Assembly (NCBI GenBank): GCA_021324755.1
Contig: JAJPIL010000006.1
Coordinates: 113,109-177,108 of the forward strand
Length of the DNA stretch: 64,000 nt
Direction: 5' to 3'
DNA from: Pseudomonadota bacterium
GTDB taxonomy: Bacteria > Desulfobacterota > Binatia > Binatales > Binataceae
Part shown: positions 1 through 64,000 of the stretch, in pieces
Position numbering within the stretch: the first letter of the stretch is position 1
How the letters are laid out: each line of letters begins with the position of its first letter
Notes under the pieces: generated by a model
What the model saw: only the letters and a program-made list of their open reading frames with translations
Told to the model about the DNA's origin: nothing
The model's database searches: none
Program-made: the position numbers and the translations under genes

Positions 1-353
1 CCTGGGTTGCGGATGAGCTTAGGGCGAGCGCCGATCCGAGCGCGGTTATTTCCGAACTCGGCACGGCAAATAAGGATCGGCTCTGTCGCATGACGATCGA
101 AACTTTCAGCACTATTTACGGTGCCGAGGCGGGAAATCTTGCTTTGCGGTGCCTCGCGATTGGGGGAATTTACCTGGGAGGCGGTATTGCTCCGAAGATT
201 AAGAGTGTGCTGATGGACGGCAGCTTTATGCAGGGGTTTCTCGATAAAGGAAGGCTTAGGCAGTTTCTCGAACAGGTCCCGGTGTTCATCGCGATGAACG
301 AGCGGGCGGCGCTGCTGGGCGCGGCGCGTTGCGCCACGCGTTTGATGGCTTGA
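1..353 (+). CDS. glk: Glucokinase, C-terminal part (cut by window edge)
   Basis: The reading frame is open from base 3 to a TGA at 351-353, so this is the 3' end of a gene that starts outside the window. The translated tail contains a GGIYLGGGIAPK segment, a KGR-containing stretch and a final AALLGAA segment, which are typical of the C-terminal half of bacterial glucokinase (PF02685, the E. coli Glk type rather than a ROK kinase). The enzyme phosphorylates glucose to glucose-6-phosphate in the cytoplasm. The ATP- and glucose-binding N-terminal half is not visible. The next gene is convergent, 29 nt away. Confidence 0.85.
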   Translation, partial: WVADELRASADPSAVISELGTANKDRLCRMTIETFSTIYGAEAGNLALRCLAIGGIYLGGGIAPKIKSVLMDGSFMQGFLDKGRLRQFLEQVPVFIAMNERAALLGAARCATRLMA

Positions 354-382
354 GCTTTGAGGATAGTAGCGATTGCCGGGTT

Positions 383-874
383 TTATTGTTGATCCAGATA
401 GAAGCGGTCTTCGTCTTTGTTGAATCCGAAAAGCTCGGCAAAGCGTCCCCAATCCAAGATGGTGGAGAACAGGCTTTCGGGGTCTTCGTTCGGCAAAAGC
501 ATCGCTAAGTGCGAAAGCACGACTTCGCGCTCCAGGGAGCAATTCTCCTGTCCGCGCAACAAGCGCACGAGGTAGCTGAAAAGACTCAGCTCTTTGAGTC
601 GCTCGCGCAATAGCGCCTTTCGCTGGTTGATATCGCTTTCTAGGAACTGCTTGCCGAGCGGTTGAAGAACGATATCGCCGCTGGGAGTAGCTACGAAACC
701 TAACACCTCAGCGGCCTTCATTACGTTGAGCATGTCGCTCAACGGATAATTGAGATCGCGCGCAAGCCTGTAGCCGTCTTCGCTCCCGCCGCGGCTGTCC
801 AACAGTTCGAGTAGACCGATAACGCGGCTTATTCCCACTTGTGGAATTGGGTGGATTTCGGCGGCGCGCATCAC
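383..874 (-). CDS. AAA-associated domain protein, detached partner of ABC ATPase
   Basis: This 163-residue protein resembles the AAA-associated C-terminal domain (PF09821) that is normally fused to the C-terminus of nitrate/sulfonate-type ABC ATPases. It has an N-terminal winged-helix-like stretch (about residues 12-70) with a segment reading LARDLNYPLSDML, and a helical C-terminal half. Here it is a separate gene. Its ATG overlaps the stop of the upstream ATPase gene by 4 nt (ATGA), with a GAGGAG ribosome site just upstream inside that gene, so the two proteins are very probably made in equal amounts. Its role is unknown; a regulatory or structural domain of the transporter is the likely guess. 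The detachment could be a gene fission. Confidence 0.75.
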   Translation of the reverse strand: MMRAAEIHPIPQVGISRVIGLLELLDSRGGSEDGYRLARDLNYPLSDMLNVMKAAEVLGFVATPSGDIVLQPLGKQFLESDINQRKALLRERLKELSLFSYLVRLLRGQENCSLEREVVLSHLAMLLPNEDPESLFSTILDWGRFAELFGFNKDEDRFYLDQQ

Positions 875-1629
875 CCGCGCTCCTCGATCATAGAGAAAAT
901 CTGATCGGTCAAAGCGTTGAACAGGTCGGTGCGCTTGCGACGCGGTCGGGCCAAGTCGACGGTAAGCTCTCCCACGATCCGGCCCGGATTTCGGCCCATG
1001 ACAAGCACCCGGTCCGCCATCTCTACGGCTTCTTCAATGCTGTGGGTAACCAAGATGATCGTGCCGACGGGTAGGTCTGGAGACTGCCACATGTCGAGCA
1101 GTTCTTCGCGAAGGTTAATTGCGGTGAGTTGGTCGAGCGCGGAGAAAGGTTCATCCATGAGCAGGAGCTCGGGCTCGAGGGCTAGCGCGCGAGCGAGTCC
1201 CACTCGCTGTTTCATTCCGCCCGACAGCTCGCGGGGGTATGCTTCTTCGAAGCCGTCCAAACCTACCTTGTCGATATAAATCGCGGCTCTCCTCTCGCGC
1301 TCGGCTGGCTCAATCCCACGAGCTTCAAGACCCAGTTCGACGTTGGCTTTAACCGTAAGCCACGGCAGCAGCGCGAAGGATTGAAAGACCAGGGCGCATT
1401 CAAGGTTAATGCCGTCAACTTGCCGACCTTTATAAAGGACCTGGCCCGAGCTAGGCGGTATGAGGCCGTGGATGATGCGCAAGAGGGTTGACTTGCCGCA
1501 TCCCGAAGGACCGACGATTGCGACGAATTCGCCCTCTTCGACGGTGAACGAGATCCCCTCCAGCACGTGAAGCGCGCTGGCCGATCGTTGGTAGCTCTTA
1601 GAGACTTCCTTGAGTTCCAGTAAAGGCAT
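871..1629 (-). CDS. ABC transporter ATPase, NitT/TauT (SsuB/TauB) type
   Basis: This is a 252-residue ATP-binding subunit. Visible motifs are Walker A GPSGCGKST (residues 40-48), a Q-loop Gln at about 83, the signature LSGGMKQ (135-141), Walker B LLLMDEP (about 156-162), the D-loop that follows it and the H-loop His at about 196. Sequence style matches ATPases of the nitrate/sulfonate/taurine import family. It lies 65 nt downstream of a double-domain permease gene and overlaps the gene for the AAA-associated domain, so the three form one operon transcribed leftward. No periplasmic binding-protein gene is visible next to it, so the substrate cannot be assigned. No good ribosome site is seen before the ATG. 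Confidence 0.93.
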   Translation of the reverse strand: MPLLELKEVSKSYQRSASALHVLEGISFTVEEGEFVAIVGPSGCGKSTLLRIIHGLIPPSSGQVLYKGRQVDGINLECALVFQSFALLPWLTVKANVELGLEARGIEPAERERRAAIYIDKVGLDGFEEAYPRELSGGMKQRVGLARALALEPELLLMDEPFSALDQLTAINLREELLDMWQSPDLPVGTIILVTHSIEEAVEMADRVLVMGRNPGRIVGELTVDLARPRRKRTDLFNALTDQIFSMIEERG

Positions 1630-1694
1630 CGACTAGGAGGTTCTACGTCTCGCATCGCAGTACGCTCTGCCAATGATTCGATGGTCGCCAAATG

Positions 1695-3428
1695 TTAGTC
1701 AAACCTGTATCTCTCGGTCGCAAAACGGTAAAGGGGCCGCCACACCAAGCGATTGAGAGACATTACAATCGCCACCATCGAAAGCAACGCCAAAAGAATC
1801 ATCAGGTTGTCGCCGCTCTGATAGGTAGCGACGTCCAGCATAGCGCCCAGGCCAAGCACCTGGTAGTGGTGCCCTTGGTAGGTGAAATATTCCGAGACTA
1901 TAAGCGCGTTCCATCCCCCGCCCCACGCCGTAATACTTCCGGTAATCAGCGAAGGGGTCAAGGCTGGCAAGGTGAGTTTACGCCAGGTCGCGGTTCGGCT
2001 CAGGCCAAAGGCGCGCACCGCCTCGCGCAGATCCTCCGGTATTTGGCGCACACCGGCGGTCAGGTTAAAGAGAAGATACCATTGCATCCCCGTCAGAAGC
2101 AGAAGGACGGATGCAAGATTCATGTTGCCGGTCAGCTCAACCACGGCTGCCACTATCAACGGAAACAGAGCTGTGGCGGGAATTGAGCCTGCAATCTGAG
2201 CGATGGGAGCTAATCGCCTACTGAAGCGCTGGCTTTCGCTTGCCGCCAGCGCACATGGTAAGGTCCAGGCCAGAGACAGAGCATAGGCGATCATCAGACG
2301 CAAAATCGAGGCTCCCGCCGCAAGCGGTATCAGATGCGCTTGCGCGGGCCAGGGCCTGCGTAGCACGCGTATCAACGCCACAAGCCCGTCGCCTGCGCCA
2401 TACAAGACAAGCGCGATCAATGCGCCGCCTAGAACGCGACGTATTGCCCGCCACAGCGCCCCACAGGAGAGCAAAGCGCTTATCGAGCGCTTATACCAGC
2501 CGGGCATGCGCGCCTTAACCACGCCCCAAGCTAATCGCACAACTGACGCCCCGGCTCGAACCAATCGTAGAACAAAAGGTGCGAGAGGACTCCCTATAGT
2601 GGCGATCTGAGGCGTAAGGGTGCCTGCCGCAAACTCGTAGCGAAACTTCTCCGCCCATACCGACAACGGTTGCCACACCAGAAAGTCCATCGTAACGATA
2701 ACAAACAGAAGCGCCAGCAGGCCGGCTATTAGCGGCCCGACTTGCCCTGTCTCCGCGCTGTCCATCAGAAGAGTTCCAAGTCCCGGCAATTTATAACGCG
2801 CGTCGCCAATCGTGATAATCTCGCACGCGATCAGAAAGTACCAGGCGGCGACCCACGACAAGATCGAGTTGTAGACGAGCTTCGGAATGCTTGCCGGCAA
2901 AAACAGCCGCTTGAACCGCAACCATCCGTTGCCCCCATAGGCGGCCACAGCCTCGGCGATGTCGGTTGGGATCGTCTTGATCGCCTCGAATACCCCCAAC
3001 GCCATATTCCACGCTTGGCTGGTAAAGATGAGAAAAATGGACGCAAGCTCAATTCCAAACCGTGTATTGCCGCCGAGTGAAATAAAAAAATAAATCGCGG
3101 CCGGGAAAAACCCGATTACGGGAACTGATTGAGCAACGTCGATTATCGGGATCATGATTCGCTCAGCCAAAGGCGTTCTGGCTGCCGTGATCCCGTAGGA
3201 AATGGCGAAAATTAGCGAAAGGAAGTAAGCGATGAGAACCCGATAGAGTGAACAAAACGTGTAGTACGGAATTTGCGAAAGTGAAACTCTCAGCTCAGAG
3301 CGTCCTAGCGCTAACCGGGGCTGCAAGCGAAAGAACAGCGCCACGATTATGGCGACCGCAAGCAACGACAGGATGCCCTTGAACGCTCTACTTAAACTCA
3401 GCTCGCTCGAAGTTCTGAACTCCTTCAT
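1695..3428 (-). CDS. ABC transporter permease with two fused inner-membrane domains
   Basis: This 577-residue membrane protein is built from two copies of the binding-protein-dependent permease domain (BPD_transp_1), roughly residues 50-270 and 330-570. Each half carries an EAA-type coupling loop: EAVAAYGGNGWLRFKRLFLP in the first and EAVRAFGLSRTATWRKLTLP in the second. The fusion supplies both transmembrane halves of an importer, so one polypeptide plus an ATPase dimer could form the transporter. I chose ATG at 3428; two in-frame TTG codons lie directly upstream. It is the first gene of the leftward operon with the ATPase and AAA-associated genes. The absence of a binding protein in the operon is unusual for this family. 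Confidence 0.88.
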   Translation of the reverse strand: MKEFRTSSELSLSRAFKGILSLLAVAIIVALFFRLQPRLALGRSELRVSLSQIPYYTFCSLYRVLIAYFLSLIFAISYGITAARTPLAERIMIPIIDVAQSVPVIGFFPAAIYFFISLGGNTRFGIELASIFLIFTSQAWNMALGVFEAIKTIPTDIAEAVAAYGGNGWLRFKRLFLPASIPKLVYNSILSWVAAWYFLIACEIITIGDARYKLPGLGTLLMDSAETGQVGPLIAGLLALLFVIVTMDFLVWQPLSVWAEKFRYEFAAGTLTPQIATIGSPLAPFVLRLVRAGASVVRLAWGVVKARMPGWYKRSISALLSCGALWRAIRRVLGGALIALVLYGAGDGLVALIRVLRRPWPAQAHLIPLAAGASILRLMIAYALSLAWTLPCALAASESQRFSRRLAPIAQIAGSIPATALFPLIVAAVVELTGNMNLASVLLLLTGMQWYLLFNLTAGVRQIPEDLREAVRAFGLSRTATWRKLTLPALTPSLITGSITAWGGGWNALIVSEYFTYQGHHYQVLGLGAMLDVATYQSGDNLMILLALLSMVAIVMSLNRLVWRPLYRFATERYRFD

Positions 3429-3434
3429 CAACAA

Positions 3435-3749
3435 GTAGGATACCCTTACCTCAGTCCACGCTTGAAGCCCTAGGAAGGCACAGATGTTGCTGAAAACGTC
3501 TGACAGTTAAACGTCCTGAGTGACGTGGCTGGGCCGACATGGTCAAGCGTTAAACGTATTGCCTTTATTAGCCGAGATTATAATTATTTACAGAAATGCT
3601 TAGGTACGGGAGCCGCCTAAGCCGTTTGGAGGAAGATGCGCTATTGGGCGGCTTGGTTTGAAACAGCTCTCGGGGCAATCTTTTTGGGATCTCGATGAGC
3701 GACGCGATGTGTCGTGATACAACAGTAATACGGGGGACCCACAACGAGG
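3435..3749. other. Intergenic region between divergent units
   Basis: This 315-nt stretch separates the leftward ABC operon from a rightward small lipoprotein gene. It holds an imperfect inverted repeat (a GCCGCC stretch near 3611 against GGGCGGC near 3646) and one very short reading frame with a good ribosome site, listed separately. An AT-rich patch around 3570-3600 could carry promoters for either side, but I see no consensus -35/-10 pair. Confidence 0.4.
3636..3698 (+). CDS. Possible 20-residue hydrophobic microprotein
   Basis: An ATG preceded by GGAGGA at about 5 nt opens a 20-codon frame ending in TGA. The peptide MRYWAAWFETALGAIFLGSR has a hydrophobic centre that could sit in a membrane, and ends with Arg. 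Nothing identifies a function. Short frames with a ribosome site can arise by chance, so this is a weak call based on the ribosome site and composition alone. Confidence 0.18.
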   Translation: MRYWAAWFETALGAIFLGSR

Positions 3750-3953
3750 ATGAGCTTAATTGTTCTTTCTTTTAGCGTGCTTGTGCTGACGGTGGTGGCA
3801 GCGGGGTGTGTGGCCGTCAACCCAAATGTTCGAGCGGCCGAGCGAACTTATCATCAGCGCCTTGCCAATCCTAGCTCGCAAACCAGCTCGCAACGCACTG
3901 AGAGGGCGGAACAAGAGATTCTGCCCTTGGCAGAGGGTGGCGACCTCGTCTAG
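3750..3953 (+). CDS. Small putative lipoprotein
   Basis: A 67-residue frame begins with ATG after a weak GAGG site. The first 22 residues form a hydrophobic signal sequence ending in VVAAGC, a plausible lipobox with Cys at about residue 20. The mature part (about 48 residues) is polar and rich in Ser, Gln, Arg and Glu. The family is not recognised. If real, it would be lipidated by Lgt (a copy lies at 19,229) and anchored to a membrane. It stands alone between two long spacers. The lipobox is the main support for it being a true gene. Confidence 0.45.
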   Translation: MSLIVLSFSVLVLTVVAAGCVAVNPNVRAAERTYHQRLANPSSQTSSQRTERAEQEILPLAEGGDLV

Positions 3954-4370
3954 AAGAAAAAATCATCGGTTTCCACCTCCGCAGCTAACCTGACTTCTGG
4001 TGTAGTCTAGTCAGAGCACCACCTTAGCAGGTAGTTAGCTGGACAGTCTCTGCTGTTTTAGCGTTACCACAAGTCGCATCGGCCTCGCCGGCATCCGGCT
4101 TTAAGGCCCGTAGTATGCGCCCAGCGCCAGTAAACACTTAAGCCCAGGGCTTGTAGCTGCACAAATTGTCGGCACATTCCTGCCTATTTGCTATGCGCTT
4201 TTCTTGAAGCTTCGGTCGCTACGTCATAAAAGGCTATACTTGTGCAGTCGCTTGATTGAAGGCGCGACCTTACGATTCCGGCCCAAGTTTAGCCGAACAC
4301 GGTTAAAGAGATTGCCCTTGTGGTTTCGCGCCGTGGCGAAGCACGAATAGACCGGTTGAGCGGAGGATGG
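3954..4370. other. Intergenic region with possible promoter
   Basis: This is 417 nt without a convincing gene. A TATACT hexamer at 4235-4240 matches a -10 box and has only a weak TTCGGT at -35 (4211-4216, 18-nt spacer). It would drive the DUF2231 gene with a leader of about 125 nt. No riboswitch or clear terminator is seen. Confidence 0.35.
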
Positions 4371-5141
4371 ATGGAACAGTTACAAAAGGTGGCTGAAGGT
4401 CTTCACCCGGTAGCCGACCACTTCACGATCGCCCTGTTCACGATTGCGGTGTTGGCCGACCTGGCTGCCAGTGTGTTTAGTCAGCGCGCTTGGCTCCGCC
4501 ACATGTCGTTGACGCTCACTGTTTTGGCGGCGTTAGCTGCAGGCGCTTCGTTTTATACCGGCAACCTCGAATCCGAACGGGTTAAGGCGTTCCTCACAGC
4601 ACCTGCAAAAGACATGCTGTATAAACACGCTTTGTGGGGTGGGCGAATCGTCTATGTGATTGGCGTTCTCGCGCTGGTACGAATAATTCTTGGATTGTTT
4701 GGCTCTTTAGCCCGCTTGCGTTCGTCATACCTTTTGGTAGCAATTGTGGCGCTAGGGCTTCTGTACATGGATAGCTATTGGGGCGCGCAGCTAGTCTACA
4801 CTTACGGTGTTGGCACCAAACCTGGCGAGGAAGCGATGAGCCGACCCAAGGGCGCGATTGAGGAATTCACCAAAGGATTGATTCGGAAAGTCCCGATTCC
4901 TTCCATCGAAAGCCCTACCGCCAAGACAACTCCTCCCGCATCTTCCGTGTCCAGTCCTGAGGTGGCTCTTACGCCCGCTCCGCTCATGGGGCCCGCAACG
5001 TCTACGTCTCCTGGGGCAAGTCCAACCTCTCCTACGACCTCAACCCCTCAGGCTTTGGCGAGCCCGACGCATAGCCCGCCCCCGATTTCTCCTAACTTGC
5101 CCAGTCCCTCTTCAGCGGGAGAAGGAGGGTCTGAGCGTTGA
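4371..5141 (+). CDS. DUF2231-like membrane protein with Pro/Ser/Thr-rich tail
   Basis: I place the start at ATG 4371, which follows GGAGG at 4362-4366; a GTG further upstream (4320) has no such site. The 256-residue protein has four hydrophobic segments in its first ~145 residues, with His residues near the membrane segments (HPVADHF near the N-terminus and HALWGG later). This resembles the DUF2231 family of small four-helix membrane proteins, some of which are thought to bind heme. A soluble stretch follows. The last ~70 residues are almost only Pro, Ser, Thr and Ala, a flexible tail likely to lie outside the membrane. Function is unknown. Confidence 0.65.
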   Translation: MEQLQKVAEGLHPVADHFTIALFTIAVLADLAASVFSQRAWLRHMSLTLTVLAALAAGASFYTGNLESERVKAFLTAPAKDMLYKHALWGGRIVYVIGVLALVRIILGLFGSLARLRSSYLLVAIVALGLLYMDSYWGAQLVYTYGVGTKPGEEAMSRPKGAIEEFTKGLIRKVPIPSIESPTAKTTPPASSVSSPEVALTPAPLMGPATSTSPGASPTSPTTSTPQALASPTHSPPPISPNLPSPSSAGEGGSER

Positions 5142-5241
5142 CCTCCGATTAAGTGAGGCACCTGGTGCAGAGTACAAAAGTGCGTCGACTGGGTAATGGT
5201 ACTGGCTTCGACACGGGCACAGAGCTGAGCAAAGCCGATGA

Positions 5242-5272
5242 TTTTCGTTGCGCCGAAAACATGAAACGAAAA
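5242..5272. other. Inverted repeat with alternative pairings
   Basis: TTTTCGTT (5242-5249) can pair with AACGAAAA (5265-5272), and its first six bases can instead pair with CGAAAA at 5254-5259. The two foldings exclude one another. The element lies about 80 nt upstream of the MOSC gene. It could be a weak terminator of the DUF2231 gene or an attenuator-like switch, but there is no T-run to decide. Confidence 0.3.
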
Positions 5273-5354
5273 CAATTCCAGCCGTAATTCAAGTCTCTAG
5301 CATCAATCAGAATCGGGCGGTTGAGCGGTCTTACACGAGAAAGTGTGACTTACG

Positions 5355-6209
5355 ATGGTTCAATTGGTTGGCGCGTTGGCTGAAATATGGCGTTACCCAG
5401 TTAAGTCGATGATGGGTGAGCGTCTCGGTCAAGTTACGCTCGGGAAGGAGGGAGTTGACGGCGACCGACGCTGGGCGTTTGTCAACGCGGCGACCAAACG
5501 AGTTCTGAGCGCGAAAAAGTGGCCGCAGCTACTCTCGTTCACCGCAAGCTATCAAAGCTCTATCTTTGGCGCAGAAGACCCAAGATGCCCCGTAATCACA
5601 GCGCCCGACGGTACGAAGCTGCCAAAGGAAAGGGATGAGATCAACAGAAAAATATCAGAAGTTCTCGGCTGCCAGGTCGAGCTCGTGAGGGCGCAGCCTA
5701 AGCAGAGCTTGACAGCCGAAATGGACGCCGACACCGTTTTTGGCGATGTGCCATGGGAACTAATCAAACCGTCATGGGTCAATATCAGCAGAGCCGAAAT
5801 CCCAGACTATTTCTCATTGGCGCCAGGAAGCTTTTTTGACGCGGCACCTTTGCATCTTCTAACCAGCGCGACGCTCGAGTTGGTGCGGGGCACGAGCGGG
5901 CCAGACGCGCAGGTGGATGCGCGACGGTTTCGGCCTAACTTGGTGGTCCGGACTTTGCCGACTTTTGAAGGCCTTTGCGAAGAGAAATGGATCGGTCGCA
6001 CGCTAAGAGTGGGTCGTGAAGCGGTGGTCGAAGTCCAGCGAGCTGTACCGCGTTGTGTGATGACTACGCATCACCAGGCCGAACTAAGGCGCGACCTGCG
6101 GATTCTTCGTGCAATTGCGAATCTCAACCGCGGGTTTCTCGGCGTGTTCTGCCGAATCGAACGTGAAGGGCTTATCCACGAGGGTGACGAAGTTTTGCTC
6201 TGCGATTAG
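5355..6209 (+). CDS. MOSC domain protein (YcbX/mARC-like)
   Basis: The 284-residue protein starts with the beta-barrel domain that precedes MOSC domains (IWRYPVKSMMGE near residues 11-22, then GDRRWAF), followed by a MOSC domain from about residue 140. The segment PRCVMTTHHQ near residue 232 holds the conserved Cys expected to bind the molybdenum cofactor, and RRFRPNLVV is also typical. Relatives such as YcbX and mARC reduce N-hydroxylated compounds using molybdopterin, but the C-terminal 2Fe-2S domain of YcbX is absent here, so electrons must come from another protein. It stands alone between spacers. The start is ATG with no strong ribosome site. Confidence 0.88.
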   Translation: MVQLVGALAEIWRYPVKSMMGERLGQVTLGKEGVDGDRRWAFVNAATKRVLSAKKWPQLLSFTASYQSSIFGAEDPRCPVITAPDGTKLPKERDEINRKISEVLGCQVELVRAQPKQSLTAEMDADTVFGDVPWELIKPSWVNISRAEIPDYFSLAPGSFFDAAPLHLLTSATLELVRGTSGPDAQVDARRFRPNLVVRTLPTFEGLCEEKWIGRTLRVGREAVVEVQRAVPRCVMTTHHQAELRRDLRILRAIANLNRGFLGVFCRIEREGLIHEGDEVLLCD

Positions 6210-6359
6210 CCTCGAGTCGGCTCCGTTCTAAAACCTGGCCAAAACTTTTAGCAGCGCGCCTGTGTGGTGCGCCGAGAAGCTGGCAAGGAGCGCATCGGCC
6301 GGCTAAGCGAGATGGTAAATCGACTAGTTTCGAGCGTTTAGCTAACTTCTGCACGACAG

Positions 6360-7307
6360 ATGAGCGACGATAGGGTGAAGATCAGCAAGAGCGAGCTTTT
6401 AGTTGTTGGTTATGGTTCCCTGATGAGCGGAACCGGATTGCTCGGCGTATGTCGCGGCGGGCGAACTGCGCTTAGGGCGAAGGACGCCTTCCCGGTGCTT
6501 TTGCGCAATGTGCGTCGGGGGCTTGCGAAACCTTCGTCGCACGGCAAATACCTGGCCATGGATATCGAACCGCTGGCTCTGGGAAGCCCGTTTAGAGGGC
6601 GAATCGGGCTTTGGCCGCGTTCTGGAGAGATTGGAGCCCTGGGATTGGTGTTCGACAAGGGTTGCGCAAGGGCTATTGCTTGGCGTGAAGAGTATGATGC
6701 GCAAAAGTTCGTGGAGCTGTTGGATCGTGCCGAGCACGCCGGGCTTTCTTTGGGCGAGTTCCTGTTGGATATCGCCGAACGATGCCAACATCGCCTGGAG
6801 GCGTACCGGTCGGCGCTCTACGAGCTTCTGGGCTATACTTCTGCCGGGTATATATTTCATCCAGTAGTCTTGGATGAAGGGGCGACCGGAATTATCGCGG
6901 TCGCCTCCGGTTACGAAGGGAGCGGTTCGCCCGACGTCATTTCGCGGCGGCGAGAATTCGGTATAGCTCGCCTGTTGAATCTAGAACAAGCGATGAGCGT
7001 GCCGAGCTGCTGCGTGGACCGAAAGGGGCAGATTGGCTATGTTGTGGAATGCCTGTTGGGGGCACTCCATGGTCTTGATTTGAGCGACATTGTCGCGCTT
7101 GTCGATGGGCGCAGTGAGCTGGCCGAACAGGTGGCGTTCAAGCTTATGCGTGGCGCGCAAATGGAGCTAAGCCGGTTTCTTGAGGCAACGTCACTTAGTG
7201 AGCGCGATTATCGGGCACGATTTCGTTACGGGTGGTCGCGCTCGGTATCTGCGCTTATCGAGCTTGTCGCTTATCGTCCATACGAGGGACGTGATGAGCG
7301 CTGGTAA
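6360..7307 (+). CDS. Gamma-glutamylcyclotransferase-fold protein
   Basis: This 315-residue cytoplasmic protein has VVGYGSLMSGTGL at residues 15-27, the GYGSL substrate-loop motif of the GGCT/AIG2 fold, and further blocks typical of that fold in the first half (LLRNVRRGLAKPS, RIGLWPRSGEIGALGLVFD). The C-terminal ~150 residues are helical and not recognised. Members of the fold cyclise gamma-glutamyl groups, but many are uncharacterised and I cannot place the catalytic acid with confidence. The stop overlaps the start of the following pterin gene by 14 nt, which argues for coupled translation and a shared pathway. Confidence 0.6.
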   Translation: MSDDRVKISKSELLVVGYGSLMSGTGLLGVCRGGRTALRAKDAFPVLLRNVRRGLAKPSSHGKYLAMDIEPLALGSPFRGRIGLWPRSGEIGALGLVFDKGCARAIAWREEYDAQKFVELLDRAEHAGLSLGEFLLDIAERCQHRLEAYRSALYELLGYTSAGYIFHPVVLDEGATGIIAVASGYEGSGSPDVISRRREFGIARLLNLEQAMSVPSCCVDRKGQIGYVVECLLGALHGLDLSDIVALVDGRSELAEQVAFKLMRGAQMELSRFLEATSLSERDYRARFRYGWSRSVSALIELVAYRPYEGRDERW

Positions 7308-7791
7308 GTTCTCGGTCGTGGTCGCAAAGGAAAACCTCAAGTTTTCCGCTGCGCATTTTATCGCTTATCCGGGATTTCGCGAGCCGCTGCACGGCCATAA
7401 CTATCAAGTTGGGGTTCGAGTCGAAGGCTCCCTCTCCCCAACTGGTTATGTGCTCGATTTTGGTCTGGTCAAAGAGCTCGTGCGGGAGATCGTCAGCGGT
7501 TTAGACGGGCGGACAATTTTGCCGGCCGCAAGCGATTGTCTCGAGTTCGACGAGCTAGACCACCGCCGCATAAGGGTGCGGTTCGGCGTGGATGAGTTTG
7601 TCTTTCCTGCAGACGACGTGCGATTGCTTCCAATCGCGCACAGCTCGGCCGAAGAGTTGGCACGGTACATCTGCAGCGAGCTCGTGGAGCGACTTCGCGG
7701 GCGAAATGCGCTGAGCGGACTTGCTTGCGTGGAGGTTTCCGTGGCCGAAGCGCCGGGCCAGATGGCGTGCTACAGGGAGAGTCTCGCGTAA
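7294..7791 (+). CDS. 6-pyruvoyl-tetrahydropterin synthase paralog, PTPS-III type
   Basis: The start is ATG 7294, preceded by GAGGGA and lying inside the end of the upstream gene. The 165-residue protein has the PTPS zinc ligands His21 (FSAAHF) and His33/His35 (HGH). The catalytic Cys of QueD and PTPS-II is absent; instead Glu30 sits three residues before the HGH, giving the E-x-x-HGH motif. That motif defines PTPS-III, which can convert dihydroneopterin triphosphate to 6-hydroxymethyl-dihydropterin and so replace dihydroneopterin aldolase (FolB) in folate synthesis. The C-terminal AEAPGQMA segment carries a conserved acidic residue. A role in folate rather than queuosine is therefore the best prediction. 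Confidence 0.85.
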   Translation: MSAGKFSVVVAKENLKFSAAHFIAYPGFREPLHGHNYQVGVRVEGSLSPTGYVLDFGLVKELVREIVSGLDGRTILPAASDCLEFDELDHRRIRVRFGVDEFVFPADDVRLLPIAHSSAEELARYICSELVERLRGRNALSGLACVEVSVAEAPGQMACYRESLA

Positions 7792-7990
7792 GGCCAGGTT
7801 GGCCGTTTTAGCAGGGGCTGGGTCCACGAGTAAGCTCCCGCTGCCGAAGTCGGACAAGGCGTATCGATAAAGCGTGGCGGATGATGCGGTCGGTACGGTC
7901 ATTGACTGGATGTTTATCGAGCGACCGGTTGGCTAATTTTGGTGTTGCAAACGCGCCCAGTTGGCGAGCGCAACGGAACGCTACAACGGG

Positions 7991-9028
7991 ATGAGCTTCG
8001 CGGCCTCGAGGAATAGTACGGTTGACGATAGCGGTGCTGGCGCGGTGCGGCTTATCGGGGAACATCCTTCGATGGTCCGTTTGCGCGCTCTGATCGAGCG
8101 GGTTGCAGCAACCGACTCGACGGTGCTTATCAGCGGTGAAAGTGGAGTGGGGAAAGAATTGGTCGCCCGCTCCATTCATGAGCTTTCGGCGCGGCGAAAT
8201 CGCCCCTTTGTGGCCGTGAATTGCGCCGCTATACCCCAGGAGATGCTTGAATCGGAGATGTTCGGCCATGAGCGGGGCGCCTTTACCGGGGCGATAGCCG
8301 CGCGCCAAGGGCTGTTTGTTGCGGCCAACGGTGGCACGATTTTTTTGGACGAGATAGGCGACATGCCTCTGCTCTTGCAGGCGAAGCTCTTGCGCGTACT
8401 CGAGGAGCATCAGGTACGGCCGCTTGGCACTAATCGAACCATAACTGTCGACGTCCGGGTAATCGCAGCCACCAACCGCGACCTTGAGCGAGCGGTCAAG
8501 GAGAGAATTTTCCGCGAGGATTTGTACTACCGCCTGAAAGTCGTGCCGATCGTCGTGCCGCCGCTACGCCAGCGCCGAAGCGATATTCCGCTTTTGGTGT
8601 CTTACTTTCTCGAGCGCCTGCGCGCGCGTTTTCCGGGTCGGAACTGGACGATCAGCGACGACGCGATGGTCTATCTGTGGGCTTACGATTGGCCTGGTAA
8701 CGTGCGCGAGCTCGAAAACCTCCTGGAACGGCTCGTCGTTCTGAGCGATCGTGATTTGATCGAAGCTTCTCAACTGCCCGATGAGATACGTCGTGCAAGC
8801 GTCGGTGCGAGCGAAACCGAGTTCAACGTGGCCTTGGGTGAGGGCGGTATTGACCTGACCGCCTTGGTGCGCAGGATCGAAGGGCGATACATAAATGAAG
8901 CTCTGAAGCGAACGGGCGGCAACAAACAGGCAGCAGCCAAACTTCTGCGCCTCAAGCGCACGACGTTTTCGGCAAAGCTGCGCCGCTACGGAGTGGTAGA
9001 TACAGACAGCTCTGCTGAGAATTTGTGA
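7991..9028 (+). CDS. Sigma-54-dependent transcriptional activator lacking a receiver domain
   Basis: I use ATG 7991; an in-frame TTG at 7961 adds ten residues, and neither has a clear ribosome site. The protein has only ~20 residues before an AAA+ domain with Walker A GESGVGKE (about 49-56), the sigma-54 contact loop GAFTGA (96-101), Walker B FLDEIGD (118-124) and an arginine-finger region. The C-terminus is a Fis-type helix-turn-helix (GGNKQAAAKLLRLKRTTF). There is no N-terminal sensor or receiver domain, so it is either constitutively active or controlled in trans. The next gene, overlapping by 4 nt, encodes a lone receiver domain. It implies that RpoN is present elsewhere in the genome. 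Confidence 0.92.
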   Translation: MSFAASRNSTVDDSGAGAVRLIGEHPSMVRLRALIERVAATDSTVLISGESGVGKELVARSIHELSARRNRPFVAVNCAAIPQEMLESEMFGHERGAFTGAIAARQGLFVAANGGTIFLDEIGDMPLLLQAKLLRVLEEHQVRPLGTNRTITVDVRVIAATNRDLERAVKERIFREDLYYRLKVVPIVVPPLRQRRSDIPLLVSYFLERLRARFPGRNWTISDDAMVYLWAYDWPGNVRELENLLERLVVLSDRDLIEASQLPDEIRRASVGASETEFNVALGEGGIDLTALVRRIEGRYINEALKRTGGNKQAAAKLLRLKRTTFSAKLRRYGVVDTDSSAENL

Positions 9029-9492
9029 AAGGCAGTAGAACGAAAAGGCGCTCGTCGCGAGCCGGCGGGTCTTTAAGGCGCGTGATGATCGTCGACGACG
9101 ACGAGGATACGCGCGAGGTGCTGTCGCACCTTTTAACGCAGGCGGGGTTTCAACCCTGGCCGGTCGAAAGCGGGCGCGAGTGTCTACGCGTTGTGGACAA
9201 GGTAAACCCGGCAGTAATTGTGCTTGACTTGATGATGCCTGAGGTGGATGGCTTTGAGGTTTGCCGTGCACTCAAAGCGAACTCTAAAACCTCCCATATT
9301 CCGATCGTAGTGCTTACGGCAAGGGACGATTTTGAGGCTAGAAGTCAAGCGATGCGCGTAGGGGTTAGCGATTTCATTGTTAAGCCAGCCTCTAAAGACC
9401 GACTGATCGCGCGCCTGACCGAGCAAATTCAGCTGGCCGAGGCGCTGGAGCGAGCCGAAGCCAGCCTGAAGCGACTAAAAAAGGGGAGCTAA
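9025..9492 (+). CDS. Stand-alone response regulator receiver protein
   Basis: This 155-residue protein starts at GTG 9025, overlapping the stop of the sigma-54 activator (GTGA). It is a CheY-like receiver: acidic pair Asp25/Asp26 region (VDDDED), phospho-acceptor Asp68 in VLDLMMPEVDG, Thr98 in VLTAR and Lys120 in FIVKPAS. About 20 basic residues precede the domain, and a charged helix (about 130-155, rich in Glu, Ala, Lys) follows. There is no output domain and no histidine kinase gene nearby. Coupling to the receiver-less activator suggests that this receiver regulates it as a separate subunit. Confidence 0.9.
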   Translation: MKGSRTKRRSSRAGGSLRRVMIVDDDEDTREVLSHLLTQAGFQPWPVESGRECLRVVDKVNPAVIVLDLMMPEVDGFEVCRALKANSKTSHIPIVVLTARDDFEARSQAMRVGVSDFIVKPASKDRLIARLTEQIQLAEALERAEASLKRLKKGS

Positions 9493-9565
9493 CTAACTGA
9501 CGGACGCCTTCGGCTCCGATCGGCCGTGGTGCTTTGACGGTCGTTTACCTGAATGCGGCGTTTCC

Positions 9566-10282
9566 TTGTTTGGGGAATCTGCGGTGGTTGATTACGTTGG
9601 CCAGGGAAATGGAAGCTCGGCGCTGTCGTTCGTTGGTGCTTTGGAAGGTTTCGAGTGCGGCGAGGGATTTTTCCTGTCGTTGCAAGCCAAACCAAGTCGT
9701 ACACGCAGCGGATGGGTCTTTTTCGCGGCCGACTTGGTGAACCTAAGTGGCGAACGCTCCGACAGTCCGTTTATTCACGGGGTGGCCAGCAGCGGAGGCA
9801 AGGGAGTCAAGCCCTGGTTCGATTGCCGGATACGGCCGCACCTTAAGTTTACGGACGGTCAGTTGCTGGACGCTCGCACACTGGGTTTCGAGCAAAAATT
9901 GGTCAACTTTTTGGGAGAGTTAATTCCGCCCGGCGGCCATCTGATGCTCGACTACGAAAGCGAAGGAAACGAGGAAACTTTTATCGGGCTGGTCTGTGGT
10001 GTGCCGCCGATCGTCACTTATCTTGGATACATGATGTTCTGCGCTGGTTTTCGAGGACGCTTCAAGGACTGGTACTTTCCCGAAGGTGGACATGAAGGTG
10101 TTCGTAAGCTTCAGGCCAACAAGCCTCTTACCGAACAAATAGAGCTCGAAGCGTTGCAGGAGCATCGCGCGCAGCTCCGACTGTTTGTCGACACCCGAAT
10201 CGATCCCGCAGGCGAGCACGCCGAGGTGATACTTGCAGCCAAGCAGCGCGCTCTGTCTCTTTTAGCCGATCAGCTGCTGTGA
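9566..10282 (+). CDS. DUF1122-like protein of unknown function
   Basis: With a TTG start at 9566 the product has 238 residues. The frame is open 69 nt further upstream to a stop at 9494-9496; the first upstream codon is CTG 9497, which sits 8 nt after a good GGGGAG site (9483-9488), so a CTG start giving 261 residues is possible. The segment FKDWYFPEGG followed by KLQANKP, and PPGGHLMLDY with a nearby GVPP, resemble the DUF1122 family found in archaea and some bacteria. No signal peptide or membrane segment is seen. It follows the receiver gene within 4-73 nt and overlaps the convergent ispE by 13 nt. The family assignment is from memory and not certain. Confidence 0.6.
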   Translation: MFGESAVVDYVGQGNGSSALSFVGALEGFECGEGFFLSLQAKPSRTRSGWVFFAADLVNLSGERSDSPFIHGVASSGGKGVKPWFDCRIRPHLKFTDGQLLDARTLGFEQKLVNFLGELIPPGGHLMLDYESEGNEETFIGLVCGVPPIVTYLGYMMFCAGFRGRFKDWYFPEGGHEGVRKLQANKPLTEQIELEALQEHRAQLRLFVDTRIDPAGEHAEVILAAKQRALSLLADQLL

Positions 10283-11148
10283 GCGTTGACGCCAAGCGTT
10301 CGTACTGCACAAACCGAAAGCTCGGGCTTGGCGTTGCGAATCTTCTCCGAGGCGCGGCGAGCGCTTTCGGCGTCCGGGTAAACCCCGAAAACCGTCGCCC
10401 CACTTCCCGACAAACCGCATACTTGCGGGCAAGTGGTCTCCAGAATTCGCCACGCCTCAGCGATTTCCGGGTAGAGCGAAAGAGCGGGACGAAGCAAGTC
10501 GTTTCTTACTAGTTCCGGACTAACTTTTCCAGCGCAAAATTGCTCTATTTCCTCGTCCGGGGCTGGTCCGCTCCAGTCGGAAGCTTTCAGATGCGCAAAA
10601 ACTCGGGCCGTAGAAACTTCAACCGGGGCAGTGACAAGTACCAGGTCAAGCAAGGGAGCGCGCGGCAATAGGTTAATTATTTCCCCGATACCGCTAACTC
10701 GTGCCGGTTGTCCTACCAGAAAAAACGGCACATCCGCCCCGAGCGTCAGGGCCAGTTCTCTGAGTTCCTGCTCGCTTAGCCCGCCAAATTCGTTTGCCAA
10801 AAGTTTTAGAACCGAAGCGCAATCGCTAGATCCGCCGCCCAGGCCTCCGCCCACCGGGATCGCCTTCTCGAGATTAATCGTAACCTCAAAAGTCCTGCCG
10901 CATCGCTCAAGCATTTCCTTGGCCGCTCGATACGCTAAGTTGCGCTCGTCGGTAGGGAGGCCCGGTAGGGTGGATTTGAGCTTAATCGATGGGCGGCTCG
11001 AAGCACTGAGGGTGACTGCCACGCGGTCGTACAGCGCCACTGGCAAAAACAGCGAATCGAGTTCGTGATAGCCGTTGGCCCTTTTGCCCGTAACGCGAAG
11101 AAACAGGTTTATTTTTGCCGGCGCAAGCGCCTGAAGGGTCTGGCTCAC
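10270..11148 (-). CDS. ispE: 4-diphosphocytidyl-2-C-methyl-D-erythritol kinase
   Basis: The 292-residue GHMP-family kinase phosphorylates CDP-ME in the non-mevalonate (MEP) route to isoprenoid precursors. Visible motifs are the N-terminal PAKINLFLRVTGKRANGYHEL block, the ATP-binding glycine-rich loop PVGGGLGGGSSDCAS (about residues 96-110) and the C-terminal GLSGSGATVFG motif. Length fits the family (about 280-300). The start is GTG, with AAAGGAG 14 nt upstream, a long spacing. Its 3' end overlaps the convergent DUF1122-like gene by 13 nt. Confidence 0.96.
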   Translation of the reverse strand: MSQTLQALAPAKINLFLRVTGKRANGYHELDSLFLPVALYDRVAVTLSASSRPSIKLKSTLPGLPTDERNLAYRAAKEMLERCGRTFEVTINLEKAIPVGGGLGGGSSDCASVLKLLANEFGGLSEQELRELALTLGADVPFFLVGQPARVSGIGEIINLLPRAPLLDLVLVTAPVEVSTARVFAHLKASDWSGPAPDEEIEQFCAGKVSPELVRNDLLRPALSLYPEIAEAWRILETTCPQVCGLSGSGATVFGVYPDAESARRASEKIRNAKPELSVCAVRTLGVNAHSS

Positions 11149-11225
11149 TGTCTTAGTCTTATCTCCTTTGGTGCTGGTAAAAGCGTTGCGTGAGCAAGCC
11201 TGTACGAAGTGCGGCTTTTGCGGTA

Positions 11226-11609
11226 TTAGACCGGTCCTGCGTCATGGTTTGCGGTTTTTGCGTCGCGCCGCAAAGTAGCCAAAAGTCCGATAAGCATCAA
11301 AATTAATCCGCCGGCGAAAAAGCTTTGGCCGACGAAAAATATGGCATGGTAAAAGTCCATCTGAGCGGAGTCGAGCGAGGCTTTGCGTTCTACAGCTATC
11401 AAAGGCTCGAGCACTGCTTGGTTGGAGCTGTCGTCGAGTTCGTCAAAGGGTCTAGTAAGTTCTTCGACGTCTTCCTGGCCGGACGTGGCGACCACTTGAC
11501 CGTAGTGTTTTGTGCCGGTAAAGCCAATCGCCCAGTTCACAGTGCCGGTGATTATGAGGATCGCCCCGACCAAAAGGCGCCAATCCGTGTAAAAGTCTCG
11601 CGGCTTCAT
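11226..11609 (-). CDS. Hypothetical membrane protein with two transmembrane segments
   Basis: The likely start is the ATG at 11609, giving 127 residues; another ATG at 11657 would add 16 basic residues. An AGGAGG lies only 1 nt before the 11609 ATG, an unusually tight spacing. The protein has one membrane segment near its N-terminus (LLVGAILIITGTVNWAIGF), a central polar region rich in Glu and Asp, and a second segment near the C-terminus (FFAGGLILMLIGLLATL), so the acidic loop is predicted outside the cytoplasm. I do not recognise the family. Confidence 0.6.
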   Translation of the reverse strand: MKPRDFYTDWRLLVGAILIITGTVNWAIGFTGTKHYGQVVATSGQEDVEELTRPFDELDDSSNQAVLEPLIAVERKASLDSAQMDFYHAIFFVGQSFFAGGLILMLIGLLATLRRDAKTANHDAGPV

Positions 11610-11873
11610 TCCTCCTGACCGACCACTTCGGATCCTACGCGCGTCGAAGTCGTACATAAAGTGTGGTCGTTGCGCAGTTTAGTGACAGGCACGGGACTAA
11701 AGGGAGCTTCCCGACAGCGACTAGGTAGCCCTTTTTGCGCCAGGTAGTCAGAGGCTGGCCGCGTTGTGCGGCGGATTGTGGGCCAGCTATGATGAGCGTA
11801 GCAAAAACTCAAAGGCCCGCGGTTAGGGTTCAAAAATTATTCGCATGCTACGCTAGATGGGGGAGACGGCGGA

Positions 11874-12881
11874 TTGACTCAAAGATTAAGTCCGAAGCTG
11901 AGCGCTCTTCTTGAGCGCTTCTATCAGCGCGACAGAAACGCCCTTGCGCGGCTCATCACGTTGGTTGAAAACCGCGAGGTAAGCGTCGCGGCGCTAATGG
12001 ACTCGATTTATAGCCGAGCGGGTCGCGCTCACGTAATTGGTTTTACCGGGCCTCCTGGGGCAGGCAAGTCGACGCTTGTCAGCCGTTTAATTACGCGCTA
12101 TCGCAATCTCGGTTCCGAGGTCGCTGTGCTTGCCATCGACCCGTCGAGTCCGTTTTCGGGAGGGGCGGTGCTGGGCGACCGTATCCGGATGGCCGACCAT
12201 TTCACTGACCACGGAGTCTACATCCGCAGCCTTTCCACGCGCGGTAGCCACGGTGGGCTTTCGCGCGCAGCTCGCGAGACCATGCTGGTGCTTGACGCCT
12301 TTGGGTATGACCCGATCCTGGTCGAGACAGCCGGCGTAGGCCAGACTGAGCTTGCGATAATGGACCTTGCCCATACGACAGTCGTAGTGACCGTGCCGGA
12401 AAGCGGTGACTCGATTCAGGTGCTTAAGGCGGGCCTTAACGAGATCGCGGACATCTTTGTCGTAAACAAAGGGGACCGCCCTGGCGCCCAGAGGCTCAAG
12501 ACCGAGCTTGAGTTAAGCGTCAAGCTTAAGGGATCGCAGGGATGGCGTGTTCCGGTGCTAGTTGCGGAAGCGGTCAATGACAAGGGCATCGATGAGGTCC
12601 TGCGGGCAATTACGGACCATCGCGCCTATCTGGCGACAAACTCAGATTCTGAGGTCGACAAGGAGAAGCGCTTAAGGGAATTTCGTGAAATTCTTACCAC
12701 CGAGCTTTCCGAGAAGGCTTCGCGCGCGCTCAAGAGCGAGGCTTTGGCACATGTCGTTGCTGACGTCAAAGAAGGCAAGGTCAACCCCTACGAGGCCACA
12801 CAGTCGATACTGAGCGACCTTGCTGTCCTGGCCCGGATGTTTGTTGTGCCTTTGGAAAAAACGGCAAGAGGTCAGTGGTGA
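11874..12881 (+). CDS. MeaB/ArgK-like G3E GTPase (methylmalonyl-CoA mutase chaperone family)
   Basis: This 335-residue P-loop GTPase has Walker A GPPGAGKS (59-66), AIDPSSPFSGGAVLGDRIRM, the switch segment ETAGVGQTE and the base-recognition NKGDRPGA. These are hallmarks of MeaB, which loads and protects B12-dependent acyl-CoA mutases such as methylmalonyl-CoA or ethylmalonyl-CoA mutase. The older name for the family is LAO/AO transport kinase ArgK, now considered misleading. It starts at TTG 11874 with a GGGGGAG site about 8 nt upstream. No mutase gene lies beside it; instead it overlaps a phosphatase gene by 4 nt. Confidence 0.93.
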   Translation: MTQRLSPKLSALLERFYQRDRNALARLITLVENREVSVAALMDSIYSRAGRAHVIGFTGPPGAGKSTLVSRLITRYRNLGSEVAVLAIDPSSPFSGGAVLGDRIRMADHFTDHGVYIRSLSTRGSHGGLSRAARETMLVLDAFGYDPILVETAGVGQTELAIMDLAHTTVVVTVPESGDSIQVLKAGLNEIADIFVVNKGDRPGAQRLKTELELSVKLKGSQGWRVPVLVAEAVNDKGIDEVLRAITDHRAYLATNSDSEVDKEKRLREFREILTTELSEKASRALKSEALAHVVADVKEGKVNPYEATQSILSDLAVLARMFVVPLEKTARGQW

Positions 12882-13594
12882 GGCGACGCGTTAAAACCTC
12901 GCCCGCGTCTGGACGGGTGTTCGTAATCGGCGATATTCACGGCTGTGCGCGTGAACTCGAGCTGATGCTCGACGAGATCAGTGCCGAGGACGATGATGTG
13001 GTAATTTTCCTCGGCGATTACATAGACCGTGGTCCGGACAGTCGGCGCGTAATCGAGATGCTTATCGACTTCAAGAAGCGTCATTCCCAGACGGTTTTCC
13101 TCAAGGGAAATCATGAGGACATGATGCTCTCTTATTTCGGCTTACCGGGCCGACACGGCGATTGTTTTTTGCTCAATGGCGGCTTTAGTACGCTTCAAAG
13201 TTATGGAGTCAGCGATCCGCAGCACGCGCTAGAGCATATTCCGCAAGCTCACCTTGAGTTTTTGAAGTCTCTGGAAAACTATAAGTTGCAAACGTCCTTC
13301 TTGTGCGTTCACGCGGGTATCCGACCTTCGCTTTCATTGGAACAGCAGTCCGAAGAGGATATGCTCTGGATTCGACACGAGTTTATCCTTTCGCCTCACT
13401 CCCTCGGTCTTACCGTAATCTTTGGCCATACTCCGATGCGGGAGGTGATGTTGGACTTGCCGTACAAGATCGGTATCGACACCGGTTTGGTGTACGGTGG
13501 GAAGCTGAGCTGCGTGGAACTTTCCGAGGGAATCCTTTATCAGCTCGCAAAAGGTGGCAGCGACGTCAAAGTCAAGCGTCTTTCATTGCGGTAG
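12878..13594 (+). CDS. PPP-family metallophosphatase (serine/threonine phosphatase-like)
   Basis: The protein (238 residues from GTG 12878, which overlaps the MeaB stop as GTGA) has the metal-binding motifs of the calcineurin-like PPP family: GDIHG (about 17-21), GDYIDRG, GNHE, then VHAG and FGHTP. Such enzymes use two metal ions to hydrolyse phosphoprotein phosphates or, in the related ApaH group, dinucleoside tetraphosphates. The size and spacing fit small bacterial and lambda-type protein phosphatases better than ApaH. Coupling to the GTPase gene is of interest, but no shared function is established. Confidence 0.9.
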   Translation: MRRRVKTSPASGRVFVIGDIHGCARELELMLDEISAEDDDVVIFLGDYIDRGPDSRRVIEMLIDFKKRHSQTVFLKGNHEDMMLSYFGLPGRHGDCFLLNGGFSTLQSYGVSDPQHALEHIPQAHLEFLKSLENYKLQTSFLCVHAGIRPSLSLEQQSEEDMLWIRHEFILSPHSLGLTVIFGHTPMREVMLDLPYKIGIDTGLVYGGKLSCVELSEGILYQLAKGGSDVKVKRLSLR

Positions 13595-13641
13595 GTCTTT
13601 TCTTGCTCATAGCTTGCCGGTTAAGCTTTTAGACCCAAGAA

Positions 13642-13715
13642 GGCGGCGTAGCTCAGTTGGTTAGAGCACGCGGCTCATATCCGCGGAGTCGTAGGTTCGA
13701 GTCCTACCGCCGCCA
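13642..13715 (+). tRNA. tRNA-Met (anticodon CAT)
   Basis: A full cloverleaf can be drawn: acceptor GGCGGCG pairing with CGCCGCC, D-stem GCTC/GAGC, anticodon stem CGCGG/CCGCG with loop CTCATAT, T-stem GTAGG/CCTAC with loop TTCGAGT. The anticodon CAT is shared by elongator Met and tRNA-Ile2 (lysidine-modified). Overall sequence looks like elongator Met, but Ile2 cannot be fully excluded. The 3' CCA is not encoded. It is not an initiator, since the G-C pairs typical of the initiator anticodon stem are missing. Confidence 0.93.
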
Positions 13716-13745
13716 TTCAAACTAAGCAAGGCGTCTGGTCTGCTT

Positions 13746-14414
13746 CTAAGGTTCGTGCTGGAAATTGCAAATCCAATGGCCTATCCACCACGGATGTCCG
13801 TTGTAGTAGCCTTCGACCTCACCCGCGACTTCCATAGTGTTTTTTCCCAGTAATCGGCCGTCGAGCTTGACATGCTCGCGAACGACCGCGATCGGGCCTG
13901 GTGCCAGACTAAAGAGCGAAGCCGTACGCTCGACCATCGTTAGCCATCCGACGAGCTCCACCCGGTTGTCGCCTGCGCCGACTGGCTTTAGGGTCGAGCT
14001 GCTTCGAAGCACTTGCTCGTGGGGAGCAACGCTGCTGTCCACCAAGGTGACTTTCAGCGTATTATCCGCCTCTCGCACAAAGCAAACCTTGTAGATTTTC
14101 GTCAGCCACCCCGAAATTGGAGGCGGCGACAACATTTCGATCCCGAGCAGATTCTCGGTATGAACCTCACCCCGCCAGCATCCGAGAAAACGCTGCGGTA
14201 TCTCGACCACTTGAGACTTGGGCGCCACTGCGCCCAAACTATGTTGGCCAGATTGCTTAGAAGTTTGCGGAATCTCGAGCGTCTGGTTCGAAGCGTTTTG
14301 GTTCCTTAGCACTGGCTCGGCGCGAACTGCTAACGAGGTAAGCAAAGTTACGGTGAAGCAGACGAGCTTAGTGAGGTTTTTTAGCTGGTTGCTTTGTAGG
14401 CCGTTAATTAACAC
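13746..14414 (-). CDS. Hypothetical exported protein
   Basis: This 222-residue protein has a Sec signal peptide: basic NQLKNLTK, hydrophobic LVCFTVTLLTSLA and a VRA cleavage site before Glu at about residue 33. A polar linker rich in Gln, Ser and Asn follows, then a domain beginning QRFLGCWRGEV and ending GHPWWIGHWICNF. The Trp- and Cys-containing ends suggest a small beta-rich domain with a possible disulfide. The family is not recognised. It is expected in the periplasm. Confidence 0.65.
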   Translation of the reverse strand: MLINGLQSNQLKNLTKLVCFTVTLLTSLAVRAEPVLRNQNASNQTLEIPQTSKQSGQHSLGAVAPKSQVVEIPQRFLGCWRGEVHTENLLGIEMLSPPPISGWLTKIYKVCFVREADNTLKVTLVDSSVAPHEQVLRSSSTLKPVGAGDNRVELVGWLTMVERTASLFSLAPGPIAVVREHVKLDGRLLGKNTMEVAGEVEGYYNGHPWWIGHWICNFQHEP

Positions 14415-14761
14415 GTGACTAAAGAGCTCTGAATTTTAGCGCCTTTTACGCTTGCTCGGCTCAGGCGGCCCTTCGCGATAGGCGGAGAACGACCTTGACG
14501 GGTGTAACACCCATAATATCGTGCATGTTTGAGTTACTCCAGCGCAAAGTTGCTATGAAGCTATGAACCAATAGTGCGTTTTGGACAACTTTCAGATTTA
14601 GCAACTTCCTTGCGTTTTGGTTTAAGTGTGGAAATCGAAGCTTCGAGCTTGGCGGGACGGGGCCTCGTGCCGATACGGTTCGAACAATGTCCAATCTATT
14701 TCGTTGGCCAGCAAAAAAGCGTTATTTTTAGCGAGTTAAGTTCGGGGGCGGTTTTACCAAG
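14415..14761. other. Intergenic region with short palindrome
   Basis: This 347-nt region lies between divergent genes. GGGTGT-A-ACACCC at 14500-14512 is a perfect 13-nt palindrome of operator size, but no promoter is clearly placed around it. Two overlapping reading frames in the region have no ribosome site and no recognisable product. Confidence 0.35.
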
Positions 14762-15058
14762 GTGCGCATTGTCGCCGTTTTCGCCGTTATTTTAGCAGCA
14801 CTTATCGCGACATTCGCTGTAATGTACAAGCAGCGGCTTGATTTCGAGGCTCAGCAACAAGCGCGGATCGACGAACTGACTAAAGAGGTAAGTCAGCTTC
14901 AAGCTGAAAATGAATCCAACAAAGCCGCACTCGCCAAGGTTGAACAGGAAGAAAATCGGCTGGCAAGCGAGAATCAGATACTGCTCAAGGAGTTAGAGCA
15001 AGCGAAAATTACCGGCAAACTACCAAAGACAACACCCCTACCATACCCTCCCAAATAG
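14762..15058 (+). CDS. Small membrane-anchored coiled-coil protein
   Basis: This 98-residue frame starts at GTG 14762 without a strong ribosome site. Residues 2-21 form one membrane anchor, and residues 25-80 are a heptad-like helix rich in Glu, Gln, Lys and Leu (DELTKEVSQLQAENES and on), predicted to be a coiled coil. A Pro-rich tail ends the protein. The layout resembles single-pass envelope proteins of the FtsL/FtsB size class, but no division-gene neighbour supports that. The function is unknown. Confidence 0.55.
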   Translation: MRIVAVFAVILAALIATFAVMYKQRLDFEAQQQARIDELTKEVSQLQAENESNKAALAKVEQEENRLASENQILLKELEQAKITGKLPKTTPLPYPPK

Positions 15059-15232
15059 CCCTCTTACGTCTAAGGAACGTCGAAAACGAAGCCAGGGCTG
15101 CTATAAGAAAAAAACGTAACGCTCGGGATAGCAACGCCCTACGTACAGACCTGACGAAAATTTTCACCGCACCAATGCGTAATCATATCGCTTAAGGCCT
15201 GATGGGCGGCCTTTGCGAGCTAGCCTGAAACA

Positions 15233-15655
15233 TCAAATCCCAAGACTATCTGCCCAATCCGCCAGGATGGGGAGTCGATATTGCACTCCGGTCAGCGCCT
15301 GATACATCAAGTAAACCCATACAATGGCAAACAGGAGATTTACCACACCGCGCACATCGTCGAGCACCGCCGACAGAAAAGAAGGTGCTAGGCCAACGAA
15401 AACCAGTAAAATGATGTTCACCGCAAGCCACGATACGGAGTAAGCGATCGATTGGCGGCAATGAAATCTAACCGCTGCGTCTCGATTGTACGGCTCGAGG
15501 TTGAGCAAGATTATGGCTGATACAAAACCCAGCAAGTAAGCAAAAGCCGCCACTGGGGTCAGGGCTGAAGTGTTTTTAAGCGCAGTTTGGCACCACGGGC
15601 ACCTAAGCGCATCTGCTTCCACCGTTGAACCGCATTTTGGACAAACCATCGCCAT
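15233..15655 (-). CDS. Zinc-ribbon plus DUF4870-like membrane protein
   Basis: The 140-residue protein starts with a small zinc ribbon (CPKCGS at about 5-10 and CPWCQ at about 19-23), followed by a membrane domain with about three hydrophobic helices that resembles the DUF4870/Tic20-like group (RFHCRQSIAYS is typical of it). The start is ATG; a run of pyrimidines on the + strand just upstream corresponds to a purine-rich GGAGGAG ribosome site on the coding strand. Function is unknown. It stands alone. Confidence 0.75.
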   Translation of the reverse strand: MAMVCPKCGSTVEADALRCPWCQTALKNTSALTPVAAFAYLLGFVSAIILLNLEPYNRDAAVRFHCRQSIAYSVSWLAVNIILLVFVGLAPSFLSAVLDDVRGVVNLLFAIVWVYLMYQALTGVQYRLPILADWADSLGI

Positions 15656-16218
15656 TTCTCGTTTTTTCTCCTCCTGGCTACCCGACGAAGTTCAAAAATA
15701 CTAAAACTTCGATCTAGATTCGTGTGTCAAAATCGGGCCGCGCCGACCAGGCACCGAACCTAAAGTGGCGCAAGCAGTAGGGCCGTCTCTCGACGGACGA
15801 CGCTCAAACTAGGGCGCTCGTATAAAGTGCTTGTGCTGTTGGCGCCAAAGCTCCTATTCTAAAGGCGCTACAGCGAGCACATGAAGCGATCGTTGGGCTG
15901 CGCCCTAAAACGTGCTATTTCGGCTCGAGTTCAACCCGACGGTTGCTTTGCCAAGGCCGGGACCTAACCGAAATCGGTTTAGGTTTTAAAAACTCGCAAA
16001 CTATTGCTCCAGTTAACGAGATTAAATCAAGGATCTACCTGGTGAAAGCGTTGCGAATTTTTACTATATCGAAAATTGGCGTTCGCTTGATAAAGTTTCT
16101 GGACAATGAAAGAGCTAGACTAAAGGGCCCGCTTACAGTTAGTCGATATGGTAGTATTGCGGCAGAGGGAATAAGCTTTTTCGCAAGGCGCGGCACATGA
16201 TTAGGGAGGGAGATCACC
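15656..16218. other. Long intergenic region upstream of the FBP aldolase/phosphatase gene
   Basis: This 563-nt region has no convincing gene; a TTG-started frame at 15943-16200 has no ribosome site and no familiar content. It contains a hairpin followed by a T-run (listed separately) and AT-rich patches after 15980 that may hold the promoter for the downstream gene. It is the longest spacer of the window. Confidence 0.4.
15962..15987 (+). terminator. Hairpin with short T-run, possible terminator or attenuator
   Basis: ACCTAA-CCGA (15962-15971) pairs with TCGG-TTTAGGT (15974-15984) with one bulged base, directly followed by TTTT. This has the form of a weak intrinsic terminator on the + strand. 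No gene ends just before it, so it could act on a leader RNA rather than on a gene end. Confidence 0.35.
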
Positions 16219-17367
16219 ATGAAGATAACACTAAGCTGTATCAAGGCTGACGTAGGCGCGATCGGGGGGCATATCAGGCCCAGCATGCGACTTCGGGAGG
16301 CGGTCGAAAATTTCGTTCGCCAAAAGGGCAAGAAGCTACTCCTGAGTTTTCATGTTAATTCTGCCGGCGACGATATCGCAATTCTGATGGTTCATCAGCG
16401 TGGCGTGGACGACCCTGAAATCCATCAGCTGGCCTGGGACGCTTTTGTCGAAGGCACACGCGTCGCCAAGGAGCAGGGACTTTACGGCGCTGGTCAAGAC
16501 CTGCTCAAAGACGCTTTCTCGGGCAACGTCAAAGGATTGGGGCCTGGGTCGGCAGAAATGGAATTCGAAGAACGTCCTAATGAGCCCTTTTTACTTTTTA
16601 CCGCAGATAAGACCAACCCAGGGGCGTTCAACCTTCCGTTGTATCTAGCCTTCGCCGACCCGATGTATTGTGCGGGTTTTCTACTTTCGCCCAAGATGGC
16701 CAAGGGCTTTACGTTTACTATCATGGACGTCAACTACACCGAGGGCGACCGAGTGATCGAGCTAAACGCCCCCGAAGAGCTTTACGATATTGCGTGCCTA
16801 CTGCGTGACAACGAGCGTTTCGTTATCGAATCGATTCGCAGCCGCACGACTGGGGAGATCGCTGCGGTAGTTTCGACTTCGCGCCTCCACAACATTGCGG
16901 GAACGTACACGGGCAAGGACGACCCGGTGGCGATCGTTCGCACGCAGGGTGTCTTTCCGGCCACGGGCGAGGTTTTGTCGCCATTCCGAATCGGTCATTA
17001 CGTAGCTGGAACGATGCGCGGCAGCCACAACGGACCGCTGATGCCGGTCAAACAAAACAGCACGATTTCCTTCTTCGACGGGCCGCCGATCGTCACTGGT
17101 GCGGCGTTCTGCGTCCATCAAGGGATACTGACCGAGCCTGTCGACGTGTTCGACCATCCGTTCTGGGATTGGGTACGTAACAACGTCGCGCAAAAGGCGG
17201 CCGAAATAAGAATGCAGGGGTTCTCGGGCCCAGCGATGCTGCCGTATGCCGAGCTAGAGTACGGAGGCGTGGTCGAAAAGATGAACCAGCTCGATCGTCG
17301 CTTCGTGATTCGCGCTGAGAAACACGCCGATCGCGCTGCCGCGGGCCGGGAGAAGAGAGCCGTTTGA
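16219..17367 (+). CDS. Bifunctional fructose-1,6-bisphosphate aldolase/phosphatase (archaeal type)
   Basis: This 382-residue enzyme condenses dihydroxyacetone phosphate and glyceraldehyde-3-phosphate to fructose-1,6-bisphosphate and then dephosphorylates it, making gluconeogenesis unidirectional. Visible hallmarks are DVGAIGGH (11-18, metal ligands), AGDD (49-52), and TYTGKDDPVAIVRTQG with Tyr230 and Lys233, which match the catalytic Tyr and Schiff-base Lys of the archaeal enzymes. Length and motif spacing agree with the family. The gene is preceded by a strong GGGAGGGAG ribosome site and stands alone after a 563-nt spacer. The family is common in archaea and is also found in some bacteria, often thermophilic or autotrophic. 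Confidence 0.96.
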   Translation: MKITLSCIKADVGAIGGHIRPSMRLREAVENFVRQKGKKLLLSFHVNSAGDDIAILMVHQRGVDDPEIHQLAWDAFVEGTRVAKEQGLYGAGQDLLKDAFSGNVKGLGPGSAEMEFEERPNEPFLLFTADKTNPGAFNLPLYLAFADPMYCAGFLLSPKMAKGFTFTIMDVNYTEGDRVIELNAPEELYDIACLLRDNERFVIESIRSRTTGEIAAVVSTSRLHNIAGTYTGKDDPVAIVRTQGVFPATGEVLSPFRIGHYVAGTMRGSHNGPLMPVKQNSTISFFDGPPIVTGAAFCVHQGILTEPVDVFDHPFWDWVRNNVAQKAAEIRMQGFSGPAMLPYAELEYGGVVEKMNQLDRRFVIRAEKHADRAAAGREKRAV

Positions 17368-17417
17368 GTCGCTCGGGCGGTCGACTTCGCGTCACGTCGC
17401 AGGGTTAATTCGCGAAA

Positions 17418-17443
17418 TGGCAGGCGCAGGGGCGCGCCTGCCA
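17418..17443. terminator. Strong hairpin between convergent genes
   Basis: TGGCAGGCGC (17418-17427) and GCGCCTGCCA (17434-17443) form a perfect 10-bp stem with a 6-nt loop, 51 nt after the FBP aldolase/phosphatase stop. There is no T-run on either side, so it may stabilise an RNA end rather than terminate by itself. It lies between convergent genes, where a bidirectional terminator is expected. Confidence 0.45.
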
Positions 17444-17601
17444 GGTGCACAACCAATCGCTGGGCGGCGCGGGCGGCGGGCTTTTGTGCGGCCGGTCAAT
17501 GGGGTATCACGGCCGCTCGCTCGAGCGTAACGTAACCAAACTGCAAGTAGGCAAAAGCCTCTGTCGCTCGCGACGACGCCCGTACTGAATGCACCTTGCG
17601 C

Positions 17602-18072
17602 TTACCCGATACGGCCTAGCTGCCGTAATGCTTCGTAAAGTACGATCGCCACGGCATTGGCGAGGTTCAGGCTTCGGACTCGAGGCTCAAAAAGCGGAAT
17701 TACGTAGGTTCTGTCCATCCGCGTCCTGAGAAATTCGGCGCCCAGCCCGGTCGTCTCGCTGCCGAAAACGAGGAAGTCCCCAGCCTGGAATCGTGCATTG
17801 ACGTAAGTCGTCGAGACGCGCGCAGAGAAAAACTTCATTCTTCGTTCGTCGAATTTCTCGGCGAAGACCTCCCACGAAGGGTAAGTTCGGAGATCGACGA
17901 GCGGCCAATAGTCGAGCCCGGCCCGCTTGAGATAGCGATCTTCGAGAGAAAACCCAAGCGGCCCGACCAGATGTAGACGGCTTTTGGTGGCCGCCGTCAG
18001 GCGAGCGATCGAGCCCGTGTTCTGTGGTATTTGTGGGCGTAGCAGTACGACGTTGAGAAGTGGTTCGCTCAA
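17602..18072 (-). CDS. trmL: tRNA (cytidine(34)-2'-O)-methyltransferase, SPOUT family
   Basis: The 156-residue protein methylates the ribose of the wobble base in tRNA-Leu. Its SPOUT-fold motifs are visible: PQIPQNTGSIAR (13-24), VFGSETTGLG (about 102-111) and RSLNLANAVAIVLYEALRQ near the C-terminus, which forms the SAM-binding knot. Length is typical of TrmL/YibK. It is the last gene of a leftward cluster with dtd and a DUF1285-like gene, 26 nt after the latter. Confidence 0.94.
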   Translation of the reverse strand: MSEPLLNVVLLRPQIPQNTGSIARLTAATKSRLHLVGPLGFSLEDRYLKRAGLDYWPLVDLRTYPSWEVFAEKFDERRMKFFSARVSTTYVNARFQAGDFLVFGSETTGLGAEFLRTRMDRTYVIPLFEPRVRSLNLANAVAIVLYEALRQLGRIG

Positions 18073-18098
18073 GCGGTTTCTCTCTCGTTACGAATAGG

Positions 18099-18581
18099 TC
18101 AGCTAGTCGTTTCACCCGTCGGTGCAGCCTCGAGCAAGTAACGCCGCTCCTTGGTAACGAAGTAAACGTTACCTTGAGCGTCCTCCTCGAAACAGGCGCT
18201 TAGATGATAGTAAGCCGGGCGCAAAAATCGGGCCTTGTAGCGGCCGTTTTTGACCTTGCAGTAAAGTACATTCTCGCTGCCGACTTCAAGGGTCGAAGGA
18301 TCCAATGGCTCGCGTTCGCCGTCGTTGAGGACCAAGACAAAACCTGTCTGCGCGTCTCCTTCCACGGTACGAACGACATAGGGGGTGTCTTCGACTGTAA
18401 CGGTTGCGCGTTCTTCGCCTAGTTCCAGAAAGTAGCTCCCGTCAGGCGCTTGTCGAAGATGCCGACTGAAGAGCAAAGCGATCCGGGCGTTATCGATTCG
18501 TTCGCCGTCTGTATACCAATTGCCGTCGCGGCCAAAGGAGATTCGGCCCGACTCGATCGGATAAAAGCCAGCTTTAGCCAT
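18099..18581 (-). CDS. DUF1285-like protein
   Basis: This 160-residue soluble protein contains ISFGRDGNWYTDGERIDN followed by ALLFSRHLRQAPDGSYFLE and VEDTPYVV, an order of motifs like that of DUF1285 proteins. The function of that family is unknown. Its start overlaps the end of dtd by 8 nt, and trmL follows 26 nt later, so it is embedded in a small operon for tRNA editing and modification. This link suggests, but does not prove, an RNA- or translation-related role. Confidence 0.6.
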   Translation of the reverse strand: MAKAGFYPIESGRISFGRDGNWYTDGERIDNARIALLFSRHLRQAPDGSYFLELGEERATVTVEDTPYVVRTVEGDAQTGFVLVLNDGEREPLDPSTLEVGSENVLYCKVKNGRYKARFLRPAYYHLSACFEEDAQGNVYFVTKERRYLLEAAPTGETTS

Positions 18582-19038
18582 TGCCTCGATCAGCGCGAGT
18601 GTCGAAAAAGATGGTAACTGGACCGTCGTTGATAAGGTGCACCTTCATCATTGCGCCAAATTCGCCCAGCCCGACCTTGATTCCCTCGGCTCGACATCTG
18701 TTGGCGAAGTCCTGGTAGAGATGGCGTGCCTCTTCGGGCTTTGCCGCCCTGACGAACGACGGACGTCGACCGCGGCTTAGATCTGCAAGCAGCGTGAACT
18801 GTGACACGACGAGCAGCTCCCCACGGACATCTTTTAAGCTAAGGTTCATCTTTCCCGCGCTGTCAGCAAAGATGCGCATGCCCAGTATTCGGTCAGCAGC
18901 GATCGCGCTATCTCGCTCGGTATCGCCTTGTTCGACTCCTAATAGTACTAGCAGGCCGGGTCCGATCTTGCTGACCAGGCGCGTGTCGACAGTTACGGAA
19001 GCTTCGCTCACGCGTTGAATAACTGCTCGCACGTTCAA
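18574..19038 (-). CDS. dtd: D-aminoacyl-tRNA deacylase
   Basis: This 154-residue enzyme removes D-amino acids (and glycine from tRNA-Ala) from mischarged tRNAs. It has the N-terminal MNVRAVIQRVSEASVTVD block, the conserved SQFTLLAD motif (about 79-86) and the C-terminal INDGPVTIFFDTR carrying the Gly-cisPro type active-site loop. Length is normal for the DTD1 family. It is the first gene of the leftward dtd/DUF1285-like/trmL cluster. Confidence 0.96.
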   Translation of the reverse strand: MNVRAVIQRVSEASVTVDTRLVSKIGPGLLVLLGVEQGDTERDSAIAADRILGMRIFADSAGKMNLSLKDVRGELLVVSQFTLLADLSRGRRPSFVRAAKPEEARHLYQDFANRCRAEGIKVGLGEFGAMMKVHLINDGPVTIFFDTRADRGNG

Positions 19039-19207
19039 GCCCTTTTCACGAGCACAAGCCTGTTAGACCTAATGGCGTCACTGAGCGGCGACGCGCCGCT
19101 GGCCTTTCCTCCGAGCTCCTGCGTCGCGGTGATAGTAGCGAAAACCAGCTTTTGACCAAAACGTTTCGACAACGCGTTTGTAGGCCCGTTATCCATGCTG
19201 TGCTTTT

Positions 19208-19218
19208 TATAGTATACT
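19208..19218 (+). promoter_or_regulatory. Possible -10 box(es) just before lgt
   Basis: TATAGT (19208-19213) and TATACT (19213-19218) overlap and both match a -10 element, ending 10 nt before the lgt start codon. No good -35 hexamer is seen at the right distance. If used, the transcript would be leaderless or nearly so, and there is no ribosome site before the ATG, which is consistent with that. Confidence 0.35.
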
Positions 19219-19228
19219 GGAAAGCGCG

Positions 19229-20074
19229 ATGATTCCGATCTTGTTTCAGATTGGGCCAGTCAAGGTTTATAGCTATGGCCTGATGATCGCATTAGGCTTT
19301 CTTGCCGCAGATGTCGTTTTGCGGCGCGAGTTCGCGCGCCATGGGTATGGCGTCGAGTTGGCCTCGCGGCTGCTTTTATGGTCGCTTGTAGCCGGTCTAG
19401 TTGGCTCTCGGCTGTACGACATAGCGGATAACCTTCCTGTGTATCTGGCCGATCCGAAGTTGATGATTTTTTCTGGCTCCGGCTTCGTATTCTACGGTGG
19501 CCTGATCGGTGGAATCTTGGCCAGCGTCGTGTTTGCGCGCCTTTATAAGATTCCCTGGCTTCGGTTGGCCGATATGGCCGCGCCAGCGCTGCTTTTAGGG
19601 CATGCGATCGGGCGTCTGGGTTGCCAGCTTTCTGGGGATGGCGATTGGGGTTTGCCCTCTACGTTGCCGTGGGCGATGGCTTATCCGAACGCGATCGTAG
19701 GCTGGAACGCCCAGACCGTACTTACGCTGGATCGGTCGGGCCATCTAGTTTCCGGTTACTTTCCCGGCGTTCGCGTCCATCCGACGCCGGTCTACGAGTC
19801 GATTCTTTACGCTATCGGCTTTTATGTGCTGTGGGCGCTGAGGAGGCGGCTTGTCAAGGACGGCCAGATTTTTTACTTGTACCTCGTTCTTGCTGGCGCT
19901 GCGCGTTTCGTGGTCGAATTTGTGCGAATAAATCCGCGCGTGATGTTCGGCCTGACCGAAGCGCAAATAATTTCAGCGATGATGGTGGCCGTTGGGAGCG
20001 TGGGCCTTCTTGCGATTTACAGCACAGCCTCTAAGGTCGCCATTTCCGAGCGCTCTGCCGCTGTCGGTTCATGA
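19229..20074 (+). CDS. lgt: Prolipoprotein diacylglyceryl transferase
   Basis: The 281-residue inner-membrane enzyme transfers diacylglycerol from phosphatidylglycerol to the lipobox Cys of prolipoproteins. It has about seven membrane segments, the N-terminal YSYGLMIALGFL block, a GGLIGGI segment and the Lgt signature region HAIGRLGCQLSGDGDWG (about residues 127-143), plus HPTPVYES and RFVVEFVRINPR near the end. The stop overlaps the next start by 4 nt (ATGA), so it is coupled to the thioredoxin-like gene. Confidence 0.96.
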   Translation: MIPILFQIGPVKVYSYGLMIALGFLAADVVLRREFARHGYGVELASRLLLWSLVAGLVGSRLYDIADNLPVYLADPKLMIFSGSGFVFYGGLIGGILASVVFARLYKIPWLRLADMAAPALLLGHAIGRLGCQLSGDGDWGLPSTLPWAMAYPNAIVGWNAQTVLTLDRSGHLVSGYFPGVRVHPTPVYESILYAIGFYVLWALRRRLVKDGQIFYLYLVLAGAARFVVEFVRINPRVMFGLTEAQIISAMMVAVGSVGLLAIYSTASKVAISERSAAVGS

Positions 20075-20628
20075 TGCGAAATCGGTCAGTCGCAGTCTTG
20101 GGGTTGCTTTTGGTGCTAGGGGCGGTCGTTACGCTTCGGGAGTTCTCGCGGATGACCCGATCGAGCTCGCCGGTTTCGACGACGGTCAGTACGGGTAAGA
20201 TGGCCAGCGATTTTACACTTACGGACCTCAACGGCCAGCAAATTTCGCTTGCGTCGTTGCGGGGCAAAGTTGTGTTTCTAAATTTTTGGGCGACTTGGTG
20301 CGAGCCGTGCCGCGTAGAAATGCCATCGATGGAGCGCTTGCATAAGGCGTTTGCAGGGCGACCGGACTTCGTCATGCTTGCAATAAGCCAGGATGCCAAG
20401 GGCAAAGAGGTCGTCTTGCCTTACATCCGCAAGCATGGCTACGACTTCGAGGTGCTTTTGGACCCTGACGGCAAGGTAGCGCAGGCTTACGACGTCTCCG
20501 GGGTTCCCGAAACGTTTATCATCGACCGCGACGGGCGAATCGTCGCCCATCATTTGGGCGCTTTCGACTGGTCGCGCGATGACGTACGCGAGGCGCTGCG
20601 CGAACTTCTCGACGCACAACCCGGTTAA
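20071..20628 (+). CDS. TlpA/ResA-like thioredoxin-fold protein
   Basis: This 185-residue protein has an N-terminal membrane anchor (about residues 6-23) and a periplasmic thioredoxin domain with the redox motif WCEPC (Cys77, Cys80) and a cis-Pro in GVPET. The block FLNFWATWCEPCRVEMPSME is characteristic of the TlpA/ResA/AhpC-TSA group, which reduces disulfides on apocytochrome c or other exported proteins. It is translationally coupled to lgt. Confidence 0.92.
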   Translation: MMRNRSVAVLGLLLVLGAVVTLREFSRMTRSSSPVSTTVSTGKMASDFTLTDLNGQQISLASLRGKVVFLNFWATWCEPCRVEMPSMERLHKAFAGRPDFVMLAISQDAKGKEVVLPYIRKHGYDFEVLLDPDGKVAQAYDVSGVPETFIIDRDGRIVAHHLGAFDWSRDDVREALRELLDAQPG

Positions 20629-20714
20629 GTCGTAGGGCTTCTTTTCTTGTAGTTTTCGTTATGATTAAGTTTTGACATGGCTGGTCTAAAAGTGGGCTTT
20701 TCGGCAGGAGTTAG

Positions 20715-22178
20715 ATGTCCGTGATTAAAGGTAGTCGGTTAACTCTGAATCGGCGGCTTTTAGTCTTCGTCGTGCTGGCCATTGCGCTGTTCTTCGTCTT
20801 TAGCGGGTATGGCGGCAAACGCGCCCAAGCTCTACCTGACGATGCATACGAACAGCTTCAGATTTTCGCCAATGTACTTGCTATCGTGCAAAAGAACTAT
20901 GTGGAACCAGTCACCACAAAGCAGTTAGTCCAAGGCGCTATTTCCGGGATGTTGTCGTCATTGGACCCGCACAGCGCCTACCTAACGCCCGACCTCTACA
21001 AGGACTTGCAAGTAGAGACCCGTGGGACCTTCGGCGGCTTAGGCCTCGAAATAACGATTAAAGATGGGGTTTTGACGGTTGTCTCGCCCATCGAGGATAC
21101 GCCGGCGTATCGAGCCGGAATCAAGGCGGGCGACCAGATAATCAAGATCAACGATAACTTCACCAAGGACATGAGCCTAACTGAGGCGGTCAAGCAGATG
21201 CGCGGTCCAAAAGGTACTACCGTGCGCTTGACCATCCATCGCGAGGGGGTGCCACAGCTTTTTACCGTCACGCTCACCAGAGATATCATCCGAATCCAGT
21301 CTGTGAAGTTTAAAACGCTCAAGAACGGAATCGGCGACATAAGGATAACGTCTTTTCAAGAGAATACTGACGAGAACGTTCATGAGGCTTTAGAGAAACT
21401 GGCCAAAGCTGACGGCGGCAAAATTAAAGGGCTGATTCTCGACCTGCGCGATAACCCTGGCGGTCTGCTGAACCAGGCCGTGCGAGTGGCTGGTGAATTT
21501 CTCAACGGCGGCCTAGTGGTGTACACCGAGGGGCGGACCGAAAGTCAACAACAAAAGTACTTCGCCCAGTCCCATCCCAACTTCTACGCATTTCCAATGG
21601 TCGTTTTGGTCAACAGCGGTAGCGCTAGCGCGAGCGAGATCGTCGCCGGGGCGCTCCAGGACCATCGCCGAGCAGTGATCGTCGGCACGCAGACCTTTGG
21701 CAAGGGTTCCGTGCAAACGATTCTGCCCTTGGACGACCGCTCGGCATTAAGGTTGACCACTGCCCGGTACTACACGCCCAACGGGCGCTCCATACAGGCC
21801 GTCGGTATTACGCCGGACGTAATCGTTGAAGAACCGCAGCCGACGGTTGCGATGGCTACTATACCCGGTGCGGTCGAAGAGCATCCGGTAATTCGCGAGA
21901 AAGATCTGCCCCATCACTTTACCAACGGGGAAAAAGAAGAGCCGAGCTCCGACCATCCGCCTAACAACGCTGAGCCGCCACGGGGAGCTCAGCCAGGCCC
22001 TGGAAGCAAGGCGCCGAAAGGCTCTGGTCAGCTCGAGGCAAAAGCTGGCGCTGGTGCAAAAGAACGAGACCTTCAGCTCGAACGTGCTATCGCTATTCTC
22101 GAGCACTGGGAAAGCGAAGGTAAGCCAATCCTCGCGAAGGCGGCGCCGATGCCTGGCGAGACTCAGGCGAAGCGTTAG
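20715..22178 (+). CDS. ctpA: Carboxyl-terminal processing protease (S41 family)
   Basis: This 487-residue protease has an N-terminal signal anchor (about 15-33), a PDZ domain (about 95-175, starting TFGGLGLEI) and the S41 catalytic domain with Ser305 in GSASASEIV and Lys330 in FGKGSVQT as the Ser-Lys dyad. It degrades or trims periplasmic proteins from their C-termini. After the catalytic domain is a tail of about 100 residues rich in Pro, Gly, Glu and Lys and of low complexity. The ATG is preceded by GGCAGGAG. Confidence 0.95.
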   Translation: MSVIKGSRLTLNRRLLVFVVLAIALFFVFSGYGGKRAQALPDDAYEQLQIFANVLAIVQKNYVEPVTTKQLVQGAISGMLSSLDPHSAYLTPDLYKDLQVETRGTFGGLGLEITIKDGVLTVVSPIEDTPAYRAGIKAGDQIIKINDNFTKDMSLTEAVKQMRGPKGTTVRLTIHREGVPQLFTVTLTRDIIRIQSVKFKTLKNGIGDIRITSFQENTDENVHEALEKLAKADGGKIKGLILDLRDNPGGLLNQAVRVAGEFLNGGLVVYTEGRTESQQQKYFAQSHPNFYAFPMVVLVNSGSASASEIVAGALQDHRRAVIVGTQTFGKGSVQTILPLDDRSALRLTTARYYTPNGRSIQAVGITPDVIVEEPQPTVAMATIPGAVEEHPVIREKDLPHHFTNGEKEEPSSDHPPNNAEPPRGAQPGPGSKAPKGSGQLEAKAGAGAKERDLQLERAIAILEHWESEGKPILAKAAPMPGETQAKR

Positions 22179-22604
22179 CTTTACAGCGGCAGCGGTATCT
22201 GCGCTCGTTCTGCCTTTACGAGCCAGTTTGCTCAACGCCTTTGGCGGGAAGCTATATTTAGTAGAACGTACCTGCTGCGCGGTTTATTAGCGCGCCGCCC
22301 GAGGTTTGTGCTCGGCTTTGTGTCAGCGTGCAGCGAAGGCCGAAGACTTACCCGTTGAATAGTTACTTTTCTTTGAAGCGGCCCTCTGACGACAAAGGCT
22401 TGCCGCTGATTGTCAGTATCTAAAGCGAAATCCCAGAGTGCCTACGCAGTGTCTTCCTTTCTACGATTTGCAACGAGCGCAAACGGCCGCCGAACGTAGC
22501 TAAGTTGTCGCGCCTCAGATTGCCCTTCCGCTGTCACGAGGAGCTTTGGCGGATTTGGCGAAAAGTCTAGGTTAGTTCGCGAGTTTCTGCTAGGGTTTGG
22601 GGGG
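22179..22604. other. Intergenic region between ctpA and xseA
   Basis: This 426-nt region has no supported gene. CCGAG/CTCGG at 22299-22315 forms a small hairpin followed by CTTTG, and GCGCG/CGCGC just before it a second one; together they could be a weak ctpA terminator. The xseA promoter must lie here, but no consensus pair stands out. Confidence 0.35.
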
Positions 22605-24221
22605 ATGGGGACATTCGTGCAAGCTCTGCCTCCTACGGGACAGCAGGTACCCGCTTTAACCGTCACGCAGCTTGTTCGTCGGGTCCGTAGCTCGCTTGAG
22701 GAGGCTGTTCCGCAATGCTGGGTTGTGGGAGAAGTTTCTAACGCGAGGCGGAGCACCTCTGGCCATCTTTACTTTACCCTCAAGGACGCCCATAGCGCGA
22801 TCAACGTCGTGATGTTCAAGGCGGCGGCCGAACGGCTGCGCTTTAAGCTGGAAGACGGCCTTGAAGTACTTGTCTTAGGCCGTGTCAGCATATTCGAGCC
22901 GCGGGGGACGCTGCAACTTTATGTTGAAGTTGTCGAGCCTCGGGGAGTGGGGGCTCTTCAGATCGCGTTTGAGCAACTTAAGCGCAAGCTTGAGCAACAG
23001 GGGTTCTTTCGGGCCGAGCGCAAGCGTCCGTTGCCTTTTTTCCCCCGTGCGGTCGGGATTGTGACTGCGACCAGCGGAGGGATCGGTGGCGCCGGCAGTG
23101 CTGCGCTCAATGACATGCTGAAAATAATCTTCTCGCGCAATCCCAACGCCCACGTCATTATCAGCCCTTCGAAAGTGCAAGGAGAGGGCGCTGCGGCAGA
23201 GATCGCGGCTGCGCTGGATGCCCTCAATGAGTACGGTCGTGTCGACGTAATTATCGTGGGCCGCGGAGGCGGTTCGCTCGAGGATTTGTGGCCGTTCAAC
23301 GAGGAGGTGGTGGCGCAGGCAATCTTCAGGTCGCGCATCCCGGTAGTCTCCGCCGTGGGGCATGAGGTCGACTACACGATAGCTGATCTGGTTGCTGACT
23401 GTCGCGCACCAACGCCTACGGCCGCGGCGCAGATGGTGATGCCGAGCAAGGCGGAGCTTCAAGCGCAGATCGCCCGTCTGCAGGCTATGTTGACACGGGC
23501 GATACAAGACAAAATCGCCGATGCGCGAAACGACCTATTGGAGCTCGAGCGTAGGCTTGGCGATCCGCGGGTATTGGTTCGTGATGCGCGCCAGAGCGTT
23601 GATGAGCAGGCACAAGATTTGATCGTCGCTCTACGTCGTACGGCTCAAACTTACCGTCAACGCCTTGAAGCAGCATCATTGCGACTAAAACCCCCGCTTG
23701 GGTCGGTGCGCGAAGCGCGACTTAAGTTGAGCCGGGCTTTGGTCGTTTTGGGCGGCTCCCTTAATACGTGCGTTCAGGGTCGTCGTCTGCTGCTAGACCG
23801 CTTAAGCGTGGCCCTCAGAGAGAATTGCAAAAGAGGGATTGAGCGCTTTCGCTTGCGGTTTCGACCCGTAGCACAGCGCCTAGAAGAGGCGTCCAAAGCG
23901 GCCGTTGCGCGCAACCGCTTGCGGATGGCCGAACTGTGTTCGCGCCTTGACTCGCTATCGCCTCTGCGCGTGCTCGAGCGTGGATATGCCGTGGTGGTCC
24001 AAAAGCGAACCGGCACAGCGCTTATCGACGCAGCTCATGTAAGACCCGGGGATCTACTGGATATCCGGTTGCATCGGGGTATGCTGAGGGCGAAGACACT
24101 TGCCGTCACCCTGAGACGACGCGAAGAGTCGGGACCGAATGGTCAGACTGCAAAAGCGGATGCAGGCACGCCGTTAGAAGATCGGTTGAAACAACAGTCA
24201 GAGGAGCGAGCTAAAGTTTAG
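22605..24221 (+). CDS. xseA: Exodeoxyribonuclease VII large subunit
   Basis: The 538-residue protein has an N-terminal OB-fold (about 15-110, with CWVVGEVSN and HLYFTLKDA) and the catalytic exonuclease VII domain from about 130 (VGIVTATSGG, then DVIIVGRGGGSLEDLWPFNEE and SAVGHEVDYTIADLVAD). With the small subunit XseB it degrades single-stranded DNA from both ends. The long helical C-terminal part and an extra ~50-residue polar tail make it longer than E. coli XseA (about 456). No xseB is seen next to it. The ATG follows GGGGGG. Confidence 0.94.
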   Translation: MGTFVQALPPTGQQVPALTVTQLVRRVRSSLEEAVPQCWVVGEVSNARRSTSGHLYFTLKDAHSAINVVMFKAAAERLRFKLEDGLEVLVLGRVSIFEPRGTLQLYVEVVEPRGVGALQIAFEQLKRKLEQQGFFRAERKRPLPFFPRAVGIVTATSGGIGGAGSAALNDMLKIIFSRNPNAHVIISPSKVQGEGAAAEIAAALDALNEYGRVDVIIVGRGGGSLEDLWPFNEEVVAQAIFRSRIPVVSAVGHEVDYTIADLVADCRAPTPTAAAQMVMPSKAELQAQIARLQAMLTRAIQDKIADARNDLLELERRLGDPRVLVRDARQSVDEQAQDLIVALRRTAQTYRQRLEAASLRLKPPLGSVREARLKLSRALVVLGGSLNTCVQGRRLLLDRLSVALRENCKRGIERFRLRFRPVAQRLEEASKAAVARNRLRMAELCSRLDSLSPLRVLERGYAVVVQKRTGTALIDAAHVRPGDLLDIRLHRGMLRAKTLAVTLRRREESGPNGQTAKADAGTPLEDRLKQQSEERAKV

Positions 24222-24581
24222 CCTTACCGCTTCTTCGAGGAAGTAGTGTGTCGTAGGCTACGCCTGGCGCTAGCTTTACATCCAGGGCGAAGCTTCTCTA
24301 TCTTTAGGGCAAAAGCGTGCCACCTGGGTAAAGAGAAACTCGGGAGAGGCAGGAGGCTAATATTCGGTGTTTTGTCACATACCTGGTTCGCTCGCTTGGA
24401 CGATGCGAAAAAGGGACGAGGACAACTCGGTCGGACCGCGGTCTACGCGCGCCAATCGCGCCCTGATGACTGAGTCGACAAGAGCTTTGTAGGTTCTAGA
24501 TGATGAAGAATACGTTCTGTAGACCACGCGATCTTTGTTCGGTGAGTCTCTAAGGACGACGCGAACTAGAAACTTGCAAAT
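24222..24581. other. Intergenic region between xseA and VanZ-like gene
   Basis: This 360-nt region has no supported gene. No xseB-like sequence is found here in any frame. A GCCACCTGGG...GGGAGAGGC stretch at about 24318-24349 recalls parts of known riboswitches but lacks the required rest. A 75-residue frame from 24246 has no recognisable content. Confidence 0.35.
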
Positions 24582-25022
24582 ATGCCTTCCAAGAATTCGT
24601 TTAAGATTTGGCTCCCACCGCTTCTTTGGGCGCTCTGCATTTGGACGTTTTCAAGCTCCCTTTTCACTGCTAAACACACTGCCAGTGTAATCGAGCCGGT
24701 GTTGCGTTGGCTTTTGCCCAATTGCTCGGTTGCGACCATTCATTTCTTGCACCATCTGATTCGTAAGTGCGGACATCTCAGCGAGTATGCGATTTTTTTC
24801 TGGCTTCTGGCCCGCGGCCCACTGCGGCATTCGCCGGCGACAGCTTTGGTTTTGTGCGCTCTTTACGCAGTGCTGGACGAAACCCATCAGATTTACGTAC
24901 CCGGGCGAACTCCGTCGCCCTACGACGTAGGTATCGACTTCAGCGGAGCGCTTGCAAGCCACATGTTGCGCTTGGCCAAAGAGGCATGGACGGGCATCAC
25001 TCCGCTCTCGGGCGCGCCGTGA
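24582..25022 (+). CDS. VanZ-like family membrane protein
   Basis: This 146-residue protein has four membrane segments and the VanZ-like motif pattern: KCGHLSEYAIFFWLL (about 64-78) and LDETHQIYVPGRTPSPYDVGID near the C-terminus. The VanZ family includes a teicoplanin-resistance protein and phosphotransbutyrylase-like names, but most members have no known role. Its 3' end overlaps the convergent GST gene by 26 nt. Confidence 0.88.
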   Translation: MPSKNSFKIWLPPLLWALCIWTFSSSLFTAKHTASVIEPVLRWLLPNCSVATIHFLHHLIRKCGHLSEYAIFFWLLARGPLRHSPATALVLCALYAVLDETHQIYVPGRTPSPYDVGIDFSGALASHMLRLAKEAWTGITPLSGAP

Positions 25023-25728
25023 TCCGCTCAAGGCGCATGAAGTACGTCAGCAGATTGGGACAACAGGCGGGCCATCTGTCTTCGCCCAAGAACGCCAGAT
25101 AACTTAGGGCTCCGTAGAAGGCGAAGTCGGCGAGCCCAATTCGTCCCAGCAAGAAGGCTCGTTCCCCCAATTCTGGGTCAACAGCTTTTAGCAGTTCCTC
25201 GATTTTTTGACGATTCTCTATTGATGGAGTTTTTAATGCCTGTGCGGCCGTTTCTCTTCCCCATCGCTGCTCGACCCAGCGCAGATAAAGTTCGGCGCTG
25301 TTCGCCTCGCCGCGCGTGCGCAGCAAGGCAAGAATGTCTGGTAATGTGGCACCGATAATCAGCTTCTCCAGTTCTCCTCCGAGGTGGCGAGCCAGCAGAC
25401 GATGGATGCCCGCGTAGCCTTTCGGAAAAAGCGTAGGCTCCGGGCGTATTTTCTCGATGTAAGAGATAATTTGCTCGAGACCTACCACAGGGTCCTGTTC
25501 TTGAGCTTCCAGGACCGGCAGGTTCAAGGCGAAGACGGCCGAGGATGGCACGTTCGGAACGTCTGGTGGGTTGCCACTGGGAGACGAGGCGGCGTTGCTA
25601 ACTGGAGCGCGCTCTGGAGCTGACTTGAGCACGTCAATTATTTCGTACTCGACGCCTTTGAAATCGAGAATTTTGCGCGCTGCGGCGCAGGCTCCGTCCG
25701 GAACAACTTGAAAAAGGCGGATCGTCAT
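24997..25728 (-). CDS. Glutathione S-transferase-like protein with an inserted loop
   Basis: The 243-residue protein begins with a thioredoxin-like domain (MTIRLFQVVPDGACAAARKILDFKGVEYEIIDV), interrupted at about residues 36-68 by a Pro/Ser/Ala/Asn-rich insert, and resumes at LPVLEAQ with the cis-Pro. The helical C-terminal GST domain follows (about 95-243, with FLLGRIGLADFAFYGALSYLAFLG). The reactive position near the N-terminus may be Cys14. The substrate is unknown. It lies 10 nt after the DUF72 gene and is probably co-transcribed with it. Confidence 0.8.
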   Translation of the reverse strand: MTIRLFQVVPDGACAAARKILDFKGVEYEIIDVLKSAPERAPVSNAASSPSGNPPDVPNVPSSAVFALNLPVLEAQEQDPVVGLEQIISYIEKIRPEPTLFPKGYAGIHRLLARHLGGELEKLIIGATLPDILALLRTRGEANSAELYLRWVEQRWGRETAAQALKTPSIENRQKIEELLKAVDPELGERAFLLGRIGLADFAFYGALSYLAFLGEDRWPACCPNLLTYFMRLERITARPRAE

Positions 25729-25738
25729 TGGAACGAAC

Positions 25739-26641
25739 TTAGCTGTGTCGATCTCTCAGGATCTGAGTCATCATAGTCGCATTTATAACCGCGAAATTCC
25801 TATAGCAGTTGTTAAATATCAGAAAAGCTCGAGAAATTCCTTCGTGGCGCTTAACTCGGTCAGCCCATTCGCGTAGCTCCGTCTCTGAGTAAAGATACAT
25901 GTAACGCTCCGCCGTTGTAATATTGCGCTTAAACCAGTTGGTCAGGTTGCGCCCATGAAAGCGGACATAAGCGATCGTTCCAGTTGCTTCGAAGATCGGC
26001 GGTACGGTGGAGCCCGACTGTGGCTCGTCGACGGAGATATAATATAGGCCGTGCTCGCGCAAAAACTTGAGCGTCTCAGCCCGAGAGCTATCTGGCACAA
26101 GCCAGCTCCGATGGCGGAACTCGATTCCTAAGTTAATTCCTGGCAGGTACGCCCGCAGACCTGCAATATAGTCGTAGTTGGATTTGCGCCGGACAAAGTA
26201 GGGTGGGAACTGGAACACCACTACGCCCAATTTGTTCGCGCTAATTAGCGGCCGCAGCGAGTTGTAAAACATCTGGAATGCCAATTCTCGAACCTCTTGG
26301 GGAACCTCGCTTACGCTGTCAGTGGCTTTCCGTTCGTCGGGAAGCATCGCTCTCAGCGCTCTAGGCAACCGCGAGATCTCTACCCGATGGTGCGTCAACA
26401 TGCCGAAGGCTTTCACGTTGAAAACAAACTCTGGTGGCGTGCGGCTAACCCAAAGCGCCGCAACATGCTCGCTCAAAAGCGTATAGTAGGTCGAATCAAC
26501 TTCGACCGTGTCAAAGTGCGATGCGTAGAAGCGCAGCCGCTGTTCGGGGGTTTTGATTTCGGGTGGGTAAAACGCGCCGGAATCAATCAAACTGGGGTCG
26601 GTCCAGGAGGCGGTGCCTACCAAGAACTTTTTTGCCTGCAA
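25739..26641 (-). CDS. DUF72 family protein
   Basis: This 300-residue protein has the TIM-barrel-like DUF72 pattern: VGTASWTDPSL (8-18), FYASHFDTVEVDSTYY (33-48), FVFNVKAFGMLTHHR and GIEFRHRSW (about 171-179), with VRFHGRN and FNNCYRNFA near the end. The conserved residues form a presumed active site, but no activity is established for the family. It is followed closely by the GST-like gene. Confidence 0.92.
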   Translation of the reverse strand: MQAKKFLVGTASWTDPSLIDSGAFYPPEIKTPEQRLRFYASHFDTVEVDSTYYTLLSEHVAALWVSRTPPEFVFNVKAFGMLTHHRVEISRLPRALRAMLPDERKATDSVSEVPQEVRELAFQMFYNSLRPLISANKLGVVVFQFPPYFVRRKSNYDYIAGLRAYLPGINLGIEFRHRSWLVPDSSRAETLKFLREHGLYYISVDEPQSGSTVPPIFEATGTIAYVRFHGRNLTNWFKRNITTAERYMYLYSETELREWADRVKRHEGISRAFLIFNNCYRNFAVINATMMTQILRDRHS

Positions 26642-26829
26642 CTTGGGTGCGACCTCCCTGAAATTTGCGTTTATTTGTCAGTCGTAACAATCAGCATTCG
26701 GCCTTTTCGAGGCGAGAAGCGCTGTTCAGTTGGCAGCGCAACGATAGACGGTCCTCGCCGGTACGCCGCTTGAAAAACGTTTTGGCCTTGCGTGCCATCC
26801 AATTTCTCGGTGATCCACTCGGAGCAAAG

Positions 26830-27690
26830 CTAAGGGCGCTCGCCTTGGCTCGGCGTCGGACGGATGGCGCGTCGGCGCGCAAACTCATAAAGCGCAATTC
26901 CGGTTGCCACGGCGACGTTTAGTGAGGCAATCTTGCCGTACATGGGAACGGCCGCCAAGTAATCACAGGCGCGCTCGACGATCGGCCTAAGGCCCTTTTG
27001 CTCGCCTCCCACTACGACGGCGAGGCGGCGATTGACGTCGATCTCGTAGATAGTGCACGAGCCTTCGGGAGCAAGCCCAACTATCCAGTAGCCCGCCTCC
27101 TTTAGTTTTTCCAGCGTGCGCACCAGGTTGCCGACAGGGGCGATCTTGAGATGAGCCCAAGCGCCGGCCGAGGCTTTGATCGCGACCGGGGTTACCTCGA
27201 CAGTGCGGTCGCGCGCTAATGCGATAGCTGATACACCAGCACCCTCCGCACTGCGCATGATCGCGCCCAGGTTGCGCGGGTCGGTAATCTCTTCAATCAC
27301 CAGAACGGGGTCGAACTTCGATTCAACTAGCTCGTCGAGCGTGATGTAGTTGAAAGCTCGGCAGATAGCCACCAGACCTTGATGCCTTGCTTCGGCTCCC
27401 GAGAGCCGGTTCAACGTGTTTTCGTCTGCAACGTGTACTTTGCCCCCGCAAGCTCTGACCGCCTCGACGAGCTTGCCAAACCTAGTCTCAAGCCCGTTGC
27501 GAACATAAAGATCGACGATCTCGCTAGGAGCGGCTGCAACGAGCTCGCGCACGGGTTCGACCCCGAACACTACGATCTCTTTTGGCTGCGAATAGGCTTG
27601 GTCGCTCGAATAGGCTTCGCCCATCCGGCGAGGCTTGCCGAAACGGCTGGCCGCATTCTCTTTGTCCTTGGCTCTACTTACATGCCTCAT
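26830..27690 (-). CDS. rlmB: 23S rRNA (guanosine(2251)-2'-O)-methyltransferase RlmB
   Basis: This 286-residue TrmH-family SPOUT methyltransferase has an N-terminal L30e-like substrate domain (VFGVEPVRELVAAAP at about 41-55), then the SPOUT motifs EEITDPRNLGAIMRSAEGAG (about 149-168), VVGGEQKGLRP and MYGKIASLNVAVATGIALYE. It modifies the peptidyl-transferase loop of 23S rRNA. The first ~35 residues are a polar extension not typical of the core fold, so the true start could be internal. It is divergent from lptF, 65 nt away; TATAAG on its coding strand at about 27,703-27,708 may be its -10 box. Confidence 0.93.
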   Translation of the reverse strand: MRHVSRAKDKENAASRFGKPRRMGEAYSSDQAYSQPKEIVVFGVEPVRELVAAAPSEIVDLYVRNGLETRFGKLVEAVRACGGKVHVADENTLNRLSGAEARHQGLVAICRAFNYITLDELVESKFDPVLVIEEITDPRNLGAIMRSAEGAGVSAIALARDRTVEVTPVAIKASAGAWAHLKIAPVGNLVRTLEKLKEAGYWIVGLAPEGSCTIYEIDVNRRLAVVVGGEQKGLRPIVERACDYLAAVPMYGKIASLNVAVATGIALYEFARRRAIRPTPSQGERP

Positions 27691-27755
27691 CGCTGATGGC
27701 TATCTTATAGTCTACACTTTGGTGTGATGTCGTTGCGTTAGCATACGTTTTTGCT

Positions 27756-28955
27756 TTGTCGCTGGCGTTTTCATTGAAGCCCAAAACCCTGGACCTTTAC
27801 ATTTTGCGCGAAGTTGCCCTGCCGTGCCTTGGCGGTCTTCTGTTGTTGACGCTTACGCTGGTCGTGGGGCGCGCGCTGAAGCTTATCGACCTGATGGTGA
27901 ATCATGGCGTCTCGCCGGGCGAGATAGCCGCGATGCTTGGCTACATCATGCCGGCCTTTTTGGAGCTGACCTTTCCGATGGCGGTTCTGATCGGCGTGCT
28001 GATGGGTTTTGGACGGATGGCCAACGACCAGGAGATTACCGCCGCACGAAGCAGCGGCATCAGCCTCTATCGGCTATCGGCGCCTGTTTTGGCACTATCG
28101 CTGGTCGCCTATGGTATCGCATGCTGGCTTGCCCTTGTCGCCCGGCCGTGGGGTAACAGCAAGCTTCAGGAACAGCTCTACCAGGTGACGCGGGCGCAGG
28201 CGGTAGCCGGAATTAAAGAGAAGGTTTTCAACAACAATTTGCCCGGTCTTGTGATTTACGCCGAGCGAATCGAACCGCATCGTTCGCAACTTTACGGAAT
28301 CCTGCTGTCGGACGACCGCAATCCGCATCAGCCCGCCATGATAATCGCGCGCTCGGGCGTTCTCATTCCTGACCGTGAGCATAATGCGGTGGTGTTGCGT
28401 CTGTTTGACGGTTCGTTGTTTGGAATCGAAACGGAGCAAAATTCGGCTCGCGTAACCACGTTTCGCACCTACGACCTCAGCATCAGGCCGCCCGAGTCCG
28501 CGGCTTCGCTTCGGCGCGATCCGGACGAACTTTCGACCCCAGAGCTCAGGCGCCTTATCGCGCAAAGCCGACGCGAGCACAAGCCGAATTTCGCCGCCGA
28601 AGCTGAACTGTGGCATCGCTACACCGTGCCGGTGGCAACGATTCTGTTTGCTTTGCTTGCGACAACCCTCGGATTGAAGCCCGTGCGTGGCGGCCAGTCG
28701 GAGCGGATCGGCGTGTGTCTGGTGATTTTTTTCGCCTACTATATCTTGATGCGTTGGGGCCAGGGGCTTGCGACTGCAGGCAAGCTCAACGTGATTGTGG
28801 CGATGAGTTTGCCGGACTTTGCCTTCGCAGCGCTGACTTGTTGGATGTTCTACCGAGCTGCCAATGATCTAACGAATTTTGGGCGCGGGCCCTTAGACTT
28901 TTTCTGGGACTTCATCGAGCGGTTCGATTTGCGGAGAAAGGAAGCCGCAACGTGA
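27756..28955 (+). CDS. lptF: LPS export permease LptF
   Basis: This 399-residue membrane protein belongs to the YjgP/YjgQ family, with an N-terminal membrane bundle, a periplasmic beta-jellyroll domain (about 130-290) and C-terminal membrane helices. Typical motifs are LDLYILREVALP, MANDQEITAARSSGIS (the cytoplasmic coupling helix) and VYAERIE-like sequence. With LptG and the LptB ATPase it extracts LPS from the inner membrane. The start is TTG 27756 or TTG 27774; neither has a ribosome site. Its stop overlaps lptG by 4 nt. Confidence 0.9.
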   Translation: MSLAFSLKPKTLDLYILREVALPCLGGLLLLTLTLVVGRALKLIDLMVNHGVSPGEIAAMLGYIMPAFLELTFPMAVLIGVLMGFGRMANDQEITAARSSGISLYRLSAPVLALSLVAYGIACWLALVARPWGNSKLQEQLYQVTRAQAVAGIKEKVFNNNLPGLVIYAERIEPHRSQLYGILLSDDRNPHQPAMIIARSGVLIPDREHNAVVLRLFDGSLFGIETEQNSARVTTFRTYDLSIRPPESAASLRRDPDELSTPELRRLIAQSRREHKPNFAAEAELWHRYTVPVATILFALLATTLGLKPVRGGQSERIGVCLVIFFAYYILMRWGQGLATAGKLNVIVAMSLPDFAFAALTCWMFYRAANDLTNFGRGPLDFFWDFIERFDLRRKEAAT

Positions 28956-30061
28956 GCTATCGTCATCTTTCGCCAACCACAAACCGCTTTTTGCTACTTC
29001 GCTTCTTCGAGCCCTTTTTTTTGTCCCTGGTCGGCTTTGCAGGCATATATCTTTTAGCGGACCTGTTCGATCGTTTTGATGACCTGATGCGCCATCACGG
29101 CTTTGGTTGGCTTGCGGTGGAGTACTTCGCACTCAAGCTGCCGCTGATCGTGTCACAAATGCTGCCGGTGGCGTGCCTTGCGGCCGCCTTGCTCAGTCTT
29201 TCGATGTTGAACAGAACTGGGGAAATTCTGGCGTTTCAGGCCCTTGGTGTGAGCCGAGCGGCCTTGGCAATACCTCTTCTATCGATCGGGCTTGTCGTAT
29301 CGCTGGCCGATTTCGGGCTTTCAGAAACGATCGTTCCCCACGCAACGCGCAGAGCCCGCTACATTTACATGGTTAAAATCAAGAAATGGCACCTCGTCGG
29401 GGTTTTCGCCAACCGAAGTATATGGATTCGCACTCGAAACGGCTTTCTCAGCGCCGACCGCTATGACCAGGTGCAGCATGCTCTGGAGGGCATAACGCTG
29501 TTCGAAATCGACCCGGGTTTCAGGCTCAAGGACGTTAAACTGCTCAAACGGGCCGTCTGGACCGGCCATTCCTGGCGTCCCGAAGGCGTTACTGAGCTTC
29601 GTATTTCCGGAGATGGAACGGTAGCCTATCAAAAACCGAGCAGCTTGCCAGACAGTTTAGCTCTCGGTGCCACTCCCAGCGATTTAAACCTTCTGCGTCG
29701 CGATCCCGAAGAATTTAGCCTGACTGAACTAACGCGCTATATTCGCAACCTCCAGCGCAAAGGCATCGACCCAGGTGGTTACCTTGTCGACCGCTGGCTC
29801 AAATTCGCTATGCCGCTGTCGTGCGTGATCATGATTGCTTTGGCGTTGGCCTTGAACCTCGATCCAGCGCCACGCAACGCCAGTCTGGGTCGTAGTTTCG
29901 TCTTGGGTATTGGTATTGGCTTTAGCTATTGGCTGGTGCTCGGCTTTACTGCCTCGTTCGGGCGAGCCAACATAATTGCGCCCTGGCTCGGAGCATGGGC
30001 ACCGAACCTGATCTTTACCGCGCTTGCCCTTTCGCTCTTTTTATTCGGCGAGGAACGCTGA
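28952..30061 (+). CDS. lptG: LPS export permease LptG
   Basis: The 369-residue second permease of the LPS exporter starts at GTG 28952 (GTGA overlap with lptF), with GGAGAAAGGAAG just upstream. It has the same fold as LptF: two N-terminal membrane helices, coupling helix NRTGEILAFQALGVSR (about 89-104), a periplasmic jellyroll (about 130-265) and C-terminal helices. The pair confirms that the organism has an outer membrane with LPS or a similar lipid. Confidence 0.9.
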   Translation: MSYRHLSPTTNRFLLLRFFEPFFLSLVGFAGIYLLADLFDRFDDLMRHHGFGWLAVEYFALKLPLIVSQMLPVACLAAALLSLSMLNRTGEILAFQALGVSRAALAIPLLSIGLVVSLADFGLSETIVPHATRRARYIYMVKIKKWHLVGVFANRSIWIRTRNGFLSADRYDQVQHALEGITLFEIDPGFRLKDVKLLKRAVWTGHSWRPEGVTELRISGDGTVAYQKPSSLPDSLALGATPSDLNLLRRDPEEFSLTELTRYIRNLQRKGIDPGGYLVDRWLKFAMPLSCVIMIALALALNLDPAPRNASLGRSFVLGIGIGFSYWLVLGFTASFGRANIIAPWLGAWAPNLIFTALALSLFLFGEER

Positions 30062-30333
30062 GCTGCGGCCAATTCGAGACGCTCCGTAAAACTTTCGATG
30101 CTAGCGTGTCAGACTGACCAAAGTGAAAGGGCGACGCTTGGGCCAGCCTGAGCTGGCGTCGACGCCATGCAGTTGCCAAAAAACCGTCCCTTGCATTTCT
30201 CGTTAGGTCCAGAGCTGGCATTCGTGCACCAGCGTAGTTTGCGGCTTTCTGCTTTGATCGGCGGAGTTGGTGTAGCTTGAGGCAGTTAAGTAACTGCGAG
30301 AAGGACTACAGACACCAGGGCCGCTTATTGTGG

Positions 30334-32022
30334 ATGACCCGTCTCTCCGATCCACCGCTAGCTAGCCTCGCCGTGATTATCCTCGGAGTGCTTCTCTTTT
30401 TTGTGAATCTTGATCACCCGCTTTACACCAAGGGCGAACCTCGCGAAGGCGTGCAGATCGAGGATGTGGTCGAGGGTCGCGGCGCTATCTTGCCGCGCGT
30501 GCCCAGCGTTGAGATGCCCTTTAAGCCGCCGATGATGCGTTGGTTGGCTTCGCTCGTTTCCAAGGCGTTAGGGCGCGTCGATGAGTTCACGATCCGAGCG
30601 CCGTCGGCGACGCTCGCCATTGGAACGATGCTCGTCACGCGCAGCTATGTGGGGTTGTTGTTCGGTCAAGTGGAGGGGCTGGTGGCGGCTTTGATCCTTG
30701 GTACGACGCTCCAGTTCATGCAAGCCGGTACTGGGGCACGCGTCGATATGACGCTCACCTTTTTTTTAAGCCTGGCCTTTTTCGAATTCTTTAATCTTGC
30801 TGAGGGCCGCAGCGCTCGATGGTTCGTTTTTTATTTAGCCGTTGCGTGCGCCGTTTTGAGCAAAGGACCGCTTGGCTTGATCCTGCCTACTTTAGTCGGT
30901 GGCACGTGGATACTTTTCGAACGGCGGCAGCTTAATCTGTCCCAGTTGATGCTCAAACGCGGGGCTGTGCTGGTCGGAATTTTAGCTGGCGGATGGTACG
31001 TAGCCGCAAGTTGGATTGGAGGGCGCGAGTTTGTCGAGCGCCAAATCGTCGCTGAGAACTTTTATGCGTTTTTCTCGCACCGCGAACTTGGCGGCGGCCA
31101 CAATCATCCGTTTTATTGGCTCGTGGCGGCGCTTCTTTTTGGTTTTCTCCCGTATTCGCCTGTTCTGCCATGGCTAAGTCTCAAACTCATCCGGTGCAGA
31201 TCGAATCGCGGGGTTAGTTACCTCGTTATTTGGGTGTTGGTCGTACTGGTGTTCTTCAGCGTTGCGCGACAAAAGCGGGGCGTCTACTTGCTTGCCTTGT
31301 ATCCGGCGCTTGCGGGCTTGTTGAGCGTGTACCTGGTTGAGCACTTCTACCAACTCGACGACGCTTGTTCAGTGGGTTTTAGGATTCTCAAGTACGCGTG
31401 CGCCCTGATATCTGGTGCTGCTGGGCTTGGCTTTCTCGGTTTGTTGCTGACGAGTTATGTTGCGCCGTTCAAGGTGGAAGCGGGATTGTCCTACCTCGGT
31501 CTTAAAGCGTCCGGGTTAGGCCCGAACCTCAATTTGGCGCTGTGGAGTCATCCTTGGTTGGCGCTAACATTAGGCCTTGCTCCATGTTCAATAGCCGCGG
31601 TGGTTCTTGCGCGTCCGGTCGCTAAAGCAACGGTTTTCGGATTCGTAGTCGCTCTGATGGTGTGCTTTAAGCTTTGCGCTGATCTTTTCTTTGTTCCCGC
31701 GATCGCGCGTACGCTTACCCTTAAAACCTTCGCTTCGGAGCTTCCGCGGATAGTCGGCCGCTGCGAAGTCGCTTATGCAGGCAATTTGAGCTACAGCGTG
31801 GCCTTCTATTATCGGCGGCAGATCCCGATGTTGGCGCAGGCGTCCGAATGGTCATCGTCGCCCCCGTATCTTTTGATCTGGCGCAAGGAATACGACCGAT
31901 TGTCGCCGGTTTTACACGCACGCTACGCGCCAGTGATGTGGAGCGGGCCGACTGAGCTCGACGGCAGCGGCGGTATCCTTTTACTCAGGCGTGTTGACCT
32001 CGCACAGAACGCGTGTCGCTGA
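30334..32022 (+). CDS. GT39/ArnT-like membrane glycosyltransferase
   Basis: I chose ATG 30334 (562 residues); a TTG at 30277 would add 19 polar residues. The protein has about 11-12 membrane segments and the GT-C layout of the ArnT/PMT family: a first periplasmic loop with TKGEPREGVQIEDVVEG (the acidic catalytic region), GARVDMTLTFFLSLAFFEF and AVACAVLSKGPLGL. Such enzymes transfer a sugar from a polyprenyl-phosphate donor to lipid A, proteins or other acceptors in the periplasm. It shares these motifs with the other glycosyltransferase on the far side of asnB. It lies 272 nt after lptG. Confidence 0.88.
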   Translation: MTRLSDPPLASLAVIILGVLLFFVNLDHPLYTKGEPREGVQIEDVVEGRGAILPRVPSVEMPFKPPMMRWLASLVSKALGRVDEFTIRAPSATLAIGTMLVTRSYVGLLFGQVEGLVAALILGTTLQFMQAGTGARVDMTLTFFLSLAFFEFFNLAEGRSARWFVFYLAVACAVLSKGPLGLILPTLVGGTWILFERRQLNLSQLMLKRGAVLVGILAGGWYVAASWIGGREFVERQIVAENFYAFFSHRELGGGHNHPFYWLVAALLFGFLPYSPVLPWLSLKLIRCRSNRGVSYLVIWVLVVLVFFSVARQKRGVYLLALYPALAGLLSVYLVEHFYQLDDACSVGFRILKYACALISGAAGLGFLGLLLTSYVAPFKVEAGLSYLGLKASGLGPNLNLALWSHPWLALTLGLAPCSIAAVVLARPVAKATVFGFVVALMVCFKLCADLFFVPAIARTLTLKTFASELPRIVGRCEVAYAGNLSYSVAFYYRRQIPMLAQASEWSSSPPYLLIWRKEYDRLSPVLHARYAPVMWSGPTELDGSGGILLLRRVDLAQNACR

Positions 32023-32342
32023 GCAGACGTTGCCGGCTTTAATTCATGAGGTCTTGCGGTCAGGGCTACGACGAAAGACCAGCCTAAAAGCGACCTTTCG
32101 CTTACAAATCGAGTGCCCGCTTGCCTTGCGTGATGGGCGTGTGCGGGCAAGTAAGCGTAGCCGTGAGTAGCCGAGCGTTTGCCAGCGTTCTTGAAAGCGT
32201 TTTTGCTCTTGATAACTCGCGAAACTTAAAGCATTCGTAAATCATGCTCGTGCGAAGCGGTTTCGTGATCAGGTAGATGCGTTGGAAATTTCGCTTGGGT
32301 GTCGACTTTTGGTGAAAAAAGCTGTGAGCGCGTAGCTGCGCA
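32023..32342. other. Intergenic region between GT39 gene and asnB
   Basis: This 320-nt region has no supported gene. TGCCCGC and GCGGGCA, around 32114-32152, are a 7-bp inverted repeat with a long loop, possibly a weak terminator of the glycosyltransferase gene. The asnB promoter is not obvious. Confidence 0.35.
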
Positions 32343-34298
32343 ATGTGTGGTCTGGTAGGCATAGTCACAAGCGGCGGCAACGATTTCTCGCTGCAGACGC
32401 TAGAGGCGATGACCGCGTCGCTTCACCATCGCGGGCCCGACAGCCGCGGCGTATGGATCGAGTCTGACCATACCGTGGGGCTCGGCAGCGTTCGCTTAGC
32501 GATTCTTGACCTTCGCGACGGGCGCCAGCCGATGGTATCTCATGGGGAACGGTTCGTTATCGCCTATAACGGCGAGATTTACAATTTCGCCGCTTTGCGT
32601 CGCGAGTTGGAAGATCTAGGCGTTAGGTTTAAAGGTCGCTCGGACACGGAAGTAGTGCTTGCTGCCGTGGAGCAATGGGGCGTTGAGGAGGCGGTGTGCC
32701 GGTTCAACGGGATGTTCGCAATCGCCCTTTGGGACCGAGTGCTACGGCAATTGTACCTTGCGCGTGACCGTCTTGGCGAAAAGCCTCTCTACTATTTGGC
32801 TAACGGTCGGCTTTTCATGTGCGCCTCAGAGCTCAAGGCGCTTCGCAAGCATCCCGCCTTCCAGGTCGACATCAATCCCCACGCGCTCGCCTTTTTCGTT
32901 CGCTACGGTTACATACTCGAACCCCAGACCATCTACCGAGGCGTATATAAGCTTCCTCCTGGAACGATTCTGCGCCTTTCGATAGACCGAGGTAGCGGAG
33001 AGCTTCGAATTTCAGAGCCGAAGCCGTACTGGTCGGCCGGCGAAGTGATCGACCGCTGCCTTGAGAAGCCGTTTGCCGGTGACGAAGCGCAAGCCGTCGA
33101 CGAGCTCGAGCGGTTGCTGACCGACGCCGTGCGCCTGCGAATGGTCGCTGACGTGCCGGTTGGCGCGATGCTATCGGGCGGTGTCGACTCCTCGACGATA
33201 GTGGCGCTGATGCAAGCGGTCGACATGCGCCGAGTCAAGACTTTCACTTTGGGTTTCTCCGACAGCAGCTACGACGAAGCGCCTTACGCGGCGAAAGTTG
33301 CGCGCTACCTGGGTACAGACCACACGGAGCAATACGTTTCGGGCAGTGAGGCTGCTGAAGCACTGGCTGAGCTTCCCAATTTGTTCGACGAGCCTTTCGG
33401 CGACTATTCGCAACTGCCGACCTATCTTTTGGCGCGGCTTGCGCGCAAACAGGTTGTCGTTGTTTTGACGGGCGAGGGGGGCGATGAACTTTTCGGAGGT
33501 TACGAGCGCTACGTTACAGCCACGGGACTGTGGCGGGCGTTTGGATGGATGCCGTCGCTCGTGAAAGGCCAACTTGCCTCGATGCTGTCGGCAGTCTCGC
33601 CGGAAAGCTGGGAGCGCGTGCTCAGCTGGCTAAACCATCTACTGCCTGGCCGGTTGAAACAAGCCCGTTTAGGCGAGAAAATGCACAAGCTGGCTGAGGT
33701 GTTGGAGGCTTCCTCGCGCGAAACGCTCTACTTTGGCCTTCTTTCCCATTGGAGCAAACCAGAGGCGGTCCTATCTGCTTGCTCTGGTGACCCTGGGATA
33801 CCCAGTAACGGAGCGCAATATCCAGCCAGGTTAAACGATTGGCTAGCGTTTGCCATGTACGTCGACCTGGTATCGTACTTGCCTGGCGACATTCTTGCGA
33901 AGGTTGACCGAGCGACTATGGGGGTGTCGCTGGAAGGGCGGATGCCCTTTTTGGACCATCGCGTCGTCGAGTTCGCGTGGAGGCTGCCGCTTCGTATGAA
34001 GATTCGGCGGGGTCGCACCAAACACCTGCTACGCAAATTGCTTTACAAATACGTCCCCAGACAACTTGTTGAGCGCCCGAAGATGGGCTTCGGCGCTCCA
34101 ATCGGGATGTGGCTTAGAGGGCCGATGCGAGATTGGGCTGAATCGCTACTTAGCGAGGAACGTATCAAGCGTTACGGTTTGCTGAAACCCACGCCGGTTC
34201 GTCAGCTATGGCAGGAACATCTGACAGGTCGCCGCAATTGGCAGCATCGATTGTGGATCGTTTTGATGCTACAGGCCTGGTGTGAACGCTGGCTTTAG
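32343..34298 (+). CDS. asnB: Asparagine synthase (glutamine-hydrolysing)-like protein
   Basis: This 651-residue protein starts MCGLVGIV, so Cys2 becomes the N-terminal nucleophile of the class II glutaminase domain (about 2-215, with HHRGPDSRG and IAYNGEIYNF). The ATP-pyrophosphatase synthetase domain follows with the PP-loop SGGVDSS (278-284) and LTGEGGDELFGGYERY. It converts Asp to Asn, or in polysaccharide and exosortase-type loci amidates another carboxylate. At about 650 residues it is longer than E. coli AsnB (554) and closer to the paralogs found in capsule/exopolysaccharide loci. The flanking GT39 genes fit such a role, but this is inference. Confidence 0.93.
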   Translation: MCGLVGIVTSGGNDFSLQTLEAMTASLHHRGPDSRGVWIESDHTVGLGSVRLAILDLRDGRQPMVSHGERFVIAYNGEIYNFAALRRELEDLGVRFKGRSDTEVVLAAVEQWGVEEAVCRFNGMFAIALWDRVLRQLYLARDRLGEKPLYYLANGRLFMCASELKALRKHPAFQVDINPHALAFFVRYGYILEPQTIYRGVYKLPPGTILRLSIDRGSGELRISEPKPYWSAGEVIDRCLEKPFAGDEAQAVDELERLLTDAVRLRMVADVPVGAMLSGGVDSSTIVALMQAVDMRRVKTFTLGFSDSSYDEAPYAAKVARYLGTDHTEQYVSGSEAAEALAELPNLFDEPFGDYSQLPTYLLARLARKQVVVVLTGEGGDELFGGYERYVTATGLWRAFGWMPSLVKGQLASMLSAVSPESWERVLSWLNHLLPGRLKQARLGEKMHKLAEVLEASSRETLYFGLLSHWSKPEAVLSACSGDPGIPSNGAQYPARLNDWLAFAMYVDLVSYLPGDILAKVDRATMGVSLEGRMPFLDHRVVEFAWRLPLRMKIRRGRTKHLLRKLLYKYVPRQLVERPKMGFGAPIGMWLRGPMRDWAESLLSEERIKRYGLLKPTPVRQLWQEHLTGRRNWQHRLWIVLMLQAWCERWL

Positions 34299-34422
34299 GT
34301 AAAAGTCATCGACCTGCCAAAGACTTTCGCCCCACGCTCCGTCTGATTGAAATTTTGTGCCCATCTGTTTCTTCAGACCTTACGTCGGTGCGGCGCTGTA
34401 AGGCTTCGCCTTCGCTTGGCAC

Positions 34423-36000
34423 TTAAAAACCTTTTGCGCCGTTTGACTCTCGGCGTAAAAGCACCAACGGCGGTGTTCCTGGAATCGTCATCATTTGCCT
34501 AAAACCCACGTCAGGTCTGCTCGCCCGAGCCGCGACGACCTCCTCGTGCCATATATTTGAGCTGGTCACAACGTAGCCTTCCGGTGCTTGTGCAAGAGGT
34601 TCTGTCAGTTCTATCACGGGCCGGTCGAGGTAGAAAGCCAAAACGGGCGCACCCCGGTTTAGCTTGATGAACAGAGGCGAAGTGTGGCCTACGACACGGT
34701 TGATTAGCTTGGCGGCAGGCTTGAACGACATGCTGTCGGCGCACTTGTGCAGTTCGTGCCGAGGTACAAAGAAAAAATTAAACCCGACGAGCAAAGCGCA
34801 CATGAAAGTCAAGGCGCGCGTTATCCACGAACCCCAAGGCTCGCGCGTTTGAGCTTGGAGCCACCTGCAAATTAGGAACGCGTTTGTCGGCCAGAGCGGG
34901 AGGAGATAAGCCTTGCGCTTGTACGCCGCAAGCGAGAAAAACACCACTGTGGCAAACCAGAATAGGCTCAATAATTGAGCTATCTCATCGGTCTCAAGCC
35001 CTCTCGCGGCACGGTCGTTGTCGGACACTTTCGCTCCTGGGTCGCTCTTGAGACTTGCCACAGCGGCTATCGCGGCCAGTACGCTTAAAGGCCCCGAGTT
35101 CAACAACAACGGGACGAGATAATAGTTACTTGGCATTCTGCCGAGTGTTCCGAAAAACCGGCCAAAATTCTCCGCCCCGAGCTGAAGGTTCAACACGCCG
35201 TAGCGTCGTCCCAAAAAACATGCGGCATACCAGCTAAGTGCCACAACGGCGAATAGCGCAACCGGACCGACCGTCACCGTGGCGAGTACTAGTCGAGAAC
35301 GTTTCCCAACCAGGGTCCAGAGCGCTATTGCAAGCAGCGGCAAAAAAGCGCCGACCGGCCCTTTGGCGAGTACGGCACATCCGAGCGCGCCTCCAAGGAG
35401 CCACCTAGCGGCCGTCCGAAAAAACCTGGACGTAGTCGAATCATTTTCCTCGTGCTTACCAGAGTCGGCCTGCTGACTCAAAAATGGGGAGGGCAACGTC
35501 CACACGAAAAGGAAAAGCGCGAGCGTTTCGAAAAAAGTAAGTGTCATATCAACCCGCCCGTACCGAGCTTGACTCACGTACTGGTAAGACGCCAGAAGGA
35601 CAAGTCCGGAAAGGGCGCCCCACTGCGGGCCAAGTTTGTGGGTGGTAAACGCCATAGTTAGAGCTATGCCGGCTATTGCGTAAACGGCGGACGTAAGGCG
35701 CAGATTGAACTCCGTGACATGCTGGTATCCGAACAATTTGTCGAGAGCTGCCGCCGTCCAATGGAAAAGAGGCGGCTTGTACATTGGCTGCGCACCCTGC
35801 TCAACCGGGAATAGCAGCTTTCCTCGCTCGACTATTCGCTGGACGGCTAGGCCCTCGACAGCCTCGTTGAGACCGCAAATCGGCGCTTGCCCCAGCTGGT
35901 AGGTGAAAAGAAAAGCTGCAAGCGCCAGTACGGCGGCGAACACAAGCACCCATTTGAGGGGTGCAAACATGGTTTTTAGCTGGGCGGAACGGAATTGCAT
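34423..36000 (-). CDS. GT39/ArnT-like membrane glycosyltransferase
   Basis: This 525-residue GT-C family protein has about 10-12 membrane segments, an acidic first periplasmic loop (LNEAVEGLAVQRIVERGKLL), YKPPLFHW, and ARYGRVDMTLTFFETLALFLF, very like the other glycosyltransferase gene at 30334. It probably uses a polyprenyl-phosphate sugar donor at the periplasmic side of the inner membrane. Starts are ATG 36000 or an internal ATG ten codons later. It is convergent with asnB and has tandem repeats just before its start. Confidence 0.87.
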   Translation of the reverse strand: MQFRSAQLKTMFAPLKWVLVFAAVLALAAFLFTYQLGQAPICGLNEAVEGLAVQRIVERGKLLFPVEQGAQPMYKPPLFHWTAAALDKLFGYQHVTEFNLRLTSAVYAIAGIALTMAFTTHKLGPQWGALSGLVLLASYQYVSQARYGRVDMTLTFFETLALFLFVWTLPSPFLSQQADSGKHEENDSTTSRFFRTAARWLLGGALGCAVLAKGPVGAFLPLLAIALWTLVGKRSRLVLATVTVGPVALFAVVALSWYAACFLGRRYGVLNLQLGAENFGRFFGTLGRMPSNYYLVPLLLNSGPLSVLAAIAAVASLKSDPGAKVSDNDRAARGLETDEIAQLLSLFWFATVVFFSLAAYKRKAYLLPLWPTNAFLICRWLQAQTREPWGSWITRALTFMCALLVGFNFFFVPRHELHKCADSMSFKPAAKLINRVVGHTSPLFIKLNRGAPVLAFYLDRPVIELTEPLAQAPEGYVVTSSNIWHEEVVAARASRPDVGFRQMMTIPGTPPLVLLRRESNGAKGF

Positions 36001-36382
36001 TAGTCTGGTTCAGGCTTTTTCCTTTTAAGCGACAACACTTTAGGCGACAACACTCGTAACGCTTAGTCAAAAGTCCTAATGGGTCGACGTTGGTGAGCCG
36101 CCTTTACTACGCTGTTGAAACACAGGTTAGAGTCCGACGATTGAATTTTCAAAAGATCGAGGGCTAACCGAACCTGTGAGCTAAAGTGGCCACGGCGTTG
36201 GGGCCGCGTGTGTTGTTTCATCGTCTCTTATAGTAAGCTTAAATAGTCGACGTGGAGATTCGAGAGAAGAAACCTTCGGGGCTATAAGAGGTGGGGTTAA
36301 AATTTCCTGTAAGCGGTCGTTGAAGTTGATTAATAGCGGAGCTGGATGGGTTTTAGAAGCGAATTTCTAGTCTATTCGAGGA
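36001..36382. other. Intergenic region between divergent genes
   Basis: This 382-nt region lies between the leftward glycosyltransferase and the rightward PPOX gene. It contains a tandem direct repeat (listed next) and a TATAGT at about 36,230-36,235 that may be a -10 box for the rightward gene, without a good -35. No gene is supported. Confidence 0.35.
36029..36054. repeat. Tandem direct repeat of an 11-mer
   Basis: GCGACAACACT occurs at 36029-36039 and again at 36044-36054, a 15-nt period, 29-54 nt upstream of the leftward glycosyltransferase start. Two close repeats in a promoter-proximal position could be a regulator binding site. It may also be a chance duplication. Confidence 0.5.
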
Positions 36383-36901
36383 ATGTTGGATGATTGGAGG
36401 GCCGATGGCGAGACGATGGTCGAGACCTTAGAGCAGCCGCTGGCTCCTCTTTTGGACAGCCACGTACGCAACTTCTTGATGTTTGCTAGGATAGGGCGAT
36501 TGGCAACCGCCGACCGAAATGCAAAGCCCCATAACGTTCCGGTGTGCTTTTGTTTTGACGGACTACGCTTTTATTTCGTGGTTGACGAAAAACCCAAGCG
36601 GCAAGGTAGTTTGGGTCTCAAGCGCATGCGCAATATTGCGGAAAACCCTTCAGTGGCGCTAATTGTGGATCACTACGAAGAGGATTGGGACCATCTCGCG
36701 TACGTGCTCGTGCATGGCCGCGCAGAGGTGGTCGAGGACGCCCAAGAGTACATGCTTGCGATGCGCCGTTTGCGCGACAAGTACGCGCAATACAGGGCGA
36801 TGGCGCTGAGCCCAGAGCGTAATCCGATGGTGCGAATCGAGCCTCAGCGCGTGCATGTCTGGGGTCAGCGTTTTAGCCAGCCGAGCGGTTCACAAACGTA
36901 G
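36383..36901 (+). CDS. PPOX-class flavin/F420-dependent oxidoreductase
   Basis: The 172-residue protein has the split-barrel pyridoxamine-phosphate-oxidase fold: FLMFARIGRLATADRNAKPHNVPV (about 29-52), YFVVDEKPKR, RMRNIAENPSVALIVDHY and GRAEVVED. Motifs and length resemble the TIGR03668 group named as F420-dependent oxidoreductases, mainly from organisms that make coenzyme F420. The cofactor (FMN or F420) cannot be proved here. The ATG has a GAGGA very close upstream. It stands directly before the tRNA cluster. Confidence 0.8.
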   Translation: MLDDWRADGETMVETLEQPLAPLLDSHVRNFLMFARIGRLATADRNAKPHNVPVCFCFDGLRFYFVVDEKPKRQGSLGLKRMRNIAENPSVALIVDHYEEDWDHLAYVLVHGRAEVVEDAQEYMLAMRRLRDKYAQYRAMALSPERNPMVRIEPQRVHVWGQRFSQPSGSQT

Positions 36902-37026
36902 AGAGCTTGTCGCCTGGACTTTGTCACGGTCCTGGTTTTTCAAAAACGCAATCTCTCGAAAAAACGATCCTATGGCAAACGCGTAAGGTAGGTCGGTAAC
37001 GGGGCGGGCCGGTTGCCGTGGGGTAG

Positions 37027-37055
37027 TTGACAGCCTTGTCGCTGCGTAATACCTA
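37027..37055 (+). promoter_or_regulatory. Probable promoter of the tRNA operon
   Basis: A perfect -35 hexamer TTGACA lies at 37027-37032. At 17 nt distance there is only a poor -10 (TACCTA, 37050-37055), about 17 nt before the first tRNA. Position and the perfect -35 favour a stable-RNA promoter; the -10 is uncertain. Confidence 0.5.
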
Positions 37056-37071
37056 TTTGAGATTGGCTTTT

Positions 37072-37144
37072 GCCGATGTAGCTCAATTGGCAGAGCGACT
37101 GACTTGTAATCAGTAGGTTGGCGGTTCGATTCCGCCCATCGGCT
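37072..37144 (+). tRNA. tRNA-Thr (anticodon TGT)
   Basis: A full cloverleaf: acceptor GCCGATG/CATCGGC, D-stem GCTC/GAGC, anticodon stem ACTGA/TCAGT with loop CTTGTAA (anticodon TGT), T-stem GGCGG/CCGCC. Discriminator T; CCA is not encoded. First of four closely spaced tRNA genes. Confidence 0.96.
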
Positions 37145-37205
37145 CACCTGATGTTGAGCGCAACGTAAGTAAGATAAAATAATACGGACACCTTGATTGA
37201 CATAC

Positions 37206-37288
37206 GGAGAGGTTCCCGAGCGGCCAAAGGGAGCAGACTGTAAATCTGCCGGCTTATGCCTTCGGAGGTTCGAATCCTCCCCTCTCCA
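37206..37288 (+). tRNA. tRNA-Tyr (anticodon GTA)
   Basis: Acceptor GGAGAGG pairs with CCTCTCC; the anticodon arm CAGA-CTGTAAA-TCTG shows GTA; a long variable arm (CCGGCTTATGCCTTCGG region) identifies a class II tRNA, as expected for bacterial Tyr. The T-arm is GAGG/CCTC with TTCGAAT. CCA is not encoded. Confidence 0.96.
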
Positions 37289-37323
37289 CTGCGCAGAACG
37301 CAGCATCAAAGGCGTATCGATGA

Positions 37324-37399
37324 GCGGGAATAGCTCAGTTGGTAGAGCGCGAGCCTTCCAAGCTCGGGGTCGCGGGTTCGAGTCCCGTTTCCCGCTCCA
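37324..37399 (+). tRNA. tRNA-Gly (anticodon TCC)
   Basis: Acceptor GCGGGAA/TTCCCGC, D-stem GCTC/GAGC, anticodon stem CGAGC/GCTCG with loop CTTCCAA (anticodon TCC), T-stem GCGGG/CCCGT with one G-T pair. The 3' CCA is encoded at 37397-37399, unlike in the two tRNAs before it. Confidence 0.96.
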
Positions 37400-37444
37400 T
37401 CGATTAACAAGCGCGACGGTTTGACCGCCTGGTTCAACGAGAAG

Positions 37445-37520
<76 letters not shown>

Positions 37521-37622
37521 TCAGCCTATTCGACAAAGATGACCCGGACGCGAAGAGCCATAGTGGTTACCCTTCGGTGACGGGTTGAAAAGCTAGTTTT
37601 TGGGGTTGGATGAGGGGAAATA

Positions 37623-37775
37623 ATGAGGGAATTGATCGCACTTGCGTGCGATAATTGTAAAAGGCGCAATTACACGACAACGAAAAACAAAAAGAAGCAG
37701 CCGGATAAGTTCGCAATAAAAAAGTTTTGCCCGGCTTGCCGCACCCATACGATGCATCGGGAGACCAAAGTTTAA
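37623..37775 (+). CDS. rpmG: 50S ribosomal protein L33
   Basis: A 50-residue frame starts at ATG 37623 after GAGGGG. The product begins [20 protein letters not shown] and has two Cys pairs (CDNC near 9-12 and CPAC near 37-40), so it is the zinc-binding (C+) form of L33. Length and sequence are typical. It sits between tRNA-Thr and tRNA-Trp, the usual neighbourhood before secE and nusG. Confidence 0.95.
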
Positions 37776-38043
37776 AAGCGTATCGCCTGCTGCCGGGCGG
37801 CTCGGTTAAGATCAGCACAAAGATTAGCACACTTTGGCGCGTCGGAACGTCAAACTTTTGGCGGGATACTGATTGTGAAGACTAAAGAGCCGCTCGGAAG
37901 GCAAGTAGGCGGTCCGGGCTTGAGTTGTTCGGGTGGAGGCCTTTAAGGCGGGATTTTCAACCTCGGTGTGCTTGTAAGGTGTGAGTTTTCGGATATTGCG
38001 GGCGGGTTCGGTCTTCTCTGTTTGAGGTTAGCTAATCGGGGGT

Positions 38044-38121
38044 GGGTCAGTAGCTCGAATAGGCTAGAGCATCGGACTCCAAATCCGAGGGTTGCAGGTT
38101 CGAGTCCTGCCTGACCCGCCA
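38044..38121 (+). tRNA. tRNA-Trp (anticodon CCA)
   Basis: Acceptor GGGTCAG/CTGACCC, D-stem GCTC/GAGC with a long D-loop, anticodon stem TCGGA/TCCGA with loop CTCCAAA (anticodon CCA), T-stem GCAGG/CCTGC. Discriminator G and an encoded 3' CCA (38119-38121). It lies between rpmG and secE, its common position. Confidence 0.96.
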
Positions 38122-38177
38122 TGTGAGGTTTGACCGGTAGGCAAAAGCTCTTGTCCTTGCGCTATTAAGTGGCTATT

Positions 38178-38372
38178 ATGAAAAAGTACCTCAATGAGGG
38201 CGTTGCGTTTGTCAAGGAAGCCTGGTTAGAGCTTTCCAAGGTTCATTTCTCATCGCCCAAGGAAACTTTGCAGGCAACTCTCGCCGTAGTGACTTTAGCT
38301 TTTCTTATGGCGACTTGGCTTGGGCTCGTTGACTTGGCCGCAACCCGTTTGGTCCGACAGTTGCTAAGCTAA
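38178..38372 (+). CDS. secE: Preprotein translocase subunit SecE
   Basis: A 64-residue single-pass membrane protein: an amphipathic N-terminal helix with FVKEAWLELSKVHFSSPKET, typical of bacterial SecE, then one membrane segment (about 36-55). It clamps the SecY channel. The usual KV-x-WP motif is changed to KVHFSSP here. I chose ATG 38178; GTG 38169 three codons upstream is possible. It lies between tRNA-Trp and nusG as in most bacteria. Confidence 0.92.
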   Translation: MKKYLNEGVAFVKEAWLELSKVHFSSPKETLQATLAVVTLAFLMATWLGLVDLAATRLVRQLLS

Positions 38373-38512
38373 AGTATTGGGTCTGAATCCGTAAGCTTAT
38401 GGACCCCGGACAGATTCCGGTGGTAGGTCCTTTTATCCCTAAGAAGCTGTTTTCGAGGCGCGAGGAGAGAAGTCGAATTTCACGAGTTTAGCCCTTGCGC
38501 CGGGAAATCTCG

Positions 38513-39046
38513 ATGGCGAAGAAGTGGTACGTTGTGCACACCTATTCGGGCTTTGAACACAAGGTCAAAGCCGCTCTTGAGGAACGAGTGCGCTCGCTCA
38601 AGCTCGAGGACAAAATTGACCAGATACTGCTGCCCGTTGAGCGGGTGGTCGAACTTGGAAAAGGTGGCGAGCGTAAGACGTCGAGTCGTAAGTCTTTTCC
38701 TGGTTATATTTTTGTACATATGGAGCTTGACGACGAGACGTACCATGTCGTGCGCAGTATTCCCAGGGTGACGGGCTTTGTCGGAGGCAGCACCGAGCCG
38801 CATGAAGTGCCCGAAGAGCAGGTGCAGGAGATAATGGAGCAGATGCGCGAAGGCGCTCTCAAGCCGAAACCGAAGGTGCAGTTCGAGGTAGGAGAGGCAG
38901 TTAAAGTCATAAGCGGGCCATTTCAGGACTTCAATGGCACCGTAGAAGAGGTGCGCCCCGAAAAGGGAAAGCTTCGGGTTCTCATTTCCATTTTTGGACG
39001 CGCCACCCCGGTTGAGCTCGATTTCGTTCAGGTCGAAAAAGGATAA
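38513..39046 (+). CDS. nusG: Transcription termination/antitermination factor NusG
   Basis: This 177-residue protein starts MAKKWYVVHTYSGFEHKVK, the NGN domain that binds RNA polymerase, and has the PGYIFVHMEL segment and a C-terminal KOW domain (about 122-177, VKVISGPFQDFNGTVEEV) that binds Rho or ribosomal S10. I chose ATG 38513; an ATG 18 nt upstream adds six residues. Length is normal. Confidence 0.97.
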   Translation: MAKKWYVVHTYSGFEHKVKAALEERVRSLKLEDKIDQILLPVERVVELGKGGERKTSSRKSFPGYIFVHMELDDETYHVVRSIPRVTGFVGGSTEPHEVPEEQVQEIMEQMREGALKPKPKVQFEVGEAVKVISGPFQDFNGTVEEVRPEKGKLRVLISIFGRATPVELDFVQVEKG

Positions 39047-39162
39047 GCTAATACGCGTTTTGCCGATAAAGCCGAAGGCATCGACTTTTGCTTGATTTCG
39101 CTACACCTGGCGAAAAGCTCGCGGCGGACAGTGCTGGCGCAAATAGGTAGAGGTTTCTAGGC

Positions 39163-39588
39163 GTGGCAAAGAAAGTCGTCGGACAAATAAAACTGCAGAT
39201 TCCGGGCGGGCAGGCCAACCCAGCCCCGCCCGTAGGACCAGCGCTGGGTCAGCGCGGAATAAACATAATGGAGTTCTGCAAGGCCTTTAACGCGCAGACC
39301 CAGCACATGCAAGGAACGATCGTTCCCGTAATCATCACGGTTTACTCCGATCGCTCGTTTACGTTCGTGGTTAAAAGTCCGCCGGCTTCCGTGCTCTTGC
39401 TCAAGGCGGCTGGAATCGAAAAGGGTAGTTCGACTCCGGGCAAAACAAAGGTGGGACAGGTGACGCGGGCACAGGTCGAGGAAATTGCAAAGCTTAAACT
39501 TCCCGACATGACCGCGAAAGACCTAGAAGCCGCGATACGGACTATCGAAGGCACCGCGCGATCGATGGGGATCGAAGTCGTAGGTTAG
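39163..39588 (+). CDS. rplK: 50S ribosomal protein L11
   Basis: This 141-residue protein has the N-terminal [31 protein letters not shown] block (residues about 14-44) and the RNA-binding C-terminal domain ([14 protein letters not shown]). It forms the GTPase-associated centre with 23S rRNA. It starts at GTG 39163. Length matches E. coli L11 (142). The 116-nt gap after nusG could hold an L1-binding leader, but I cannot draw it confidently. Confidence 0.97.
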
Positions 39589-39618
39589 GCGACCGGAAAG
39601 CGGGTGGGTGAAGTCACT

Positions 39619-40323
39619 ATGGCTGGTAAGAGATATCGCGAGGTTGTTGCAAAGATTGACCGGACGCGCAACTACCCACTGGAAGAAGCGCTAAAGTTTC
39701 TGGTGGAGAATCCCACGGCCAAGTTCGACGAGACGATTGAGCTTGCCGTGCGGCTTAACGTCGACCCGCGACAAGCTGACCAGAACGTACGTGGGTCGGT
39801 GGTCCTACCGCACGGAACCGGCCGAAACGTGCGCGTGCTGGTGCTTGCCAAGGGCGAGAAGGAAAAGGAAGCGCAGGCCGCGGGTGCTGATTACGTCGGC
39901 GGAGAAGAGCTTATTAAGAAAATCCAGGAGGAGAACTGGCTCGAGTTCGATCGGGTTATCGCTACGCCCGACATCATGGGCGCCGTGGGGCGAATCGGTA
40001 AGATTCTCGGTCCGCGGGGTCTGATGCCAAACCCGAAAGTGGGTACGGTGACGTTCGATGTCGCCAAGGCGGTGAGCGAAGCCAAAGCCGGCAAGGTCGA
40101 CTTTCGCGTCGACCGCGCCGGTGTGATTCATGTGCCAATCGGTAAAAGAAGCTTCGGTGTCGAAAAGCTGGTAGAGAATGCCCGGGCTGTGCTGGGAGCT
40201 ATTTTGCGTGCCCGTCCGGCGTCGGCCAAGGGCAACTACGTCAAAAGCGTCGCAGTCTCCTCAACCATGGGGCCGGGACTTAAGGTGGAGCCGTCCGAGG
40301 TGCGACTGGCCGCGGCGGCCTAA
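39619..40323 (+). CDS. rplA: 50S ribosomal protein L1
   Basis: The start ATG 39619 gives 234 residues, the normal length; a GTG-started extension of five residues is possible. [14 protein letters not shown], the VVLPHGTGR block and [18 protein letters not shown] are characteristic L1 sequences. L1 forms the stalk near the E site and represses its own operon. It follows rplK by 30 nt. Confidence 0.97.
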
Positions 40324-40367
40324 CCTTGAAACTGGCAACTTCGATTTATTGCAAACGGTAGAGCGCG

Positions 40368-40892
40368 ATGAAAAGACAAGACAAGGTCGCTCTTACTCGA
40401 GAACTCTCTGAGCGTCTTGCGCGCTCGACGATGGTGCTCGTGTCGGAGCTCAGAGGAGTGTCGGCTGTCGAGGCCAACGAATTGAGAAAACGTATTCGCG
40501 AAGCTCGTGGCGAGCTCAAAATCGCCAAAAACACGCTTATTGCCAGAGCGATCGAAGGCGGTCCCTATGAGCCGGTGCGCTCACAATTAGGTGGCCCCGT
40601 GGCGCTGATTTTTTGCTTTGGCGATCCCGCCTCGGTGGCGAAGGTGGTTACGGCAAGCAAGGAACTGGCCGAACGTTTTCGCCTGCGCGGCGGTGTGATG
40701 GGTGGGCGCCCGTTAAGCGTCCAGGAAATAGAAGAACTTGCTAACCTTCCTCCGAAAGAAGTTATCATGGCGCGCTTACTGGGTCTGCTTACAGCGCCCG
40801 CTACGCGACTTGTGCGGGTGCTCAGCGAGCCCGGCAACGCGCTTGCACGACTTCTCGATGCGATTGGCAAAAAGCAAGGAGCAAACGCTTAG
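40368..40892 (+). CDS. rplJ: 50S ribosomal protein L10
   Basis: This 174-residue protein starts MKRQDKVALTRELSERLARS and has the conserved GELKIAKNTL-like block (about 47-57) that contacts rRNA; the C-terminal helix binds L7/L12 dimers. It lies only 44 nt after rplA, too little for the full L10 leader found in E. coli and many other bacteria unless that leader overlaps rplA. Confidence 0.96.
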   Translation: MKRQDKVALTRELSERLARSTMVLVSELRGVSAVEANELRKRIREARGELKIAKNTLIARAIEGGPYEPVRSQLGGPVALIFCFGDPASVAKVVTASKELAERFRLRGGVMGGRPLSVQEIEELANLPPKEVIMARLLGLLTAPATRLVRVLSEPGNALARLLDAIGKKQGANA

Positions 40893-40987
40893 CAGTTTGG
40901 CATATGCCGGCTGCAACTTTACCTCGAAGAGATCGCGGTCGTTCTAAGTCGCTCGTGGGTGGAGCGCATATCGGCGCGAATTGAACG

Positions 40988-41037
40988 GCTCAAAAATCGG
41001 CGAAGGTGCCGCACGTTTGACGGTTCGCTCAAAAATC
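40988..41037. repeat. Direct repeat in the rplJ-rplL spacer
   Basis: GCTCAAAAATC occurs at 40988-40998 and 41027-41037, each followed by a GC-containing trinucleotide (GGC and AGC). The period is 39 nt. It lies in a 288-nt spacer between rplJ and rplL, which is usually a few tens of nt. Its meaning is unknown. Confidence 0.55.
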
Positions 41038-41096
41038 AGCTGAGGGCCCATGGGTGCTTCGCACAGACACCGACGCGCGCGGCTTAGGTATCGGTT

Positions 41097-41114
41097 GGCC
41101 TTTTCGCAGAGGCC
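41097..41114 (+). promoter_or_regulatory. RNA hairpin in the rplJ-rplL spacer
   Basis: GGCCTTT (41097-41103) pairs with AGAGGCC (41108-41114), seven pairs including one G-T, around the loop TCGC, 66 nt before rplL. There is no T-run, so it is more likely an RNA-processing or stability element than a terminator. rplL is often made in excess of rplJ, and such a site could contribute. Confidence 0.4.
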
Positions 41115-41180
41115 TTAGACTCGGTGACGATAGTCAGGTTCGAAACTTAAAAGGGTAGCAATCGGTAAGGAGACGAATCG

Positions 41181-41579
41181 ATGGCAGAGGTGCAATTAAG
41201 TAGGGAGCAAGTCAAGGAATACCTTAAAAACCTAACCCTGATCGAGGCTGCGGCTCTGGTAAAAGAGCTCGAAGCCGAGCTCGGGGTTTCGGCCGCAGCT
41301 CCAGTAGCTGTGGCAGCAGCGGCACCGGCCGGCGCGCCGGCAGCAGCTGCTCAGGCCGCTCCAGAAAAAGATGAGTTCACGGTTATGCTTACCGGAGCGG
41401 GTGACAAGAAGATTCAGGTCATCAAGGTGGTCAGAGAGCTAACTGGCCTGGGGCTTAAGGAGGCGAAGGATTTGGTTGACGGTGTGCCCAAGCCGGTCAA
41501 AGAAGGAGTCTCCAAGGCTGAGGCCGAGGAAATAAAGAAGAAGCTCGAGGAGGCAGGCGCCACGGTCGAGATCAAGTGA
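41181..41579 (+). CDS. rplL: 50S ribosomal protein L7/L12
   Basis: This 132-residue acidic stalk protein has an N-terminal dimerisation domain, an Ala/Pro-rich hinge at about 38-58 (longer than the E. coli one) and the C-terminal factor-binding domain ([30 protein letters not shown]). It starts at ATG after a good AAGGAG site. It recruits EF-Tu and EF-G to the ribosome. Confidence 0.97.
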
Positions 41580-41787
41580 TTTGCGGCTAGTAACCACTCA
41601 ACTGACGGTAAAGGGCCGCAATTGTGGCGACGATGGAGCTCATGGCTACAAAAGGTGGCCTGCAGGCTTACTTGCGGGGAGCAGCCCGGTTGAATGGTTG
41701 GGATGTGGCGTAGTCCGCGACGAATCGGCTCCAGATACCACCGGTCAATCTTTATGGAGTTGGTAAAGCAGCAGGGGTAGTATACCG

Positions 41788-45915
<4,128 letters not shown>

Positions 45916-45936
45916 AGCTCAAAGGAGAGAGTGAGA

Positions 45937-50199
<4,263 letters not shown>

Positions 50200-50233
50200 C
50201 AAGATAGACGCTTTGGCGTAAAAACAATTGGGT

Positions 50234-50263
50234 CGCCCAAGGATGCGGCAGCATCCTTGGGCG
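50234..50263 (+). terminator. Perfect 13-bp hairpin after rpoC
   Basis: CGCCCAAGGATGC (50234-50246) and GCATCCTTGGGCG (50251-50263) form a 13-bp stem with the loop GGCA. It is 35 nt after rpoC. The sequence after it (GTCTATTCG) has few Ts, so it may be an incomplete terminator allowing read-through into the str operon, or an RNase-stable 3' end of rpoC. Confidence 0.6.
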
Positions 50264-50326
50264 GTCTATTCGATAGGTTTTCATGGCCGTTATAGGCGTC
50301 GCCGGCAAGCTTAGCTAGGAGGTCGA

Positions 50327-50371
50327 TTGACGAATTCAAAGCGCCCTCGAAGCCGGCGAAGTCAGCCCTAG
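50327..50371 (+). CDS. Possible leader peptide before rpsL
   Basis: AGGAGG at 50317-50322, four nt before a TTG, opens a 14-codon frame (MTNSKRPRSRRSQP) that ends in TAG, 29 nt before rpsL. Four of its codons are Arg (CGC, CGA, CGG, CGA) and one is Lys. Together with the upstream hairpin it recalls leader-peptide attenuation, but the ribosome site could also belong to nothing. No homolog is known to me. Confidence 0.22.
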   Translation: MTNSKRPRSRRSQP

Positions 50372-50400
50372 AAGTAGTTTACGGATTTTAGCGAAGAAAA

Positions 50401-50772
50401 GTGCCCACGATTAATCAATTAATCCGCGGAGCGCGCCAGAAGAAGCGTTACAAAACGAGCGCGCCAGCTTTAGAAGGCTGCCCGCAAAAACGCGGCGTCT
50501 GTACCCGGGTGTATACCTCGACGCCGAAGAAGCCAAACTCGGCGCTGCGCAAGGTCGCGCGCGTGCGTTTGTCTAACGGTTACGAGGTGACGACCTACAT
50601 TCCTGGAATTGGCCACAACCTTCAGGAACACTCGGTCGTGCTGATCCGCGGCGGGCGAGTCAAGGATTTACCAGGTGTGCGCTATCACGTGATTCGTGGC
50701 GCGCTGGATGCGATAGGCGTTCAGGAACGCCGCCAGGGCCGCTCGAAATACGGAGCGAAGAAACCGAAGTAA
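50401..50772 (+). CDS. rpsL: 30S ribosomal protein S12
   Basis: This 123-residue protein starts at GTG 50401. The [11 protein letters not shown] and KDLPGVRYH segments at the decoding centre are wild type, including the Lys that, when mutated, gives streptomycin resistance, and the Asp that is methylthiolated in E. coli. First gene of the str operon. Confidence 0.98.
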
Positions 50773-50775
50773 GCC

Positions 50776-51246
50776 ATGGCGCGTAAGGGTCCGGCGAAAA
50801 TCCGCGAGGTAGCGCCCGATCCGAAATATCACGATCGGGCAGTGGCGAAGTTTATCAACATTCTGATGGTCAGGGGGAAGAAATCGCTGGCGGAAAGGAT
50901 CTTTTATCGCGCCTTGGACATCGTCAGTTCGCGCGTCTCCGAGGACGGACTTTCGGTGTTCAAACGAGCTCTCGAGAACGTCAAGCCGTCGGTCGAAGTG
51001 AGGTCGCGGCGCGTGGGAGGCGCAAACTATCAAGTGCCGGTCGAGGTTCGACCGGTAAGGCGTGCCTCGCTTGCGATGCGCTGGCTGGTGCAGGCGGCGC
51101 GCGCTCGAAACGAAAAGACCATGGAGGAACGGCTTGCCGCCGAGCTTATCGACGCGGCAGCCAATCGGGGGGGAGCGGTCAAGAAGCGGGAGGATACTCA
51201 CCGTATGGCTGAGGCCAACCGCGCTTTTGCCCATTATCGTTGGTAG
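50776..51246 (+). CDS. rpsG: 30S ribosomal protein S7
   Basis: A 156-residue protein starting [12 protein letters not shown] with the conserved [13 protein letters not shown] block (about residues 77-89) and [11 protein letters not shown]. It nucleates the 30S head and represses the str operon in E. coli. It follows rpsL by 3 nt. Confidence 0.97.
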
Positions 51247-51274
51247 CTTTTAAAGTTTTAGTGTTGGAGAGATC

Positions 51275-53371
51275 ATGGCCCGCCAAACCCCGATTGAACG
51301 CGTTCGCAATATCGGCATCATGGCGCACATCGATGCCGGTAAGACGACTACAACCGAGCGCATACTTTACTACACCGGGATTAACTACAAGATCGGCGAG
51401 GTGCACGAAGGCACCGCGACGATGGACTGGATGGAGCAGGAGCAGGAGCGAGGGATTACCATAACCTCGGCTGCAACCACCTGCTTCTGGCGCAACCATC
51501 GGATCAACATCATCGACACCCCGGGTCACGTCGACTTCACGATCGAAGTCGAGAGAAGCTTGCGCGTGCTCGATGGTGCGGTGGCTGTGTTTTGCGCCGT
51601 GGGTGGCGTGGAGCCACAGTCCGAAACGGTCTGGCGTCAAGCCGATAAATACCGGGTGCCCAGAATAGCGTTCATCAACAAGATGGACCGCGTGGGAGCC
51701 GATTACCAGCGCGTGCTGGTCGAGATGCGCGAAAAGCTTGGAGCGCATCCGCTGCTCCTGCAGCTTCCGGTCGGCACCGAAGAAAACTTCAAGGGTATCG
51801 TCGATCTGATCGAGCTCAAGGCGCTTATCTGGGACCAGGACCTGCTGGGCGCCGAGTATCGGGTAGAGCCTGTGTCGCAAGATTTGGAGCAAGAGGCACG
51901 GGCTGCGCGCGATCGCTTGCTCGAAACGCTTGCGGACCACGACGAGAAAGTGATGGAAGCTTACCTCGAGGGTCGCGAGCTTTCGCCGGCCGAGATTAGA
52001 GCGGCGATCCGAGGCGCGACGCTGCGCCTGGAAGTCGTCCCGGTGATCCTTGGGGCTGCGTTCCGCAACAAGGGCGTTCAGCCGCTGCTCGACGCGGTCG
52101 TCGACTATCTGCCGTCGCCGGCTGATCTGCCGCCGGTAGTCGGTCGCGTGGGTGAAAAGCTCGAGGAGCGCTGGCCGCGCGATGACGAGCCTTTTGCAGC
52201 GCTGGCCTTCAAGATCATGACCGATCCCTATATCGGCATGCTTACGTTTTTACGGGTCTACTCGGGGCATCTCGAGAGTGGCGCTTCGGTGCTTAACTCG
52301 ACCCGCGGAAAACGCGAACGTATCGGGCGGCTGGTCAAGATGCACGCCAACAAACGCGAGGAGATCTCCGAAGTTTACGCGGGCGATATCTGCGCCGCCG
52401 TCGGCTTGCGCGACACGGTTACGGGCGACACACTGTGCGACCCGGCACATCCGATCGTGCTAGAGGCGATCGAATTTCCTGAGCCGGTGATTCAGGTCGC
52501 GATCGAGCCCAAGACCAAGGCCGACCAGGAGCGTCTGTCCGAGGCGTTGGCCAAACTAGCCAAGGAGGATCCGTCGTTTCGGGTCGGAGTCGACCGCGAA
52601 ACAGGCCAGACGCTAATCGCTGGGATGGGCGAGCTTCATCTGGAAATAATTACGGACCGGTTGCTGCGCGAATTTAACGTCGACGCAAACGTCGGTCGGC
52701 CACAGGTAGCTTATCGCGAAACGATTCGCCGACCGGCCGAGGCCGAGGGCAGGTTCGTGCGACAGACGGGCGGGCGCGGTCAATTTGGCGTGGTAGTGCT
52801 ACGAATCGAACCGCTCGGCAAAGGCAGCGGATTTGAATTCGTCGACGCTACGAAGGGCGGTGTGGTGCCGCGCAACTTTATTCCGGCTGTCGAAGAAGGA
52901 ATAAGGGAGGCGGCTGAGAGCGGAGTGCTTGCCGGCTATCCGATGGTGGATATTCGCGCCACCCTGCTCGACGGCAAGTATCACGAGGTGGACTCCTCGG
53001 AAATAGCCTTCAAAATAGCGGCGTCGATGGCCTTCAAAGAGGCGGCTCAGAAGGCAGGCCCGATACTGCTCGAGCCGGTAATGGATGTCGAGGTGGTGAC
53101 GCCGCAAGAGTTTATGGGCGACGTGATCGGCGACTTAAACTCGCGCCGCGGCAAAATTGTGAGCCTTAAGAGCCGCGGCAACGCGCAGGTTATCGAAGCC
53201 CTGGTGCCGTTGGCAACAATGTTCGGATACGCCACCCGGCTGCGCTCGCTGACCCAAGGGCGGGCGACTTACACGATGCAGTTTGCGCTTTACGAGCCGG
53301 TTCCGCAGCAGATATTCGAGGAGCTGACAGCCCAGGGACGCGAGGCCGCCGAGTCAGCGTCGCGCGTGTGA
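51275..53371 (+). CDS. fusA: Elongation factor G
   Basis: This 698-residue translocase GTPase has G1 [10 protein letters not shown] (17-26), G3 DTPGHVDF, G4 NKMDR and the domain IV/V sequences ([35 protein letters not shown] region). Length is normal (about 690-704). It follows rpsG by 28 nt. Confidence 0.98.
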
Positions 53372-53446
53372 ACATGAGCTCGGCAACGAGCAACGTTCGA
53401 AGAGTTTGAAACGCGGAAGAGGGCCCGCTAAGCGGAGGTTAGAAGA

Positions 53447-54646
53447 ATGGCTAAGGCTAAATTCGAGCGAACTAAGCCGCACATCAACGTTGGAACGATT
53501 GGTCATATCGACCACGGAAAGACGACGCTTACGGCGGCGATAACCAAGGTTCTTGCCGCGCGCAAGCTTGCTAATTTCACGCCCTTCGACCAGATCGACA
53601 AAGCACCTGAAGAGCGTGAGCGTGGTATAACGATCGCGATCGCTCACGTCGAGTACGAAACGCCCAAGCGCCACTACGCGCATGTCGACTGCCCGGGTCA
53701 CGCCGACTACATCAAGAACATGATAACCGGCGCGGCGCAGATGGACGGTGCGATCCTGGTGGTGGGCGCCAACGACGGTCCGATGCCTCAGACGCGCGAG
53801 CATATCCTGCTTGCGCGGCAGGTGGGCGTGCCTCGAATCGTCGTCTTTATGAACAAGGTCGACATGGTCGACGACCCAGAACTGCTCGACCTGGTCGAGC
53901 TCGAGGTGCGCGACCTCTTGAAGAAGTACGAGTTCCCGGGCGACGACACGCCAGTTATCCGGGGCAGCGCGCTCAAGGCGCTCGAGTGTGGGTGTGGCAA
54001 GGATGATTGCCCCAACTGCAAACCGATTCTCGAGCTGATGGACGCGATCGATAACTACATTCCGCTGCCGACGCGCGAGATCGACAAGCCGTTCCTGATG
54101 CCGATCGAGGACGTTTTCACGATTTCGGGCCGCGGCACCGTGGTCACGGGCAGGGTTGAGCGCGGGCGAGTTAAAGTGGGCGATGAGGTTGAGATTGTCG
54201 GTTTCCGCGAGACCCAAAAGACCGTAGTCACGGGCGTCGAGATGTTTCGCAAGATGCTCGACGAAGGGCAGGCCGGAGACAATATCGGCGTGCTTCTGCG
54301 CGGTATCAAGCGCGAAGAGGTCGAGCGCGGGCAGGTCCTGGCACAGCCAGGAACGATTACGCCCCATACCAAGTTTGAGGCCTCTGCCTACATCCTGACC
54401 AAGGAAGAAGGCGGACGCCACACGCCGTTCTTTAGCGGTTATCGACCCCAATTCTACTTCCGGACCACCGACGTAACTGGCGTGATCCGCTTGCCCGAGG
54501 GGGTTGAGATGGTGATGCCGGGCGACAACATCAAGATGATCTGTGAACTGATCACGCCCGTGGCGATGGAAGAAGGATTGCGTTTCGCGATCAGAGAGGG
54601 CGGTCGCACGGTTGGCGCCGGCGTTGTTAGCAAGATCCTTGAATAA
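53447..54646 (+). CDS. tuf: Elongation factor Tu with a Cys-rich loop
   Basis: This 399-residue GTPase delivers aminoacyl-tRNA to the ribosome. G1 GHIDHGKTT (19-27), switch [10 protein letters not shown] and G4 NKVDM are visible, as are the EF-Tu domain II and III sequences. Between RGSALKALE and ILELMDAID, residues 181-191 read [11 protein letters not shown], that is C-x-C-x4-C-x2-C, about five residues longer than the E. coli loop. It might bind zinc. This is the only tuf in the window. Confidence 0.97.
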
Positions 54647-54703
54647 AGCTGCGCGGACACTTAAATCGGCGAGCACGTAGAAGCTCGACTGCTTTTGGTG
54701 GCG

Positions 54704-55012
54704 ATGAACGAAAAAATCAGGATCAGGCTTCGAGCCTATGACCATCGGTTGCTTGACCAATCGGTGCGCGAGATCGTCGATACGATAAAGCGCACTGGTG
54801 GACGGGTCGCAGGACCGATACCGCTGCCGACCAAGATCGAGCGGTTTACGGTGAACCGCTCGCCGCACGTCGACAAAAAGTCGCGTGAACAGTTCGAGAT
54901 TCGAACGCATAAACGGTTGCTAGACGTGCTTGAGCCGACACAACAGACGATCGACGCCCTAGGCAAGCTCGATCTGGCCGCTGGAGTCGATGTCGAGATT
55001 AAGCTTGAGTAA
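54704..55012 (+). CDS. rpsJ: 30S ribosomal protein S10
   Basis: From ATG 54704 the protein has 102 residues and starts [20 protein letters not shown], the family's canonical start; upstream TTG and GTG codons in frame are less likely. It is part of the 30S head and the NusE antitermination partner. It opens the S10 series, 57 nt after tuf. Confidence 0.97.
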
Positions 55013-55019
55013 TTCTGCC

Positions 55020-55667
55020 GTGTTAAGCGGTCTTATCGGCAAAAAGCTCGGGATGACCGAGGTAGTCGACGACAATGGCCGTGTGCTCGCCGCCACGGTC
55101 ATTCAGCTGGGTCCGTGTACGGTCTCCCAGCTCAAAACCAAGGCTACCGACGGCTACGAAGCGGTGCAGGTAACTTTCGGGCGCAAGAAGCCTTCGCGCG
55201 TAAACAAGCCGCTTCGAGGCCATTTTGCCAAGGCTGGCGTAGCTCCAGGGATCGTAACCCGGGAGTTTGCCAAAGTCGGCGAGGGCGAACTCAAGCCAGG
55301 TGACGTTATAACTGTCGCCGACGTTTTTAAGCCGGGAGACCTGGTCGATGTTCAGGGTCTCTCGAAAGGACGCGGTTTTGCCGGCGTGATGAAGCGTCAT
55401 GGCTTTGCTGGTTTTCCGGCTTCGCGCGGCACGCACGAGTATTTTCGTCACGGAGGTTCGATCGGGAATCGCTCGTTTCCTGGCAGAGTTTTCAAAGGCC
55501 TGAAAATGCCGGGTCATATGGGAAACCAGCGAGTGACGATTTCGAATCTTCGCGTGCTGCGGGTCTTGGCTGAAGATAATGCACTTTTGGTGCACGGTTC
55601 TGCGCCAGGACCGAACGGTGGGATCGTGATAGTAAAGCGCTCGGCCAAGCGGGCGGCAGCCGGGTAA
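55020..55667 (+). CDS. rplC: 50S ribosomal protein L3
   Basis: GTG 55020 gives 215 residues starting [15 protein letters not shown], close to the usual MIGLIGKK start; a longer frame would overlap rpsJ. The [19 protein letters not shown] region carries the L3 loop reaching the peptidyl-transferase centre. Length is normal. It follows rpsJ by 7 nt. Confidence 0.97.
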
Positions 55668-55687
55668 GAGTAGGTGAGTGACGCACG

Positions 55688-56365
55688 ATGGAAGGAGTTC
55701 AGCCAGTACAAGGGCAAGAGGTCGTGCGGTTAGCGCTTTACTCGGCTAATCGGCAAAGAGTGGGCGACTTCGAGGCGTCGGCTTACATTTTTGGCCACCA
55801 AGGCAACCCTGCGGTGCTGCACGAGGTGGTCAGGATGCAGATGGCGAACAGGCGGGCGGGAACCGCTGCGACCAAAACGCGCGGCATGGTATCAGGTGGA
55901 GGCGCTAAGCCGTGGCGCCAAAAGGGTACTGGCCGAGCGCGAGCCGGTTCAATCCGCTCGCCCCTGTGGCGCCATGGCGGGACGGTCTTCGGTCCGCAGC
56001 CACGAGATTACTCCTACAAACTGCCGCGCAAAGAACGCATCAAAGGGCTGCGGCTTGCGCTTTCGGAGCGCGCGCGGGAGGGCAAGCTGTTTGTTATCGA
56101 GCAGCTTGTGCTCGAGCGACCCAAGACAAAACTGGCCAAGGCGCTACTCGACGAGCTCGGCTTGACCCACGCGCTCATCGTGGTCGGTCAGGGAGAAGAG
56201 GACTTTATTCGAGCGGCGCGGAACCTGCCAAACTATAAGGTGCTGCGCGTGGCTGGGATAAACGTTTACGACATTCTCCACTACCCGGAGCTTTTGCTTA
56301 CGGTTAAAGCTGTTCGAGCGCTTGAAGAACGTCTGGCGGCCGGAGCAAAAGGCGATGAAAATTGA
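55688..56365 (+). CDS. rplD: 50S ribosomal protein L4
   Basis: A 225-residue protein with the L4 loop [33 protein letters not shown] lining the exit tunnel (about 55-87). It has a 14-residue N-terminal extension before the usual start region. In E. coli L4 represses the S10 operon. Its stop overlaps rplW by 11 nt. Confidence 0.96.
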
Positions 56366-56642
56366 CTCGGTTTTGATCGCGCCTCTCATTACCGAAAAGG
56401 GCACGATCTTGGCTGAAAAGTCCAATCAGGTGGTGTTCAAGGTTCGGCCTAAAGCCACCAAGAACGCGATTCGCAAGGCGATCGAGGAGCTGTTCAAGGT
56501 CGACGTCGTCGCGGTGAGGACGTGCAACTATTTGGGCAAAGAGCGGCGCGTTGGTCGAAGTTACGGGCGGCGTCCGGCATGGAAGAAAGCTTACGTGACT
56601 TTAAAAGAGGGCCAGCGGATAGAGTTTTTCGAAGGAGTTTAG
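56355..56642 (+). CDS. rplW: 50S ribosomal protein L23
   Basis: ATG 56355, inside the end of rplD, gives 95 residues starting [20 protein letters not shown]. The protein sits at the tunnel exit and docks trigger factor and SRP. Conserved end region GRRPAWKKAYVTLKEGQRIEFFEGV. Translation is probably coupled to rplD. Confidence 0.96.
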   Translation: MKIDSVLIAPLITEKGTILAEKSNQVVFKVRPKATKNAIRKAIEELFKVDVVAVRTCNYLGKERRVGRSYGRRPAWKKAYVTLKEGQRIEFFEGV

Positions 56643-56672
56643 GGCTTAGGAACGACATTAGGCGCTACTGCG

Positions 56673-57506
56673 ATGGCGATAATACAGTTAAAACCGCGAA
56701 CTCCCGGTCAGCGCTTCATGCAGGTTTTGGACTTCTCGGAGCTGACCAAAAAGCCGCCCGAGAAGCGTTTGCTTGCGCCGCTTAAGCGCACCGGGGGGCG
56801 CAACAATCAAGGCCGTATCACGTGCAGGTTCCGCGGGGGAGGCCATCCGCGCCGCCTCAGGATTATCGATTTTAAGCGCAACAAGGATGGCGTGCCCGCA
56901 ACCGTGGCGGCGATCGAGTACGACCCGAATCGCTCGGCCAATATCGCGCTCCTCCATTACCGGGACGGAGACAAGCGGTATATTCTCGCTCCTGTAGGTC
57001 TTAAAGTTGGCGATACGGTGGAGTCGGGTCCGCAGGCCGATATCAAGCCAGGCAACGCGCTGCCCTTGGCCGACATTCCCGTCGGCACGATGGTGCATGC
57101 GGTCGAACTCAAGCCTGGCAAGGGGGCGCAGATCGCGCGAGGAGCTGGAGCGCAAGCGCAGGTGATGGCCAAAGAGGGGAAGTACGTGTTGCTGAAACTT
57201 CCCTCGGGCGAGCAAAGGATGGTGCTCGCGCGCTGCCGCGCCACGGTTGGCCAGGTGGGAAATCTCGACCACGAGAACGTCTCGCTGGGCAAGGCCGGGC
57301 GCTCGCGCCATCTGGGGCGCAGGCCACACGTGCGCGGAATCGCGATGAATCCGGTTGACCATCCGCACGGCGGAGGAGAGGGCCGCTCCAAAGGTAACCA
57401 TCCTCAGTCGCCGTGGGGTATGCCGACCAAAGGCTACAAAACGCGTGGCAAGAAACCTTCAGACCGCTATATCATAAGCCGCCGACCCAGCGGCTCGCAT
57501 TCCTAG
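56673..57506 (+). CDS. rplB: 50S ribosomal protein L2
   Basis: This 277-residue protein has the conserved [19 protein letters not shown] block and the C-terminal [14 protein letters not shown] segment near the peptidyl-transferase centre, with the critical His. Length is normal (about 273-277). It follows rplW by 30 nt. Confidence 0.98.
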
Positions 57507-57513
57507 ACCGGCC

Positions 57514-57819
57514 ATGGCACGTTCGTTAAAAAAAGGTCCTTTCGTCGACGAGCATTTGCTCAAGAAAGTTCAGGCAAACCTTGCAAGTGGCGAGAAGCGA
57601 GCGATCAAGACTTGGTCGCGACGCTCGACGATCATACCTGAGATGGTCGGGCAGACGTTTTTGGTTCACAACGGGCATAAGTTCATTCCCGTGTACTGCA
57701 CCGAGGCCATGGTTGGTCATAAACTCGGCGAGTTCGCGCCGACTCGTACGTTCCACGGCCATGCGGGCGACCGCAAGGGCCAGGTCAAAGGCGGCGAAGG
57801 CGCATCGCAAAGGGGCTAG
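57514..57819 (+). CDS. rpsS: 30S ribosomal protein S19
   Basis: A 101-residue protein starting [18 protein letters not shown] with [22 protein letters not shown] and [14 protein letters not shown], all typical of S19, which sits in the 30S head near the A site. It follows rplB by 7 nt. Confidence 0.97.
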
Positions 57820-57828
57820 CGAAGAACC

Positions 57829-58167
57829 GTGGAGGCAATCGCACGCGCTCGCTATTTGCGAATCTCCCCGCGCAAGCTTAGGCTTGTGTGCGAATTGATT
57901 AAAGGCAAGCCGGTCGGCGAAGCCTTGTCTTTGCTCGAGTTTACGCCCAAGCGCGGCAGCAAGCTCGTGGCAAAGACGCTTTTGGCGGCCGTCGCAAACG
58001 CGCGCGACCAACAAAACGTGGACGAGGATCGTCTTTACGTAAAACGTATTACTGCCGACGGCGGGCCGACGTGGAAACGATCGCTACCGCGCGCACACAT
58101 GCGCGCAACTCCTATTCTTAAGCGCACAAGCCATTTGACAATCGTGCTGGACGAGCTCGAGGAGTAG
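57829..58167 (+). CDS. rplV: 50S ribosomal protein L22
   Basis: This 112-residue protein starts at GTG 57829 and contains [19 protein letters not shown] and the C-terminal hairpin with [20 protein letters not shown] that lines the exit tunnel. The erythromycin-contact hairpin has normal length. It follows rpsS by 9 nt. Confidence 0.97.
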
Positions 58168-58178
58168 AGAAGGCTCAG

Positions 58179-58847
58179 ATGGGACAAAAAACGCATCCGC
58201 GGGGCTTAAGACTCGGGATTATTGAGACCTGGGAGTCTCGATGGTTTGCCCGTCGGGACTATGCCGAACTGCTTCACGAGGACCTCAAGATCAAGGACTT
58301 TATCAAGAAGAAGCTTTACCATGCCGGGGTGTCGAAAATTGAAATCGAGCGGATGGCCAACAAGGCGAAAATCAATATCCATACCGCTCGGCCCGGAATT
58401 GTAATTGGGAAAAAGGGCGCTGAGATCGAAAAACTCAAGAGCGAGGTTCAAAAGCTAATGCCTGGCCGCGAGCCGTATATCACGATTGTCGAAATACGGC
58501 GTCCCGACCTTGATCCGCAGCTCGTGGCCGAGAATATCGCTTTGCAGATTGAGCGGCGAGTCGCTTTTCGTCGCGCAATGAAAGAGGCAGTGGCGCGCGC
58601 GATGCGGATGGGCGCGCAGGGAATTAAGGTGCAGGTTTCGGGCCGCTTGGCCGGTGCTGAGATAGCGCGGACAGAATGGTACCGCGAAGGGCGGGTTCCG
58701 GCGCAAACCTTGCGCGCGGATGTGGCGTATGGCTTTGCTGAGGCGCACACGACCTACGGTGTAATCGGCGTCAAAGTGTGGATCTTCCGCGGCGAGGTGG
58801 TGACACGCCAGGAAGAGGAGATGAAGCGAGCGGGTGTGCAGCTTTAA
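58179..58847 (+). CDS. rpsC: 30S ribosomal protein S3
   Basis: A 222-residue protein starting [14 protein letters not shown], with the KH-type RNA-binding motif [12 protein letters not shown] (about 70-81) and the C-terminal [16 protein letters not shown]3 forms part of the mRNA entry channel. It follows rplV by 11 nt. Confidence 0.97.
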
Positions 58848-58865
58848 GCGCGCAGAGGGTCCGAG

Positions 58866-59291
58866 ATGCTAGCCCCGAAGAAAGTCAAATATCGTAAGAT
58901 GCAGAAAGGGCGCATCAGGGGCATAGAGAGCCGAGCGGTGGAGCTTAACTTCGGCGAGTTCGGCCTCAAGGCGCTCGAAGGCATGTGGCTCCACGCGAAA
59001 ACCATCGAGGCTGCGCGAATTGCGATGACGCGCTTTATGAAGCGCGGCGGCCGAGTGTGGATTCGCGTTTTCCCGGACAAGCCAATCACGAAGAAGCCAG
59101 CCGAAACGCGAATGGGAAAAGGAAAAGGAAACGTTGAAGGCTGGGTAGCTGTTGTGCGCCCGGGTCGAATTCTGTTCGAGGTCGAGGGTGTGGATGAACC
59201 TGTGGCGCGTGAAGCCTTGCGCTTGGCAGCTCACAAGCTGCCGATGAAAACTAAGATCGTAACGCGAGAGGAAGCGGCCATTGCGGGCTGA
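58866..59291 (+). CDS. rplP: 50S ribosomal protein L16
   Basis: The 141-residue protein starts [19 protein letters not shown] and carries [25 protein letters not shown], the conserved region close to the A-site tRNA. Length is normal (about 136-144). Its end overlaps rpmC by 11 nt. Confidence 0.97.
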
Positions 59292-59517
59292 GGAACTAAG
59301 ACAACTGGACATCGAAGAGCTACGCGTCAAAGAGCGCGAAGCGAGAGAGGAACTTTTTCGCCTGCGACTCAAGGCCTCTACCAATCAACTTACCAACACT
59401 GCCGCTCTGCGCGCCGCGCGCGTAAAGCTGGCGAGAATTTTAACCGTGCTAAACGAAAAGAAGCGTTCAAGCTCTGGCGCGGACAAAAAACGCGACCAAG
59501 CTCATGGGAGTCGATAG
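59281..59517 (+). CDS. rpmC: 50S ribosomal protein L29
   Basis: A 78-residue helical protein starting [32 protein letters not shown]-like, from a TTG codon inside the end of rplP. It sits at the tunnel exit beside L23. It is a little longer than E. coli L29 (63) because of a polar C-terminal tail. Confidence 0.94.
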
Positions 59518-59525
59518 TTTTTACC

Positions 59526-59795
59526 ATGCGGCAGTTGCGTAAATGGCGCGAAGGAGTGGTGGTGTCGGCCAAGATGCAGAAGACAGTGGTCGTGCTCGTC
59601 GAGCGCTTGGTCGAACATCCCAAATACGGCAAACGCATTCGCCAGCGCAAACGGGTCAAAGCTCACGACGAACACTCGCAATGCCGCGAGGGCGACAGGG
59701 TGTTGATCGTGGAGTCGCGGCCCCTGTCTAAAGAAAAGCGCTGGCGCGTAAGTAAGATTTTGGCCAGGGCTGCTGGTCAAGGTGACGTCGGATAA
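59526..59795 (+). CDS. rpsQ: 30S ribosomal protein S17
   Basis: An 89-residue OB-fold protein with [20 protein letters not shown] (about 9-28) and [29 protein letters not shown]. It binds helix 11 of 16S rRNA. It follows rpmC by 8 nt; the neighbouring rplN starts 2 nt after it. Confidence 0.96.
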
Positions 59796-59797
59796 AG

Positions 59798-60166
59798 ATG
59801 ATTCAGACGCGAACTATTCTTGACGTAGCAGACAACTCCGGTGCGCGCCGGGTTATGTGCATTAAAGTTTTGGGCGGTAGCCGGCGCAGGTACGCCAGTG
59901 TTGGCGACGTGATCGTAGTTTCGGTCAAAGAAGCTACGCCTAATACCAAGGTGAAAAAAGGCGACGTCGCCAAAGCCGTCGTGGTGCGGACCAGTAAGCC
60001 GGTTGCGCGCCCGGACGGAAGCTATATTCGCTTCGACGACAACTCTGCGGTGTTGCTCGACAATCAGCTCGAGCCCATCGGCACACGAATCTTCGGACCG
60101 GTGGCGCGAGAACTTCGTGCGCGAAAATTCCTGAAGATCATTTCGCTTGCTCCAGAGGTGCTTTGA
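59798..60166 (+). CDS. rplN: 50S ribosomal protein L14
   Basis: This 122-residue protein has the conserved [27 protein letters not shown] start and [26 protein letters not shown] end. It lies at the 30S/50S interface. Its stop overlaps the rplX start (TGATG). Confidence 0.97.
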
Positions 60167-60498
60167 TGGCAGCGGCGAAATGGAAAATCAAGAAAAATGA
60201 CCTCGTGATGGTGATCTCCGGGCGCGACCGAGGCAAGACCGGACGTGTGACCAAGGTCTTGGCTTCCGAGGGCAAGGTCATCGTCGAGCGGATTAATCTC
60301 GTAAAGCGCCATCAAAAAGCTCAGGGGCCTGGACAGCCCGGCGGCATCATCGAAAAGGAAGCCCCACTCCATATCTCGAAGGTTATGGCTTTTTGCGAAC
60401 GCTGTAACGCGCCAGTGCGCCTGGGATTCAAAATTGGACCTGACAATGTCAAAAGGCGGGTATGCCGCCGATGTGGCGAAACGTTCGGGAGTAGCTGA
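60166..60498 (+). CDS. rplX: 50S ribosomal protein L24
   Basis: ATG 60166 overlaps the rplN stop and gives 110 residues. The KOW motif [23 protein letters not shown] (about 16-38) and [10 protein letters not shown]-like segment are visible, and the end has two Cys pairs (CERCN, CRRCG) that may bind zinc. It initiates 50S assembly. Its stop overlaps rplE. Confidence 0.96.
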
Positions 60499-61226
60499 TG
60501 GCGGCAGAAAAGGACACACAACGCAGCAAGCAGAGGGCCGAAGGGGGGAAAAAGAAAGCTCAAGCCCCCGTGTCTGAGGCCGAAGCCCGCGGGAAGGGCC
60601 GTAGCGCTCAGGAGCCCACTGAAGCGGCAGCGGTTGTTGACGAAAAAGTCCCAGTGCGGCTCAAGGAGCGCTATTATAAGGAGATCGTGCCGGCATTGAT
60701 GCGCGAGCTTAAGCGCGACAATCCTCTAGCGGTGCCGCGGTTGGAAAAAATCGTTATCAACATGGGACTTGGCGAGGCCAAGGACAATATAAAGATACTC
60801 GACGCGGCGGTTGAAGAGCTTGCGCAGATCACCGGTCAGCGGCCTGTGGTAACGCGCGCTCGCAAGGCGATTTCTAACTTCAAGATTAGACAGGGGATGC
60901 CGATCGGGGCGATGGTGACGCTTAGAGGGGACCGAATGTACGAGTTTTTCGATCGCCTCGTAACCATTGCGTTACCACGAGTTCGCGACTTTCGCGGGGT
61001 GAGCGACAAAGGCTTTGATGGGCGGGGAGACTATTCGCTGGGGATTCGAGAGCATACGATCTTCCCCGAACTTGACCTCGACAAGGTTGAAAAGGTCAAA
61101 GGAATGACCATCACCTTCGTCACCACCGCGCGAACCGATTATGAAGGTTACCTTCTATTGAAACTGATGGGGATGCCGTTTCGAGGTGGGTCGCGAGACC
61201 GGCAGGAAGCTGCCGCTCAGGGATGA
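60498..61226 (+). CDS. rplE: 50S ribosomal protein L5 with N-terminal extension
   Basis: The ATG at 60498 overlaps the rplX stop (TGATG), so the start is well supported by coupling. The product has 242 residues, about 60 more than E. coli L5 (179). The core starts at about residue 52 ([16 protein letters not shown]) and includes [17 protein letters not shown] and [22 protein letters not shown]. The first 51 residues are a low-complexity stretch of Lys, Ala, Glu, Gln and Arg. A GTG at 60654 would give a normal-length L5 but has no ribosome site and would leave a 155-nt gap in an otherwise tight operon. Confidence 0.95.
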
Positions 61227-61259
61227 TTTGGCGCGAACCTGAAAAGAGGCTTGGAAGCG

Positions 61260-61445
61260 ATGGCTAGGAAGTGTTTGATAGTCAAAGCACAGCGCAAACC
61301 GAAATTTGAAGTTCGGCGCCGGAATCGATGTCCGCTATGCGGCAGGGCGCGCGGTTTTTACCGCCGTTTTCGGTTGTGCCGAATATGCCTGCGCAATCTG
61401 GCCTTACGTGGGGCGTTGCCCGGCGTGATTAAGGCGAGCTGGTGA
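61260..61445 (+). CDS. rpsN: 30S ribosomal protein S14, zinc-binding (type Z)
   Basis: From ATG 61260 the protein has 61 residues, starting [20 protein letters not shown], with CPLC and CRIC forming the zinc site of the short S14 type. Long S14 (about 101 residues) lacks this. An in-frame TTG at 61251 is less likely. It follows rplE by 33 nt. Confidence 0.96.
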
Positions 61446-61459
61446 GAGGATTAGACGGG

Positions 61460-61855
61460 ATGCGCACCGACCCGATCGCCGATTTCATCACGAAGATTCG
61501 CAACGCTGTGCGGGCGCGCCACCACCGGGTGGAGGACACGTATTCGCGGATGCGCGAAGCTATAGCGCGTATTATGATGGATGAGGGGTTCCTTGAGTGG
61601 GTCGAAGTTCAAGGACAGGGAGCCCGAAAAAAGATTGTCGCGGGAATAAGATACACGCCGACCCATGAGCCGGTGCTTCGCGGCATCAAGCGAATCAGCA
61701 AGCCGAGCGTGCGCGTGTACGTGGGTGCGAAGGAAATCCCCAAAGTACAGAGCGGTCTCGGTATCAGCATCCTCAGCACGCCGCTTGGCGTAATAACTGA
61801 CCGCGAGGCGCGCAAGCGAAACGTGGGTGGCGAGCTTTTGGTGTCTGTTTGGTAA
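61460..61855 (+). CDS. rpsH: 30S ribosomal protein S8
   Basis: ATG 61460 gives 131 residues starting MRTDPIADFITKIRNAVRA, the usual start; GTG 61442 in frame would overlap the rpsN stop but adds an atypical hexapeptide. The C-terminal KVQSGLGISILSTPLGVITDREARKR-like region is conserved. In E. coli S8 represses the spc operon. Confidence 0.97.
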   Translation: MRTDPIADFITKIRNAVRARHHRVEDTYSRMREAIARIMMDEGFLEWVEVQGQGARKKIVAGIRYTPTHEPVLRGIKRISKPSVRVYVGAKEIPKVQSGLGISILSTPLGVITDREARKRNVGGELLVSVW

Positions 61856-61873
61856 ACGGCAGGTTTAAGGGTT

Positions 61874-62425
61874 ATGTCACGAATCGGCCGGCTGCCGATA
61901 GCCTATGACAAGAACGTTAAGGTAACCGTCAGCGACGGCAAGATAGCGGTCGCGGGGCCGAAAGGGCAGCTCGAAATGAAGCTGCCGCAGGGGCTATCCG
62001 TCGAGCTTGCGGACTCGAAAATCGTGGTCAAGCGCGCCGACGACTCGCGCGAGCAGCGAGCCTTGCACGGACTTACGCGCAAGCTGATAGCCAACATGGT
62101 TGAAGGAGTAACCAAGGGCTTTACCCGAGTGTTGGAAATCAACGGCGTTGGCTATCGCGCGGAGGTCAAAGGCAGCAACATCATCTTCAATCTGGGCTAT
62201 TCGCACCCAATCATTTACCAATTACCGCCAACAGTGAGCGCCAAAGTTGAGCGGCAAGTTTTAATTACTTTGGAGAGCGCCGATCGCCAGTTGCTCGGGA
62301 CAGTGGCTGCGCAGATTCGGAACCTGCGACCGCCGGAGCCTTACAAAGGGAAAGGGATAAAATACGCGGAAGAGGTGATCCGGAGAAAGGCGGGCAAGGC
62401 AGCTGGCGGAGCGAGCGCGGGCTAG
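61874..62425 (+). CDS. rplF: 50S ribosomal protein L6
   Basis: This 183-residue protein has two similar domains, starting MSRIGRLPI and ending with GTVAAQIRNLRPPEPYKGKGIKYAEEVIRRKAGK, the conserved L6 signature. It lies near the sarcin-ricin loop. It follows rpsH by 18 nt. Confidence 0.97.
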   Translation: MSRIGRLPIAYDKNVKVTVSDGKIAVAGPKGQLEMKLPQGLSVELADSKIVVKRADDSREQRALHGLTRKLIANMVEGVTKGFTRVLEINGVGYRAEVKGSNIIFNLGYSHPIIYQLPPTVSAKVERQVLITLESADRQLLGTVAAQIRNLRPPEPYKGKGIKYAEEVIRRKAGKAAGGASAG

Positions 62426-62457
62426 TTAAAAAGACGCTGTCGCTACAAGGTTAGATC

Positions 62458-62820
62458 ATGGTTTCGGAGCGATTTGCAAAGCGCGCGGCACGGAGAGCTC
62501 GAGTACGACGCAAGGTGCGCGGTACGGACAGTCGCCCTCGGCTGTCGGTCTACCGGTCGCTAAAACATATTTACGCGCAGGTGATATCGGATGAGTCTGG
62601 ACGTACGCTTGCCGCCGTGTCGACGCTGAGCCCTGAACTTAGGAATACGCTAAAGAGCACGCGTGATATGGAGGCGGCAAAGGCGGTTGGGAGAACGATA
62701 GCGCTGCGATGTCAGGAAAAAGGAATCACGTCAGTTGTGTTCGATCGCAACGGCTTTCTCTACCACGGGCGAGTCAAAGCGCTGGCGGACGCCGCGCGAG
62801 AAGCGGGGCTTAAATTTTAG
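62458..62820 (+). CDS. rplR: 50S ribosomal protein L18
   Basis: A 120-residue protein with [29 protein letters not shown] and the C-terminal [26 protein letters not shown], both typical. It binds 5S rRNA with L5. It follows rplF by 32 nt. Confidence 0.97.
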
Positions 62821-62847
62821 GTTTGCGCAAGCGAGGTCTTTAGTTCA

Positions 62848-63348
62848 GTGGCGGAACGCATCGATCCTCAAGGGCTGGAGCTCAAAGAAAAAGTAGTCTA
62901 CATCAACCGCGTAGCCAAGGTGGTCAAAGGGGGGCGACGCTTTAGCTTCAGCGCCCTGGTCGTAGTCGGCGATCAAAAGGGTTTGGTCGGCTACGGGTTG
63001 GGCAAGGCCAATGAGGTGCCCGAAGCTATTCGCAAGGGCGCAGAGCGCGGTAAAAAGAACCTGATGCGGGTGCCGCTTCGCGGCGGAACGATTCCGCACG
63101 AGGTCGTCGGGCATTTCGGTGCCGGAAAGGTTATACTTAAGCCGGCTGCGCCCGGAACCGGAGTTATAGCTGCAGGGGGCGTGCGCGCAGTCGTCGAGCT
63201 CGCTGGGGTGACGGATATCCTAACAAAAAGGCTGGGTTCATCTAATCCTCACAACTTGGTAAAGGCTACCTTCGAGGCCTTGGCGAGTCTGAGAAGCCCC
63301 GAAGAAGTGGCCCAGGCTCGCGGCCGACAACTCGCACCTGCTGCTTGA
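62848..63348 (+). CDS. rpsE: 30S ribosomal protein S5
   Basis: The 166-residue protein starts at GTG 62848 and has the double-stranded RNA-binding-like domain [30 protein letters not shown] and the conserved [15 protein letters not shown] and [15 protein letters not shown]. It takes part in decoding fidelity. It follows rplR by 27 nt. Confidence 0.97.
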
Positions 63349-63352
63349 TGGT

Positions 63353-63547
63353 ATGGAAGAGAAAATTACGGTTAGGCTGGTAAGAAGTCCGATCGGAACC
63401 AACCGCCGGGTGCGCGAAACCTTGAGAGGTTTGGGCTTGACGAGAGTAGGACGCCAGCGCGAACTCAAGCGTACGCCTAGCGTCGAGGGGATGCTGCGGC
63501 GCGTAGCCCATCTGGTCGAGCTGCGGTCGGACGAGGGACAGAGATGA
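63353..63547 (+). CDS. rpmD: 50S ribosomal protein L30
   Basis: A 64-residue protein with VRLVRSPIGTNRRVRETLRGLGL (about 8-30) and KRTPSVEGMLRRVAHLVEL, the bacterial L30 pattern. It lies 4 nt after rpsE and 1 nt before rplO, so translation is likely coupled. Confidence 0.96.
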   Translation: MEEKITVRLVRSPIGTNRRVRETLRGLGLTRVGRQRELKRTPSVEGMLRRVAHLVELRSDEGQR

Positions 63548-63548
63548 G

Positions 63549-64000
63549 ATGGATTTAGCTACGCTTAAACCGGCGCCGGGAGCACGGCGCAGGAAAAAAC
63601 GCGTCGGACGTGGGATCGCCTCCGGACACGGCAAGACGTCCGGCCGTGGCCACAAGGGTAAGGGTTCGCGCACGGGAGGCAATACGCCGCCGGGGTACGA
63701 GGGCGGCCAGATGCCGCTTCAGCGGCGCGTTCCCAAGCGAGGCTTTCGCCGCTTGCCGCGAAACGCTCGGCGGCGGGCCGAGATGGCGATCGTTAATTTG
63801 GACAAGCTAAATCGCTTCGCGAGCAGTAACGAACGAGAAATAACTCCCGACGTTTTGGCCCGTGCGGGACTTGTCCCTGCGGGCTCGAAGGTCAAAATAC
63901 TCGGCAATGGCGAGCTGAACGTCCCGCTTAGGATCAGCGCTCACGCATTTTCGGAAAGCGCCCGCCAAAAGGTCTTGGCAGCCGGCGGCAGCGTAACGGT
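63549..64000 (+). CDS. rplO: 50S ribosomal protein L15 (cut by window edge)
   Basis: ATG 63549 starts one nt after the rpmD stop. The 150 visible residues begin MDLATLKPAPGARRRKKRVG and include GRGIASGHGKTSGRGHKGKGSRTGG and GFEGGQMPLQRRVPKRGF-like sequence, as well as the C-terminal domain region up to the edge. L15 assembles late into the 50S subunit. The stop codon and the expected secY lie beyond the window. Confidence 0.95.
   Translation, partial: MDLATLKPAPGARRRKKRVGRGIASGHGKTSGRGHKGKGSRTGGNTPPGYEGGQMPLQRRVPKRGFRRLPRNARRRAEMAIVNLDKLNRFASSNEREITPDVLARAGLVPAGSKVKILGNGELNVPLRISAHAFSESARQKVLAAGGSVT

Follow-up and report, generated by a model that had tools for sequence, protein, structure and literature searches.

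In GGCT, ChaC, and GGACT enzymes, a free alpha-amine attacks the gamma-carbonyl of the substrate to yield 5-oxoproline. PTPS-III enzymes, the subgroup of COG0720 that bypasses FolB, are exemplified by PFF1360w of Plasmodium falciparum (structure 1y13). PMC5041015 lists ExxHGH as the signature of PTPS-III and CxxxHGH as that of QueD, and PMC2229834 reports that parasite PTPS no longer made 6-hydroxymethyl-dihydropterin once its Glu was replaced by Cys, Gln, or Leu. The uncultured class Binatia, whose bacteria live in soil and are widespread, is described in PMC8262859 as methylotrophic by way of the serine pathway and as lacking H4MPT-linked formaldehyde oxidation; because of this mode of methylotrophy, folate is probably central to Binatia. 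The same statement led us to set aside H4MPT synthesis as a use of the pterin discussed below. Our literature search found no text on folate synthesis in Binatota and none joining the cyclotransferase fold with PTPS; the one paper found with both enzyme names was a ferroptosis review.

The window, which is the whole 64,000-nucleotide stretch of DNA analyzed here, comes from a 3.07-Mb metagenome-assembled genome, assigned to this class through its relatives, that is 95% complete and has a single PTPS gene. In the window, this gene overlaps one for a 315-amino acid protein whose predicted structure makes it a remote member of the gamma-glutamylcyclotransferase fold; the protein represents a previously unrecognized family linked to PTPS-III. 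The locus is accordingly a known type of enzyme joined to a new, linked cyclotransferase-fold family, with the following features:

6360..7307, plus strand: gene for the 315-amino acid protein of predicted cyclotransferase fold (P0002; open reading frame)
6411..6422, plus strand: Y18-G19-S20-L21 codons, putative gamma-glutamyl binding loop (conservation in alignment A3)
6687..6689, plus strand: E110 codon, putative acid/base Glu in R109-E110-x-Y112 (conservation; follows strand 91-99 and helix 100-109 in the model)
7284..7289, plus strand: GAGGGA, a possible ribosome-binding site for PTPS that lies within the 315-amino acid gene, 4 nt before the ATG (read from the sequence)
7294..7791, plus strand: gene for the PTPS-III type pterin enzyme (P0001), 165 amino acids, ATG at 7294 (open reading frame, PF01242 match)
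7381..7398, plus strand: E30-P-L-H33-G-H35 codons, ExxHGH signature (invariant residues in 28/28)

The two genes overlap by 14 nt (7294-7307). Two observations support 7294 as the PTPS start: relatives start at nearly the same position, and GAGGGA is found just 5' of it. From the overlap and the short spacings in relatives, the two genes are probably co-transcribed as a small unit. Scanning 6150-8050 for promoters and terminators yielded nothing above shuffled sequence, and the only Rfam matches in the window at gathering thresholds were six tRNAs, with no THF or preQ1 riboswitch upstream of the pair. The outer neighbors are a MOSC protein gene upstream and genes for a sigma-54 activator and a response regulator downstream. 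Elsewhere in the window, a 579-amino acid open reading frame on the minus strand (1695-3434) resembles, by eye, a pair of ABC permease units joined into a single chain.

The PTPS protein matches PF01242 at 1.6e-21 (77 bits; cut-off 22.4), which places it in PF01242/COG0720, and its closest solved relatives are Plasmodium PTPS 1y13 (1e-32) and 2a0s. Its motif stretch reads R29-E30-P31-L32-H33-G34-H35. Among 28 aligned PTPS proteins from the class, E30, H33, G34, H35, and H21 are invariant, and none has a Cys within positions 22-32. The histidines H21, H33, and H35, kept in 28/28, are presumably the zinc ligands, as in rat PTPS. The window protein falls below the cut-offs of the QueD and 6PTHBS models (QueD, 51.3 versus 89.25 bits) and has neither the Cys of CxxxHGH nor a score at the cut-off of the QueD (PTPS-I) model. 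The resemblance to the Plasmodium PTPS-III extends from the 1e-32 match to the motif (FREPLHGH here, FRETLH in the parasite), the absence of the Cys, and the missing folB. Unlike the parasite enzyme, the window protein is bacterial, from a class not linked to PTPS-III in the literature that we found, and the LDH Asp-His dyad of Plasmodium PTPS reads LDG, so that the second catalytic His is Gly, a detail not noted in an earlier reading of the window from sequence alone. Glu occupies the dyad His position in 22 of the 28 class members, Phe in four, His in one, and Gly in one; the loss of the dyad, with His missing in 27/28, counts against a simple copy of PTPS-III.

FolE, FolK, and FolC are all present in the window's genome. 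FolB (PF02152), which is predicted to share its step with PTPS and was not detected as related to it by the profiles used, is absent from this 95% complete genome, in contrast to family f12, where all eight genomes have it. That earlier, sequence-only reading of the window had described the 14-nt overlap of the PTPS gene with the 315-residue gene, assigned the enzyme to PTPS-III from its ExxHGH motif and lack of the catalytic Cys, and named a normal folB, together with queuosine genes elsewhere and no conserved pairing, as what would weaken its case. Both descriptions hold, the second throughout the class members aligned, and the search for folB came back empty.

This pattern extends across the class. 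Among 145 genomes, PTPS is found in 125 and FolB in 12, with FolB in 3/125 PTPS carriers versus 9/20 non-carriers (Fisher p 4.9e-7, kinship ignored). The three genomes with both genes (G045, G070, and G084) all belong to family f6, nine have FolB without PTPS (8/8 of f12, plus G101), and 11 have neither; much of the exclusion signal stems from one family. Because genomes with PTPS mostly lack FolB and vice versa, and because the ExxHGH motif and zinc histidines are kept and the Cys is lacking, the folate-bypass reading is well supported, and we hold with high confidence that PTPS-III bypasses FolB here. FolE would make dihydroneopterin triphosphate, the substrate of PTPS, in which Glu30 would stand in for the usual Cys, with Zn held by H21, H33, and H35. 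The enzyme would then cleave the side chain to give 6-hydroxymethyl-dihydropterin for FolK, bypassing the absent FolB. By the data presented here, most of the class Binatia appears to make folate via PTPS-III instead of FolB.

Two parts of this survey stand apart. Family f12 (eight genomes) has FolB and no PTPS, 315-residue protein, or glutathione synthetase family (GshB) match, a cofactor make-up unlike that of the rest of the class. G101, which unlike its genus mates has FolB and lacks both PTPS and the 315-residue protein, was considered as a natural replacement and given no weight beyond the counts; it may be a mixed bin, because GshB is absent as in f12 and the assembly has 1200 contigs.

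The 315-residue protein escapes sequence profiles. In 21/21 members of its family, not one Pfam family matched at E up to 10, including the cyclotransferase-fold families GGACT, ChaC, and AIG2. NCBIfam and PDB sequence profiles likewise gave no match of weight, and a PDB profile search with A3 returned only chance hits. In contrast, an AlphaFold2 model built with 32 sequences (pLDDT 93.3, pTM 0.92) found ChaC2 and GGCT as its top Foldseek matches. Comparison by VIA gave Z 10.9 to Bacillus YkqA (2qik) and human GGCT (2rbh, 3cry) and 9.8 to ChaC2 (6ky0, 6ky1) and the yeast enzyme (5hwi), whereas AIG2-like and allophanate hydrolase domains reached no more than 6.7; among the VIA matches listed, nine have Z above 8, all of the cyclotransferase fold class, and further fold matches may exist beyond this list. 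The model has its core fold in common with these four kinds of protein (Z 9.6-10.9, rmsd 2.6-4.0 over 140-162 residues, 13-15% identity). A viral structure library yielded cyclotransferase-like proteins of giant viruses at E 0.01 at best. Thus, on the evidence of the predicted structure, the protein has a gamma-glutamylcyclotransferase fold. The sequence-only reading, which had called this fold from a YGSLM motif, was right, as the Foldseek and VIA matches of the model indicate, although no sequence profile detects it.

The family keeps the YGSL loop of known cyclotransferases and, in RE-x-Y context, a Glu that would correspond to theirs. In A3, G19, S20, and L21 are kept in 32/32 rows and Y18 in 26/32, with His in the other six; the residues YGS are named as conserved in the cyclotransferase family in PMC7022552. 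E110 is present in 32/32 rows of A3 and 20/21 of A1, which takes in members from families f11 and f15 that are absent from A3; the one row without it is L079, a member linked to PTPS. Judging from the motif and from topology, that is, the order of elements, E110 is the putative equivalent of GGCT Glu98 and ChaC2 Glu83. The invariant residues in the 32 rows of A3 are G19-S20-L21, R53, K57, E70, R109, E110, Y149, Y164, Q224, C231, D243, and E269. At 315 residues, the protein is longer than GGCT, ChaC2, and the yeast enzyme (about 170-230), with additional helices in two stretches, 114-157 and within 196-304. The invariant Cys, at A1 position 231 (window 7050-7052), lies in the helical C-terminal part.

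When 84,980 species were scanned with an alignment of this protein, 43 loci were found, all 43 of which lie, by coordinates, in genomes of the class Binatia, two of them being assigned to two genome handles by coordinates alone. Their records carry titles such as Candidatus Binataceae, Candidatus Binatus soli, Candidatus Binatia, and Deltaproteobacteria MAGs; another, L143, is titled Klebsiella pneumoniae and appears to be mislabelled, its contig belonging to a Binatia-class genome. No relative was found in the plasmids searched. The scan relied on a pair of peptide patterns and failed to recover 16 of the 58 carriers, including the window's own genome (which the scan may leave out), so restriction of the family to the class is likely rather than proven. 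Within the class, the family occurs at 59 places in 58/145 genomes. PTPS is present in 57 of these 58, and the 315-residue protein is found in 0/12 FolB genomes and is absent from 68/125 PTPS genomes; PTPS therefore does not need it.

At 51 of the 59 places, across four families, PTPS lies directly downstream of the 315-residue protein on the same strand, with at most 165 nt from match to match. Three of the eight unpaired places are contig ends (G024, G029, and G011:C111), and five are real separations: G065, G058, and G046 in f7, G066 in f13, and G079 in f11. In the named set, PTPS is next door in 38/43 loci, and two of the other five end at a contig edge. The spacer in 20 fetched pairs runs from -11 to 71 nt and is under 50 nt in 16/20. 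The pairing is more than chance, and the absence of conserved pairing, which the sequence-only reading had named as part of its grounds for doubt, is not what the class shows. The genes outside the pair change from family to family: f1 has a UvrD-type helicase/nuclease and the sigma-54 activator, f5 a metallo-beta-lactamase-fold gene and an M24 peptidase, and f11 and f15 an M17 aminopeptidase. In trees of both proteins, the linked PTPS fall into three separate groups, and the unlinked f7 and f13 cyclotransferase-fold proteins sit among linked ones. This fits an old pair that has been broken at times, and it may also reflect re-joining.

PTPS genes that lack this partner have other neighbors. 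At six loci (L083, L084, L085, L091, L093, and L095), all from families that lack the cyclotransferase-fold protein, a tRNA-dihydrouridine synthase gene lies upstream, the Pfam Dus match having been run on L083 alone of the six. In f7, a HAD phosphatase-like gene is directly upstream of PTPS (L089, at 8479-9171; L097; L162; and L165), and at L085, in f6, such a gene sits between the dihydrouridine synthase gene and PTPS. The HAD phosphatase-like protein is a candidate for phosphate removal in the PTPS-III route.

That four families keep the pair although the other neighbors differ argues for a link, and we lean, by a little, towards one that is functional and selected. The partner's absence from FolB-using relatives (0/12) is a hint that it belongs with the PTPS route, a hint weakened by kinship, because f12 also lacks GshB. 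Taken as a whole, a PTPS-III bypass with a co-expressed cyclotransferase-fold partner is the explanation that we consider best and rate as reasonably probable; the f7 HAD phosphatase-like gene, which takes the partner's place before PTPS, counts against the simple form of this combined reading, as does the dependence of the genome-wide counts on kinship. The genes, motifs, fold prediction, pairing, and FolB exclusion are observed here, whereas catalysis by either protein, the operon, and the substrate are inferred. The partner would be co-expressed with pterin supply and, most likely, would form 5-oxoproline out of a gamma-glutamyl compound whose alpha-amine is free. That it is an active gamma-glutamyl cyclotransferase is plausible from fold and residues, although we stop somewhat short of expecting it. 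A family that is profile-less in Pfam and NCBIfam, class-confined in the scan, and kept beside PTPS in four families thus makes a concrete, testable pair.

The most serious rival is a ChaC-like role, because glutathione is probably available: the window's genome has a GshB match, as do 55/58 carriers of the cyclotransferase-fold protein, and glutathione is accordingly the more ordinary gamma-glutamyl substrate. The protein would then be an ordinary glutathione-degrading ChaC/GGCT-like cyclotransferase, consistent with ChaC2 and GGCT as its top Foldseek matches, and its place next to PTPS would be inherited synteny without functional meaning. Against this, the pairing persists in four families despite changed outer neighbors, GshB is also found in 69/87 genomes without the protein, and no ChaC or GGCT sequence profile detects it. 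On balance we regard this alternative as somewhat unlikely.

A role more closely tied to pterins can be proposed in two forms, each of which we judge clearly improbable. The first has the protein assist or regulate PTPS without catalysis of its own, perhaps as a subunit shielding or orienting the pterin site; the closely spaced genes and their long-conserved pairing are in keeping with this, as is the linked member L079 without E110, whereas the GSL loop, R53, K57, and otherwise E110 are nearly invariant and five genomes keep the protein apart from PTPS. The second makes it a dedicated Binatia enzyme of the pterin/folate pathway, acting on something that the PTPS-III route forms as an intermediate or by-product. 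Its substrate might then be a pterin compound that bears a gamma-glutamyl group or an amine, or else the phosphorylated two-carbon product, in which case it would stand in for the HAD enzyme of f7. If true, a role in folate synthesis would be a first, to our knowledge, for a protein of the cyclotransferase fold.

The link that the sequence-only reading had drawn, in which the protein acts on the gamma-glutamyl chains of folates, fares worse and is in our view very unlikely. Its fold class, its neighbor in a folate step, and the presence of FolC speak for it. In the textbook structure of an intact folylpolyglutamate, however, every alpha-amine is held in an amide bond, and because known cyclotransferases need that amine free, action on folate chains is unlikely; moreover, none of the 12 FolB-using class members has the protein, though they presumably make folylpolyglutamates. 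The preferred co-expressed partner would leave intact folylpolyglutamates alone.

Least probable of all, to the point of near dismissal, is that the PTPS is QueD for queuosine rather than a folate enzyme: TGT is present in the genome and a QueC-like protein scores 102.9 bits, but the motif lacks its Cys in every aligned member, the QueD score is far too low, the QueC-like protein reaches 73.1 against the 150.3 bits of the QueC equivalog cut-off, and FolB exclusion would be left unexplained. As to the queuosine genes that the sequence-only reading had named among its grounds for doubt, the genome offers a TGT and a QueC-like protein far below the QueC cut-off. Because FolE, FolK, and FolC are present, FolB is absent, and the QueC-like protein is below cut-off, a role in folate is well supported, unlike one in queuosine. 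Strong QueC matches occur in f2, in f12, and in a few genomes besides. The QueC-like protein of the window's genome (L153:6102-6824, on contig C10), at about 100 bits, is of a kind widespread in family f1 and is possibly a paralogue with another role.
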